DNA of 64,000 bases from Citrus sinensis (Eukaryota; Streptophyta; Magnoliopsida; Sapindales; Rutaceae), in assembly GCF_022201045.2 (NCBI RefSeq), contig NC_068560.1:38155001-38219000 (forward strand). Direction: 5' to 3'. Within the stretch, counting starts at the first letter, position 1. The number at the start of each line of letters is the position of its first letter. The notes below the pieces were generated by a model, which worked only from the letters and a program-made list of their open reading frames with translations, made no database searches and had not been told where the DNA came from. Both the position numbers and the translations under genes were made by a program. Shown here one piece after another: positions 1-64,000 of the stretch.

Positions 1-135
1 TAAATTGAATTAGTATCACTATCACTATCTATTGTCAGTGCTAATAACGCAAGAAATTTAATATTAGCTGCTAGAATCATGATAACGAGAGAGTTTGCCA
101 GGGGACGAATAATTAACAATAATAGTACGTATGCA

Positions 136-2555
136 GAATTGTGAAGAGTGTTAGGGAGAATGAGGACGAAATAGGAGAGGGAGATATTGTCATCCCACAC
201 TTTGTAGCAGATTCGACCGAACGTGTAGACTGTAGATCAAAGAAGAGCAACCTATGTTCATCATTCCCCTTCGAGATCTCTTCTTGGAGGATGCCGAGAG
301 ATAGGACAAACAGGTTCAAAGACCTAAGTGGAGAGACCGGACACCATTTTCTGTCTCTTTGAAGTTTTTCCAGGGTACCCTGCTGTAGACGTTGCCCATC
401 TACTCAAAGTTGATTCTACTGTCCTCCAAATAGGGCACGCCTTCTAAGCTTTGATGTGTCAACAAGAAGCAGTCATTCAGTTTGTTCTGTATCACTTGCT
501 TTTTAATTTGGTTGAATTCGACAATTCCAACAACTCCTATTTCGATTTTTACAGGCTTGGAAAACAGCATATGTGGAGGCTGGATCAACCGCTATTATAG
601 TTGGCCTTATCTTGTACGGTACACATTAATTTGTTTGGTTGAGTAAGTGTTATGTGATATAATTGCTAACATATATATGCTCATAGTCATAGATATAGAT
701 AATACATTTTTGTTATAATATAGAGGTTGCAAAGGTTGCAAGACTGTGCGGTGGCACAAGGATTACAGATGTGGATGTGAATCAAGAGAAATTTGAAATT
801 GGTGAGTGAGATTCTAATGATATACAGTATTTGGCATTGGTTTGTCAGGGGATAATGGACACAACATCGTGAGATCAACCATTCCAAGCTTTTGATGTGT
901 GGGCACCAGTTCTATTTTTATAGGCCACCGGAAACCATGAATTCTGATTGATATTCATCCACCTCAAAAAAAAAAAAAAAAGAAAAAAAAAAAGCTCGGA
1001 GTAACAGAGTTTGTAAATTCTAAAAACAGTGGGGATAAATCGGTAGGTGACGTCTTGCCCTCTCAATCGATTATCATACTCTCTGGCTGTAATATTTTAA
1101 TTCTATAATGACTAAGGGCGTAGCCAGCATAGGACCAGGTGGGGCACATGCCCCACCTGGCTTTTAAAATTTTTTTTTTTATTGGTTTTCTGAAAAAAAA
1201 ATCTATATTTTATTTATTATTTATAAAAATACCTCAGGTGAATTGCGAAACTTTGAAAATGCCACATGTAATTTTAAAAAAATTTTATGTTGCCCCCAAC
1301 TTAAATGCCAAATTCTAAATAATTTGATTAGCTATTATAATTTCATAAAAAATAATAAAGACAAACAAGAGAACCATTTATCAAATGAAATCCATTAAAA
1401 AATCAATTAAAATAAGTGAAATCTAAACTTTACTCTTTTTTTTCCGTCTCTTCCATGGAATAAAGTGTGGTGGGTGGACTCCATAGCAGTCATCACCATG
1501 CGCGTGGATTTCTTCTCACTTTTCTTCTTACTTCAAGAGTTAAACATTCATTTTAATAAGGTAAACACTGAATTACTTTGTTGCTTAGCTTGTTTATGTC
1601 CAAAAGATTCATTTGCAGCTTTTAATAAAAAAAAGTTATTGCGCCTTACTCAACTTTATCCAAGAGATTTTTCTCCAGTTGATCTCATGGCACTAGATAT
1701 TCAACTTGATGTTTACATAATGGATATGCAATCTAGTGTTGAGTTTTCAGGATTAAATGGGATTAGCAATCTTCCACAAAAAATAGTTAAGACTAACAAG
1801 CACAAGATGTTTTCATTGGTCAATTTATCAGTCACATTATCATTACTTTTACCAATTGCCACCGCTACTGTTGAAAAAGTTTTTTCAACTATAAATTATG
1901 TGAAGAATCGACAACGCAATTAAATGAAAGATAAATGGTTGAATGAATGATAATCTGGCAGTATACATTGAAAAAGATTTATTTGATTGCATTGATAATG
2001 AAACTATTTTACAACATTTTCAACACATGAAATCCCATCAAAGAATTATCGATTAGAACAATTGTAATAAGTAAATTTATTATTAATTTATATTATAGTT
2101 GTGATTGTATTTACTGTTATCTAAATTTTCAAAATTTATTATCAATTTATATTATATTGCGATTCTATATGTTGTAATATAATTTTCAAAATTATACTAC
2201 ATTTTTAGTGTGCCCCCAGATCAATTAAATTCCTCGCTACGTACCTATGACTAACTACTAAGCTTTAATATTTACTCGGTCGTGTCTTTATGACCAATTT
2301 GAGCAGGTAATCATGGAGACGAGTAATGGGGTTGCTGATTGCTGCTCTGAATGCGTTGGTTTAGCATCCTTGATGCAAGAAGCATATGTGGATCGTTGCT
2401 CCAACGGCGTAAAGACACTTCTGGAGAAATATCGCTTATGTTGTTTCCCTCGGTCGACCAAGCTGGCGTGTTATCTTCTGCTTTCTCAGAGAATTCCCAA
2501 CAATCATCACCAGCATCCAAAGCTGCTGAATCTGCTTCTACACATGAATAGATAG
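136..2555 (+). pseudogene. Alcohol dehydrogenase-like pseudogene, interrupted by a hAT element
   Basis: Successive blocks match a plant zinc-dependent ADH-like protein in order. About 138-362 encodes the structural-zinc region (GEGDIVIPHFVADST, then VDCRSKKSNLC). 385-470 matches VDVAHLLKVDST only after a frame change. 551-617 gives AWKTAYVEAGSTAIIVGL. 724-800 gives the NAD-binding part (VARLCGGTRITDVDVNQEKFEIG). 993-1075 gives KLGVTEFVNSKNSGDKSV. 2313-2450 gives ADCCSECVGLASLMQEAY. Splice-like AGs precede several blocks, so this is a decayed genomic copy, not a processed one. The Rossmann glycine stretch is damaged, frames shift between blocks, and a hAT element sits between the fifth and sixth blocks. 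The N-terminal exons would lie before the window. Family assignment rests on recalled ADH sequences. Confidence 0.8.
1116..2246 (+). mobile_element. hAT DNA transposon remnant (non-autonomous, about 1.13 kb)
   Basis: The element is flanked by a perfect 8-bp target duplication, ATGACTAA, at 1108-1115 and 2247-2254, the length used by hAT transposases. Its ends are related inverted repeats (GGGCGTAGCCAG at the left; AGGTACGTAGCGAG is the complement of the right end). A frame at 1465-1923 ends in LLPIATATVEKVFSTINYVKNRQRN, the hAT C-terminal dimerisation motif, so this is an internally deleted copy of an autonomous element keeping only the transposase tail. A perfect 12-bp-arm hairpin (CCAGGTGGGGCA) lies just inside the left end at about 1135-1160. 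Confidence 0.85.
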
Positions 2556-2771
2556 GTATTCACACAAAAGGAACTTATGAACAGAAAAATCTATTGTACA
2601 CTTTCATTCTACAGTAGCGCAATTTCAAGAATATCCTTAGTAGAATGCTAAATCAAATTAAGCTAGTAGAAAGTAAAGCTTCAAACTAATTGACATAATT
2701 AATCAATTAATTACAAAGAGCCCCATTTGTTGTTTCATTTATCAAATGAATTTGAATCCATTGCCGGTCTC

Positions 2772-3395
2772 TTATATATAATTTTTAGTGAGAAAAATAA
2801 AAATAAAAAATAGAATTCGCAAACCAGAAGGTGAGCTGAAAAAATGACGGCGAAAAGCAGTAAACTGAGCAAAGACATTAGCAGCGTCAAGATAATCGCC
2901 AGCTTCAATCCAAACCGAAACCGCCGCGCTGCGAGCAAAACCCAAAACCTCTCGAGGCCGAAACAAATCGGAACGACGCCGTTCTTCCAAGCTCGACAAA
3001 ACATTTTTGCCGGACAACTTCAGGGCGTGATTCAGCAAGTCGTCGTTCGTGCACTTGCGGACGAGGGATTTGAAATTGGGCTCGAAAGAAACCACTTCCG
3101 ATTCGATGAAATATCGACAGTGAGGGCAGTTTTGAGAATTAATATTATTATTGTTGTTGTTGTTCGAGGAGAAGGAGACTAAGATGCCGAGAGAGTCTTG
3201 CCTGATAACAACACCCGGCCACCATTGCTGAGGATACACTATTCTTGACCACACTATCTCTCCCCTCTCAATTTTTGAATTTCGCTCCTCCTTCTCCATT
3301 TTAATAACAGCCATCAGCTTCCCTTTTACGATTCCATTCTCTTGCGCAGATTGATGTCCAGAGAAGTTTGGGGGGCCACTCACCAGTTTCATCAA
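2772..3395 (-). CDS. Small PWWP-domain-like protein
   Basis: Intronless 207-residue frame. Residues about 40-75 carry GEIVWSRIVYPQQWWPGVVI, a good match to the PWWP fold start, which typically binds methylated histone tails or DNA. The central part (SFEPNFKSLVRKC, then LLNHALKLSGKNVLSSL) and a later block (EVLGFARSAAVSVWIEA, then AANVFAQFTAFRR) resemble a family of plant proteins of similar size that I recall only as uncharacterised PWWP proteins. A run of Asn (AAT repeat, about 3141-3158) interrupts the PWWP region. The last 15 residues are hydrophobic (ILFFIFIFLTKNYI) and may be read-through of a truncated end. Two start Met codons are possible. Expression is not shown by sequence. Confidence 0.6.
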   Translation of the reverse strand: MMKLVSGPPNFSGHQSAQENGIVKGKLMAVIKMEKEERNSKIERGEIVWSRIVYPQQWWPGVVIRQDSLGILVSFSSNNNNNNNINSQNCPHCRYFIESEVVSFEPNFKSLVRKCTNDDLLNHALKLSGKNVLSSLEERRRSDLFRPREVLGFARSAAVSVWIEAGDYLDAANVFAQFTAFRRHFFSSPSGLRILFFIFIFLTKNYI

Positions 3396-4089
3396 TAAAA
3401 AGTTATTTTCTTATTATTGTTGATCACCATATTATTTCTATATATTTTGGTTATATCATCTTCATTGTACGTATGATGTGTCTCTTATATTTCCAAAATT
3501 TAATGTGAAAAAAATATTAATCGGCCAATATGTTTTTATTATGATGGTGGGATCGATTAGATTTATGAAGATTAATTATTTTTTTTTCAATCGTGCGGCA
3601 TTTTCCTACTAAGGTTTTAGATTTTTATTAGGTTTGGTATGCCAATGCCATTATGCATATGACTAGATTGAGATAGTCTAATATTTAGTATTGTCTCGTA
3701 TTTAGTGTATAGTTAGTAATATGGATGGACAAATTAATAAATTTATCAGCCTGCCTAATCATTAGTAATTGTATTAAGTCATGCATTAGCATACAAGATG
3801 CCTAATTTAATACAAGTGAGGTTTGCCGTTGGGCAGCTTCATATTATTTAATTTTCTTGTACAAGAAAGTAGAATAATCACCCATGCGGAAGCCCATGCG
3901 TGTTCTATGTATTATGGTAGCTAGCTTTATATTGTGACTCTACGCAGTCCTCAATTTATATTAATCATCCAGTGCTGCCAAAATATTAAATACAAATGAT
4001 GTTTGGCGTTCGGCAGCTTCATATTATTTAATTTTCTTATTCAAGAAAGTAGAACAGTCAGTCACCCATGTATGTATATATAAAATCTC
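3396..4089. other. Intergenic, no gene seen
   Basis: AT-rich DNA. A short phrase is repeated within it: TTTGGCGTTCGGCAGCTTCA with following text near 4002-4045 resembles 3822-3865, so there is a roughly 45-bp degenerate direct repeat about 180 bp apart. No coding signal. Confidence 0.6.
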
Positions 4090-7000
4090 CTATGAGACTG
4101 TAAACGCACTAGATGCACCCGTGAAGTAGTGATTTGTAGAATTAACTGCTTTCTTAGATGACCCAAAATGCCGTAGCCGATAAACTCCGGGGATAGCCTT
4201 CGTCGGCACTTCCCATTCAATGGTTGCTAAGCCATGGAAACTAGTATTCTCCAAACTCCACTTGAAATACAGGGAGAAATCGTCATCGTCATAAACCGGA
4301 ATCCATCGCTTCCCCTGAAGCATTTCAACCACAGCATATGTTCCTTCTGTTAACAGATCATACCTAGGGTTGGCACTCCAAAATGTGGCACTTGGTCTAT
4401 CGCCCTTGTTAAATGAACCGTCTTTTGGTTGATTGATATCTTCCTTTATGTCACCAAACATTTTGCCTGCCGGAGGCGAGTCTCCGGTTGGGTTTAGTGA
4501 AAGGCTGAGTTGCACGGATGAAAGATCCGGTGGCGAAGGACCCTTCGTGGTTTTTTCTCCTTTTGCCATTGCTTGTGCTAATTTTTTGAATTCTTGAATG
4601 TATGCTGGCAATGTGTGGGGTCCGTAAAGCGTTGACGCAGCCTGCAGCACATATCATTTTGGCATCGATCGATGTGATTAGAATAGAATTTCTTCCGTCA
4701 AATCCTAAAAGATTTTTCTTATTTAATTTATTTTAATTTGGAATAAGTACCTCATATCGTTGATGTGCGTATTCTTCGAATGTTGCAATGTATTGTGAAT
4801 AAGCGTTTGTAAGTCCTGCTATTACGATGTGGGTGTCATTATCAAATTCCCCATTTCCATTATTTATTAGAGTGTCCTTAACTGCTTCCCGTAATCTTCG
4901 ACCCGCCATTGTTGTAAACTCTGCACTTTCAAATAGTTAAATCTTGCCCCACAACAGAATATTAATCACAGTTTCTTTGAAGCTAAACTATACTTGTTAT
5001 TAAAAGAAAAAGTTTAACCCATTTACTAAAAGCAAAGCTATACATACACCATTTTGATAAATAGAGAAGGAATTTGCGTATAACTGAGCTAACCTCCCGG
5101 TACAGAAAGTATGATAAGCTTTCCCAACCTCAGAATTTGAATTGGGAGAACCGCTGGCTGCATTGATATCAGAAATATGATTATCAGAAAATGTTCTTTT
5201 AAGCTGCCAAATTGCTGTCTAATAACTTTATTTTCTTTTGGCTCGGAGTTTCCAAGATTAGCAAATTCATGCACAAGAAAAATTCAGCACGTTACCGCCC
5301 ATGCATAAGGTTCAAACATTTCGCCGGAGGATAGCAGAACAGCCTTTGGCTTTTGACATTCCTCCTGATACTGGCTTGGCTTTTTCAATACGTCCCTCAA
5401 CTGTTTCCACAGCTTATTGATCTAAAAACATTAAATAACGAGACAAAAAAATCACGGGTTTAAATACCTTGTTCATTTAACCAAAAAGAAAAAGATCTAT
5501 TGACAATCAAATGCCTGAATCGGTGAGCCCTGACCTCTGTATCACCTTGTTGAAAACCAAACACACCAGGTCCATCTGTAGTTCCGGCGGCGAACCCTGG
5601 GCCTAGGGCTGCAGGGCAAGTCTTGACTGTGTTGTTTCCTGTTCCATCCAATCCAACCTCAATATTTGTGAAGTTTATGTAGACATGACGATAATCAATC
5701 TTTCCGCTCAATTGATCGGTTGCAGAATTGAATAAATCAACAGCCTTTTGGAATTGCCTTTCTCCTATTATCTTTGTGCTTAATATTTCGTCTGGATACC
5801 TGTTAAAATAGTTACAGATTAGTTTAACATGTTGAGCAAAAAATTCATTAGTTTCTTTGAATGAATTGATATATTAGTACCCAGGTCCACGGCCTATGCA
5901 GAGCTGGTCATCGCCATGACATGATGAGTGATTGAAGTCACAAGGCTTTCCACTATCAATGCAAAATGCTCCTAGCACATTTGGGGTCACATCTCCAACA
6001 TTTGATTGGCAAAACGCTCCCACAAATAGCGATCCATCGTTCTTCCTCACTTTGAATCCTTGGCTTGTTGTTTTTCCACATTGCTGTCCTCCAGTGGCCT
6101 TGATTGTTTTCGATTTCTCCATCAATTTGCCAATATCTATTTCAAATGAATACTGCACATGAGTTAAATCTCGCAGTGATCATGGAATCCTAATTTGAAC
6201 AAAAATGAAATCAAGATTTTTCTTGCAACATGGACATCTATTCATCTAGTTGGAAGCTGCCGTTTCAGCTACAAATTTTGAATGCCCAAGGTGTTTGATA
6301 TGTATTGTTAACAATAACCGAATGGGTTAAAAGTTACAGCACCCTATCCCGACCCGAACGGCTCTTCTGTGTTAAAACAACTTACCCGATGAGGTAGAAA
6401 ACTTACTGGTTGTTATGGAGGAAGATTCGTTTTTGGAACTGAACCAGTCTTCAAAGAACCTGGCAGCAGCGCCCTTGTTGTCTCCGCTGATGAGCAAATT
6501 GTCTCTGGACATAGAGGTGCCGTGTGTAGCATACCAATTGAAGGCTCCTATGCTCTTCCCGCTTGCTGCATCAACAAATTTCAGAAGGGTCATTTCTTTG
6601 TCAACGTTTTCTGGGTATCGAGCCCTCTCCTCCGCTGGATTAAGCAGATATGCACTTGGACTCCTGTTTATTCCAGCATTTTCTACGTCCCCTGAAGCAT
6701 AAACAAGACAAATGACATGGAAATCATTTTGTTAATTTGCTTAAGGATATCGATTCAATGCATGCGCAAACACCTTCAAAACTGAACACTGACCTTTTCT
6801 AATGAAAATTGAACCAGGCTTTAAATTGTTGTGAGCCTGAACAATGCTCTGGACAATTGCGGAAACAATGGCATCAAACGATTGTTGGACAAATCCTAGA
6901 GACGTGATAGAGTAAATCAAGTACTGCAAGTAACCCCCAGGTCCGGCATGAGTATGGATTCCACTGATTGCTATGTTCTCTTCAGTATACAAATTTCCAA

Positions 7001-7419
7001 ACCTTCGAAACGAGTAGCATTATATGAGATCACCAATTAAGCAAATTCTGACATCTTAAGGTGCTTTTTAAGTTTCGCTTGGCTTATTTACTGTACCTTG
7101 TTTTAAGTTTCTCTAGCAATTTAATAGTAACAAGTTGTGAAGCCATGCCGGCATCAAGATTCACAAAAGCAAATCTTGTTCCGTTGGAACTCTCGGCCAC
7201 AATGAAAGTTCTAGCTCTAAGACGGAAATGAATCCCTGCAGTATTTTGGAAAAGATTGGCATAACCCATCATGTTTGTTCCAGCAGCGGGACCTGTCATG
7301 TCATAGCTCCCTACTCCGACCAAATACTGACCATCTGCACTTCTTATTAGAGCAAAACCAAAAACGATAGCAATAATAAGTGACAGAAAATACAAGTGTT
7401 GGTTTATTTTGCTACCCAT
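4090..7419 (-). CDS. Neutral ceramidase (Ser-to-Thr at the nucleophile position)
   Basis: Hydrolyses the amide bond of ceramide to sphingosine and fatty acid, typically in the secretory pathway. Nine exons can be read: 7097-7419, 6794-7002, about 6380-6691, about 5879-6165, about 5540-5799, about 5297-5423, about 5095-5160, about 4752-4919 and 4090 to about 4641. All but the exon 3/4 junction join in frame at GT-AG sites. The first exon encodes a hydrophobic signal peptide (residues about 8-27), then YLVGVGSYDMTGPAAGTNMMGYA. Other family blocks are ISGIHTHAGPGGYLQY (metal-binding His), NWYATHGTSM, CPAALGPGFAAGTTDGPG, LPIQILRLGKLIILSVPG, ASTLYGPHTLPAYIQEF and the C-terminal Ig-like domain. The conserved GDVSPN nucleophile motif reads GDVTPN here (Thr codon 5985-5987). 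The exon 3/4 junction is ambiguous, and the insert between the two is shorter and unlike usual plant ceramidases. Confidence 0.85.
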
Positions 7420-9353
7420 AATTTCTTTGTGGGACCTGGATTGTAAAATCCGGTAGTCATGAAGTTGTTGTATATAAAGATACGGAGTATGGAATTTCTT
7501 GGACTTGTTGACACAAAACGTTTCTTAGTATGTCGTGATTAGATTCTTCGTCTTATTGTCAACGCCTAACTTGAAAAATAGATTGTTCGCTTACTTTGTC
7601 TAAGATGTCCCGAGGTTGAGTTGGCACCAAAGAATCTCTTCTTGGGTTGCTCCGCACGCGGAGAGTGACGAGGCCCGTTCTTGTCTATCATCGGGTATTT
7701 ATTATTCTGTTTACATGCTTTATCTGAATCATATAATATGATCATAGTGCTTTACATTCAATTCAATGTTTTATTGCTAATGTACAAAATTGATGGGTTT
7801 CGCAATTAAGTAATATGCTATTGGATCATCTCAATAGCGAATTAATGGACATGGGACTAGTCCAGATTCCAATTTGTACTCCTTAATGGGTCTCGTTATC
7901 TAGTGCCAACATACTATTACTTCTGCTCAGCATGCATCAAAAAACTAATAAATTCTGTCGTGTATTTATTTGGGTTGAAATCTGCCAAATAATTACAGCC
8001 GGTTCCTTCTAAAAAAAAAAAAAAGAAAGCTGGTTGCTATATATATTAAGTGAATAAATATTGTCATCATCTACCCGTTGATTGTATCACCTTCTTCCTA
8101 CAATTATAGACTTTCTGAACGCAATGACTTAGAACCACCCAACTCGCGTTAATCATTTAGTCATGGACAATTACATGGGTTTAATTTAAAACCGATTGGG
8201 CGATAATTTGTTACCTAATGTCAGAAATAGCAAAACGACAAGGAATTAGACCTCAAAAAAGAAAAAGAAAAATCATATATCGTCCGCACAAAACTTAAGA
8301 AAGAAGTTTTTGGGGACAGCTCACGATTTGGACTTATAACTTCTGTTCTTCTCATTTAAATATGCAGATGAAATGATAGATGAATCGTCTTTTCAAAATT
8401 GGAGCCTGATTCAAATTATTCCACTTATAACGAAGACGCTAGAGATCTAAAGAGTTACACGTCCAGAGTCTGCATGGACCCGCTATTACACCTGGCCATA
8501 TTCATCGTTCATCAGTCGAGTGGCCTTTCAATTAAGATTCTCAAAAATTTAAGGCCGTCTATTTATTTTCACTTCATAACTGTGTCACTCATTTAATAAA
8601 ATTTAATATTTTCTCTCTATAATTTTTAACATAATTTTACAAAATCAATAGTTTTACATGCTTAATTTTTTAATCAATTTTATTTTTAAATATAAATAAA
8701 TGATATTTAAGATAAGAAAATATAAGACAAATCTATTGATTAAGATATATAAACAATATAAGATAATTAATTATGTCAAAAATAAATAATCATATTTGAA
8801 ATTCAAAACTTAATTCTAGTACAGTGATTAATAAGATTAACATGAACCAACTTATCCAGTAATTGTATAAATTTAATCATCAAAACTCAGATCTATGAAT
8901 CGTGTCAGATTTTGCAACGTCAGACTGATGAGTATTCTGGGCTCTTCCCAGGGTCCACGTCTACAAAGGTCCACAATTTACGTGCATGATGTCGACTTAT
9001 CCGCAATCAGTGTTTTTCATAACTTTAATAATTCATTAACAAAAGAAAGCACCGGGCGGGGGGGGGGCTTTATAGCAATCAAAGCATCATTACAATTTAC
9101 AAGCACGCAGGTGGTACCCAGCGTTCACACCAAAGTTTACCAAAACTCATACAGCAATGAAACTATTTCACGTTATTCATCCAAGTACATAAACAGCACT
9201 TATAAATTAAGCATAAAATCAAATGGTAATAAAGGCAAATTTAAAAAAAAAAAAAAAGCATTACAAAGGAGAAAGAACTGAACAAACCACACAAACAGGA
9301 GACCGGCAAAAACAGTAATTGTATCAAACACATTACAAATTTAATCTTCTTAA
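7420..9353. other. Intergenic between ceramidase promoter and dehydrin 3' end
   Basis: Upstream DNA of the ceramidase gene, then AT-rich spacer. There are poly-A tracts at about 8009-8024 and 9243-9257 and a G run at about 9056-9068. Short frames at 8399-8596 and 8895-9281 have no recognisable family and are not called. About 9250-9353 is probably the dehydrin 3' UTR. Confidence 0.5.
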
Positions 9354-10183
9354 TTAATGGGCAGCAGTTTCTTTGTCCTTATCCTTTTCGTCCTCAGACT
9401 TTGGGTGGTAGCCAGGGAGCTTCTCCTTGAGTTTCTCCAATATGCCCTTCTTCTCCTTGGCCTCTGCCTCAGGAGCCTCGACTGATGTGGGGTGCTCAGC
9501 AGCAGGAGGAGAAGGGACCTGATGATCTTCAGGTTTCTTTTGCTGTCCTGGTAGTTTCTCCTTGATCTTGTTGAGAAATCCTTTCTTTTCTTCAGGATGG
9601 GCTTCTTCCTGGTGGTGGGGAGCATGGACATCATCAAGTTTCTCGACAGGGACTGTCGTGTCCTCTTCTTTCTCACCTGATATTTTCTCCTTGAGCTTCT
9701 CCTTCAGTCCCTTCTTTTCCTTCTTCTTCTTCTTCTTTTCCTCATCATCGCCCTCCTCCTCATCGCTTGACTGCACACACACACACACACCAAAAAAACA
9801 ATTTAAAATACGATGCTTAGGATCATTCGTTCAGATTGTTTTTATTTTTTTATCATAAATTAAGATGATTAACAAATGAAGAAACAGAAACTTACAGAGC
9901 TAGAGCTGCTGGTGGATCGGTGAAGTTTGTCTAAGAAACCGGGCTTCTTCTCTTCCTCTTTCTCCTCCTTCCTGTGTTCCTCTACCTTTGGCTGAGGCTC
10001 AGAGACATGAACTTTCTCAAACTCGGTGGCGATCACCCCCTGATCGTGATGTTGAGGTTTCTCCTCTTCTTTCTTCCCCAAGAAATCAAGCATCCCGCGA
10101 TCCTTGGTCTCCACTGCACCTTCCGTCCCAACACTCGGCTCGTACTCATGGCTCTTCTGCTGCTTCTTGATCTCTTCAGCCAT
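9354..10183 (-). CDS. Acidic dehydrin, F-S-K3 type (COR47/ERD10-like)
   Basis: A hydrophilic, intrinsically disordered LEA group 2 protein that protects membranes and proteins during cold and drought. Two exons, 9896-10183 and 9770-9354, joined in frame at GT-AG; 234 residues from MAEEIKK. A Met three codons upstream (10192) is an alternative start. Motifs in order: an F-segment-like stretch (DRGMLDFLGK, about 28-37), the Ser run followed by acids (LHRSTSSSSSSSDEEE, about 87-102, split by the intron), and three Lys-rich K-segments at about 114-128 (KKGLKEKLKEKISG), 157-171 (KKGFLNKIKEKLPG) and 202-216 (KKGILEKLKEKLPG). Intron position inside the S-segment is the classical dehydrin arrangement. 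The intron carries a CA/TG microsatellite next to the acceptor. Upstream ABRE and DRE motifs fit abscisic-acid and cold control. Confidence 0.95.
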
Positions 10184-10326
10184 ACTTGTCAATTATCACT
10201 CACAAACAACAATTTTTAACAACAGATCAACGGACAAGAACACAGAGATATGTGGTATGTGCAATAAAGTAAGTTTTCGAGCTTCTTTAAGGAATTTTTG
10301 CTTACTTAAGACACAGAGTACGTGTG

Positions 10327-10334
10327 CTTTTATA
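10327..10334 (-). promoter_or_regulatory. TATA box of the dehydrin gene
   Basis: Minus-strand TATAAAAG, about 145 bp upstream of the dehydrin start codon. Position and sequence fit a plant TATA box; transcription start is not known. Confidence 0.6.
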
Positions 10335-10414
10335 GTGTCACACCACGCGGATCTGACGCGATTAAGAGAATATAAAAGCCCATTTGGATTAGCCAATCAC
10401 AACTAGCTCCAGTG

Positions 10415-10424
10415 ACCGACGTGT
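10415..10424 (+). promoter_or_regulatory. Overlapping DRE/CRT and ABRE core
   Basis: ACCGACGTGT: the DRE/CRT core ACCGAC (10415-10420) overlaps an ACGTGT ABRE-type core (10419-10424). CBF/DREB and bZIP factors would compete or cooperate here. It lies about 235 bp upstream of the dehydrin ATG. Confidence 0.6.
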
Positions 10425-10663
10425 ACCTTAAGACAAAGCAGAAAACAAACAATCCACTCTCTCGAATAACTTAAAAACCATTACTCGCTTTGTTTTATTG
10501 ACAGCTGTCTATCGCTGAACGTGTCGAATCCTTAAGGCGAGTGGAGCGGCTTGAAAAGAGGAGAACGGCGATTTAACGGACAAAAGAAGAAAGTAGAAAA
10601 ATGGAGAGGGAGACACGCTGTACCGTAATGGTGGTGCTGGGATACGACCGAAAGAAGAGGTGC

Positions 10664-10787
10664 CACGTGTAAGAAGAACGTGAATGGTTGTCCTCGGTGG
10701 GACCCGAAAGTGTCGGTCTTTGAGAGGATAAATTAGCGAAAGGTCGGTGTGGAGGCCCAGCTAATACTTTCAGGTGGGGGCCACGTG
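10664..10787. promoter_or_regulatory. Distal dehydrin promoter: two G-box/ABREs and two DREs
   Basis: CACGTG occurs at 10664-10669 (GCCACGTGTAA) and 10782-10787 (GGCCACGTGGCA). GTCGGT, the complement of ACCGAC, occurs at 10712-10717 and 10743-10748. This gives a compact cluster of abscisic-acid and cold motifs 480-600 bp upstream of the dehydrin. Confidence 0.55.
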
Positions 10788-10799
10788 GCAGTTGCGTCT

Positions 10800-11927
10800 A
10801 TGTGAAGAAGTGTAGGAGTTTCGAGATTTGCGCGACTGCTTACTGGTTGGTGTTCTACTTTCCTGGGCAAATTCATTTTATAACTGGGCTGAGTTAAGTT
10901 GATGCTTTCAAACGTTGCACCTTACCAAGGAGCGTTTGCTTTGGGGTTGCTTGCGGACATTTGGCCGGTTAAGATGTCGCTAATTCCTTTCTAAAGTAGA
11001 AAAAATTATTTTCACAATAGTACCATTTTGTGTGGCCTTTTGTGCCCGTATTTGAACGCTAGCACGTGACTGGTTCTAATTGTCTGCTACTGTGAAACTA
11101 GGTAAATCATTCATTTTATATTGGGGAATAAACTTAATCATCTAGTAGATAGCGAATGTCATTAGTAGCCAATTCGTAATGAGCTACGTAAAGGCAGGCG
11201 GGTGTGAGTTTCTCATTTATTTTTCTTTAGTGTATGGGGTAACTGTCAGAGCCAGAGGGAGCTTTATTCATATTCGACAAAAGTATTCTGACACTGTTGA
11301 AGAGTCGTTCCCTACTTCCCTTACTCCCCCACTGAAGGAGGGCCACGGAATTACACCGCCCACATCCCAAGTTCTGACGAACTACTCTTGAGACATGGGG
11401 AAGTTGGGGTTAGACTAGTTATGTCTAAAGCCCATTTTGTGCCTAGTTTAGTATCATGGTTTTCGGAGTTGGGTTTGCATTCGTTTTCAAGTCTGTTTGT
11501 ACTTGCGTTGGCGGAGACATTTTAGGGGGGAGAAGAGTTTCTGTTATGCATGCAATTCAAGGGGGGGTTTTGAACGAATAAAGTTAAGAGGATACAAAGG
11601 AATTTTGAAAGTGGAAACCTCACTTGAGGAGATTATTAGGATGGTCAAATTGAAAGCAGCTTCATTTCATGACTTACAGTTACAACAATGATGTAGTTAA
11701 TTAAAAAGACAAATACTTGCAATGAAATCAAATCACGTTCAAAATTCAAATCCAATATCTCTAGTCCTGTGAATCTGCAAGTATCCACAAAATTGAATTT
11801 TGGCTTTCTCCATCTTAAATTTAATGAATCAAGAGAGGAAAAAATGTGGGAAGCTAGAGAGTCAACTACTTCTACCTATTTCTCAAAGCAAATGAAAAAT
11901 CTTATCTTTTCCGTGCCCAGAGTCTTT
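10800..11927. other. Intergenic between dehydrin promoter and LDL1 3' end
   Basis: No recognisable gene. Short frames at 11179-11391 and 11497-11691 lack any family motif. The last part, to about 11700, may be the LDL1 3' UTR. Confidence 0.5.
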
Positions 11928-14321
11928 TCAAACCCCGTCATTTAGGCTGAATCTAGTTGCTTTAATTCTTGTAATAAGAGACTCCGTAGCATTACATACA
12001 CCTCTCCTCGCAACCAACTTCACCCTGAAGTTATCATGTAACATTTTCATCCTGTTACCATCACCATCTAACTCACGCAGCTGAACGGCCTGCTTCCTTG
12101 TTACCAAACCATAGAGACAGAGATGACCAGAATCAAAATTTTCACCTTGGAATTTGACCCTTAACAAGGCATCAGATTCTAGATCAATAGACTTTGGATC
12201 AAACAACGCAGAGAAGCTCCCAAACGTCAGGTCAGGGGTCTCAAACAACTTATCCAAATTACCATTGTCCTCACTCTCATTATATGCTTTATTAGTTAGA
12301 GCCAATGACCTCCTTTTGGCCACTCTAAGTATGCTAGCAGCCTCTCTCATCCCACTTAAAAAGGCTCCATGCATTGTCGCCGGATATTGTTTATTAGTTG
12401 CTTCCCCTGCAAAGAAAACTCTCCCATCCCCTACAGTCTCCGCAAGAATATCATAATCATCACCCGAAGAACCAACGGCAACATAAGAGTAAGACCCATA
12501 TGAGAATCGATCCTTCCCCCAACGAGTACAGATTGCCTGAACTGGATCTGGAACAACAATTCCTTTTGGATGGTAAATACCTCTCAGTATCTCTAATACT
12601 TTATTCACAGACTCTACCGGTGACATTTCCTCAAACTTAATCGCAGCATCCCCAGCAACAAGAGCCACGAGAAGTGGACCTCCTGATACAGAAGAATAGC
12701 TATAAAATAAAAAGAACTCACCTCTCATACTTGAATCTTCTGTCAAATGCCCAAATGTATCAATCTCTCCACCCCAAAAATTATGTGGAAACAACATTGC
12801 AACTTTATTAAGCAATCCATATCCTAATCTCTGAATTGCATCTTTCTTCCGCTGAGGAAGCTCAGGTACAAACTCAATTGTTCCCTTCTTAAGCACACCT
12901 AATGGTACTGTACAAAGAACCATGTCCCCGCGAAACTCCTGCCCACCAGCATAAACCATAACCCCATCAACACCGTATCTAATACTCTGCACAGTCCGTT
13001 GATAAAATATTGGAAGATCCTCAGCAAGTGCTCTAACAAACCGTTCATTGCCTCCAGGAATAAAGCAATGATCACCACCCATCTCATATGGATCATCCTG
13101 ATCCCAATAAGCCATTGACAAATTAGACATCAAGGAAGCATTTGCATACTCCAAATTTGCTAAATGCCAATTCAAGAGCATTCTCTCTTGCAAATCCTCA
13201 GCAACTTTATAAACATTTCTAAAAGCTTCAAGTGCAACGCCTAATGGAACATCTACAGATTTAAATTCCTCAATCATATCATGTCTAAGCTTGCAAACTC
13301 TATCCAACAATTTATTAAACGATACCTCTACTCCAGAATCAATATCAGCATCAATTGCTTTACCATTAGGTAAATACAAAGGACAAATATCTCTCACCTT
13401 ATGAAGTGGCAATTCTAACTGTCTAGCAAGAACACCAAGAGGGTTCCCATTTATTCCAGTGAGGACGCTCCCACCAACATCAGCTGCAGCCACCACTCCA
13501 TCACACTTCATCTTGCGTGTCTTGACACGTCCACCGGGACGTTCCCTGCCTTCCAAAACGACTACTTTAAACCCCATTGAAATCAACTGTCTCGCCGCAA
13601 CTAACCCCGCAAGACCAGCACCTACGATCACCACATTACCCCTCTCCACTCTACCAAATGACCCCAATTTCACTTCTTTAATAGGCGGCGCTAGCCCGAA
13701 ATTGATGTACCCATGTTCTAGTAAAAAATCATACGCTGAGTCAACTAGGGTTTTGTGCTCGGAACGAATTGACTCGAGCGCCTGCTCACGCGTCAACCAG
13801 ACAGAAACATTCGATCTCCAGAGTGATAGAATGTGATTTCTCACGACAATGTAATTAGCTTGCTCGGTACCTCCAATTTTGGAAACTACATTCGCTTCGA
13901 TTTCTTCTTCAGTAAGTGAATCAACTGGAAAACCAACTGAGATTGCAATTAGGGCTTCGGTGTCGACTTCTTTAGCAAGGCAGGAGAATCTGGGGCGTCG
14001 GTTCCTCGCCAAGGATGGATTGCCGTTGATTTCGGTGAAGAAGCGCTTTCTACGGCGTCGTTTCCTCGGGGGCGGGCCCGGCTCGGCAGGGTTAGGGTTT
14101 TGGGGCTGTTGGTCTTCTGGAATTGGATCAGAAGAGTCGTCTAGCGAGTCCGAAACGGGAGCCTCGAGTGCAGTATTTGTTTCCGTGGCGTTCTGGAGCT
14201 CATCAGTTTCCGCCTGGGTTTCGATTTGACTGGGAGAGAGCGTTGCATCGGTCTCCGGCGAAGACTCGTCGGAAACGACATCGTCGTTTGCGTTATCGGA
14301 GGGTTCTTGCGGTGTTTCCAT
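11928..14321 (-). CDS. LDL1: Lysine-specific histone demethylase 1 homolog (LDL1)
   Basis: FAD-dependent nuclear amine oxidase that removes methyl groups from histone H3 Lys4; plant LDL1 represses FLC and other loci. Single exon, 797 residues, about the length of Arabidopsis LDL1. The N-terminal 85 residues are acidic and low complexity, followed by a basic patch (PPRKRRRRKRFF) that likely acts as nuclear signal. The SWIRM domain spans about 130-225 (EALIAISVGFP to LLEHGYINFG). The FAD dinucleotide-binding motif VVIVGAGLAGLVAARQL begins near 230, followed by LEGRERPGGRVKT. GLLNKVAMLFPHNFW contains the Lys equivalent to human LSD1 Lys661. The FAD-closing motif is GRVFFAGEATNKQYPATMHGAFLSG (the two halves about 640-665). 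No CoREST-binding tower insert is visible, as is usual in plants. It is divergent from the gene at 14785, about 460 bp away. Confidence 0.96.
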   Translation of the reverse strand: METPQEPSDNANDDVVSDESSPETDATLSPSQIETQAETDELQNATETNTALEAPVSDSLDDSSDPIPEDQQPQNPNPAEPGPPPRKRRRRKRFFTEINGNPSLARNRRPRFSCLAKEVDTEALIAISVGFPVDSLTEEEIEANVVSKIGGTEQANYIVVRNHILSLWRSNVSVWLTREQALESIRSEHKTLVDSAYDFLLEHGYINFGLAPPIKEVKLGSFGRVERGNVVIVGAGLAGLVAARQLISMGFKVVVLEGRERPGGRVKTRKMKCDGVVAAADVGGSVLTGINGNPLGVLARQLELPLHKVRDICPLYLPNGKAIDADIDSGVEVSFNKLLDRVCKLRHDMIEEFKSVDVPLGVALEAFRNVYKVAEDLQERMLLNWHLANLEYANASLMSNLSMAYWDQDDPYEMGGDHCFIPGGNERFVRALAEDLPIFYQRTVQSIRYGVDGVMVYAGGQEFRGDMVLCTVPLGVLKKGTIEFVPELPQRKKDAIQRLGYGLLNKVAMLFPHNFWGGEIDTFGHLTEDSSMRGEFFLFYSYSSVSGGPLLVALVAGDAAIKFEEMSPVESVNKVLEILRGIYHPKGIVVPDPVQAICTRWGKDRFSYGSYSYVAVGSSGDDYDILAETVGDGRVFFAGEATNKQYPATMHGAFLSGMREAASILRVAKRRSLALTNKAYNESEDNGNLDKLFETPDLTFGSFSALFDPKSIDLESDALLRVKFQGENFDSGHLCLYGLVTRKQAVQLRELDGDGNRMKMLHDNFRVKLVARRGVCNATESLITRIKATRFSLNDGV

Positions 14322-14784
14322 TTTGGGTTTATCATAAAGTCCTTCGGCTTAAAAAATTGCCCGAAAAGACTATAACCCCAAGTAAAAGAGTGCGCTAATT
14401 TTTGTAAGGGAGTTTGCTGTTTTTTGCTTTTTTGAGTCACGATTGGGTTAGGGCCTTAAAACGTAGCCCAATTCTGACGAGCCAAGTTCAACCCGTCAAA
14501 GCTGCCGGCTCTGTTTTAAAAAGCAAGCTTAATTAAACAAGGTTTAAAATTTAAAAAGGCTATAAATTTTGAGATTCAACAAACTTAAAAGAAAAAGGAC
14601 AAAATTATCGTGGGAGAGGGTGCACGCAAATGAAGCCAGTGCCTAAACCAATTGAACGGTGATGCTCTCTCTTCTGTCCTTGTATCAGTGCATCGTTCAA
14701 TTCGTCTTTTGGCTCTGCGAAATCTCCACTCGCAAACGATTCGTAAAGCAAATTCTTGACTGACAAACAAAGGTGAAGGCAGCG
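14322..14784. promoter_or_regulatory. Shared divergent promoter region
   Basis: About 460 bp separates the ATG codons of LDL1 (-) and the small membrane-protein gene (+). Both 5' UTRs and both promoters must lie in or near this interval, so it is a candidate bidirectional promoter. No clear TATA box was identified for either gene. Confidence 0.5.
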
Positions 14785-16181
14785 ATGATAACGCGATCAA
14801 ATCTGGCAGAACAATTGAGGGAATATCAAAATCGATCGAAGCACGAATGGGCCTCTGTCTCTTTCTTCTCTTCCACTTCTAATATCTCTTCTTCTAGGTA
14901 TTTTAATTTTCCTCTTAATTTGGCATTTATTTTATAATTTTACGGCTATGAACATTTGCTTTGATATTTTCTTTGTCGTTTGATTGTGCGATTAAATTAT
15001 CGTTGTTTTAATTCAAACACTTGTTACAAATTTAGCATTTAGCTGGATTGATTGATTTAGAGAATTTTCATTAGTTTTAATTCGAATCCTTAAATGTAGG
15101 TTAGCCAAAAAGTTGGTAATAAATAATTTTTTGATGCTAAAAAAAAGGTAAATTATTGGATTGCTTATTCCACGCAATGGTTATGGTTAACATATGAAAG
15201 TGCAAGAAATCTGTTGGTGCAAAACTTGATGTGGTGTTTGTGATGCGATTAGATAAATTCCGTGCTTTCTAATTTGTGCAATCTTAAGATGCCTTTTCAC
15301 AGTGCCACTTAAAATAAGTATTCATATTTTCAAATTCCCTTTAGTTTTTGTGACTTCCAACTATAACTTTTGAATTCTTTGCTGTGTGATAAGATTTTGA
15401 AAGAAAATAGTTTTTGCCTGATTTTTTCTTGCTGCCTCAAAAATGGCATTTAATTATGGCTGAGGAAATGATGATTGTATGGATGTGTGGAGGTAAAGAG
15501 AAGATAAGAATATATCTAGAAAATGAGGCAAATTTAAGAATATTCTCTGTGGGTGATTGGTCAATGGTTAGGGATTTGAGGAGGCGACAGTGGGATAAAG
15601 AGGTTGAACTTTTGTTTTAGTTCGAAATGATTTTACTGCTGATAACCGTTGAACTAGCACGGATCAGGTGTTTATTTCTTGCTTTTGTTAGGTCAAGCTT
15701 CTGCCACATAAAATAGGATATGTTGTTTTATTTCAGAGGATTGAAATTGTATTGTGAAGGGGTGTGAGTAATCATTGGCTTTATATCACGTTGGTAACTA
15801 TATGGGCATGCTCGATTTTATTTCTGTTCAAATATATTTTTTTCATCTCATCTACAGCTTTGTTTAGGGAGCTCTAATTTAAACTTTGCATTTATTGTTT
15901 TCGCTTTGGTGTTTCTTGGTAAGAACGCTTATAATAGTGGTTGTGTCTTTTTCCCCGCTTGCTGTGGATGCAGGGTGGACGTTGTGATATTCGTAATATG
16001 GGAACTCGTCATTCTGGCTTTCCTGGTCTTTTCAGCAGTTTCATTATACTTTAGGCATATGCGACTCGCTATTATCTTAGTAAGCATCACAATGCTACTG
16101 CTTTTATGCATGAAAGTTACAAAACAAGTGAGATTGGCTAGGAAGAAGAAACGAAGGATGCTTCTTCCATTGTCTATGTAG
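14785..16181 (+). CDS. Small conserved plant membrane protein, two TM segments
   Basis: Two exons, 14785-14897 and 15974-16181, join in frame at AG|GT and CAG|G, giving 106 residues. Exon 1 is soluble (MITRSNLAEQLREYQNR, then a Ser-rich stretch). Exon 2 encodes two hydrophobic helices back to back (VVIFVIWELVILAFLVFSAV and LAIILVSITMLLLLCMKV) and a basic tail (VRLARKKKRRMLLPLSM). The basic tail after the second helix suggests cytosolic C-terminus by the positive-inside rule. I recall near-identical plant proteins annotated only as unknown or transmembrane, so no function is claimed. The 1.08-kb intron is AT-rich. A short frame inside it (15414-15620) is not supported as coding. Confidence 0.8.
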
Positions 16182-16776
16182 AACAATACAAGTTGAAAAG
16201 TTTTTTCAAGTACCCAACTTTTGTTCTGTAAATCATGAAAGTTATTGGTCCGTGCATTTGGTCTGAGCTTGCATTGGTTTATTTGATTGTGTTGTTGCAC
16301 CCAGAGCACATTGATTGAAGAATGACTGACATGATCACTTCAACAGTTGGTTATCAAAGTAATGTGCATTTATCACTCAAAATGTAAAGTTGGGATGTCT
16401 CATAAATGAAGACGGTCTGTAGAAGATGTCTTTCTCACTAGTACATTACCATATAAACAGTGGCTTTGAGAAATCTGTCAAAATTTGATTATTTATGAAA
16501 TTGCCAAAAGATGATTTTCCTTTTTGTGATATCTTATAATTTATGAGTTGCTGAATGGATTGTCTTGAGTTCATTTTGCCATAAGTAATAAAATTGGATA
16601 TATTTTGGTCACATTTCTTGTTTCTGAAGCAAGGAAATATTAGGAGATAACGTCAGGAAATGGAGTGGTCGTTTGCTAATTTGTTGCTTCGATCATAACT
16701 GTAGGCTGAACTTCACTGGGGACTTTAGTAATCAACTAAAGTCCCAGAGCAAGCATGTTCCCTCTGGCTGTTGCTT
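16182..16776. other. Intergenic, includes 3' UTRs
   Basis: The first part is the likely 3' UTR of the membrane-protein gene. The DNA immediately before 16777 is probably the displaced 3' UTR of the LHT-type transporter (minus strand), separated from its stop codon by the hAT element. Confidence 0.5.
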
Positions 16777-16784
16777 CTATTGAG

Positions 16785-17782
16785 TAGGGATGGCAAAAAT
16801 TCCCACAGGCACGGGTATTTTCGGGGATTTTCCCCATTCGGGGAGGGTATGTGGATAATTTCATACCCAATTTCTTATTCGGGGAAGGGATGGAAAATTT
16901 TTTTTACCCAATTTCTTATTCGGGGAGGGGACGGGGATGAGGTGGAATCCCCATCTCCTACCCATTTTTCCGTTTTAATTTTTAATTTAATTTTTATTTT
17001 TTAAATTATTAGTAAATAAATAATAAAATTTGAATTTTAAAATTATAAGTATTGGTAAAAATAAAAAATATCAAAATATTCATATTATTAAACTTTTAGG
17101 CCTAATTAACTAATTAAAGTTCTAAATTTTTATTTAGGACATTAAAAAGACCGGACAGATTCTATTAGTCCAAAATTTTTGTTTTAATTTTAATATTCAT
17201 TAAATATTTTAAACTTAAATTTATTTTTTATTTATCTTAAATCTATTTTTATTTATTTTTAGATGTTATAATTGCTCACAGCAAATCACAATTTTAATAT
17301 ATAATCTAATATAATATTTGCTCTTGATTTGCTTCGACTTAACTATTGTGCTATAAAATGAATAGTCCACATTTATAAAGTGCCAATGCCACCATTGAAA
17401 AGTTAATTTTGAATATAAATTTGATTTTATTTGTAACAATTTTGTATTAGGCTATTAATTTATTCATGATAGTTTGTATCCCTTACATGCTGAGTTACTT
17501 ACTAATTTAATATATGTGACTTTTGTAATGGATATTAATGTAAGATATATTTTGAACTTTATTTTTATTTGAATTTTTTATTTTAATATGATTAACTTAA
17601 AATCGAAAACAAACAAAATGTATTAGTTATTCAGGGATCTCCTGTTATTATTCGGGGAGGTGATGATGATTCTCTTAAATAATTTTGACGGGGATGGGGA
17701 GGGAACGAGGACATACGCAAAATATCGGGAATGGATACGGGGAGATTGGTCCCCTCCCCTCCCCTCCCCATTGCCATCCCTA
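16785..17782. mobile_element. Non-autonomous hAT element, about 1.0 kb, at the stop codon of the transporter gene
   Basis: Ends are perfect inverted repeats TAGGGATGGCAA / TTGCCATCCCTA. An 8-bp target duplication CTATTGAG lies at 16777-16784 and 17783-17790. GC-rich subterminal repeats of GGGGA / TCCCC type (TTCGGGGAGGG and similar) at both ends surround an AT-rich core. No transposase frame is seen. The duplicated 8 bp contain the stop codon of the minus-strand transporter gene. Confidence 0.9.
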
Positions 17783-20356
17783 CTATTGAGCCTTGAAGAA
17801 GTGAAATTCAATTCCCATGGTAGCTAAACTCCATGTTGCTCCAATAACCGCTAGAATGCTGAGAACCATTCCTAAAATTCCTAATGCCCAATTGAGACCC
17901 CAAATTGCACTATATGTGGTGGGCTTTCTAATGTGGATCCACATGAAGCATGGATACGCTAAGGTTATGGGTAATGCAATCCCTCCAATCAACGCAGCCA
18001 AGTTGCGCAAGAATGGAAGTGCCGCTGATATAAAGAATTCGACGCTTCCAAAGAAGACTCTAATACCCGAGCGGAGCCACCATGGACATGGTTTGTTATA
18101 TTTGCTAGTATATTTGAATTCCAAATTATCAAACACCGGCATAGCAAAAATCTGAAATGAGCTGAGACTGCTAATCACAACAAATAAGCTTGTCAATCCC
18201 AGAAGCACTTTTGATGTGTCATGATTATGGTATTTGTGCAAGGCATCAAACATCCCTTCATTTCCAGGCATCTGGCAGTAAGCATCATATATATCATTAG
18301 CCTTAAAGAAACAAAAGAAAAGTAAACAGAGACAACAGAGACGGTATTGGCTTTGCTCTCACCAAATTTCCATATGCGGAATAGCCGCCTATTGCAAGAG
18401 GAAACAAACACATCGCAATAATCAAATATGCGAACTTCACTCCTCTCCACATCGGGATACGCGAAGGTTTCTTTGCAGTAGAAGGCATGGTCCCCTGTAA
18501 CAATATCGTCATAATTATAATTTTTCAAAATTCATCAGTTTCAATATATATTTTTAATTGAATATATTGCCATTTCTTTGAATGAAAAGGTTGAACTTTA
18601 CTTGTACTTCGAGCACAAGATTATGGCCTCTGAAAGCGAAGGCGATTATCCCAAGTGAATTGAGAATACTGAAAATGGTAGCCACGTCTGATATCTCCTT
18701 CACCGGCTCGTAGGAGACACCCACGGGCCTATCTTTAATGACGGACACAACCCAAATGATTGTACAGTAGCTAACGGCAGTGATTGCTCCGATCAGGGAA
18801 ACCCCAGCGATTGAATTTAAGTTGGGAAGTTGAGCCAAAACAACTGCTGCGCAAATGAACACCAAGTACCACTCTACAGTTGTTAAACGAGTAACGTTGC
18901 ATGTCTCACTAGCACCACACACGATTTCGAAAAATGTCTTCAACGTGCCACCTCCTATCATGACCAAGATCACACACGTGCCACCTGATAGATACATGAT
19001 TGGGAAAAGAGCAAGCAGCTTCCCTCGTTTTTCACCTAAAAATCTCGCAATCATGCGTTAATTATTAATTGGCCTTTTGTGTTTCATTAAACGGAAGTGC
19101 AGGTAAGCCAGTATTGTATTCAAGCTGATTATTTAGGACATATATAAGGTACTTTGCAAGCAGCTTCCCTTGTTTGTTATGGTGTTGATAGGGAAATGAT
19201 GAAGAAGTTGGGTTTGGCTTATTCTTCGGGATCCGAAGAAATTGATTATCAATTAAGGTGAATACTGATGGAGTAACTGTAAAGGTAATCCAGGTCTTTT
19301 CAGCTGGTGGAGAGATTTTCCGTGATCCTATCTTGCCGGTTTTGGTTGATCATGATGAGGGTTCACTCGCGTTACTGCTTTTAAGCTTTATGTGCTTTTT
19401 TCAGTCTCAAGTTACGACTAAGCCGTATTCATCTGTCTTCAACAAAGAAAAATGATATAGCCTGAAGGAATGGTGTTAAAGTATTAATTAATTATTTTGT
19501 CTTTTTTTTTGGGTTTAATTTTTCTATTTAACTATTACAGCTCTCCAACGAATCACACACCGTCTTATGAGGCTTACTCTCTCTCTCTCTCTCTCTATAT
19601 ATATAGCTTTGACTGTCGTTTACCAAATTTGTATTTTTTTTTTTTATGAGAATTTGTATTTTTTTTAAAAAACAAAAAAGAATTGCACGTAAGTCATGAT
19701 CAACACCAAATTAAAGCCTGTTATGTACTTCTTGTACCATATAGGACGCTGCTTACCAAAAGCTGCCATTGAAAGACGGAGGTATCTGCTGTAGCGTGTC
19801 CCAGATTCCGATTCATGCAGCTGAATCAGTAACCATAAAGTGTACAGCTGCCATATGAAAACCAATAAGAGACATATAATTCCCCAGGTCCTGCAAAATA
19901 TGATTATGATTAGGTTCATTTTACATTACAAGTTCTACAACAAAATAGATTAAAAATGAAAAAAAGAACGAAAAGAAAAACTAAAAACCTAATTATGATT
20001 ATGATCATGATCACAGACAAATTTATTATTTACCAGCCGAGAGTAGTGAAGGCTAGAGGAAGAACGAGGGCCTGAACACCGATTCCTGAACTGAGAGTGT
20101 GAAACGCTGAGTAGTACGCATTGCCATTCCTGGATTCAGTGATGGGAAGCCAAGCGTCTTGAGGGTCAAGTTTGGTGAATTGACCAACCTCTTCTAAGTA
20201 ACCATGCACACTTGTAATCGCCTTCTTCATAGGGCTGACAATTGGTGTCATTAAACGCGAAGCCAACGGGCTTCTTGGTGTTCTAGGGGCTGAATCAGGC
20301 AACGGTGATGGAGGAGCTGAAATGGCTGTACTTGCTGGGCTCGAAATCTCACCCAT
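17783..20356 (-). CDS. Lysine/histidine transporter-like amino acid permease (LHT8-like)
   Basis: AAAP-family proton-coupled amino acid transporter of the plasma membrane. Five exons, 20034-20356, 19757-19890, 18602-19035, 18363-18494 and 17783-18301, all GT-AG and in frame, give 513 residues; a Met at 20365 would add three. The N-terminus is a Ser/Pro-rich cytosolic tail (SPLPDSAPRTPRSPLASRLM). The core begins NAYYSAFHTLSSGIGVQALVLPLAF, followed by about ten hydrophobic helices. Other blocks are LHESESGTRYSRYL, IMYLSGGTCVILVMIGGGT, LGIIAFAFRGHNLVLEVQGT and the last helices to FHFFKAQ. The long N-terminal tail matches LHT-like 8 (AATL1) more than LHT1, from memory. The TAG stop is part of the target duplication of the adjacent hAT element, so the native 3' UTR has been moved about 1 kb away. 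Confidence 0.9.
19120..19460. other. GC-richer segment within transporter intron 2
   Basis: Intron 2 (19036-19756) is long, and this part is less AT-rich than its surroundings. It holds an open frame on the plus strand at 19258-19455 beginning MNTDGVTVKVIQVFSAGGE. It starts near a partial echo of exon 3 text (GCAAGCAGCTTCCCT at about 19156-19170, as in 19011-19026). I do not recognise it; it may be a captured fragment. Confidence 0.35.
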
Positions 20357-20365
20357 CTCTAACAA

Positions 20366-20859
20366 ATTACTTATTCTAGCTCGCTCTTATCTTTTGATAT
20401 ATGTGTGTGTGTGTGTGTGTGTAAGTGGAGCTATATTAATTCTTTGACTATATTGCTATAACTCGGGGAGCCACTTTTACTTTTGATTTAAGGAGTAGTA
20501 TACGATTTGTTTAATAACTGTGGACGCTGATCAGTAGGTTAAATAAAAATTAATTATTGAATTAAGTGGAAACTTTGACTCGACGACCCCACGTTTGGCT
20601 GCTGTCGTCGTGAGAAATGGCACCAGTGAATGAGTGGCCGACTCTTTTTTGAAGCTCGCCTCTTTTCCATCATGCCGCAGCCGCCACACACGTCACCTTG
20701 CCTTCATCAGCATCTCCTTTTCTCTCTAGCTACCTATCTTTAATTATGGACTGTTTAATTTGCATGTATATTGTATTTTATGTTGTATTTTCTCTGTTTT
20801 CATGCACGTAGTTTGTTTGACTGGACAATCAGGAGACGCTGTATCGCGCTAAAACCACT
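20366..20859. promoter_or_regulatory. Transporter 5' region
   Basis: Upstream DNA of the LHT-like gene. It holds a GT microsatellite at about 20399-20422 and no other recognisable element. A TATA-like sequence is not certain because of TA-rich DNA. Confidence 0.4.
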
Positions 20860-23800
20860 TTTTTTTTTAATAATGAAAATAATTTTTTTTTTAAAAAGAA
20901 AGTATTCCTTTCATTGCCTTAAGAAGAGAACAAATACAAGATTTCAACTGGAAATTCATCCAGCCATATACAAGATTCCGACTTTCTAAGAGCTAACTTA
21001 GCTAGGTCATGAGCTAAATTATTACAAGTCCTCCCTACATGCTAAGCTTTGAAATTCTGGAAACTCTTCTTGGCTTCTAGAATGTCAAAGATCACCCAAA
21101 AAAGCTTTGTTGAGGTGCTTTGCTTGCTGTTTATTAGCTCTACCACCCTCTTCGAGTCAGATTCTAAAATGATTGAAGATGCCCCTGCCTTAATAGCTTC
21201 TTGAATTCCCCACAGAGCAGCCTTTGCTTCATACATCTCCACATCTCCAAAGCTTTTGACAGTGTTTACTGCTGCCGCAACCACTTCGCCTCTGTAATTC
21301 CTGATCACAGCCCCCAAACCAGCAAGATTATTTTGCTCATCTATTGCGGCATCCACGTTAACTTTGACCCAATCTTCACTAGGAGGACTCCATTGGTTTT
21401 GCTGCATGCTTGTCAATTCCAGTGAGCAATTGTGCTCTGGTTGCTTTATTCGTTTGACAGAATCAGCTATAGACATTGCTTTGGCTATCAGTCGTGATGG
21501 ATCTTCACACTTCCCATTAAACAGCCAGTTGTTCCGAGCATTCCAAATGACCCACAAAAAGGATGCAACTAGCTCACTATTTAGATTGCTATGATGTTGG
21601 TATGAGTGGTGAAGCAAAGTAATAACATCAGGGAAATTTTCAACTTTCAAATCAATTCCCAGGGAGGAGTATCTCCACACTTTCCTCGCAAATTTACAGA
21701 ACAATAAGGCATGAGTTGTGCTCTCTATCTCATTATTGCAGATTGGACAAGTTGCCTCTTGCATCACTCTTTTATTCCTTAAATTTTTTGTTGTGGGAAG
21801 AAGATTCTTTGCCGCTCTCCAAAGGAATATCTTTACTTTTTCGGGGACCATAAATTTCTAAGAAGATTCTTTGCCGCTCTCCAAAGGAAGATCTTTACTT
21901 TTTCAGGGACCATAAATTTCTAAATGATATTCCATTGACTGGGGTTTTGATTTGAGCAGCTGGGAATGTCCTGGTGCCTTTGCTTTAAAGCTAGCTGGTA
22001 GCCACTTCTAACTAAATAGTTCCCTCGCTTATCATAATGTCAAATTAGAGTATCTCTATTTTGCTGTCTAGGGAGAGGATATGAACAATTATTTCAGCAT
22101 CATCTTTACCAAAATGTTGATAGATTAGCTCTTCCTTCCAGCAATTGTTGTCATCTATAAGCTCCGCCACAGATGCTTCCTTTGGCAAATTTGGGGGTGA
22201 TATGGGTTTGAAAGTTGTTGGTCTAGGAATCCAGCTGCCATTAAGGATATTTATCTGTTGCCCATTACCGACTCTCCACCTGCAGCCATTCTTCAACACT
22301 TCTCTTCCCCAAAGAATGATTCTCCAAATGTAAGATGGTTTAGAACCCAAATTTGCCTATATGAAAGATGAATACTTAAAATATCTTGCCTTTAGGAGTC
22401 TGGCCACTAGAGAACCTGGATTTTGGATGATCCTCTAGCCTTGTTTGGCCACGAGGGCCTGGTTGAAACATGAGAGATCTTTGAACTCCAAACCTCCTCT
22501 GATTTTTGCTTGGCACAGATTCTCCCACCTAAACCAGTGGATGTTTTTTTTTCTCCTTCGATGAGCCCCACCAGAACTTGGCTATTTCCTTTTGCATATC
22601 GGGACACAATCCTTGAGGAAGCTTGAAAACACTCATAACATAAGTGGGAACCGCTTGCGCCACTACTTTAATAAGGATCTCTTTACCTCCACATGAGAAA
22701 AAATTTTGCTGCCAGTCCGAAATCTTGCTGAGCACCCTGAGCTTTATCTCGTTGAAGAAACCCTTTGTCATTTTCCCTATCATTGATGGAAGTCCAAGAT
22801 ATTTTTCGTGCTTAGAGACGACATTAAGCTGAAAAATATGTTTTATTGCTGCTACATGCTCCGGCTTTGTGTTGCTACTGAAAAACATTAATGATTTTTC
22901 CATGTTAAAAATTTGACCCGAAGCCCTCTCATAGCATTCAAACACCTTCTTTAGATTTCTACATTCGTCAGCCGTTGCTCTAGCAAACATTAGACTGTCA
23001 TCTGCGAACATGAGATGGGAAATAGACAAGTCTTTGCCGAAATTTAACCCATAGATAAGCTTTTAATGCTCGGTCTGTCTAATCAGATTGGAAAAAGCTT
23101 CAGCACACATAATAAACAGGTATGGAGACAATGGGTAGCCTTGTCTAAAGCCTCTTTGCGGATAAAATAATCCTTTTGCTACCCCATTTACAATAACAGA
23201 AGAAGAAACTATAGTAATGCAATTCATGATTAGATCAACCCATCTCCGCAAAAACCTCATTCTCAGCATAATTTGTTCCAGAAAAGGTCATTTCACTCTA
23301 TCATAAGCTTTGCTGACATCTAGTTTAAGAGCCACCAGCCCATGTTTTTTCCCCTTACTATGTCTTATCTTATGCAAGCATTCATAGCCTATAATAGTGT
23401 TATCCAAGATTAATTTATTCGGGATGAATGCACTTTGGGTTGGAATTATGATGTAGTAAAGGATGTGTTTGAGTCTATTTGCAATTGTTTTGGCAACTAT
23501 TCGGTAAATAAAATTGCAAAGGCTTATGGGTCGGAAATCGGTTACTCTCGAAGGTTTTGACACCTTAAGGATTAATGCAATATGTGTATGATTTAAAAGG
23601 GCAATGTCACCTCCATTGTTTAGGATATGAAGACATGTATTTATAACTCCATATCTGACTAAATGCCAATGCTTCTGGTAAAAAGCCGCAGGCAGCCCAT
23701 CTGGTCCCGGCGCCTTTGTAGGACTCATTTGAGATATGGTTGTGTAAATTTCCTCTGCTGAGAATGAGCTGTCCAACTGTTGATTCATTTCATCCGTGAT

Positions 23801-26780
23801 TGTTGGGGCTAACTCGCCAAGGGCAGCTAAGATGTGGTCAGAATTAAAATTGGATGTGGTGAATAGCTCGGCAAAATAATCACAAAATTGTTTGTCCACT
23901 TTTTCCTCATCTTCCACCCAACTGTTCTGCTTGTTCATAATTCCCCAAATTCTGTTTTTTTACTTCCTTGACGAAGCTTTTGCATGAAAGTATTTGGTGT
24001 TTCTATCTCCTTCCTTCAGCCATTCAACTCTTGACCTTTGTCTCTAATAAATCTCCCCATCCATCCACAAATTCTCAATTCGCTTCTCTAAACTCACTAT
24101 CTCATTGTCTTCTTCATAATGCACTTGATTAAGCTTCATCTCCACCAGCCTTTTCTTCAGCTGCTCCACTTTTTTCTTTCTATCACCAAAATGTTGCCTA
24201 TTCTATAACAATAGCCGAGCCATTGAGTCTTTTGTTGCTTTGTTAAAGCATTGAACCAGATCATTTTTATCCCAACAAGCCTTCGTTTCCCACTCTTCTT
24301 GAACAATATGCTTACAATCTTCATAAGGGCTCCACATGTCCTCATAATGCAGCCTACATATCATTCTTCGCTGAAAATTCACTCCCCTGATTCTGGTTTG
24401 CACTTTCAGCATAATTGGGGTGTGGTCCGAGCACCATGTATCTAGGTTATAAGCAACCAGTTCAGACAAACCAGTTTCCCACTCCTTCAACCCAAAAAAT
24501 CTATCTAATTTTTTTTTAACAAAATTTGGACCAAATCATCTATTTGACCACGTAAAAAGGTACCCTCTACACTCAATGTCAGCCAACTTGCACTCCCTCA
24601 TTGCATCTCTAAACTCAGCCACCATACTTAAGTTTCTATCATTCCCACCCATTTTTTCATTGGGGTTTAAGATTTCATTAAAATCTCCAAAACAAATCCA
24701 CGGGTAAGTGAATAGACCTGCAAGCCTTTTAAGGAGTGTCCACGTATGTCTTTTTTGCCCCGCCTCTGGATGCCCGTAGATACCCATGCACCTCTATTGT
24801 TTTCCATCTACCCCTCTGACAATAGCATCAATGTGATGGTTGCTATAGGAGGCAATCTCCAAGTCCAAGTCTTCATTCCAAAGCATTGCCAAACCACCCC
24901 CATGCCGCTTCTACCTACAGCAAAACAATTATCTAACCCCAGCCTCTTCCCCATATTCATCATGTGGCCATACTCCAATTTCGTTTCACACAGAAAAAGA
25001 ATTCGAGGCTGATGTTTTTGGAGAATGTCTTTTAATTCATGGAATGTTCAGGTATTCCCCAAACCTCGAACATTCCAACTTAAGATACTCATTGCTTTCG
25101 GCGGGGCTGACAACCAGCCTCCGCCAATAATTCCTCCATAATTGGTTCAGGCACCTCCATAAGTTCCATAGTTGTTACTTCCTAGCTGAGTTTGAGAGTT
25201 TTTGAGAGAGGCTTAGTTGGGCTAACAACCAAGACTTTTTTCACAGGGCTTGCTGTTTTGGCTTTTTTTTTTCGGACTAGGCCACATCACCTCGCTGCAT
25301 AATCGTTTTGATACCAAAGTCCCAGCTTTACTAGGTTTTTTGTTTGTATCACAGGCTTGACTTTTCCATCTTTTCCATTTGGGCCTCGATTTTTTTGCCT
25401 TTAGCCCATCGTCTACAACTTCTTCCTCTGAGCTCATTTGGGTTGAGTGCGTTTCATTTGCTCGTTTTTCTTCTTTGCCCGCCAAGATTTCATTCCCCTT
25501 TCCATTTCCTCCAATTTTTCCTTTTTCTAGCAAATATCTCTCTTGTATGTCCTGCATTCCTGTTACATCAGAAATTTTAGCTACACCGTGCAGCTTTTTG
25601 TCATTGGATTGCATCAGCTTTTTTTTGCTTCCTTCAAAATTGTCAGCAGTCACAGCACCCTTATCCATGTGTCCCTCCCTTATTAGCCCTCCTTCCATAT
25701 CCATGCTTTCTTTATTCAATGTGGATCCGAATTGATGACCCACGTTTAAGTTGGGTGAACCTGAGTTTGGGATTTCTGCACTATCCGATTCTGGAACTTC
25801 TTCTCTAGATTTTTCGTGCTTCCTACTCCATTTCTCCCTTGCTTTGTTTAGCTTGGTTCTGTCTGCTAATGATACTGCTTTTAACCATGGTCTGAACGGT
25901 AAATTTTCTTTCTGCTGGCCTTTATACTCCATACATTCTCTGAACTGGTGTCCAATGCATCCACAACAAAAGCAGAAGTCAGGTAATCATTCATACACCA
26001 CAAGCAAATGGATGTCCTCTTCATCTTCTTGCTTTAGGACTATAAGTTTCTTCAAAGGTTTTGTAATATTCACTGAAACTCGGATACGTACAAATTCCCC
26101 AAAGCATTCACCCTATGCATCCATGCCTATATCCTCCACCTTTCCAACCCTCGACCCCAGCTCTCGGATTATGCTAGTATCCATGCACATCAATGGCACA
26201 TTATGGATTTGAATCCAGAAAGAGACATGAGAAAAAGATTATTTTTTGATACTACCAATACCCTTTGGTTCTTAGAGAACCATCAAGGCTCTATCAAAGT
26301 GCCACGGTCCTCCATTTAAGACTCTTTTTATCAGCTTCTGAGAGAAACTTAAAAACGAATATGTTGCTACCTAAGCTTTCTACCTTGAAATCATGAACAG
26401 TACGCCAAGCTTGGTCCAAAGCTGTTTTGAGTCCTTGACGATTTACCCCTCTCGCTAGAAGAATTTTTCCAACAAGACAACCAGCAACTACTTTGGAACC
26501 CTTTTCTTTCATCTGGCCCGCAAAAATAAATTTGTCTGTTTCCTCTCCTTCAAGTGTTATGGCTTGACACTTCCGTATTAACTCTTCCGTTTCCATCTCC
26601 AAGCCACTAGCCCACGATATTTATTGTAGTATTTTGGATTTTGCTTTGAAAAACCCTCACCAACCCCTCCTGACCTTCCGAGGAGGATTTTCAAAAAGCA
26701 AAAAATAATTAAAAGCTTCACCCACCCCTTTGGAATAAGACAAAGGAAGAGGAAGACAAAAGAATCACCAAACACTCCTT
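20860..26780 (-). mobile_element. L1-type LINE retrotransposon, nearly full length, decayed
   Basis: Modules appear in the right order on the minus strand. ORF1: a DUF4283-like N-terminus at 26294-26602, then a CCHC zinc knuckle near 25945-25990 (CFCCGCIGHQFREC) and a basic, polar region to 25222. ORF2: apurinic-type endonuclease (about 24536-25080, ICFGDFNEILNPNEK). Reverse transcriptase (about 22530-23940, SPTKAPGPDGLPAAF, QSAFIPNKLILDN, and the catalytic FADD in HLMFADDSLMF). Zinc-finger RVT domain (about 21700-21850, ATCPICNNEIES...HALLFCKFA). RNase H (about 20890-21370, VNVDAA, EMYEAKAAL, ILESDS). Poly-T near 20862-20890 is the 3' poly-A tail read on the other strand. ORF2 is divided by at least eight stops or frameshifts, so it is dead. 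No target duplication was found. A 62-bp tandem duplication sits at 21799-21922. Confidence 0.9.
21799..21922. repeat. 62-bp tandem duplication inside the LINE
   Basis: Units 21799-21860 and 21861-21922 differ at only two positions. The second unit lies outside the reading frame that ends at the zinc-finger domain's start, so it arose after the LINE was inserted or during its decay. Confidence 0.85.
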
Positions 26781-27991
26781 ATGAGTGATACTCAAGGCCA
26801 TGAAGGCCTGATGTAGCTACCATTCTACCTTTCCTCATTTCTGAGAAAAGAAAGGAGAGTCTTACATCCGAATCTTTTAACTTATTCTTTACTTTATATA
26901 AGGGATTCCATAATGAAAACATATTAAAGTTAAATATTTGCTATGAATATACGGACCTAAAATGATTCTCCTCTGATATAAGTTCTTACGATTAAATTAA
27001 AATTAAAATACGAGCGAGTGTTTTATATTGTTTATATACTTCGAATTATACATAACTTGAAGTTCAGGCTCCAGAGTTCACTGGAAGTTAAGTGTTAGAT
27101 CATCAGTCGGGACTTAGGAAAAAAATTATAAAAATCAGAAAATTTGATCAGTCTAGTTGGGCTCAAAACTACAAACATACTCTTTCGATACTGCCAGCAA
27201 AAAAAAAAATTGATAGTCATTAATAAAACCCCTTCGTGCGCTGTGGGAAAAGGCGCCTTGTCAACTTTCCTCGTTACTTATTTCCTAACTTTATTTCAAT
27301 CTTGTCCAAATTGCTTTTGTTTGAAAATTTCTCTGTGATTTGTCTGCGGATCATGATGTTTATTTAATTTATCACCATGCCCATGAAGTTCCAATAATAT
27401 ATATATATATATATATATGATTCAACGGATATGAAAAAGAAACTTGATGGCCATGGGGAGCAAAACCACTTCATGGATAAGGACGTGGCCATTTCAGTCG
27501 TAGCTTGCTATTGCACATGCAAAACAATACTTTAACCTGCCATGAAATTAAGCTTTCTTTCACCTCTTTCAGTGGTGGCTCTGAGATCACCACAACTTTA
27601 ATTTGTTTATATGCATGTGAAAGTTGCTTTGGATATTTTTCTCTTTTTTAATTTTTCTACTTTTGGTAGAGACGACTTCTTTTTATCTTTTTCTTTTGGT
27701 CAAGACATGCACCCGTTTTTCATATGTTTGGGATCAATCATTCAGAGTATGGCAAAGACTTTAAAGATGAAAGTCGACTGAAAAATTATAATCAGATAGA
27801 TGATGTAAATTATTTTTATTTTCAAACGGTAAATGAACAAAACTTACTTCTTCTTTGGTGAAATTAACCATTATTTCCTTCATTAGCTTTTACAACTCAA
27901 TAGAACACTGTGACATTAATAATACCCAACGTTTCTTCTTTTTGTTTTTTTCCCAAAAAAATTAGTGCTATACATATACCATATACATGAA
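26781..27991. other. Intergenic, no gene seen
   Basis: AT-rich. It holds a TA microsatellite near 27398-27419 and poly-pyrimidine tracts near 27640-27715. No coding frame of note. Confidence 0.5.
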
Positions 27992-28003
27992 TGCATATTA
28001 AAT

Positions 28004-28228
28004 TTTTTTTTTTTTTTTGTCTTAACCACGAGGTATCGTGGGGAGGGATCCAACTGTGGGAGGCACCTTTAAGCCCGTACCACAACCCAGACTAGAAGTC
28101 TCCGCTCGAACCTGGAGGCACATGTTCTCCCAATAAAGACGACTTCCTTGCGACTCGAATTGGGGAGCAAACTCAGTCAAGCCACTTAAGGGAGACTCCA
28201 TTACCAATAGAGTCAACATTTTGTTGGT
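28004..28228 (-). mobile_element. SINE (tRNA-derived type), full-length copy
   Basis: Minus-strand retroposon with its poly-A tail as the T run at 28004-28019. Target duplication TGCATATTAAAT at 27992-28003 and 28229-28240. A B-box-like motif GGTTCGAGC and a second TTCGAGTCGC lie within. About 180 bp match the copy at 61496-61677 in opposite orientation. No protein is encoded. Confidence 0.85.
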
Positions 28229-28240
28229 TGCATATTAAAT

Positions 28241-28838
28241 AATTTAACGTAGCAAATAAAAAATGTCGTATGGTCACTGATTAGGTGAATGGCATGCTTA
28301 ATCATTTGCACAAATTCAAGTCCATGTGAATCTTTTGCTTCAATATGTTTTGTAAGCTAACTACAACATTTTCATTTTTTGCAGTGGCCAGAATACACAC
28401 ATATTAAAAAAAATGACCTTAGTATAAATTAAATTAAGCTGAAAAAGGAAATTAATATGCCGATTCCTAAGATTAACAAAAATATTGAATTTTTTATTAT
28501 TTTTATTTTGATAAAAAAATTTGAAATAAGGGATTTCTTATTTTAATAAAATAGAAAATAAATTTAAAAAAAACACACACACAAATACATTAAAATATAA
28601 AATAAATTAAAATTCAGTGTTTAATTGAGATTTTACTCAATAATATATTTCCATCTGTCACAAAGATACATTAGAATTATTGTTTGTTTCCTTTTTTTTT
28701 AATTTTTTGACCTTGACCAATAACACATCGTTTTGGAATAAATCTTTTGCTCCAAAAGGGCAAAAACTCCTGCGTTTGCTTTCCGAAGACTCCGCGTGTT
28801 TGCTTTCCGCCTCGACTCTTCCTCCTTCATCTTAGGCA
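28241..28838. other. Intergenic, no gene seen
   Basis: AT-rich with an ACAC tract near 28571-28582. The last 100 bp contain a short direct repeat of TGCGTTTGCTTTCCG-like text (28770 and 28795). Confidence 0.5.
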
Positions 28839-28846
28839 CTTACTTC

Positions 28847-29380
28847 CATGGGCGGATCTAGCATGTGACCAGTGGGGGCTGCCAAAAAATAATTGTAAAA
28901 ATAAAAAAGAAAAATATTTTTATTTTCTAATTATCCCTCATTAAATTTATTAAAATAGTCACTATAAATTATAAACCCCATAAAATTTAAACTTTAACTT
29001 TTAAGAATTATAAAAACTTATATTTTAATTAAAAATAATGATAGCCCTCCACCCAAAATATTTTCTATTCTCAAAAATAAAATTAATTCTTACATTTTCT
29101 ATAATAATAGTAAAGAGAACGTTTTCAGTAATGAAACTCATTAATAATCATCTTTGGAATTGGATGAAATAAATGATAGTTTGGTTGTTTATATAAGAAA
29201 TAATAAATTTAATAATATTGATGACAAGTCTATTGCATAATATTTTTAAAATATGAAATTTCGTAGAGAATAATTATAAATGTATTAATAAATATTTTAT
29301 ATATTCAAAATTTTAATTTTTTATATTTTACTATTATTTAATTTAGCCCCCGGTAAATTATTCTTCTAGATCCGCCACTG
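28847..29380. mobile_element. hAT element, about 534 bp, with transposase tail remnant
   Basis: Terminal inverted repeats CATGGGCGGATCTAG / complement CAGTGGCGGATCTAG. Target duplication CTTACTTC (28839-28846) and TTTACTTC (29381-29388), 7 of 8 identical. At about 29115-29275 a plus-strand stretch reads like the hAT dimerisation tail (ERTFSVMKLINNHLWN, then IVWLFI-EI) with stops. It is an internally deleted, dead copy of a family close to the 1116-2246 element. Confidence 0.85.
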
Positions 29381-29388
29381 TTTACTTC

Positions 29389-30086
29389 CACCAACATCAC
29401 ATCAATTGAAGAAATTTCAACAGCAGCAAAATTCAGTTTGATTTTTTTCAGATTTTGTTATTAATTTATATTCTGTCTATTGCTCTTTGTTGTCATTGTT
29501 TAATGCTAGAATTATCCCTCTTTTTAAAAACTCTTTTCCATATGAAATTGCTTTTTTTTTTTTTGGTTTTATCATTTCTTCTATGAGGAATTTCGCCAAA
29601 CAGGTGGCCGACATGAAATACATCTAGATTTGTTTTAGTGCAATTGAAAATTAACACCTCAAAAATTGATCATGAAATCGACACAAAATTTACAGAAGCT
29701 GAAATGGATCATCACATTGAAGATTTGGACAAAAATAAAGAACGTGAATAGGTAAAGATGAAGTTTTGGAACATACCGTCAACAACCAAATGATTCCACC
29801 CCAAAGAAGAAAATGACATACAAAAAACATTAAAGGAGTAGAACTTAGTTGCACACTTGACCAAGTTGTTTTTAAGAATTTTTTTATTTAACCTTTGCTA
29901 TCCATGTTCATATATATATATATATATAATAAGAAAATTCTCATTTTAATAAAATAAAAACACCACTAATAAATAAAAATAACAGATTTCAATATACTAA
30001 CAGGTAAAAAATATATTTTTTAATGTATTAAAACCTGTGCTTTTTTGGTATTTTAGTGGACGTCTTCATTTTAACCAAATGACAGT
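29389..30086. other. Intergenic, no gene seen
   Basis: AT-rich, with a TA microsatellite near 29907-29928. No gene. Confidence 0.5.
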
Positions 30087-30094
30087 ACTCTCAC

Positions 30095-30788
30095 TAGAGC
30101 TGGCAAAACGAGTTATCGGATCGTGTTCGTGTCGTGTCGTGTCAAATTTAGATTAACCCAAACCCAACCCATTTAATAATCGTGTCAAAATATTGTGACA
30201 CAAACCCGACACAGAAAAATAATTGGGTTACCTAATAACCTGCTTAATAGTTATATATTAAACAAAAGTTACATCAAATATTTACACATTGTCATAAATA
30301 CGTATATACATTCATACATACATAATATATCAATATTATAAAATATACATATCTAACAAAATATTACACATTTACACTACTGAAGTTTTAATTATATATA
30401 TATGTAAATAATATTGTATATGAATATTATAAAATATACATGTCTACTAATATTTTACACACTTACACTATTGAAGTTCTAAATGTATTTAAAATTTTAT
30501 AAATAAAACATTGTGTTTATGTTTATCCTTTCAAAGAATAAAATTAAAAGAGAAAATCATCTCTAATATTTGAGTTTTAACGACAAGAACCTGCAAATTA
30601 TTTTAAAATATAAAATATAATCGGGTCATTGATCGGGTAAATAAGTCAAGAATTTTAACCCTAACCCGACACAGAAAAAAATCGTGTCGACCCGGATCTG
30701 ACCCATTTAATAATCGTGTAAAATTTAACAACTCATACCCATTTATTTGTGTCGGGTAATCGGGTCGTGTCAAATTTTGCTAGTTCTA
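30095..30788. mobile_element. Non-autonomous hAT/MITE, 694 bp
   Basis: Inverted ends TAGAGCTGGCAAAA and (complement of right end) TAGAACTAGCAAAA. Target duplication ACTCTCAC (30087-30094) and ACTCTCGC (30789-30796), 7 of 8 identical. Subterminal CGTGTCGTGTC and CCCGACAC repeats surround an AT-rich core. No coding. The TAG-N-G-A/CTGGCAA end resembles the element at 16785. Confidence 0.85.
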
Positions 30789-30971
30789 ACTCTCGCAAAA
30801 AAATGACTCTATATATATAGTGATAAACGAGAAGAAATAATCATAATAAATACTAGCACGAAGCGAAACACAATCATGTCCCTAATAATGCTATTTGTTA
30901 CAAGAATCAAATTACAAGAATCAAATTACAAATATATATATTAACAGTTTTAAATAGAAGAGTGAACAGTA

Positions 30972-31391
30972 TCAGCTGAAGTTGTGGATGGTTATTGGGG
31001 AAGGACTTATCAGCCGATAAGAAGCAGCAGCAGAGCATTTACTAGAGACCATAAATACAAGCAATGCCTTGAGAAAATTTTTAGACGCAGGATTCTGAAC
31101 AATATAGATCACATACTCCAAAAACGCTGCGTTGCATGGCAAAATTATTGGCCCATCAGTGGGTAACCCAAACTCTTCCTCAGACATCTCAAATAATTCT
31201 CTGAAAATGTTTGTATGCAAATATGCCAGAGGAATCACAAAGCGTCTCAAATCGGTTGAGTACACAACAAAATGGCCCTTGTTAGCTTGCTTACAATTGC
31301 TGATTCCGGGCAATGCAATCGATCTTCGACCAACGCCGGCCATTTTTCGCCACTTCATAGCAATGACAGTGAGTTTTTTCAAGCCAATCAT
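30972..31391 (-). CDS. SAUR-family auxin-responsive protein
   Basis: Small auxin-up RNA proteins inhibit PP2C.D phosphatases and so promote acid growth. Single exon, 139 residues, typical for the larger SAURs. N-terminus MIGLKKLTVIAMKWRKMA is the usual basic amphipathic leader. The SAUR core runs about 38-105: KGHFVVYSTDLRRFVIPLAYL, FRELFEMSEEEFGLPTDGPIILPC and FLEYVIYIV. The C-terminal 30 residues are variable. No intron, as is usual. No obvious TGTCTC auxin element was identified. SAUR subgroup (SAUR68-type) is inferred from the leader. Confidence 0.93.
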   Translation of the reverse strand: MIGLKKLTVIAMKWRKMAGVGRRSIALPGISNCKQANKGHFVVYSTDLRRFVIPLAYLHTNIFRELFEMSEEEFGLPTDGPIILPCNAAFLEYVIYIVQNPASKNFLKALLVFMVSSKCSAAASYRLISPSPITIHNFS

Positions 31392-34300
31392 GGAGGTTTT
31401 GTAATGAAAATAATCAAATTAAAAGAGAATATAGAAGCATTGAAGACTCTTGTGATGGCTTTGGAAATTTATACATGTGTTCGAGTAAAAGAGTTGACAC
31501 AAGTTTCATCCGAAACCATGTGCTGCTTGGACAGCGGAGATGGTTTTAGATGTGGGCTTGTTTTGGAATTTTTTGAGGATCTAAGATCGAAAACGTTAGT
31601 GGGACATAACAAGCCACAAGGATAATGATATGCGGCCTCTTCTAACAATAATAATTGTGACGATAAACGAAAAATATTTTATTTTTTTAATCATTAGGGT
31701 GAATACTTTCTGTTGATGTTTCCAGGGCTTGGGGTTAGCGTTAGAAATACCGTTCATCTTTATGAATTTTGCTCAAACTGTTACGTTTCAACATTGTTGT
31801 TATTATTATTTTTCAAAAAAAAAAAAATAGTTATTATGGAGCCACTATGACTTGGCACAACGGTGGGTGCGTGCTGGGCACAAGTTGGAATCTTCATTGG
31901 GATTCAAACAATGTGGGTGAAGATAAATTTTTTCTCAAAATATTAGTGGTAGTAGAGTAGATTGTAACTAATTAAAAAAATATTATCATTTTAATATTTA
32001 TATATATATTAAAACTAAATAAAGATAACTAATTTTAGATCATATTTAAAAATGAGTGGTACTAAGTAGAGAGAAAATTGAGAAAAATTAGTTCTCTCTC
32101 TACGCACCCACTCTCTCTATCATTTTCTTCATTATTTCTCTCAACATTCTCTTTACATAGCATTTTAAAAATAGGAGAATGTCTGCACATACCTCTAAAA
32201 TAATATATGCGCAAAAAGATCATGCTTTTGGCAGAGCTGCGCCAGTAATGAAATGAAAATATATCTAAACACACACTAACGAAAACAGGCTTCGTGAGTA
32301 GCGATTAATTTTTCGGATTTTTCGCAGTGGGTGATGAATTCGCAGCGAGTCCAGACAGATTTGCATAAAAATGATATATTGGTTAGTCGTGTGAGAAAGA
32401 AACCAACAAAAAGTTGGGTTGCACATGCATGGATAGTTGCAAGTTGCAACTCCTATTTCCAGTTAGAAGTTGAAAACTGTTAACTCTAGGCTCTAGCTAC
32501 TCCTGATTGGCGCAGTTATCATCTACCTAGTGTTTTAATATTTTGTTGCCCCCTGTCACATAATTGTGAAAAACGGAATAAGTGCACGAGTGAATTATAT
32601 ACTTTCTAGAACAAATAAACTGTATACATATACAAGATTTTTTCTGATGATGTTATGAACTTTTTATCTGGTAAATTAATAGTCCGTACACTCCTATAAT
32701 TGGTAACTAATAGACAAAGAAAGAAGTAAAACTTGATCATACGCACCAAAAGATTTAGCTAATTAAGTCTCATGCGATATACTTTCGTTTGAATATGAGC
32801 AAGTTCCCATGCATTGTAATGGTGAAGACACCGGAACATGATTCTCTCCTGATCTTACCATTACTAAGCTTTTAATGATCTTTTGCCATGTGTCTTTTAG
32901 TGGTAGTGTAAGGGTAAAATTTAACTTCTTTTACTTTTTTATTTATTAACAACCAATCAGTGATTGAGTTATTTGCTTAGGTCATGATCAGATTATGAGA
33001 GAATCCTGATCTGAAGACACCATGTACGTAAGAGAGAGATAAGAAAAAAAGAAACGGGGAGGTTTACATGTGCATGCAGAAAGACAGACCATATAGAGCT
33101 AATTATGGATATATATCATTTTTGGTATCATCTGGTACATAAAGATACAGAAGGGGAAAAGACCAACTGCGCAAGATCCATGGGATAAAATTGAACTCAT
33201 TGTTTGCCAATGGGGTAGTGCTTTATATAGCACCAACTTAACATATAAGTTCACTAATGAATGTGAAAAAATAAGACTTCACAATGACATTATAAAATAA
33301 TGTCACGTCATTTGTTACATTATGTAGGTATAATTTTCTATCACAAATTTATAAATATAATGTTATTAATGATAACATTATATATATCAACTTGGAAAAG
33401 AACTATATTATATTATATTATATATATCAACTTCTACTTGTTGAAGTACACTATTTGCCTTTCAAATTTTAAGTATTGTTTGTGCGATCAATGGCTAAGT
33501 TTCTTGCTCATTGCCTAAGATTTAATATTACTAATAAGTAATAAAGACATTATCATGCAATAATAAGATAAAAGCAGAAGTATCAAGCTACATATTCAAG
33601 TTCTCCATATCTTTGGATTCTGATTAATTTGGATTCTGTCTCTCAACATTAATTTAGGGTTGTACATAGAAAGCAAAATCTCGAGCGAGTGAAATTTTGT
33701 CGGGGTATAAAATATGGGACACAAGCCATGTGGATCACCACCTTCACTACGTGGTTACGGAAATGGGCATGTTCGGTTAAGACAATAATAAGCAATCCTT
33801 TAGAGTTGGTTGGTGATCCACACACTGAATAAAGAATTAGACATCCAAGAAGAAGCTAATTAATCAGCATTTTACGATATATATATATATATATGTTTCT
33901 CTTTAACAAAACGACATGGCACCCATGAAAAAAAATAGGCAGATGGAGGTCGGAAAAAGTCTCTTACCTGTAACACTAGCTATTGTATATATAATATGTA
34001 CACACGGGCGAGTTTTTCATAAATAGCGTGAACAAATTGGAATCCGTATTTGGAGCCATAACACGAAATAATAAAGCTGAGAAGGTCGATCTCCAGGTGA
34101 AAGTTTCACATTAAAATTGGCTACTATATAAATTTACGTATAAATCATCTCGCTCGGACTCAAATTAATCCGCCCACATATATTAGTAGAAAATATTTGT
34201 TAAGTAAATATATGCACCAAATATTTTATGTTTTCATCCGTTGTGCTTTAAGAATTAAGTAAAACTGTAAAAGCATAACTTCTCTATAGCGTAAAGTTGT

Positions 34301-35598
34301 ACATAAAGGATCCACCGAAGAAGAAGAAGACTTCTCTAGCAAATTATACATAAGCGTAAAACACATCATGTAAGAAGCAAGTTGCAAATTTTTATTTAAT
34401 TAACCTCACATGTATGTCTCGAACCCCACTTGCACGAATCATGATTTAGAAATTAGAACTAAGATCTTCTCCAGCAATGTTGCTATTCTGTTCAGCTAGT
34501 TATTTACTTTTTGATCATTGATTTGAATAATTTCAGGAAGTGAGAAAGTTAATTCAACCACGTCTATGGATCGACCAATACATCATCTATTTGCTAAGCA
34601 AAAATCCTTCCGTAGATGTGGAGGAATCTCTAGTCTCCGTGACTACTTGCAAGGGAGCTTCATTGTCTACTTTCTTTCCTCTCTCTTATGCTAAAGTCAA
34701 GGTGACCGTCAAAATGTAGTTTCATAAGGATAATGAGTCTGCGTCTCACCGAGGCTTGTGCATAACATCACAACTAGTACAGGATTTGTTTTTTCTCCTA
34801 TTTTTTGCTACAAGGAGTTTTAGGATCCGTAAATAAGGACTGGGCAACTTTGAATTTTGATGATTCCAATTCGATTTTGGATTGTTCGGATTAGGAAAAA
34901 AAATATCATCAAATTCAAAATTAGATGATATTTAAGATGAATTCAAGTTTGGATCAATTCGAATGAATTCAGATTTGGATGATATTTCAGATTTCATTTA
35001 AGTTAGTAGTTCAATTCAATCGGATTCTTTCGGATCAATCTGGATTCGATCCGATTCAAAACAAATCGGATCAGATGGCACAAACTATATCCAATCCGAT
35101 ATCAGGCAATATTCAAATCTGATCCGAACTGGATCGGATCGGATCTATATGAATCCGATGCCGAGCCCCACCAGAAATTAGATGCGCTTATGTATAATTT
35201 TTTGCGCAATTACAAATATGACGAAATCATTTATTCCTCTAATCTAGATAACTTTCTTATCATATTTTATAGTTTGAAAGTGCAATTCAAAACATGTCAG
35301 CAGTCAGCACAATTATATAGATTTCCAATTCTCAAACCCGAGCATGCCGGAGTTCCAAATTGTCTAAAACATGATACCTCCTACAAATGCACAAATGTGG
35401 CCCCTGTTTATTCATATAGATCATTACAAGAAAAACAAAACATCTAAATTTCAGTGACAAGGCAAAATATATATAAACCAGCATAACGGATTTTAGTACA
35501 GCATAATTTTGCTACAGGCATAAACAAGATGTTGAATGAGAAATAGAACCACTACTTCTCTGTTTGAGGCCCTCTCTTTGGGCAAAAGCCCCAGGCAT
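31392..35598. other. Long intergenic region, no gene seen
   Basis: About 4.2 kb without a supported gene. Short frames at 31272-31625, 33300-33518 and 35190-35447 have no family motif. It holds poly-A runs (31817), TA microsatellites (33870-33893), an inverted-repeat pair at about 33731-33825 and a GATTCGGAT-rich block at about 34840-35165. The part just below 35599 is the 3' UTR side of the acyl-CoA ligase gene. Confidence 0.5.
34840..35165. repeat. GGATC/GATTCGGAT-rich repetitive block
   Basis: Many variants of GATTCGGAT, GGATCGGATC and AATTCGAAT recur on both strands, so the block can fold back on itself. It could be a degenerate MITE, but I could not find reliable ends or a target duplication. 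Confidence 0.35.
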
Positions 35599-38500
35599 TC
35601 AAAGTTTGGATGTCGCAAGCTTGATGAGATCCTTCCTGAGAATCTTGCCTGATGGATTCTTGGGTATTGAAGCTACAAATGCCACTCTCCGAACCCTCTT
35701 GTATGGGGCAACCTGAAAATTTAAACAAAACTGCTAAATTAACTGTTCCATAACTAATTCAAAAGCCTTTAAATATTTCCGACCAATACGATCTAACACA
35801 CCTGTCTTGCTACAAAATCCATGACTTCATTCTCTGATAATCGACTTCCAGCTTCCCGTACCACATATGCCATGGGATATTGCCCAGCCTCCTTGTCAGG
35901 AAATCTGAGAAACCATATACCAAACTAAATCTCCATTTTATTTTATTTCTTTTAACAAAAAAGATCATAAATCTGTTTGCAGGAGTAAGTTTCCGGAGAG
36001 ACTTTTTTTTCCCACACCCCCCCCCCCCCCCCCCCCCCCCAACATTTCAGTAACACAAATCATTAAAGAGGCGCTTATTTTTATAAAAAGGTGAGTTACC
36101 ATGCCCTCTATATACGAACAGGAAAAAAGACTTACGGTACGACAGCAGCATCAGAAATTTTTGGATGAGTTAGTAGCAAAGCCTCTAGTTCTGCTGGAGG
36201 GACCTGTCACATTGAGATCCAAAACTATGAGAGGATGTGCATTAAGCTAATACTTCTTTCTTTCAGAGCATGAACCAAAATGCTTAGCTACATTGCATGC
36301 AAATCAACATCACAGTGTCATACTTGCAGCTCATAATTAAAAAAAAAAAAAATTGACAAATAAGGTTATGTTAAAAAATTGAATACACAATGTTTCATTC
36401 ACCTGATAACCTTTGTACTTGATCAGCTCCTTTAATCGATCAACAATAAAAATGAAGCCATCATCATCAATGTAGCAGAGATCTCCAGTTCTTAACCATC
36501 CTTCAGAATCAAGAGTTGATGTTGTAGCTTCTGGATTACTGAAATAACCTGCAACAATATTCCAAGCAAGTATTTATAAAACGAAATTTGTCCAACAATC
36601 ACAAGCCACTCAAACATGTGAAGTCTATTTTGCTGATTTTTTTTTTTTTAAAAAAAGGTGGAAGGGTGGGCAAAGCCCAAATAATTTTTTTTAACCTTGG
36701 CCTCTCCTGGAATTCGAGCTTCGGTGCCCCCCCCCCCCCCCCCCCCCCCAACAAAAAAAGAAAAAACTTGAAAACCATTGGGTCAGCCCCTGGGGGCTGA
36801 TATTTACAATTAAAGAGGTTCATTTCACAAATTAGTTCAAAAGCTGCAGGCATTCGTTGACAAGTTAATACAATATCTTTTCTCTTCTTGGATGAAACAT
36901 CCGATATATCCAATAACAGTAAAACAGTATAATTGCTATAACTTGTCCAATTATACAAATCACCTAGCATTAGCCATCATAAACAAAACGGATTGAGTAG
37001 TGCATTGAGTTCTTAAAACCAACAAAACGAAAGCAGCTCAATGCCTCAATCAACTTATAGTAGAAATCTCTTCATTGGTTAGCATTAGTAATCCTTGATT
37101 ATTTTGTTTAGTGGTTATTTTTTTGCTACACTAGTTGGACCAGGGAGAAGACAAAAATATCCACTTGTGAAGTTGCACAATTGCAAAAGCCGAAACTCAG
37201 CTTGCAAATACAGCATTTGACCAATAATGGGAACTCTTGATTACTCATTTAACTACAAGACAGCAACGTCGTTAATTGTTTATTACTTCATTTTTCCTTC
37301 TTTTTTTTTCATTTTTAATACACGACATCGTTAATTCAAATAATGGAGCTTGTCTTACAGCGAGACGCACCAGCACTATCATTATTTTATGGTCAAAGAT
37401 AGTGTAATGTATGATTAAATTATTCTAGCACAAATTTAGAGAGACGAATATCACCTACAAGATACGAACTTATGTGTCGTGTGAATAGTTGAAACTTGAA
37501 ATATAAATAATAAAACAAAATCACGCGGATCACGTGATTTTGCCATTTTGAAAAATGGGATTCCAGCTCACACTACCTTTCATGATGGATGGACCCTTAA
37601 GCCAAAGCTCACCCGTCTGATTCACCAACAACGCCTTGCCACTGTCTGGGTCCACAATCTTCGCCTCCATGCTCGGCGACAGCATTCCCGCCGTACCATA
37701 CTTTCGACTCTCCTCCAACGAATCCGTTGACGCTCCAATGCCCGTTGACTCGGTCAAACCATAACCCTGAAGAATCCTCACCTTTGGATATTTCTGAACG
37801 AATCCTTCTATCACTTCCCTACTCAGCGGGGCCCCACCGGATAAAACCGATTGCAGCGAACTCAAATCGTACTTTGACCGTATCTGATCTGCGCCGCTAA
37901 TCAAAGCCACGAGTATTGGCGGCACCAGAGGCAAGTACGTGGCCCGGTATTTTGAAATCGATGATAACATTTCGTGCATGTCGAATTTTGAGAGAACCAC
38001 GATCGTTGATCCTGATGCCAAGAGGCCCGTGGCGAACGCTGCTAAGCCGTAGATGTGAAACATAGGAACAGTGCAGATGAAAGTTTGCTCGCCGTCCTCT
38101 AACTTAAATCTCCCCAAAACGGTCTGCACCATTGCTATCAGATTACGGTGTGACGATACGACACCTTTACTAGCGCCTGTTGTGCCAGACGAGTAGAGGA
38201 GTGTTGCGACGTCGTCTTGGTTGATTCGATCTCTAACAAGGGTCCCGCTTGGCTCCTTTCGCATCATCTGCGGTAAAGTAGTTACAGTTTTGATGCCTTC
38301 AGTTGAAGTGGTCTTCTCATCGTCAAGGAGTACGATTGGAAGCGTTGAACCGGCGAGTTTTGGGACGAGTTGGCTAATGGTGAAGGCGAGGACAGGTTTC
38401 GAATCAGCGATTTGCTTGGCGATTTCTTGTTTGGTGTTGAGAGGATTAGTCGTGGTGATAATGGCACCGAGTGACATGACAGCGAGACAGACGACTGGAA

Positions 38501-38792
38501 AGAAAATTGAATTAGGGGAAAGGAGGAGGATGACATGACCTTTTCTGATTCCCATATCGGAGAGGCACGTGGAGACCGAATCAACCGCTCGCCAGAGCTC
38601 GGAGAAGGTGAGGTGGCGGCCCGTGGCCGCGTCGATGAAGGCGGTTCTGCCATGATGGGCCCGCGAGGAGATGAATGTCGTCACGTCTAGAGACTCGTTT
38701 GGTGGGAGTGAAACTGGCTTGCGTTTGCTGTAGAAGATGGAATTTGATTTGCAGAATCCACTTCTTGAATCGATTCTAGTGTTTGATGCCAT
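35599..38792 (-). CDS. OPCL1: Peroxisomal OPC-8:0-CoA ligase-like (4CL-like 5)
   Basis: Acyl-activating enzyme that adenylates a carboxylic acid and transfers it to CoA. The closest recalled homologue, Arabidopsis OPCL1, activates the jasmonate precursor OPC-8:0 in peroxisomes. Five exons, 37577-38792, 36403-36548, 36136-36203, 35802-35904 and 35599-35712, all GT-AG and in frame, total 548 residues. Motifs: AMP-binding [75 protein letters not shown] and the catalytic Lys in [14 protein letters not shown]. The C-terminus is SKL, a canonical PTS1 peroxisomal signal, which favours this assignment over cytosolic 4CL. Introns 1 and 3 each hold a poly-C tract longer than 20 bp. Substrate is inferred from homology. 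Confidence 0.9.
36013..36041. repeat. Poly-C tract in the ligase gene intron 3
   Basis: A run of more than 20 C on the plus strand (poly-G in the sense strand), after a short T run. It lies between exons 35802-35904 and 36136-36203. Confidence 0.85.
36726..36750. repeat. Poly-C tract in the ligase gene intron 1
   Basis: A second run of more than 20 C, followed by A-rich DNA. The preceding 80 bp (36660-36725: ...GAATTCGAGCTTCGG) look like a short retroposon or tRNA-like remnant, but no ends were found. Confidence 0.8.
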
Positions 38793-41373
38793 CGTAGCCG
38801 ATCGAACGCCTCTCCTGTTTCGTCTCCCTGATCAAAGGTTTTCGTTTGTATAACGTGGACTTTGATTTGAGCTAAGGCTGCGTTTGGTGTAATTTAAAAT
38901 GGAAAGTTTTAATAAAATATTTGAGCTGTTTAATTTTTTATAAAATTATTCTAGTGCATACTTTTTTTAATATAAAATGAAATAATTATAAAATAAATTA
39001 AGAGTATTTTATTAGATAAATTTTATAAATAAATATTCATACCATAAGTTATATCAAACATACAGTAGGAGTGACCTAACTTTGACCAAAAAATACTAAA
39101 TAGAACCGTGCATAACTCGTGTTCATTTCTTATGAATAGAACCGTGCATAAATCGTGTTGATATATTATGGCCGTTGGATCAATGGTCGGAGACGTTTTA
39201 TGAGAAAATCGTAGCCGTCAGATATAGTGCACGTGTGTTAAATTTTTATTTTTATATTTCTGTTTTCATAATGAGTTTGCGCACGTGTGAGATTTGCTGT
39301 CTTAAAATCTACTTTACATGTGTACCGTGCAATACATGATGTTGTCATTCTTACTTCGTGCCACTTTCTCGAAGCCACTTATAAAGGCACCTGCACTTTT
39401 TTTAATCATAATCCTTTTTATTTAGACTAATTAATCATAACATATTTGCATCCAATCATAATATCTAATTGCCAACGATCCCCATAATTTTTGTTTAATA
39501 ATTATAATTTTTTTCCATCAATTATATTTTAAAAGTTACAGCATCTTATAAAAATAGAATAATAATTTTTATCAAAATTATTAAAAATATAATGATTTTT
39601 TTATCATAAAAATAAAAAATTATATCAACATAATTTTTAAATTATAACAATTAGTGTTTATTAAATACCTTATTTTAGGACGGTGTTTTGACAAACGAAG
39701 ATTATCTGACAATCACTTTTTAAATAATCTACTGTGGATGTTTGGTAAGTGAAAATCAGAAGTGTAATGTTCAATGTGCAATGACAAAAATGGGTTTGTT
39801 GACTTATTTATAATTTATTTAGAGTATTTTTATTTAAATCATTTTTTATTTACTGCTTATTTTTTATAGCATATTTATTTAAATAATTTTTTCATTAACT
39901 ATTTCATTTTGCAATTGATTCAACTTATAAATATTTTTCACTAAAAAATTTATTATGTATAGTACATAATGTACACAAAAATTTAATATATTATTATTAA
40001 ATTAATTGATAAAATTTTTATATTAAAAAATTAAATAAATTAAATGCAAAAAAATATAAATAACTGAGTAAGTAAATTCATGGAAAAATATTTAGATGAC
40101 AAAAAACCTTTACATAAATTTAGATGACAAAATTTTTTTATATAAACCCTTATGTACTTATAATCATAATCAAAATAATTCATAAAAATGTAACACTGTA
40201 GATACGTATGTGTACAACAAAAATATGTTTGATGACGCTTCTGAGTGCAATCACAAGGTAGAAACATGGTTTTTTTTTTTACAGAAAAAGCTTCATTTAT
40301 TTCACAGTAATCAATCCACCCAAGACCAAGATGAATATAAGAAATAATTTTTGGGGTCGAGCAGTTGTAAACCATTCTAAAGCCTGCCATTAAAAAATTG
40401 TTTCAGCACTAAGTACATAAATCCACCCAAGACAAATACAATGGACTATGGAAATTAAAATTTAAAGAATGAAATGTGTGTAAATCATTTGGTATGAAAT
40501 TTTTTTATTTTAATTAAAATCTTCGGTTGGAATCTTAAGAATACAATTGCGTTAAATATTAATTTTATTAAATTAATCGATATACAACGTGGTCTTCGAA
40601 TAATAAAATTTATTTAACTGTAAATTATATTAAATATAACTTAAAAAATTTAAAATAATATAATCTTGGGTGATTTTTTTTTTTTTTTTGTCAGGTATGA
40701 ATTTCAGAATCATCTTAAAATAATTGACATGCATGGCATGGGAAAAATGACTTTGTTATCGATGTAAGTAGTGTGGCGAGTCAATGTGCACCACATAAAT
40801 TAAGTTTTCTAAATTATTATTGGAAAGAAAAGGAGAGCGTGCAAGCGAGCGACACTTATTGGTCATATGATTACGTGAATGCCCTTGTTTTCATAGATAC
40901 TTTTTTTTTTCTTTCTTTTTCTAGGTATACCAAAAAGAGAGAAAAAAATGTTTATATATCTACTTTTAAATACATTGGGAGATGAGATATGTGGGTCTCA
41001 TAAAAAAATCACGTGACTATTTTTTTTTTTTATAAGATAAGAACTCTGTCTATTCTATTTTTTAAAGTGAAGAGTGTTTATTATCTTTTTCGTATTTATT
41101 GTTTAAAAACAGGCAAAGGAAGATTGTTCCGAAAATAGCCGGGACGTCCTACCCAGAACGGGATTAAGTTCTTTTTGTAATTTTTAAAATTTTCAATTTA
41201 AATTTAAATTTTTAATAAACAATTAAATTTTAATTTGAGTTATTTCGATTAGGAGAAACTTGTGTGGAACAGACACGTCATTTCACAATATTGAGAGTGT
41301 ATCCAGCTTTGTTACAGAGCAAAAGGATGGTAGTAAATAAGAAGAAATCGATTTCTAAGACTCTCTTTAACAA
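38793..41373. other. Intergenic, ligase promoter side then AT-rich spacer
   Basis: No gene seen. About 38878-39066 has weakly inverted ends (GCTGCGTTTGGTGTAAT and, complemented, CTGTATGTTTGATATAAC) and may be an old MITE. About 39106-39160 holds a direct repeat of GAATAGAACCGTGCATAA (two copies, 39101 and 39134). The rest is very AT-rich. Small frames at 40040-40390 and 40773-40985 are not credible. Confidence 0.45.
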
Positions 41374-41383
41374 GAGTCTTACC

Positions 41384-42543
41384 GGGTAATTTTCGGTTTC
41401 CTCCCCTGAGGTTTAAGGTCCTTCGACTTTGATAGATTGTATGAGTGTATCTCTACTTTATATCCCTGCCGTTAGTATAAAGTTTAGTATATGTTTAGTA
41501 TGTGAGGTCAAATACGTAATTGCGTGTTAAATTAATTAAATATTAAAATGAGTTTGAATTTTCGCACCTTGAAAACTGGAATGTCTTGAAACACTCTAAT
41601 GCACACTCGGTAATAACAAAAGCATGCTAATTAATATACATTTTTTTTTCACCAAAACCTAAACAATGCTTGTCATTTCTTTTTTGCACAGAAACCAAAA
41701 CAGTGCTCTTATCTTCCATCTCTGCAAATCAAACCCTCAAGCCCCATGGGATTCGTCAGTCTTCACCGAAATTGACCAATTCAGCCTCCACCGTCTCCTA
41801 ATCTTCCTCGGCAGACCGCTTCTCCCTTCAATCTACGACGATTAGGAGCAGCCCCTCATCCACGAGCCGAAACGCCGTGTTTTGCACTTCAAGTACGACT
41901 TCTCCTCTCTCTACGACTGGACCAAGGTCATTTTTAGCTTCGTCGTCGCTTCGCCTGTCGACGTTGGGTGCAGTTTGCTTACTGCCGTTTACCATGTATT
42001 TGGTGTGGAGCCTCTTTGCTAATCGTCATGATTCTCGCAATTCCCATGAGGAATTCAGTGATGTTGACGATCATGGTGATGATCTGAGCCCTAAGAATAT
42101 GAGATACAAGAAGACTGCAGATAAGGAAGCTGTGTGATGTGGTATATCTAAATAATTAATTAAGATTAATATTTGTGTAATTATGTATTGTGTTCTTATT
42201 TTCATTTGATGATTTCACTGCATCTGTAATCTGGATTATGATCATTATCATTCGAACAAACTTTTACTTTGTGGTATGTACTTACAAGCTGTTATATCTC
42301 TGAATCTCTCTATATTTTCAGTTTAGTTAATAAGTTTGAGATTTAAAAAAAAAAAAGAAATTCGGCTCCAGTTGGTTATTAAAATAGTTTTATTGATGCA
42401 AGGGTGTTTTAGTCATTTAGTCAGTCAATTAACAGTCAAATAAACGTTATACTAACGGTAGGGGTGTAAAGTGGAGATACACTCGTACAATCTATCAAAG
42501 TGGAAGGACCCCAAAACTCAGGGAAGAAAACCGAAAATTATCC
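41384..42543. mobile_element. Mutator-like element (Pack-MULE candidate), 1.16 kb
   Basis: Inverted ends of about 103 bp: 41384-41486 begins GGGTAATTTTCGGTTT and the complement of 42441-42543 begins GGATAATTTTCGGTTT, with the pair matching to the phrase CCGTTAGTATAA. A 10-bp direct duplication GAGTCTTACC flanks it (41374-41383 and 42544-42553), near the 9 bp usual for Mutator. No transposase. The interior at 41690-42140 is GC-richer and coding-like, with two alternative frames (FKYDFSSLYDWTKVIFSF in one; a frame at 41877-42137 with one hydrophobic helix and an acidic tail in another). I do not recognise the source gene. Confidence 0.85.
41877..42137 (+). pseudogene. Coding-like sequence inside the Mutator-like element
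   Basis: An open 86-residue frame: Ser/Thr-rich start, one hydrophobic helix (LGAVCLLPFTMYLVWSLF), then RHDSRNSHEEFSDVDDHGDDLSPKNMRY and a basic end. The overlapping frame to the left (from about 41690) encodes LHFKYDFSSLYDWTKVIFSF and has at least one stop. The mix suggests a captured gene fragment of unknown origin, possibly more than one fragment. No function is proposed. Confidence 0.4.
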
Positions 42544-42553
42544 GAGTCTTACC

Positions 42554-43849
42554 ATTTAGCCAGTTCAATGGATTCCATCAGAGGACCACAAATTAAATAA
42601 TTAAAATTATATATAAAAAAATATTAGGACCTTACCGTGAGACCCACTGGACCTGCTGGCAAGTCCTTTATGGCGGGTGGATCACCTCTTCCCAAGCTGA
42701 TATGAGCAGCTAAAATTTCGTTAACCACATTATGAAGTATTATCGAAAGAATCAACTTATAGTTTCCACAGTCATTTTTTTCTAAGAGATGAATGCAGCC
42801 CTAAATTTGTAATAGCGAGTCGCTTATTGAGTAAAAATAATGTTTGGTTAAAAAAATTTTAATTCAATTTAGGGGCTTCATTCTTGTAACTGTTTGCGAG
42901 CAATATTTTTTCCTTTATTTCTCTTAGAAGAGGCTTGGCCGATCGATATAATTAAAGGGAAAATTAACAGTTGGATCCGCCCGTCTACAGGTAAAAACTT
43001 TGTACAGTGAATAATTATAAAATAAAGTAAATTTCTAACATTGAAAAAAGTTTCTCACAAGAGAACTTGATGGCAGCTGCAGTTATGTCTCTTTTTCCTT
43101 ACGAAATAATGATTGTCAATTGAGAACACAATGGCGGAAAACGAACAAGAAATTTCGAATTAGAAAATATGGATAATACAGAGTTTTCCTATGCTACTTA
43201 CCATGTAGCTAGAACGAATACAGCCAAGGGAGATAATCTGGGGTACTAAAGATTTTCAGCAACAAAATTGGGAAGAAGGCAACCATGCTTTAAGGGACCA
43301 GGTTTGGATTGAGTAAACATTGCCATTCAGCAATCGATGTATGATTTCACATTTCCATGTGAAAGATGGTATAATTCAAAGTCAGAAAATGACCAGGGCA
43401 AACAACACCGGTCAGGCAACAATCAGAGAACAATTGCCTGCATTTTAGCAACTTTATACCGGTCAGCAACATAATCATATGACCTAATCCTCTAGTTTGA
43501 ATATTGCCATAGAAATGAGAGTTGAGTGTCAAGAGTTCCCCAGTTTGGGTCTATTTCACAAACAACAGATACTTAACAAATTTGTTGAACCAATGAATTT
43601 ACTGTACTTCAAAAAAGACATTTTTGGAGAGAATAATAAAAGTATTAAGATTGTAAAAAAAAATTAAGAGTGAGAAAATTTCTGCAAATTAAAAGATTTA
43701 TGAATGAAAAGAGCTTATATTTACAAAAATAGATATTTTTGACAATAATTAGAAAACAAATTTTAAGAAGATTTTGGAGGGATGTCAGTAGTCTTACTCA
43801 AATAGGAATTGTTTGTATGGGTTGTTAAGTAAATAAAAGCACCAGGTCA
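42554..43849. other. Intergenic, no gene seen
   Basis: AT-rich. A short minus-strand frame at 43347-43532 has no family match. No clear element ends. Confidence 0.45.
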
Positions 43850-44510
43850 GTCATGCTACTATTTCCACCCCGGCATGAATCACCTCAGCCAAACGGTACG
43901 AGCAGAGCAGGGGCAACATGAGCCGAGCCGAGACGAATACGGACCAGAGGTATATACCGAGCCGGTACCCGTACCCCAAAAAGCGGAAGCACGATCTCAC
44001 AGAATCGCGGCAGTTGCGCTTTTCCAGAACCGTTGCGGGAGATGCGAGATCTCACGTTTGCCCATGATGCAGCAGTTAGAGTCCCATGAGGGGCTGCCAC
44101 TGCCCAAAAAAGGTGGGATGAAGGGCAAACGGGAACGTGGGGACAGCGGCTATAAAAGAAGAAGAAATCGACGAAGAAGGGGACAGAAAAACTGAAAAGG
44201 GGGAAAACGCTGCCAAATTGCAACCAAGCCATTTCCTTACAAATTTCTAACAAACACCTTAAATCCAAATTACATTGTTTTCCCGTAAACACCTTGTGCT
44301 AACTTAGGCATCGGAGGGTTTACGCCGGCAAAACCACCGGCGTCTCTGATCCGTTTTCGGTGAACGCATGTCTAGTGAGAGAAAGGAGGGTGATTCCAGC
44401 CTTAGCGGTTCGTACAGCAGTTGATAACTTAAACGTTGGTGAAAGAATCTGGTCGGTCTAAGGACGAGCAGATTTCGGCATCAACATGGGTAACAAGGAA
44501 ATTATGTGAC
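43850..44510. mobile_element. Possible LTR-retrotransposon LTR remnant (Ty3-like)
   Basis: A GC-rich island in AT-rich surroundings, with GGCTATAAAAGAAG at 44150-44163 (TATA-like) followed by a transcript-like leader and the phrase CTTAGGCATCGGAGGGTTTA, which recalls the 3' part of LTRs of some plant Ty3 elements. No internal region or second LTR is present, so it would be a solo or broken LTR fossil. Family and ends are uncertain. Long open frames here on both strands are by-products of high GC. Confidence 0.35.
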
Positions 44511-47500
44511 ATGCAGATCTTTTGTGCGCCACTTGGTTTCTTTCCAATTTAATTTCAGCATATTTTCATAAATCGTTCATTACTTGAGTATGACCTCAAA
44601 AATAAATTTGGATATAAAAAAATTAAGTTTGATTTGATCTTAAATTTTGATAGAATACTAATGTCGTTGAAATCTATCTTCATGGAAGGATATTCTATAT
44701 AGGTTTCTTTCAAACGTAGGTAATTATCTTAGAAAAAAAAATCAGTTAGTTCTCTTAATACTTAATCTAATTTCATTTAGTAATTAGTTTCTTAAAAATA
44801 TAATACCCCGTTTATTCCCCAAAAAAATACATTTTGGTAAAAAATAAATAATAATAAATGCGGCATATTTGTAATTTTAACTTACAAAATATATTTATTT
44901 TATAATTTAGTCCCTGTAAGTTTAACAATTGATATCTTACCCCAGATATACAATTTTTTTACTTTGACCCCTTGAAATTTGCGCGTATGACTTTTGGCCC
45001 CTTAGAATAATAGAACATGATTTTCGGTTCTAGCTCTACCTCTGCATATTAATTATTTTGAGATAAAAAGATGTTGAACGATTTGGGTATGCTTTCGTGC
45101 ATAAAATTAATTATGGGAAAATCAAAAGAGTAAATATATTTCATTCTTATTCTATAACTGATTTTTGATCTTACTTTTAGTAGTAGTTGAGACAAAACGG
45201 TTGAAGCAACTGGGAGACAGCTATGTTATCCCCGGGTTAACACGTAGCCGGTTTTTTGTGTAACGTCCGTTAGATACAAAGGAATGTAATCCACGGCTCT
45301 AGTTGGAAAAACGGATGGTGCAATGATTGTTTCAGATAGGATTATACGAGAGCTTTACCAATTTTGAGAATTGAGAAATCTTTTCGGCTGGGCGGGGGCT
45401 GGACGTGTATGAGGAGAGTTTGAGGGGATCGCGTGGAGCGCAAACTGCTGGCCGTGAGGATGATTAGCTTTTGCTGATGGGAAGATTAGGGCTGTGGTTT
45501 CTGACGACTGCAAGTGATTTTATGTTGAGAGTTTGTGAACTCAAACTGCATAATTTTCTCATGCAGTTACATGATTAAGTTGCAGTTTTGTGTTGTTTAG
45601 AGAAGAATTTTTTGTTTCTGTCTGACTATTAACGAAGGACAAAAGTAATCTCAAGCTCTTAACCTGGTGAGTTTTAATAGGGACTAGGAACCGAGATTTT
45701 GAAACATGCTCTCCCACTTACCCTGAAGCAACCATTTTTGGAAGAGTTCCTATGAAACGTTATTAAATAAAATTTATTGAGGATAGGACCCTGGAAGAAA
45801 TTTTCTGGATTGCTTTTCAAACAGTTAAGTTGCTCCTCCTGTAATCGATGTTGTTACAGCCATTAACTACTTTCTTGCTACATGTATAATCTCTTGTTTG
45901 TTTCCATAGTCTTCACCTATAATTTACAGGATTGATCGGTTGACAAAGGCTCACACGTGCCTGTTTTTCGGCCTTTGGATTATATAGCTATCAATCCAAT
46001 GGATGCTTAGCTAAAACACAACCCTGGGTTTGTTACCCAGCCACGCGACTTAACATAACAAAATGATGATAAACCGATTACTATAAATTAGGCAATAATT
46101 GCGCCCTTTTCACATTTTTTCTACTCTTGAATTTTCTAAATCCCATGAAAGTGGGGAACTGAGTATCGATGTGATCGTGTGAATGTTTTAGCCTTTTTTT
46201 CCTTGAAAAGGGAATAGCAACTTCGGATATTGAAGTTGATATTATCTTGCGTGGCCCTTTTAAGAGTCTAATAGGTCCACTGCATTGGAGAAAATTTACT
46301 CTTTTGGATAAATATTATCGGCTCGCATATCACGCCAACCTTATGCCTAAAATAGTCAACTTCGTCTTACTTCATTCTCCATGTGCCTATGACATGTCAC
46401 GTATGAACCATCGTTATATCAACCCAAAAAAAAAAAAAAAAAGTCACTGGCTGTTCCTTTTCTCCAATAGGGAATAAACTAATGAAAGAAATGCGTGTTG
46501 GCTTGCGTTAAGGTTGAAATTATTATATTTCATTAGACAAGAAGACTACTACTATTAATTTGTATATGAAAATTAATGCAAGTAAACCTTATTTAACATG
46601 AATTACATAACTATAAACTGTTAGATACTAAAAACTTAGACCATTCATATTTGTTTTGCGGTCGGACGGTCTTTGAGACGCTTTTGAGACTGCTCAAACA
46701 AACAAATCTGCAAGAGAGAAAATAATGAGGAGTGCCGGCCGGAGTTGTTATGGATAAAAATTCTCCGATGAGTGAGTGAGAGATCGATAGCTTCAACAAT
46801 AACAACTGTTAAAGTGAAAAGAAATATAGAGAATATGCTCTGGTTGTGTCTTTTCCAAAAATACCTCTTATCTTGTGGGCACATTAACAGTGGTCATTAT
46901 GGAGTGAAAGTCATATTAAGATTGCATTGTCATTGTGCCACGTTGTAGTTGATTATGAGGACATGCTCTCCTCCAAGTAATTATCTGGTTGCTGTGCAAC
47001 TCAGTGTTGGTTTAGTAGTCGAATGAGGTGGACTATGAATAGGAAGAAAGTGGGTTTAGAATCCCAAAAACCCATCAAAACTCTTACTATTATTGAGTCA
47101 GATCCTCGCTTCAACTTAATTTATCTAATCTTTTCTGTGTGTATAAATAATATTTATGTTATGCGATCAGTATTTTTTAAAAAATTAATAATTATATTTT
47201 GGTATTTATTCAGGTGAAAAAGTAGGCGAGAATTCTGATTCACTATTATTTGATTGTATAATTGGCAAATCAAATGGACTTAACAAAAGGTCGTTTTCTT
47301 CTCAAAAGTATTTTCACAGAAAAGTTGTGCACGTAAAAACCACTTCGAGGGAGTCTATTGCTAACAGGAATTATGGTGACTAGATGACCACGTGCGAAGA
47401 CATTTTTCTTGCCATCAGTCAATAGAATAGCAACACTTCGACACCCTTGATTGATCAAAAAGAAAAATAAATAAATAAATGAGAGAAAGAATATGATCAC

Positions 47501-50253
47501 AATTCACAGAGTTCAAGTCGCATCAGATATTGTACTTTTTGATCGTTTCTATTATTTTTTTTGACTGATATATTCAACTTAGGGTGGGTACAAACATGGA
47601 ACATTCATCGAATATGTTAGTGGTTAAGGTGGAAAAATATAATCTTTTTATAACTGGCATTGAACTTGGAAAAGAATTGAAATGGGGTCCAAACGAAGTT
47701 GCCTACCTTTGAGTTCAAAACCGTTGGAAAGCATATATAAATTAAAAATTAAACTGTCATTATAAAGGTAGGTCATATAGTATATTTTAATTTTGTAATT
47801 TAAGACGGAAAAGTCTTCACATTTTTTTTTTAATTTCTTCAACTCACCATTAAAAAGAAAAGATTCTGAATGATAACTATTCTGCCTAATATTATTGAAT
47901 TCCTCAAAACCCTATCCAGATAATACGGGAATTAAGTGTTACAGTCCTGATATAATAAGTCCCTTGTACTGTACGTCATGTATCAACCGCAAGGCATCAC
48001 TTGCGGTTATGGTAAAGAAAAGATAATCCCATTATTATATGTTATTATGCTGCGGCACAAAAATAATTAATGGCCATTGAATCCACTCAACAAAAGCGTG
48101 TTAAAAACTTATTACAGTGCGGACCATATTAATAATTGTGTGCTTCATGACCTAGACTATATTTTGAGCAGAAAAAAACTTGAAAATGCTAATGAATAGA
48201 TATGATGTTCAAATTTTAACTACATATTTTGAAGGGACTAGAATCTTCTTCTTCTTCTTCTTCCTTTTTTTTTTGCCTTGCCTTCATAATGTAATGATAA
48301 AAATTGGCTTGATTGTAAATATAATGAAAAAACGAAATACAGAACTTAAACTTAACCACTCATAAACAATCAGAGGCAAAGAGAACAAAAAAGACAAAGA
48401 GAGTGGATCCTTATCCATTTTGAAGGATGGCTTTATGTACGTGTTAGTGAATATTACTGGCAAAGTTTTAGTGCCCGCTAATTCTTTTAGACGTTAACAA
48501 GTGATAGAGCTTTGTAATAGAACCAGAACAGTTCCCCATTTCAAGTGTGAAAGCTGAAAGCCTGAAACTTTTAGTCTGCTTGTACTGTGTTTCCACTAGC
48601 AGCATGCGAATGGACTTCTATGATTGCATGTACATGTATACAAAAGCTATACAAATACACTTCCCCATTTCAAGTGTAATAGCTGAAACTCTTAGTCACG
48701 TTTATAACAGTGATTTCAAACTCTTTCTTGACATATGAATAGTGGTCGTTTTGAAAAATTTATAACTAATGATTATCAATGAAATTTGTTATGGAGTAAA
48801 AAGAATGGTCTAAAATAATTTGGGTGTATATAACTCATTGACCAGTATACTAATTGGGAAAAGAGGAAGGATGGATTTTTTTTTTTTTTTTGAAGCCTCA
48901 GAGTAACGAGGGAAACTTTATTAATAAAAGAAAAAGAAAAGTACACCTAATTAGAGGAAGACATAACAACCCTTCTCCATATGGAGAAGGCTAAGCTACT
49001 GTTTAGTTTTTTTTTTAATCTCAAATCTAAATGAGTCTAAATTTTTTCCAAGTTTGAAATGAATTTGAATATGAACATTTAAATAATATGTTTGTTTTTC
49101 TTTTTTTTTATTAATACCTGAATATAAGCGGCATCTTATTTGTTTTTATAAATAAAAAATGTTAAACATAGTTATTTACCATTTATATCCTTATAAATCA
49201 AAACAAAAAAAGGATTAGATTTTTAATTTAAGAAATAAATATATTTTGTAGAGATATTTTTAAAACACAATATTTACTTCTGATTCAAACCTTTTTGTTT
49301 ATTTAGATAAAAGTCACAAATGCTTACTTTTTCTATTCAAATGTAAATATTTAAAAATTAGGCTATATAAGTTACAAAAACAAACAAACAAATAATTTTT
49401 TTTAAAATTTAAAAATAATAAAATTTCAAACTTCAGACATTTAACAACAATCCCTAAGTGCAAGCTAATGAAGAACAAATTCAAAAACAACAGTTATGCA
49501 TGCTTGCAAGATACAAGAAACTGAAAAGCTATGCAAACCTATAGTTAGGGAACCCATTAGCATATTTTGAATAAAGATTGAATAATGCTAATTTTTTTTA
49601 TTTACAATATTGATTAATGTATAGTTCATAGATCCTGTATAGAAATTAAAAAAAAATTATCTAATATCAAGGATTGATTAAAAGTATTACACCAAAATAT
49701 CAAATGACTAAAGAGACTATCTAAAAAATATAATCGATATATCTTCTTAGAATGATCGTCTAGGTCAAATATTATTTGGCGTCTACACAAGGGGGAAAAA
49801 AATAAAGTGATCCAAAATAATTTGACTTATATATTGTAGATAATTGATTCAAATTTTATTTACATGGGTATTAAGTTATTTACTATATAATATTTGCAAA
49901 TAGTGCAGCGTGGAAATAAACTAGGGGATGTGATAACTGATGAATAATGACCAAGAGATTACACAAGCCAATACGGTAAGAAGTAGAAGAAGCTGTCGGT
50001 GAATTAATGTAAAGCAAAAAAAAAACTCCGGAGTTTTAAGTCTACGTGGGATAACAGGATTCCACGGATGCTCAAGATTATCATCGTTAGCATCTATTGG
50101 CCCATTGGATTGGGGTTTCAGTAGTCCTGCCCCTATATATAGTTTCATTGTATATTCCCTTTATGTAGTGGCTTCTCTTTTTTGAAACATCTTAAAACAA
50201 AAAAAAAAAGGACACAACAAAAAGTGCGGAAAAAAAGTGAGTGAGAGAAATCA
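44511..50253. other. Long intergenic region, no supported gene
   Basis: About 5.7 kb. 45180-46010 is less AT-rich and transcript-like but carries no open frame of note. 48866-49010 (T run followed by CAGAGTAACGAGGG and TTTATTAATAAAAG) resembles the reversed 3' end of a LINE. Short frames at 46247-46477, 46645-46884 and 48547-48738 show no family motif. Immediately upstream of 50254 is the LOG promoter and 5' UTR. Confidence 0.45.
48866..49010 (-). mobile_element. Possible truncated LINE 3' end
   Basis: A T run (about 48878-48891) followed by text like the reversed 3' end of plant L1 elements, as at 20883-20930 in this window. No coding part and no target duplication found. Confidence 0.3.
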
Positions 50254-51620
50254 ATGGAGGAGAATAAAGCAGCAGCAAAGGCGATGTCTAGATTCAAAAG
50301 GGTATGTGTTTTTTGCGGGAGCAGTACTGGCAAGAGAAATTGTTATCGTGATGCTGCCCTTGACCTCGGCCAAGAACTGGTGTCGTTCAATTTTATTTTT
50401 TTCAGTCGTTAATTTTCCTTAATTGGTAGCTTGAACATGTACTCATCAAGCTTTAAGCCTCTTTTAATTTGTTTGTGAAGGTCTCTAAGAAATTGGATCT
50501 TGTTTACGGGGGAGGCAGTGTTGGCTTGATGGGTTTAGTTTCTCACGTTGTTCATCGTGGTGGTGGTCATGTTTTAGGGTACGTACGCTCTCAACTCTTC
50601 AAAATTTAATCACTCGTTCATTGTAGCTTCTACCCTTTTTGATAATACATAAAAATTTTGTCTAATATTTTTTTTACACAGAATCATCCCCAAAACTCTG
50701 ATGAACAAAGAGGTATACAAAATAAATCACTCTCTCTAGCCCTCGAAATCGAATTACCGAAACGCGTCTTACAAATTTCTGATTGTAATAATATCAGTAG
50801 ATTATGATACATATAATACTTCATATAGTAAGTGCTTTGCATTTGCAAATTGCACGTTGCAGATAACGGGAGAAACAGTTGGTGAAGTCAAACCAGTAGC
50901 CGACATGCATCAAAGGAAGGCCGAGATGGCCCGCAATTCTGACTGTTTTATTGCCTTACCAGGTCTCCAATTCTAAGATAACTACATATTTTGTGATAAT
51001 TATTTATTTATTAATAATTTTGTAGGTTTTGTGTGGGTGTGGGAATGTGAGTGTTTTTTTCTTTTTTCTTTATTTTTAATAATATATTAATTAACCAGGT
51101 GGATATGGAACCCTTGAAGAATTACTTGAAGTCATCACATGGGCCCAGCTAGGAATCCACGACAAGCCTGTAAATCAGCTTCACGTCTAATTAATTAGCT
51201 ACGTCAATCAAATTATAGAATTTTTTTTTTCAAAACAAGTTGTTGTTTTCAAACAGGTGGGTCTGATTAATGTGGATGGATACTACAACTCTCTTCTAAA
51301 CTTCATCGACAAAGCCGTAGATGATGGCTTTATTTCTCCCTCGCAACGAAGCATACTTGTCTCTGCTCCAAATGCTAAAGAGCTTGTGCAAAAACTTGAA
51401 GTGGGTTTCCTTTTCGTTTCTCGAATTTGCTTCCGTTTTAAATATCTTTAAAAGTTATATTCATTACTCTTTTTAATTTGAAAATAAATTGTTTTCTTTT
51501 GACTCCTTTTTACCTTATCAGGAGTACGTGCCTTTGCACGATGGAGTTGTTGCTAAGGTTAAGTGGGAAGCTGAACAAGTGGAGCTCAATACTTCTTTGA
51601 AGACAGAGATAGCTCGTTAG
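50254..51620 (+). CDS. LOG: Cytokinin riboside 5'-monophosphate phosphoribohydrolase (LOG)
   Basis: Releases free active cytokinin base from its ribotide in one step, in the cytosol and nucleus. Seven exons, 50254-50379, 50481-50578, 50682-50712, 50863-50962, 51099-51169, 51257-51400 and 51522-51620, all GT-AG and in frame, give 222 residues. Motifs: [12 protein letters not shown] near the start, [43 protein letters not shown] and the signature PGGYGTLEE with its catalytic Arg/Glu. The N-terminal block and the [16 protein letters not shown] end place it with LOG1/3/5-type proteins, not LOG8. All expected catalytic residues are present. The exact orthologue is not decided. Confidence 0.95.
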
Positions 51621-52156
51621 CTTTAGAATTAGTCCTTTGTAATTAACTAATATTGTAATCTCTTGAAGGAATCTTAACTAGCGTCGTCTGTTTTTCTTTT
51701 TTCTTTTTTTCTTTTTTTTTATAATCTTTCGTAATTATGTAACTCTTTTTATTAACGTTTCGAATAAGATAATCATTGATGTCTATTTTTCTTTCTGATA
51801 TCTTCAAACCGTAGGGGAAAAGACACGAATGAAAAAACAAAAGAGAGCAGCCTTTTATTCTCCCTCCCATGCTTGCTGCAGGCTGCAGCTTCTGCTCCTA
51901 CTATACTGTGGCTCTCCCGCTAGTTTATGGCGACAACGCAACATGAGCTATTGCTTGGTACATATTTTAGTCAAAACTTGCTTGCTTCTGTAGCCATTCA
52001 AAAGCGTTGGGCCCATTAAAACTTTGCTTGATCCTTATGAATGGGAACTGAATTGAGAATCAACTGCTTTAATATAATTTTATCATTGTTGTCTCATACG
52101 TCGTTTGTTCCACACAAGAAAGAAAGTTGAAGATGTTTGGGGCTTGCTTAAATATT
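51621..52156. other. LOG 3' UTR and spacer
   Basis: Includes the probable 3' UTR with T-rich tracts (51692-51720). No gene. Confidence 0.5.
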
Positions 52157-52796
52157 GGAGTTACATTTTGTTTCATTTTTCTACTTCCATTTGGAATCCG
52201 ATAAGAAAACTAACAGAAACCTAAAAAAATACCATTTTAGCCCCCCCAAACAAAATTTTCAATTTCACCCTAAAAATTACAAAAAATAATCAGATTAAAT
52301 CTAATTATTTTCCCCATCGGTCAATAAAGAAATTAATTCCACAACCATCAAATGCATAGTTTTTTTTTTAATATGTATGTAATTAGAATGCTAAATTATA
52401 GCAGTAGTATTAAAAATAGCTCAATCTCGCAAACCATCAATTGAATTTAAGATAAGTAGAGTTTTATTATTCATTGAGTTATAAGACCTGTTTGGGGCAG
52501 CTGCTCCCCAGGCCAATTCTAGGGGAATATTCTCCTCAAATTGGCTTGGGGAGCAGTTGCGCGGTGGTAGCGCAGCTGCCCCAAACGGGTCCATAATCTC
52601 TAATAGTTAAGATTTTTTTGTACTTCATTAATGTACTAATAATAATATTCATTATTAAATCTGATTATTTTTTGCATATTTTAGAGTGAAATTGTAATTT
52701 TCGTTTGAGGGTAAAATGGTCATTTTTTTAGTTTCCAATAGTTTCCTTAACGGATTCCAAACGGAAATGAAAAAGTAAAACAAAATGTAACTTTAG
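52157..52796. mobile_element. Inverted-repeat DNA element (about 640 bp) with a nested MITE
   Basis: Ends of about 55 bp are inverted: GTTACATTTTGTTTCATTTT...TTTGGAATCCGATAAG (52160-52206) and its counterpart at about 52745-52792. Ends are fuzzy and no target duplication was found, so the superfamily is open (Mutator-like by TIR length). The core is AT-rich and non-coding. The element at 52485-52592 lies inside it. Confidence 0.65.
52485..52592. mobile_element. 108-bp foldback MITE
   Basis: Nearly perfect palindrome: GACCTGTTTGGGGCAGCTGC at the left and GCAGCTGCCCCAAACGGGTCC at the right (21 bases trimmed to its key part CAGCTGCCCCAAAC). Inner parts (GCTCCCCAGGCCAATT / AATTGGCTTGGGGAGC) also pair. 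ATAA flanks both sides (52481-52484 and 52593-52596). Confidence 0.7.
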
Positions 52797-52897
52797 GTGG
52801 ATTCCAACAAAAAAAAAAAAGAAATTATGTATTTTTAAAAAAGTTGAAAAAAATAGGTGGACGGTGAATATTTTTTTAAAATTTAATACAAGTAGGA

Positions 52898-53903
52898 GGA
52901 CTCGCCTACGTTACCACTGTGGTATGGTACCACTATTTTTGTCTTCTTTTAAAACCACTGTTCGATTTAAGTTGAGTCCATCCACCGGTTGATAAGAGCC
53001 AAAGGACAATTAGAGCAACCGGTTGCTCCAAGTCATTGTGGAAAACTTTAATCAATTAATAAAGATCCAGATATTGTGTGCAGGTTCTTATTTGATTTGC
53101 TTTGAATGGCCATCAACCAAATGTTTTACAGAACCGATGAATTGCTGAAATCTTTTCCATAGAAAAAATTTCGATAATCCTAATCTTTTCTGATGGAATC
53201 GTAGTGGTATTCGGCTAAAGTACTTCGAAATGACGTCAGATAAAATGAAGGCAACAATTTTGTGCCTGGCAATTACAGCACACAGTGATCGAAGCTGAAA
53301 CTTTAGGCCCAACCACGGCTTCAAAGGACCTGATTTCACTGCCAAAATGAATATCCAAACAGATCCGACTCTGTACAAGTGTAATTTAAAACCCTATATG
53401 AATCACTAAAACAGACATTTCGTCAAAATATCACAACCATTCCTTTGTGGCGGCCCAGATCAACTTTTTTTTCGGGTATATAACTTACAAAAAATCAAGC
53501 ATGACTATATCTAACGCAAAATTGTAGTATGGCAATTTGTTGGTTTGTAATTGTACTTACCAACCTGTAAACATTGCAAGAGTGACAACAGCAAGTGAAT
53601 AGTATCGACGAAGAGGAGAAGAGGAAGACAACGACTGTAAATATCATTTGCTGTATATAGATGAATTTAAGATGAAATCAGATCAATCGTTGTCATACTA
53701 TGAATTTCCCACGATTAAGAAACTTTCCAGTCACTGAAATGATATGATATTAATGTATGACTGGCTCCAGTGGTTGTCAGTTTTTTCTTCAAATATTAAA
53801 AATTAATTTTTGTAATTAGATTTATCTCACAATAATCGAATGGTTACGTTGGATGACGATAAAAATTGTGGTACCATACCACCGTGGTAACGTAGGCGGA
53901 CCC
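52898..53903. mobile_element. TIR element of about 1.0 kb (Mutator-like?)
   Basis: About 43-bp inverted ends: CGCCTACGTTACCACTGTGG...TACCAC at 52903-52932 and its complement at 53869-53898. Flanks CAAGTAGGA and GTAGTAGGA are 7 of 9 alike, a decayed 9-bp duplication. A minus-strand frame at 53088-53378 (96 residues) has no recognised family. It could be captured sequence. Confidence 0.7.
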
Positions 53904-53912
53904 GTAGTAGGA

Positions 53913-54304
53913 TATGATCTGACAGATAATTAATTGTCACTCAATCCCCCTAATAAATAAATCGTAGTTGATTTATTACGTGGAACAACAGAGACTTGTT
54001 AGGGGGGGACATCATGTTCACAACTTGCAGTAGCACGGAGACAGAACAACAAAAATGGAAGTGTCAAAACTTTTGGGCAGTCCAGCGACAGGTAATGTCG
54101 AAAGATCATGAATCTTCTCTTTAGCTGAAATTAAAGAAAACATTCATGATTCATGAAGCATGTGATGTGAGATAATAAGGGCGGAAAGAGGATACACATC
54201 GGATCCCAAAAAAAGGGGGGCAAGCTTAGCAAGCTTGATGCTGATGGAAAATCACTTGTCAAATAGAAAAACATATGGAATTTTGAGACAAAAAGAATAT
54301 TAAT

Positions 54305-54339
<35 letters not shown>

Positions 54340-55593
54340 CCAATTGGAGAAATTAGTCGTTTTCCCCTATTAGTTGTTTCATTTCCAATTAACGAATATG
54401 GCTCCACAGTTTTTGCCACTGCAACATGGGCCAATGGTCCCTGCTCCTCTGTCAGATGGGCCCCTTCTGAAGCTGCCATTTGGGCTTCCAGTGCCCACAA
54501 TCGAGTACGTTTGCCATGATGTAAGCGTAAATAACGTTTAAAGTTATAGGATTTTGATCATACGTGTCAATCTTTCATTAGTGGATTATGTTGTGAGACT
54601 CATAACTTCGCCATTGAAATGGTGACACGTGTCCCATCGTGCACTATGGAGCAAGTAGAAATATATATTTATAAAAATAAGTACGTTATATTACTACAAT
54701 GAGTGTAACTTCAAATTCAATTTTAAAAGAGGACACACTATGTAATGAATAATGTTATAAATATTAAAATAGTGCGAATTTTAGTATAAAAAGCATAAAA
54801 GACCAAAAGAAAATTATCTTGTAGTGAATTTTTTTTTTTTGGGTCTTCTAATGATGACGTTATATTTTTTTATGTACAGGTAAGTAACCTATGACAAGAT
54901 ATGTAGCCATGCCGCCCATGCATGTGAACGCAGCTGTAACTTGTTAGGTTTTCATTTCGTTTTATTTCTTTGAGATTGTGGGGGTCATTTTAAGCAACTA
55001 TTTTTCTTGAAATTTGACCATTTAATCATGCCGACACCATGTTACAAGTCTACAAGTTCTTCCAGTACTGGTCCCTCATGAATGGTGATGGCCCTCAAAT
55101 TGTGTACAATTGGTCCATGATATGCAGAGACCCAGCCAGAAAGCCTAAAACTTCAAAGTTGAAACCCCAGTGATTCCATCTTTTTATTTGTATTGTATGG
55201 TTTGGAATTCACAATCCACCTCGAGGTTCATCCTCTGCTGAGTTTTGGATCAAATGGTCCCAATCGATAATGTGCCACGTTTACGTGAAAACGACTCAGT
55301 GATAGTGATGGTAATCATTTCAATTTAAAACAAACATATAGAGCAACGATCAGATAATAGTTTTTTTTGTCCAAATATTGAAGATGGCCTACTCATCGAG
55401 CCTATTCCCATTCAATCTTATAAGCTTGGGCCTAAATGCACCCAAAAATGTTCATGGTACAACAAGCTTTGCTTACTCATCTGTCTCATCATCATTCATT
55501 ATACGCACTGTATAATCATGTCACGTGTGTGTATTTTATCTCTCTTAAATCATGTTTGTGTGCAGGGGCGGATCTGCTCCACAGGCCACATGG
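53913..55593. other. Intergenic, no gene seen
   Basis: Holds a TA microsatellite at 54309-54337 and a GC-richer patch near 54395-54510 with no family match. Around 55564-55580 the phrase CAGGGGCGGATCTG looks like one end of a hAT element whose other end I did not find. Confidence 0.45.
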
Positions 55594-55719
55594 CTGTAGT
55601 TTGGGAAATTTACACTAATAACCATAAAAATTTTAGTTTTTTTCATCTTAACCCCTCAAACAAATTTCTATCAACATTAGCCATAAAAGAACCGTTGAGA
55701 CCAAATTACCCTTCTCTCT

Positions 55720-56094
55720 CATCTCCCTTTCCTCTTCCTCTTGCCTTCTTCTCTCCAGTTCTCTATTAATTTCAACATCCACCTCTTTCTTCTTCTTCTC
55801 TCTCCTATAATCCTCGTAATCGTTCGGTCTAGCGGGGTCGTGCTCCTCGATTACGGTCGAAGTCACGTCGACCAATGCCGGTTGCGGCATCGCTACCACG
55901 TCGTCGGGGGAAGGTGCGATTGCAGGTGAGGAATGGAGTCTAGTCGGGAGAGAATTTTGGGTGGTTTTGGGTTTGGATTGGGGCTTGAGGATGGTTTGTG
56001 GTGGCGCGAAAATTGACCAGACAGTGGTGGTCGTGTTGGTGGGTTTGTCCTCATCGGAGGGTGGAGGTAGGTATCCGTACAGCCCGCCTAGCAT
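55720..56094 (-). pseudogene. Captured 5' coding part of a DRT111/SPF45-like splicing factor
   Basis: The minus-strand frame starts MLGGLYGYLPPPSDEDKP, continues SIFAPPQTILKPQSKPK, then ALVDVTSTVIEEHDPARPND, YEDYRREKKKKE and ELERRRQEEEEREMREKG. This order and wording match my recollection of the N-terminal third of plant DRT111 (SFPS, SPF45-like splicing factor), which lacks only the G-patch and RRM. It ends in the TIR, where the frame runs on for about 16 residues and stops at 55648. With no domain for RNA binding, a product would be a truncated protein. The frame is intact over 148 residues, so capture may be fairly recent. Confidence 0.85.
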
Positions 56095-56304
56095 TTCGCA
56101 ACGTGGCTTTTGATGGAAAATCCCGGGGAATTTGAATTCCGAAATTGGATTTTAGAGAATTAAAAAGCTGATTTTGTTTTGTTGTTTGGGTTGTCTGATG
56201 AGATTCGATCTGAGGTAGAAGAAGATATTACATACGAATAAGAAGAGACGAACAAAGACGAAAGGACTGGCGAAAACAAACAAATACTGAGGTAGAAGAA
56301 GGCA

Positions 56305-56496
56305 ACCTGTCGCACCAAGGCATGGTGCGACAGGTTGCCTGTCGCACCAAAGTTTGGTGCGACAGGTGCCTGTCGCACCAAGGCATGGTGCGACAGGTGC
56401 CTGTCGCAGCAAAGTGTGGTGCGGCAGGTGCCGGTCGCACCAAAGCTTAGTGCGACAGGTGCCTGTCGCACCAAGACTTGGGCCTGTCGCACCAAG
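56305..56496. repeat. Tandem array of 31-bp palindromic units
   Basis: About five full and one partial copies of a unit of the form GCCTGTCGCACCA (A/N)n TGGTGCGACAGGT. Each unit is an inverted repeat with 12- to 13-bp arms; centre bases vary (GGCA, AGTT, AGTG). The array is inside the Pack-MULE, between the captured fragment and the right TIR. Confidence 0.9.
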
Positions 56497-57975
56497 TTTC
56501 TTTTCGTTTGTAAAGAAGGGTAATTTGGGGAGAAAAGCGTGTGTTTGGCTAATGTTGATAGAAAAAAGTTGAGAGGGTTAATTCGAAAAATAGTAAAAAT
56601 TTTATGGTTATTTTCGTAAATTTCCCCTGTAGTTTCCACTTTCCAGTAGCATGTGCAAGCCTATTAGCGGCATGAAAATTTAATTTATATGCCATTGCTT
56701 GAGCTGCATCACAAAGTTTTTCTTCTTTCTTTTTAATTTTCGAATCAAAATCGATTGGGTACAGAAAATTGTAGCTTGAATATTGTAACTTTTCACTTCA
56801 ATTTGCATTTTATACACAATATGATTTTCGTATTCACTTACAAATAGTTCACACGAGAATTCCACAGCAGTTCCTTTCAACAACTGGAATGCAATTGGAG
56901 TAATGACTAGATGTAGCAACATTATCCAAGTTCTAACAAGGGCGTAGACTAATATGAAAGCATATTCAGAAGGGAAACTCTGCTTTTGACAAGTCGACTA
57001 TACACTCTCTCTAACCCATTGTCAAGATCCTGAAGGCTTAGTTCTACTGCCTCCAGGGGCTTCAGCAAACTCTGCAATTGCTCATAACTTGTGCTCTTGC
57101 TCAGCTTCTGACTGTTTAAAATTTCCATGTCTTCTTTTCTGAATCGCATGCTCCACTTTTCGATCGTATCGATTTTGACACAAAAAATCAGCTGTGCCCT
57201 GCTTTAATCTAGTCTTTGTTGTGCGCAGAATGCGAAATCAAGTTCACCAAATAATTACATAAAAATAAAGAATATAAAATTTTACGTGATTTAGTAATTT
57301 TACTTACGTTCACGGGAGCAAAAGAAATAATTGTATTATTAACAATTATTAAAGTACAATATTTGAGTAAAGAAAACAACAATACTATATGAACAAAGGG
57401 CCGACAAATATGGTAGTACCCGCTGCCGTTTTTATAGGTCTCACTTCTGTTTCTCTTTTTGTTTAAAAAAATTAAAATAAAATATTAAAATAATGAAAAA
57501 GTAACGTAAAAGTAACGAAAATGAAACTTTAGAAGAAGAAAGTAATGACAAAAAGCTACTTCTGTTCCATCAGCTCCATTATCCCCCTAATCGGATGAAG
57601 CCAAATCCGACGAACTCATATATGTGTTTGCATTAACAGAAGAAAAATGAAATAGAACCAACATTCGGAGATTTGAATTTGGTGCCAAAGACCACACCAA
57701 CAACGTTGATGAAATTGTAGTAGGATAATTGGTAACTTTTAGTTTCCCATTACATTCAAATAAAATTAATTTTTGGTTGTGTTCTATATATTTAAATTGT
57801 TAGAATTTTTTTCAATTTAAATTGTTAGAATTTTTTCAATTTAAATTGTTAGAAAGTGATGGATTAAATTTGTAAAAATTCCTGGATGTGTGCGTCTTAT
57901 ATATCTAAATTGTTATGATTTTTTTTTTCACTTTGAATTGATAGAAAGTAATGGATGGGGACAAGTGGAGAAAGG

Positions 57976-58178
57976 AAACGTAGGGGACGAAGTGCTTAGA
58001 GCGTTGGTTGGTGACAAGAACGAGTGGAGTTGTGAAACGGAGGGACGATGTGAGTGGAGAACGAGTGGAGGATGGGAAACAGAGGGGACGAAGTGTTTAG
58101 AGCGTTGGTTGGTGACGAGGACGAGTGGAGTTGTGAAACGGACGGGAACGATGTGGGTGGAGAATGACTGGAGGATGA
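57976..58178. repeat. Tandem pair of about 101 bp within the LTR element
   Basis: Two adjacent copies of a GC-richer unit starting GAAACNNAGGGGACGAAGTG; they share GCGTTGGTTGGTGAC and GAGTGGAGTTGTGAAACGG. Confidence 0.8.
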
Positions 58179-58697
58179 GTGGATGAGGTTTCCTTTATCA
58201 GAAGATATTTGAGCATTTTTCCCTTTTTTAAACTTATTTTATTATTTGTTGTCGGCCCTGCAAAAAAAATGGAAAAATGAATGTGTGAAACGACAGCCAG
58301 TCGTCCTTTTGTCTTGCATTTGTTCATTTATCATTTTCTTAAAAGAAAAATATCACTTCTCAAAATCCAAATACACTCAGTACTCTCACACAATTAAAAG
58401 GAAAAATCTCTTAATTACACACTCTCTAATTATTCACTCTCTTAACAATTCTACAATTGAATTGTTTCTCTCTAAAAAAAATGAATATTTTTTTGCTAAA
58501 GATTGGAATTTGTCAATAAACTTGACAAATTGGCAAAGATTGGACAATTTGTTCATAAACTTCACAAATTGACCAAAGAAAAACCTAACATCTTGACAAA
58601 TTGCAAAGGAGTAGGTGCAATAGTGCCATTAATTTCCCTATAAATGGAGAGACGAATTTGATATTTGAGTAAAGAAAAAACCTCACTTCTCAGAACT

Positions 58698-59771
58698 CAA
58701 ATGCACCCAGTACTCTCATACACTTAAAAGGAAAAATCTATCAATTATACATTCTCCAATCGCTCACTCTCTTAACAATTCTACAATTGAATTGTTTCTT
58801 TCTCAAATTTTGGAATAATATCAAATGAAGAATTGCCCCTCCATTTATAGGGAAATCACCAGCACTATTGCTCATACTCCTTTGCAATTTGTCAAGATGT
58901 TAGGTGTTTATTTGGCCAATATGTCAAGTTTATTGACAAATTATAATCTTTGGCAAAAAAGTCTTCATTTTTTTTTACTTCAACACGGAATGCAGAATCA
59001 AACGCACCAAATAATTACAAAAAAATAAAGGATACAAAATTTTACGTGGTTCGGTAATTTTACCTATGTCCATGAGAGCAAGAGAAAATAATTGTATTAC
59101 TAACAATTATTAGAGTACAATATTTGAATAAAGAAAAATCTCAATTCTTATAACTCAAATACACTCAATACTCTCACACACTTGAAAAGAAAAACCTCTT
59201 AATTACACACTCTCCAATTGCTCACTCTCTTTCTCAAATGCACCCAGTACTCTCATACACTTAAAAGGAAAAATCTATCAATTATACATTCTCCAATCGC
59301 TCACTCTCTTAACAATTCTACAATTGAATTGTTTCTCTCTCAAATTTTGGAATAATATCAAATGAAGAATTGCCCCTCCATTTATAGGGAAATCACCAGC
59401 ACTATTGCTCATACTCCTTTGCAATTTGTCAAGATGTTAGGTGTTTATTTGGCCAATATGTCAAGTTTATTGACAAATTATAATCTTTGGCAAAAAAGTC
59501 TTCATTTTTTTTTACTTCAACACGGAATGCAGAATCAAACGCACCAAATAATTACAAAAAAATAAAGGATACAAAATTTTACGTGGTTCGGTAATTTTAC
59601 CTATGTCCATGAGAGCAAGAGAAAATAATTGTATTACTAACAATTATTAGAGTACAATATTTGAATAAAGAAAAATCTCAATTCTTATAACTCAAATACA
59701 CTCAATACTCTCACACACTTGAAAAGAAAAACCTCTTAATTACACACTCTCCAATTGCTCACTCTCTTAAC
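58698..59771. repeat. 537-bp tandem duplication
   Basis: The DNA 58698-59234 is repeated at 59235-59771 with almost no difference. It comprises most of an LTR of the surrounding element. Confidence 0.9.
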
Positions 59772-60802
59772 AATTCTACAATTGAATTGTTTCTCTCTCA
59801 AATTTTGGGATAATATCAAATGAAGAATTGCCTCTCTAGTTATAGGGAAATCAATGGCACTATTGCACTTCTTTGCAATTTGTCAAGGTGTTAGGTGTTT
59901 CTTTGGCCAATTTGTCAAGTTTGTCAATTTATTGACAAATTCCAATCTTTGGCCAAAAAGTCTTCATTTTTTTTTTTTAGCTTCAACAGTCTTAGTCTTT
60001 GCTGAGAAATGGATAACAAGACGGACTCAAAATTTGAGAGTGTAATATCTCCAACTTTTCTTAGAATGCTAACAACAGCTAATAAATGGCTAGCTTTGTC
60101 AAGAAGCCCCAAGCTGTTTTTATTTTCTATTCCTCCAAATTCCTGAGAACCTTGTTAACTTATTGATGAATTTCCTAGACTTTATGTAGTGTCTAGTTGC
60201 ATTGGCAATCCTAGCATCCCGTCGTTTTCTTCGTACAGATGATTCAAAATTTTGAACAGATTGCTTGACTTGTGACAAGATGTCTTTGCTTGTGCCACAA
60301 GCATCAAACATTCTGAGAAGTGAACCTCTGGTTTTAACTAAATGCAATTCTTGAATGTTGAACTCAAAAGCCTAGCTTTAATCCCTTCAATACCTTTTGC
60401 ACTTGTGTAAGACTTATATAGGTCTTTGGTGGCTTCAACATTTATTTCACATGATAGATTTCAATAACTTTGAAACCCTCTATGCTCCTTGGTGAGGCTA
60501 ATTTGTTGAGCTTCTTAGTAAAATTAGTTTATTTATTAATTTCTTAATAAATGCAACAAATTCTTAATTTGTTAATTGCATTGGCTGTCTTCAACAAGCA
60601 AATGCAAGCTGGGAAGAATTCATTTCTTAATTTCTTTACTTACCTTTCTCACCTTTCTACATACAACAAGTGCAACATTGGTTGTCTTGAGCAAGTTCTT
60701 CAAATCAAAATTAATTAAGATCAACTCAAAATGCACACGTTGGTATTGGTAATAATTAAGCTTTTTCTTATTTTGATATACAAAAAAAAAAGATATCTAA
60801 AG

Positions 60803-61788
60803 ATGGGCATCCTCAAAATTCAAATCGTATCTGCTAATTATAAAGCTAAGAGCCATGTTGGTTTAATTAGTTTGCCCTCCAGAACTCATCTTCTAACCGC
60901 AAGTGTTGAGGAGCAGTTGAACAAGCTCAAGGCATCATCATATCAGAAGCTACTGCCTCATCCCATGAGCGAATTGGCAAATGATGTATTTGACGGATCT
61001 CTTCCATCGGCTGCTGGACATTTGTAGAACCACAAGATATGTTTTCTCTCAGATGAAGGAATGTCTACAAGATGTTCTCCGAAAAAGAAGAAATTAATAA
61101 ATGTAGTATAATTAATCTAGCCTCGAAAATGAAGTTGGGGCATATTGTATGATCTCCAGAAACAATATTGAATAAAGTAATGATGATCGGCAAGTGTTTC
61201 ACATGTCTTAAACGAATGGAAAAGAGCTGTGATTCAGCTCTCTTGGACAGAGACTCTCAAAGATGTTAAGACAAGTTGAAGAAATTAATTATTCTGTAAG
61301 TGTTCGAGTCGCACTTTTCCTTCATTTCTCAACCGCCGAAGGGAAGACGAAGATCCACCGGCTAGTCTATTGTTGCATTGATGATGCCAATGAAGTTGAC
61401 AATATTGAGGCAGAATTGCTTGTCCGGAAATCAAGCAACAGTACTGTCAATCTTGAGCAAGTACTCGGCAAATAATATTCAAGGGACTAAAGTAATCTTG
61501 ACTGGGTCTGCTCCTCCGTTCGAGTCGCAGGGAAGTCGACTTTGTTGGGAGAACTTGTACCTCTCGGTTCGAGCAGGGACTTCTAGTATGGGTTGTGGTA
61601 CGGACTTAAAAGTGTCTCCCACAGTTGAGGCTCTCCTCAGGATAACTCGTGGTCAAAACCAAAAAATAAAAATAAAAATTCAAGGGACTAAAGTAAGGCA
61701 TTAGACTTTTCGCGTTCGGGAAGTTGAGGAGGAGTTGGAATGTGCCTTCAGGCACTTGCTCAAGGCTGGAGTTTCGGTTCCCCTTTGA
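60803..61788 (+). pseudogene. Second DUF241 pseudogene, head-to-head with the first
   Basis: On the plus strand the DUF241 order is readable, in shifting frames. 60830-60950 encodes GLISLPSRTHLLTASVEEQL and NKLKASS (the SLPSRSHP motif). About 61030-61080 encodes RTTRYVFSQMKECLQDVLRK. 61120-61150 has SSLENEVGAY. 61200-61260 reads LKRMEKSCDSALLDRDS. 61263-61300 gives MLRQVEEINYSV. Past the SINE at 61496-61677 the end is REVEEELECAFRHLLKAGVSVPL (61707-61788, shown in two overlapping runs of 20 or fewer). Several frameshifts and stops separate the blocks. With the 56949-60420 copy it forms a divergent pair about 380 bp apart. Confidence 0.75.
61496..61677 (+). mobile_element. SINE copy, 5'-truncated, inserted in a DUF241 pseudogene
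   Basis: A perfect 19-bp target duplication ATTCAAGGGACTAAAGTAA flanks it (61477-61495 and 61678-61696). It ends in an A-rich tail. It matches the 28004-28228 copy in reverse orientation but lacks about the first 45 bp. TTCGAGTCGC and GGTTCGAGC are shared. Confidence 0.9.
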
Positions 61789-61796
61789 AAATCCAA

Positions 61797-64000
<2,204 letters not shown>

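Follow-up and report, generated by a model that had tools for sequence, protein, structure and literature searches.

How did the beginning of a splicing-factor gene come to lie between the ends of a transposable element in Citrus sinensis, and does it do anything there? We address this question for a 1,024-bp unit at positions 55603-56626 of the window, by which we mean the whole 64,000-nucleotide stretch of DNA that was analysed. The answer that we consider highly likely is that the unit is a Pack-MULE with a passenger gene piece, amplified after one capture. With a known parent, 37 elements that apparently stem from one capture, a recent burst, and further host DNA in four sisters, it is a well-replicated case of gene capture, in which the many copies allow selection on the carried frame to be asked about directly; none shows here. 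We found no description of this element in the open-access literature, as judged by titles and abstract openings in partial listings.

The unit is a non-autonomous Mutator-like element, and its coordinates are exact (Table 1). An earlier note on this DNA, made from the letters alone, had drawn the same interval and described a Mutator-like element with TIRs of about 110 bp and a perfect 9-bp duplication; we find the identical boundaries, TIRs of 113 bp and the same 9 bp on both sides. The two ends of the window copy are only 75% identical to each other, and the left TIR recurs at 100% identity in 12 of 41 cases among the matches listed, the window's own counted. Between the ends lies a captured piece of 577 bp (55713-56289), which overlaps the left TIR by 3 bp. 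The last 21 codons of the minus-strand frame, together with its stop, also lie within that TIR, and the uninterrupted frame of 148 residues running into the TIR is present as previously described. The captured upstream part is leader, perhaps with a portion of promoter. Here the first description needs extending: the in-frame fragment with its MLGGLYG start stands, but its parent-like part has 127 codons rather than 120, and the capture includes, besides the coding start, 195 nt before the ATG and a 45-bp in-frame deletion. Similarly, TIRs and cargo had been placed correctly, but some 220 bp of palindromic 31-bp repeats beyond the cargo had gone unmentioned.

Table 1. Features of the element and its flanks, in window coordinates
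Feature	Positions	Strand	Description
TSD, left copy	55594-55602		9 bp, CTGTAGTTT, identical to 56627-56635
Left TIR	55603-55715	+	113 bp, 85 of 113 positions match the right end
Open frame	55648-56094	-	148 codons from ATG: 127 parent-like codons and 21 TIR-encoded residues
Captured SPF45/DRT111-type coding part	55713-56094	-	127 codons (+1 nt), starts MLGGLYG
Captured sequence 5' of parental ATG	56095-56289	-	195 nt
CTGAGGTAGAAGAAG	56287-56301		Repeats 56210-56224 in direct orientation; lies at the right capture junction
Stretch adjoining right TIR	56290-56513		Mostly palindromic 31-bp tandem repeats of the CCTGTCGCACCAAnnnTTGGTGCGACAGG type
Right TIR	56514-56626	-	113 bp, imperfect inverted match to left TIR
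TSD, right copy	56627-56635		9 bp, CTGTAGTTT, perfect duplicate of left copy

Pfam detected no transposase domain in six frames, each of 92-167 residues and entirely or largely inside the element (the 148-codon frame alone, its 167-residue stop-to-stop version and four others). The 148-residue frame itself yielded no Pfam domain (best E 0.032, below the cut-off) and no solved-structure relative, and plasmid records contained no match to the element. Nor was a known structured RNA recognised: 55500-56750 gave no Rfam match at gathering score. The Pack-MULE assignment follows the definition of these elements as non-autonomous MULEs with gene fragments (PMC4858842): long TIRs of 113 bp and a 9-bp TSD mark a MULE, the scanned frames contain no transposase of its own, and the carried fragment comes from a host gene whose own locus is free of these TIRs.

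The earlier note had proposed searching the same genome for the parent, and the search succeeded: the parent lies on contig C2 (locus L039, C2:27993162-27993784) without these TIRs, and over the 9.9 kb surrounding it the only TIR matches are of 13 and 15 bp, which is chance level. Its frame begins MLGGLYGDLPPPSDEDKP, and residues 213-253 form a G-patch domain (E 4.1e-17). About 1.3 kb downstream of this G-patch frame is a frame encoding an RRM; among solved structures it is most similar to three Splicing factor 45 chains (E 1.8e-25), and next to PUF60-type chains (4.7e-18). This pairing of a G-patch with a Splicing factor 45-like RRM bears out the recognition of the fragment as the start of a DRT111/SPF45 gene; DRT111 is the name of the plant gene of SPF45 type. 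The capture corresponds to L039:4663-5285 and consists of two blocks, 4663-4967 and 5008-5285, each 94% identical to the parent, of which the second continues into the leader. They are split by the 45-bp in-frame deletion, which lies between TTGAC repeats. The captured piece is intronless, and either DNA or a transcript may have been its source. It stops at parental residue 142, ahead of both the G-patch and the RRM, neither of which it contains.

We searched the same assembly (300 Mb, 11 contigs) for further copies. Counting the window's, 30 copies contain most or all of the unit; 17 are full length and contiguous, and the other 13 are split into pieces. A 126-codon protein query gave 40 matches, which came to 36 elements once two pieces of the parent were removed and pieces merged; one more (L046), detected by DNA comparison, brings the number with at least part of the fragment to 37. 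For sequence-level comparison we cut out 37 elements, namely 36 fragment carriers (L043, of which one end only was seen, was left out) and one fragment-free element, L042. A perfect 9-bp TSD flanks 33 of the 37 cut-out elements, the window copy among them, although one of these TSDs is a run of T; the four without a perfect TSD are L020, L029, L031 and L034.

The copies agree in how the gene piece is joined to the element. All 36 fragment-carrying cut-out elements have the left capture junction in common (28-32 of 32 bases), and of 32 copies, 31 retain 27 bases or more out of 32 at the right junction, the other (L028) keeping 19. Every one of the 32 aligned copies has the 45-bp deletion, enclosed in L047 by a larger one. 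The parental base survives in no copy at 23 positions; the change is C > T or G > A at 12 of them. There was apparently a single capture, followed by amplification to 37 elements. At the right junction, the 15-bp repeat of leader sequence suggests template switching, as far as the letters can indicate.

A tree of 30 copies, drawn without support values, consists of an old comb together with a single clade of 14 copies, among them the window copy. This clade is a recent burst. We compared the window copy with the 13 other burst copies: the copy at C3:18626261 shows 0 differences in 800 core positions and 4 over all 1,024, and that at C3:18568258 shows 1 and 11, respectively. In one copy, L041, a 1.85-kb insertion (L041:1435-3286) is repeat-like and occurs at many other places. 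As a candidate for a further gene capture it was dropped, having 63 matches, several of them nearly full length, and thus behaving as a repeat.

Does the carried frame make anything? The 148-codon frame could yield a truncated SPF45 N-terminus with a TIR-encoded tail, acting as a decoy or microprotein; the earlier note had raised the decoy idea. Of 32 copies, 23 have the frame open from the parental start codon. Among six types of short coding indel, all but one (-4) preserve the reading frame (-45, -3, +3, -12 and -81), and this might point to a degree of constraint. No such constraint shows in the codon test. Counting changes by parsimony on the 30-copy tree, with copies pooled (selection in a single copy could escape such a test), we find 107 coding changes outside the burst, of which 60 replace an amino acid, 7 create a stop and 40 are silent. 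The silent share of 37% compares with a neutral expectation of 34% from the same mutation spectrum (p 0.26), or 33% with the leader's spectrum (p 0.18), and the 7 stops with 4.4 expected (4.5 with the leader's spectrum). Within the burst there are 10 replacement and 3 silent changes (3 of 13 silent), and on its stem 3 and 1 (1 of 4). Coding sites change at 0.325 per site and leader sites at 0.301. The frame does not depart from neutrality, and purifying selection on its parent-like part, the mark of a domesticated Pack-MULE gene, was not detected in the pooled copies of this tree.

Of the 23 intact frames, 13 belong to young burst copies; the frame is broken in the other 9 of 32 copies by a stop, a frameshift, a lost start or an insertion. 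On the passenger reading, the window copy's frame is open because that copy is young. In addition, a transcript from the right TIR of the window copy would meet three upstream ATGs, opening frames of 52, 31 and 1 codons, and protein output is unlikely because these and the hairpin stretch precede the main ATG. With purifying selection undetected, neither a G-patch nor an RRM in the fragment and 9 of 32 frames broken, we reject the decoy protein on the selection test and the absent domains, and regard a decoy or microprotein as scarcely credible.

The base changes themselves have a distinct pattern. In the captured block, C > T and G > A changes per C/G site amount to 0.81 in CG (55 in 68), 1.03 in CHG (38 in 37) and 0.23 in CHH (41 in 175). 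This CG- and CHG-favoured C-to-T scar suggests, from base changes, that the copies were long silenced and probably methylated in CG and CHG. The passenger reading, which we hold to be highly likely, runs as follows. An ancestral MULE took in, once and between its TIRs, the upstream sequence and first codons of an SPF45/DRT111-type gene, presumably by gap repair or template switching. A transposase from elsewhere would have mobilised the unit in trans, giving rise to the 37 elements and the recent burst of 14. In the older copies, the frame decays roughly as fast as neutrality predicts, and its C-to-T pattern resembles that of silenced, methylated DNA, methylation being the probable cause of the bias.

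The copies may also be a source of small RNAs. Transcripts from the TIRs, made double-stranded with the aid of the palindromes, could yield siRNAs against the parental leader and first codons that tune or lower expression of the parent gene. Such siRNAs could match the parent because perfect 21-mers are common to it and the window copy: those of the window copy cover 383 of the 623 parental bases, and those of any of the 37 cut-out elements cover 461 of 623. The very stable hairpins in the repeat stretch and the C-to-T scar in CG and CHG contexts point the same way. In maize, gene-capturing elements, Pack-MULEs among them, are reported as sources of siRNAs against their donor genes, and reviews add that essential donors may be spared (PMC13317346, PMC8616336). 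However, the parent's captured coding part has a CpG observed/expected ratio of 0.94 (leader, 1.19) versus 0.69 in the uncaptured remainder of the frame, the opposite of the trace that lasting methylation would leave; this is a weak measure, because six copies checked, scarred ones included, still stand at 0.77-0.91.

Nor do the rates of change clearly indicate that similarity to the parent is being maintained. Captured sites have 0.32 changes per site (184 in 577) versus 0.39 at TIR sites (88 in 226; p 0.14), and the left TIR, at 0.27, lies below the captured sites. Camouflage, that is, selection keeping the parent match, was rejected on the same comparison, since the slowing is not significant and the left TIR is slower still. 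An antisense or small-RNA effect on the parent, which the earlier note had also raised, is possible on these matches, yet we judge it unlikely that supplying siRNAs against the parent is what explains the copies. The family is well suited to testing whether captured sequence affects its donor via small RNAs.

A regulatory role for the captured upstream part can be considered alongside. It would supply promoter or 5'UTR function, the copies being mainly mobile regulatory sequence for neighbouring genes; the 195 nt 5' of the parental ATG are indeed carried, but change has been about equally fast at leader and coding sites, and we consider this reading highly improbable. We prefer the passenger reading over it. 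As an observation apart, the right TIR has changed nearly twice as fast as the left, with 57 versus 31 changes, each in 113 sites (30 copies).

The stretch between cargo and right TIR contains the palindromic 31-bp repeats (56306-56510 in the window), whose count differs between copies; exact half-sites of each kind number 0-10 per element. Folded as RNA, 56290-56513 reaches -138.8 kcal/mol (z -13), a value that none of 200 shuffles equalled. Across the genome, the palindrome motif is present at 64 places; 50 of these were listed, and 29 of the 50 fall outside the 36 element intervals used in the comparison. It is conceivable, and in our view very doubtful, that the palindromes make this MULE lineage both an unusually prolific capturer, first of the DRT111-type gene and then of further donors in the four sisters, and a source of double-stranded RNA, bringing the 5' region of a splicing regulator under transposon small-RNA control. 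If true, dozens of copies would exert such transposon-derived control over it. The family is equally suited to testing whether palindromes adjoining an end promote capture or amplification.

Four sister elements contain other host DNA, 98% identical to loci elsewhere. In L040, L044 and L045, both capture edges are kept (parent ~4662-4869 and 5245-5278), and the middle and the start codon are lost; L046 retains parent 4662-4730 and 5069-5161 and has 890 bp that are 98% identical to C8:812964-813852. From their absence among the TIR matches listed, we infer that the 98% identical loci are donors rather than further copies of the element. Between their capture edges, L044:935-2968 and L045:953-3420 carry about 1 kb of DNA with 98% identity to C5:21133574-21134585, in a 150-kb region that has at least four similar stretches (C5:21.13-21.28 Mb). 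L040 (L040:1062-3066) instead contains pieces 98% identical to C2:31352581-31353566 and to C9:18585553-18585805, and part of the former also has a 98% match at C6:19254062-19254265. One frame of L040 has a weak likeness to the start of ABCB transporters (E 4e-4), with no ABCB-type Pfam match in that frame.

The ends belong to a larger MULE family, and the palindromes probably do too, since the palindrome motif occurs outside the elements and a 27-bp terminal pattern, at no more than 2 mismatches, has 559 matches (271 and 288 by strand) with 0 for the reversed control. An autonomous partner with the same TIRs and a MURA-type transposase was not found among the 150 of 899 transposase candidates scored and the 100 of 559 TIR ends listed. 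This result, like the 75% identity between the ends of the window copy, weighs against the reading that we prefer. A by-eye comparison placed two of the listed TIR ends some 12.7 kb away from PF10551 matches on C5, where rough arithmetic gives about 1 such pair by chance.

How does the family compare with known ones? Like the Pack-MULEs of rice and other plants, it is non-autonomous, with long TIRs, a 9-bp TSD and an identified parent, and some elements have several donors (PMC4858842). Unlike the others described there, it has one capture in 37 elements and palindromic tandem repeats between cargo and right TIR (PMC4858842). A parallel comes from tomato, where the PM-ZIBP Pack-MULE family has one captured gene fragment in many copies, 13 with tandem TIRs and one with a single pair; within one tomato TIR family, single-TIR elements have 1 to 14 copies (mean 3) and one tandem-TIR type has 29 (PMC3310237). 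Thirty-seven is therefore many, but of the same kind, multi-copy MULE families being already known (PMC3310237). Tandem TIRs are linked to amplification in PM-ZIBP (PMC3310237), whereas at the window copy no tandem TIR was seen and a palindromic repeat lies beside the right end. In citrus, CitMule of clementine is also a MULE with 9-bp TSDs, A/T-rich in its case, but a 7-kb one with its own transposase and short degenerate TIRs, unlike the window element; this comparison is by description (PMC4334395). A MULE-MuDR sequence is reported at citrus promoter variants (PMC12577126). Lastly, the fragment-free element L042 (L042:1991-3036) has ends 88-89% similar and one palindrome remnant, and carries no DRT111-type piece.
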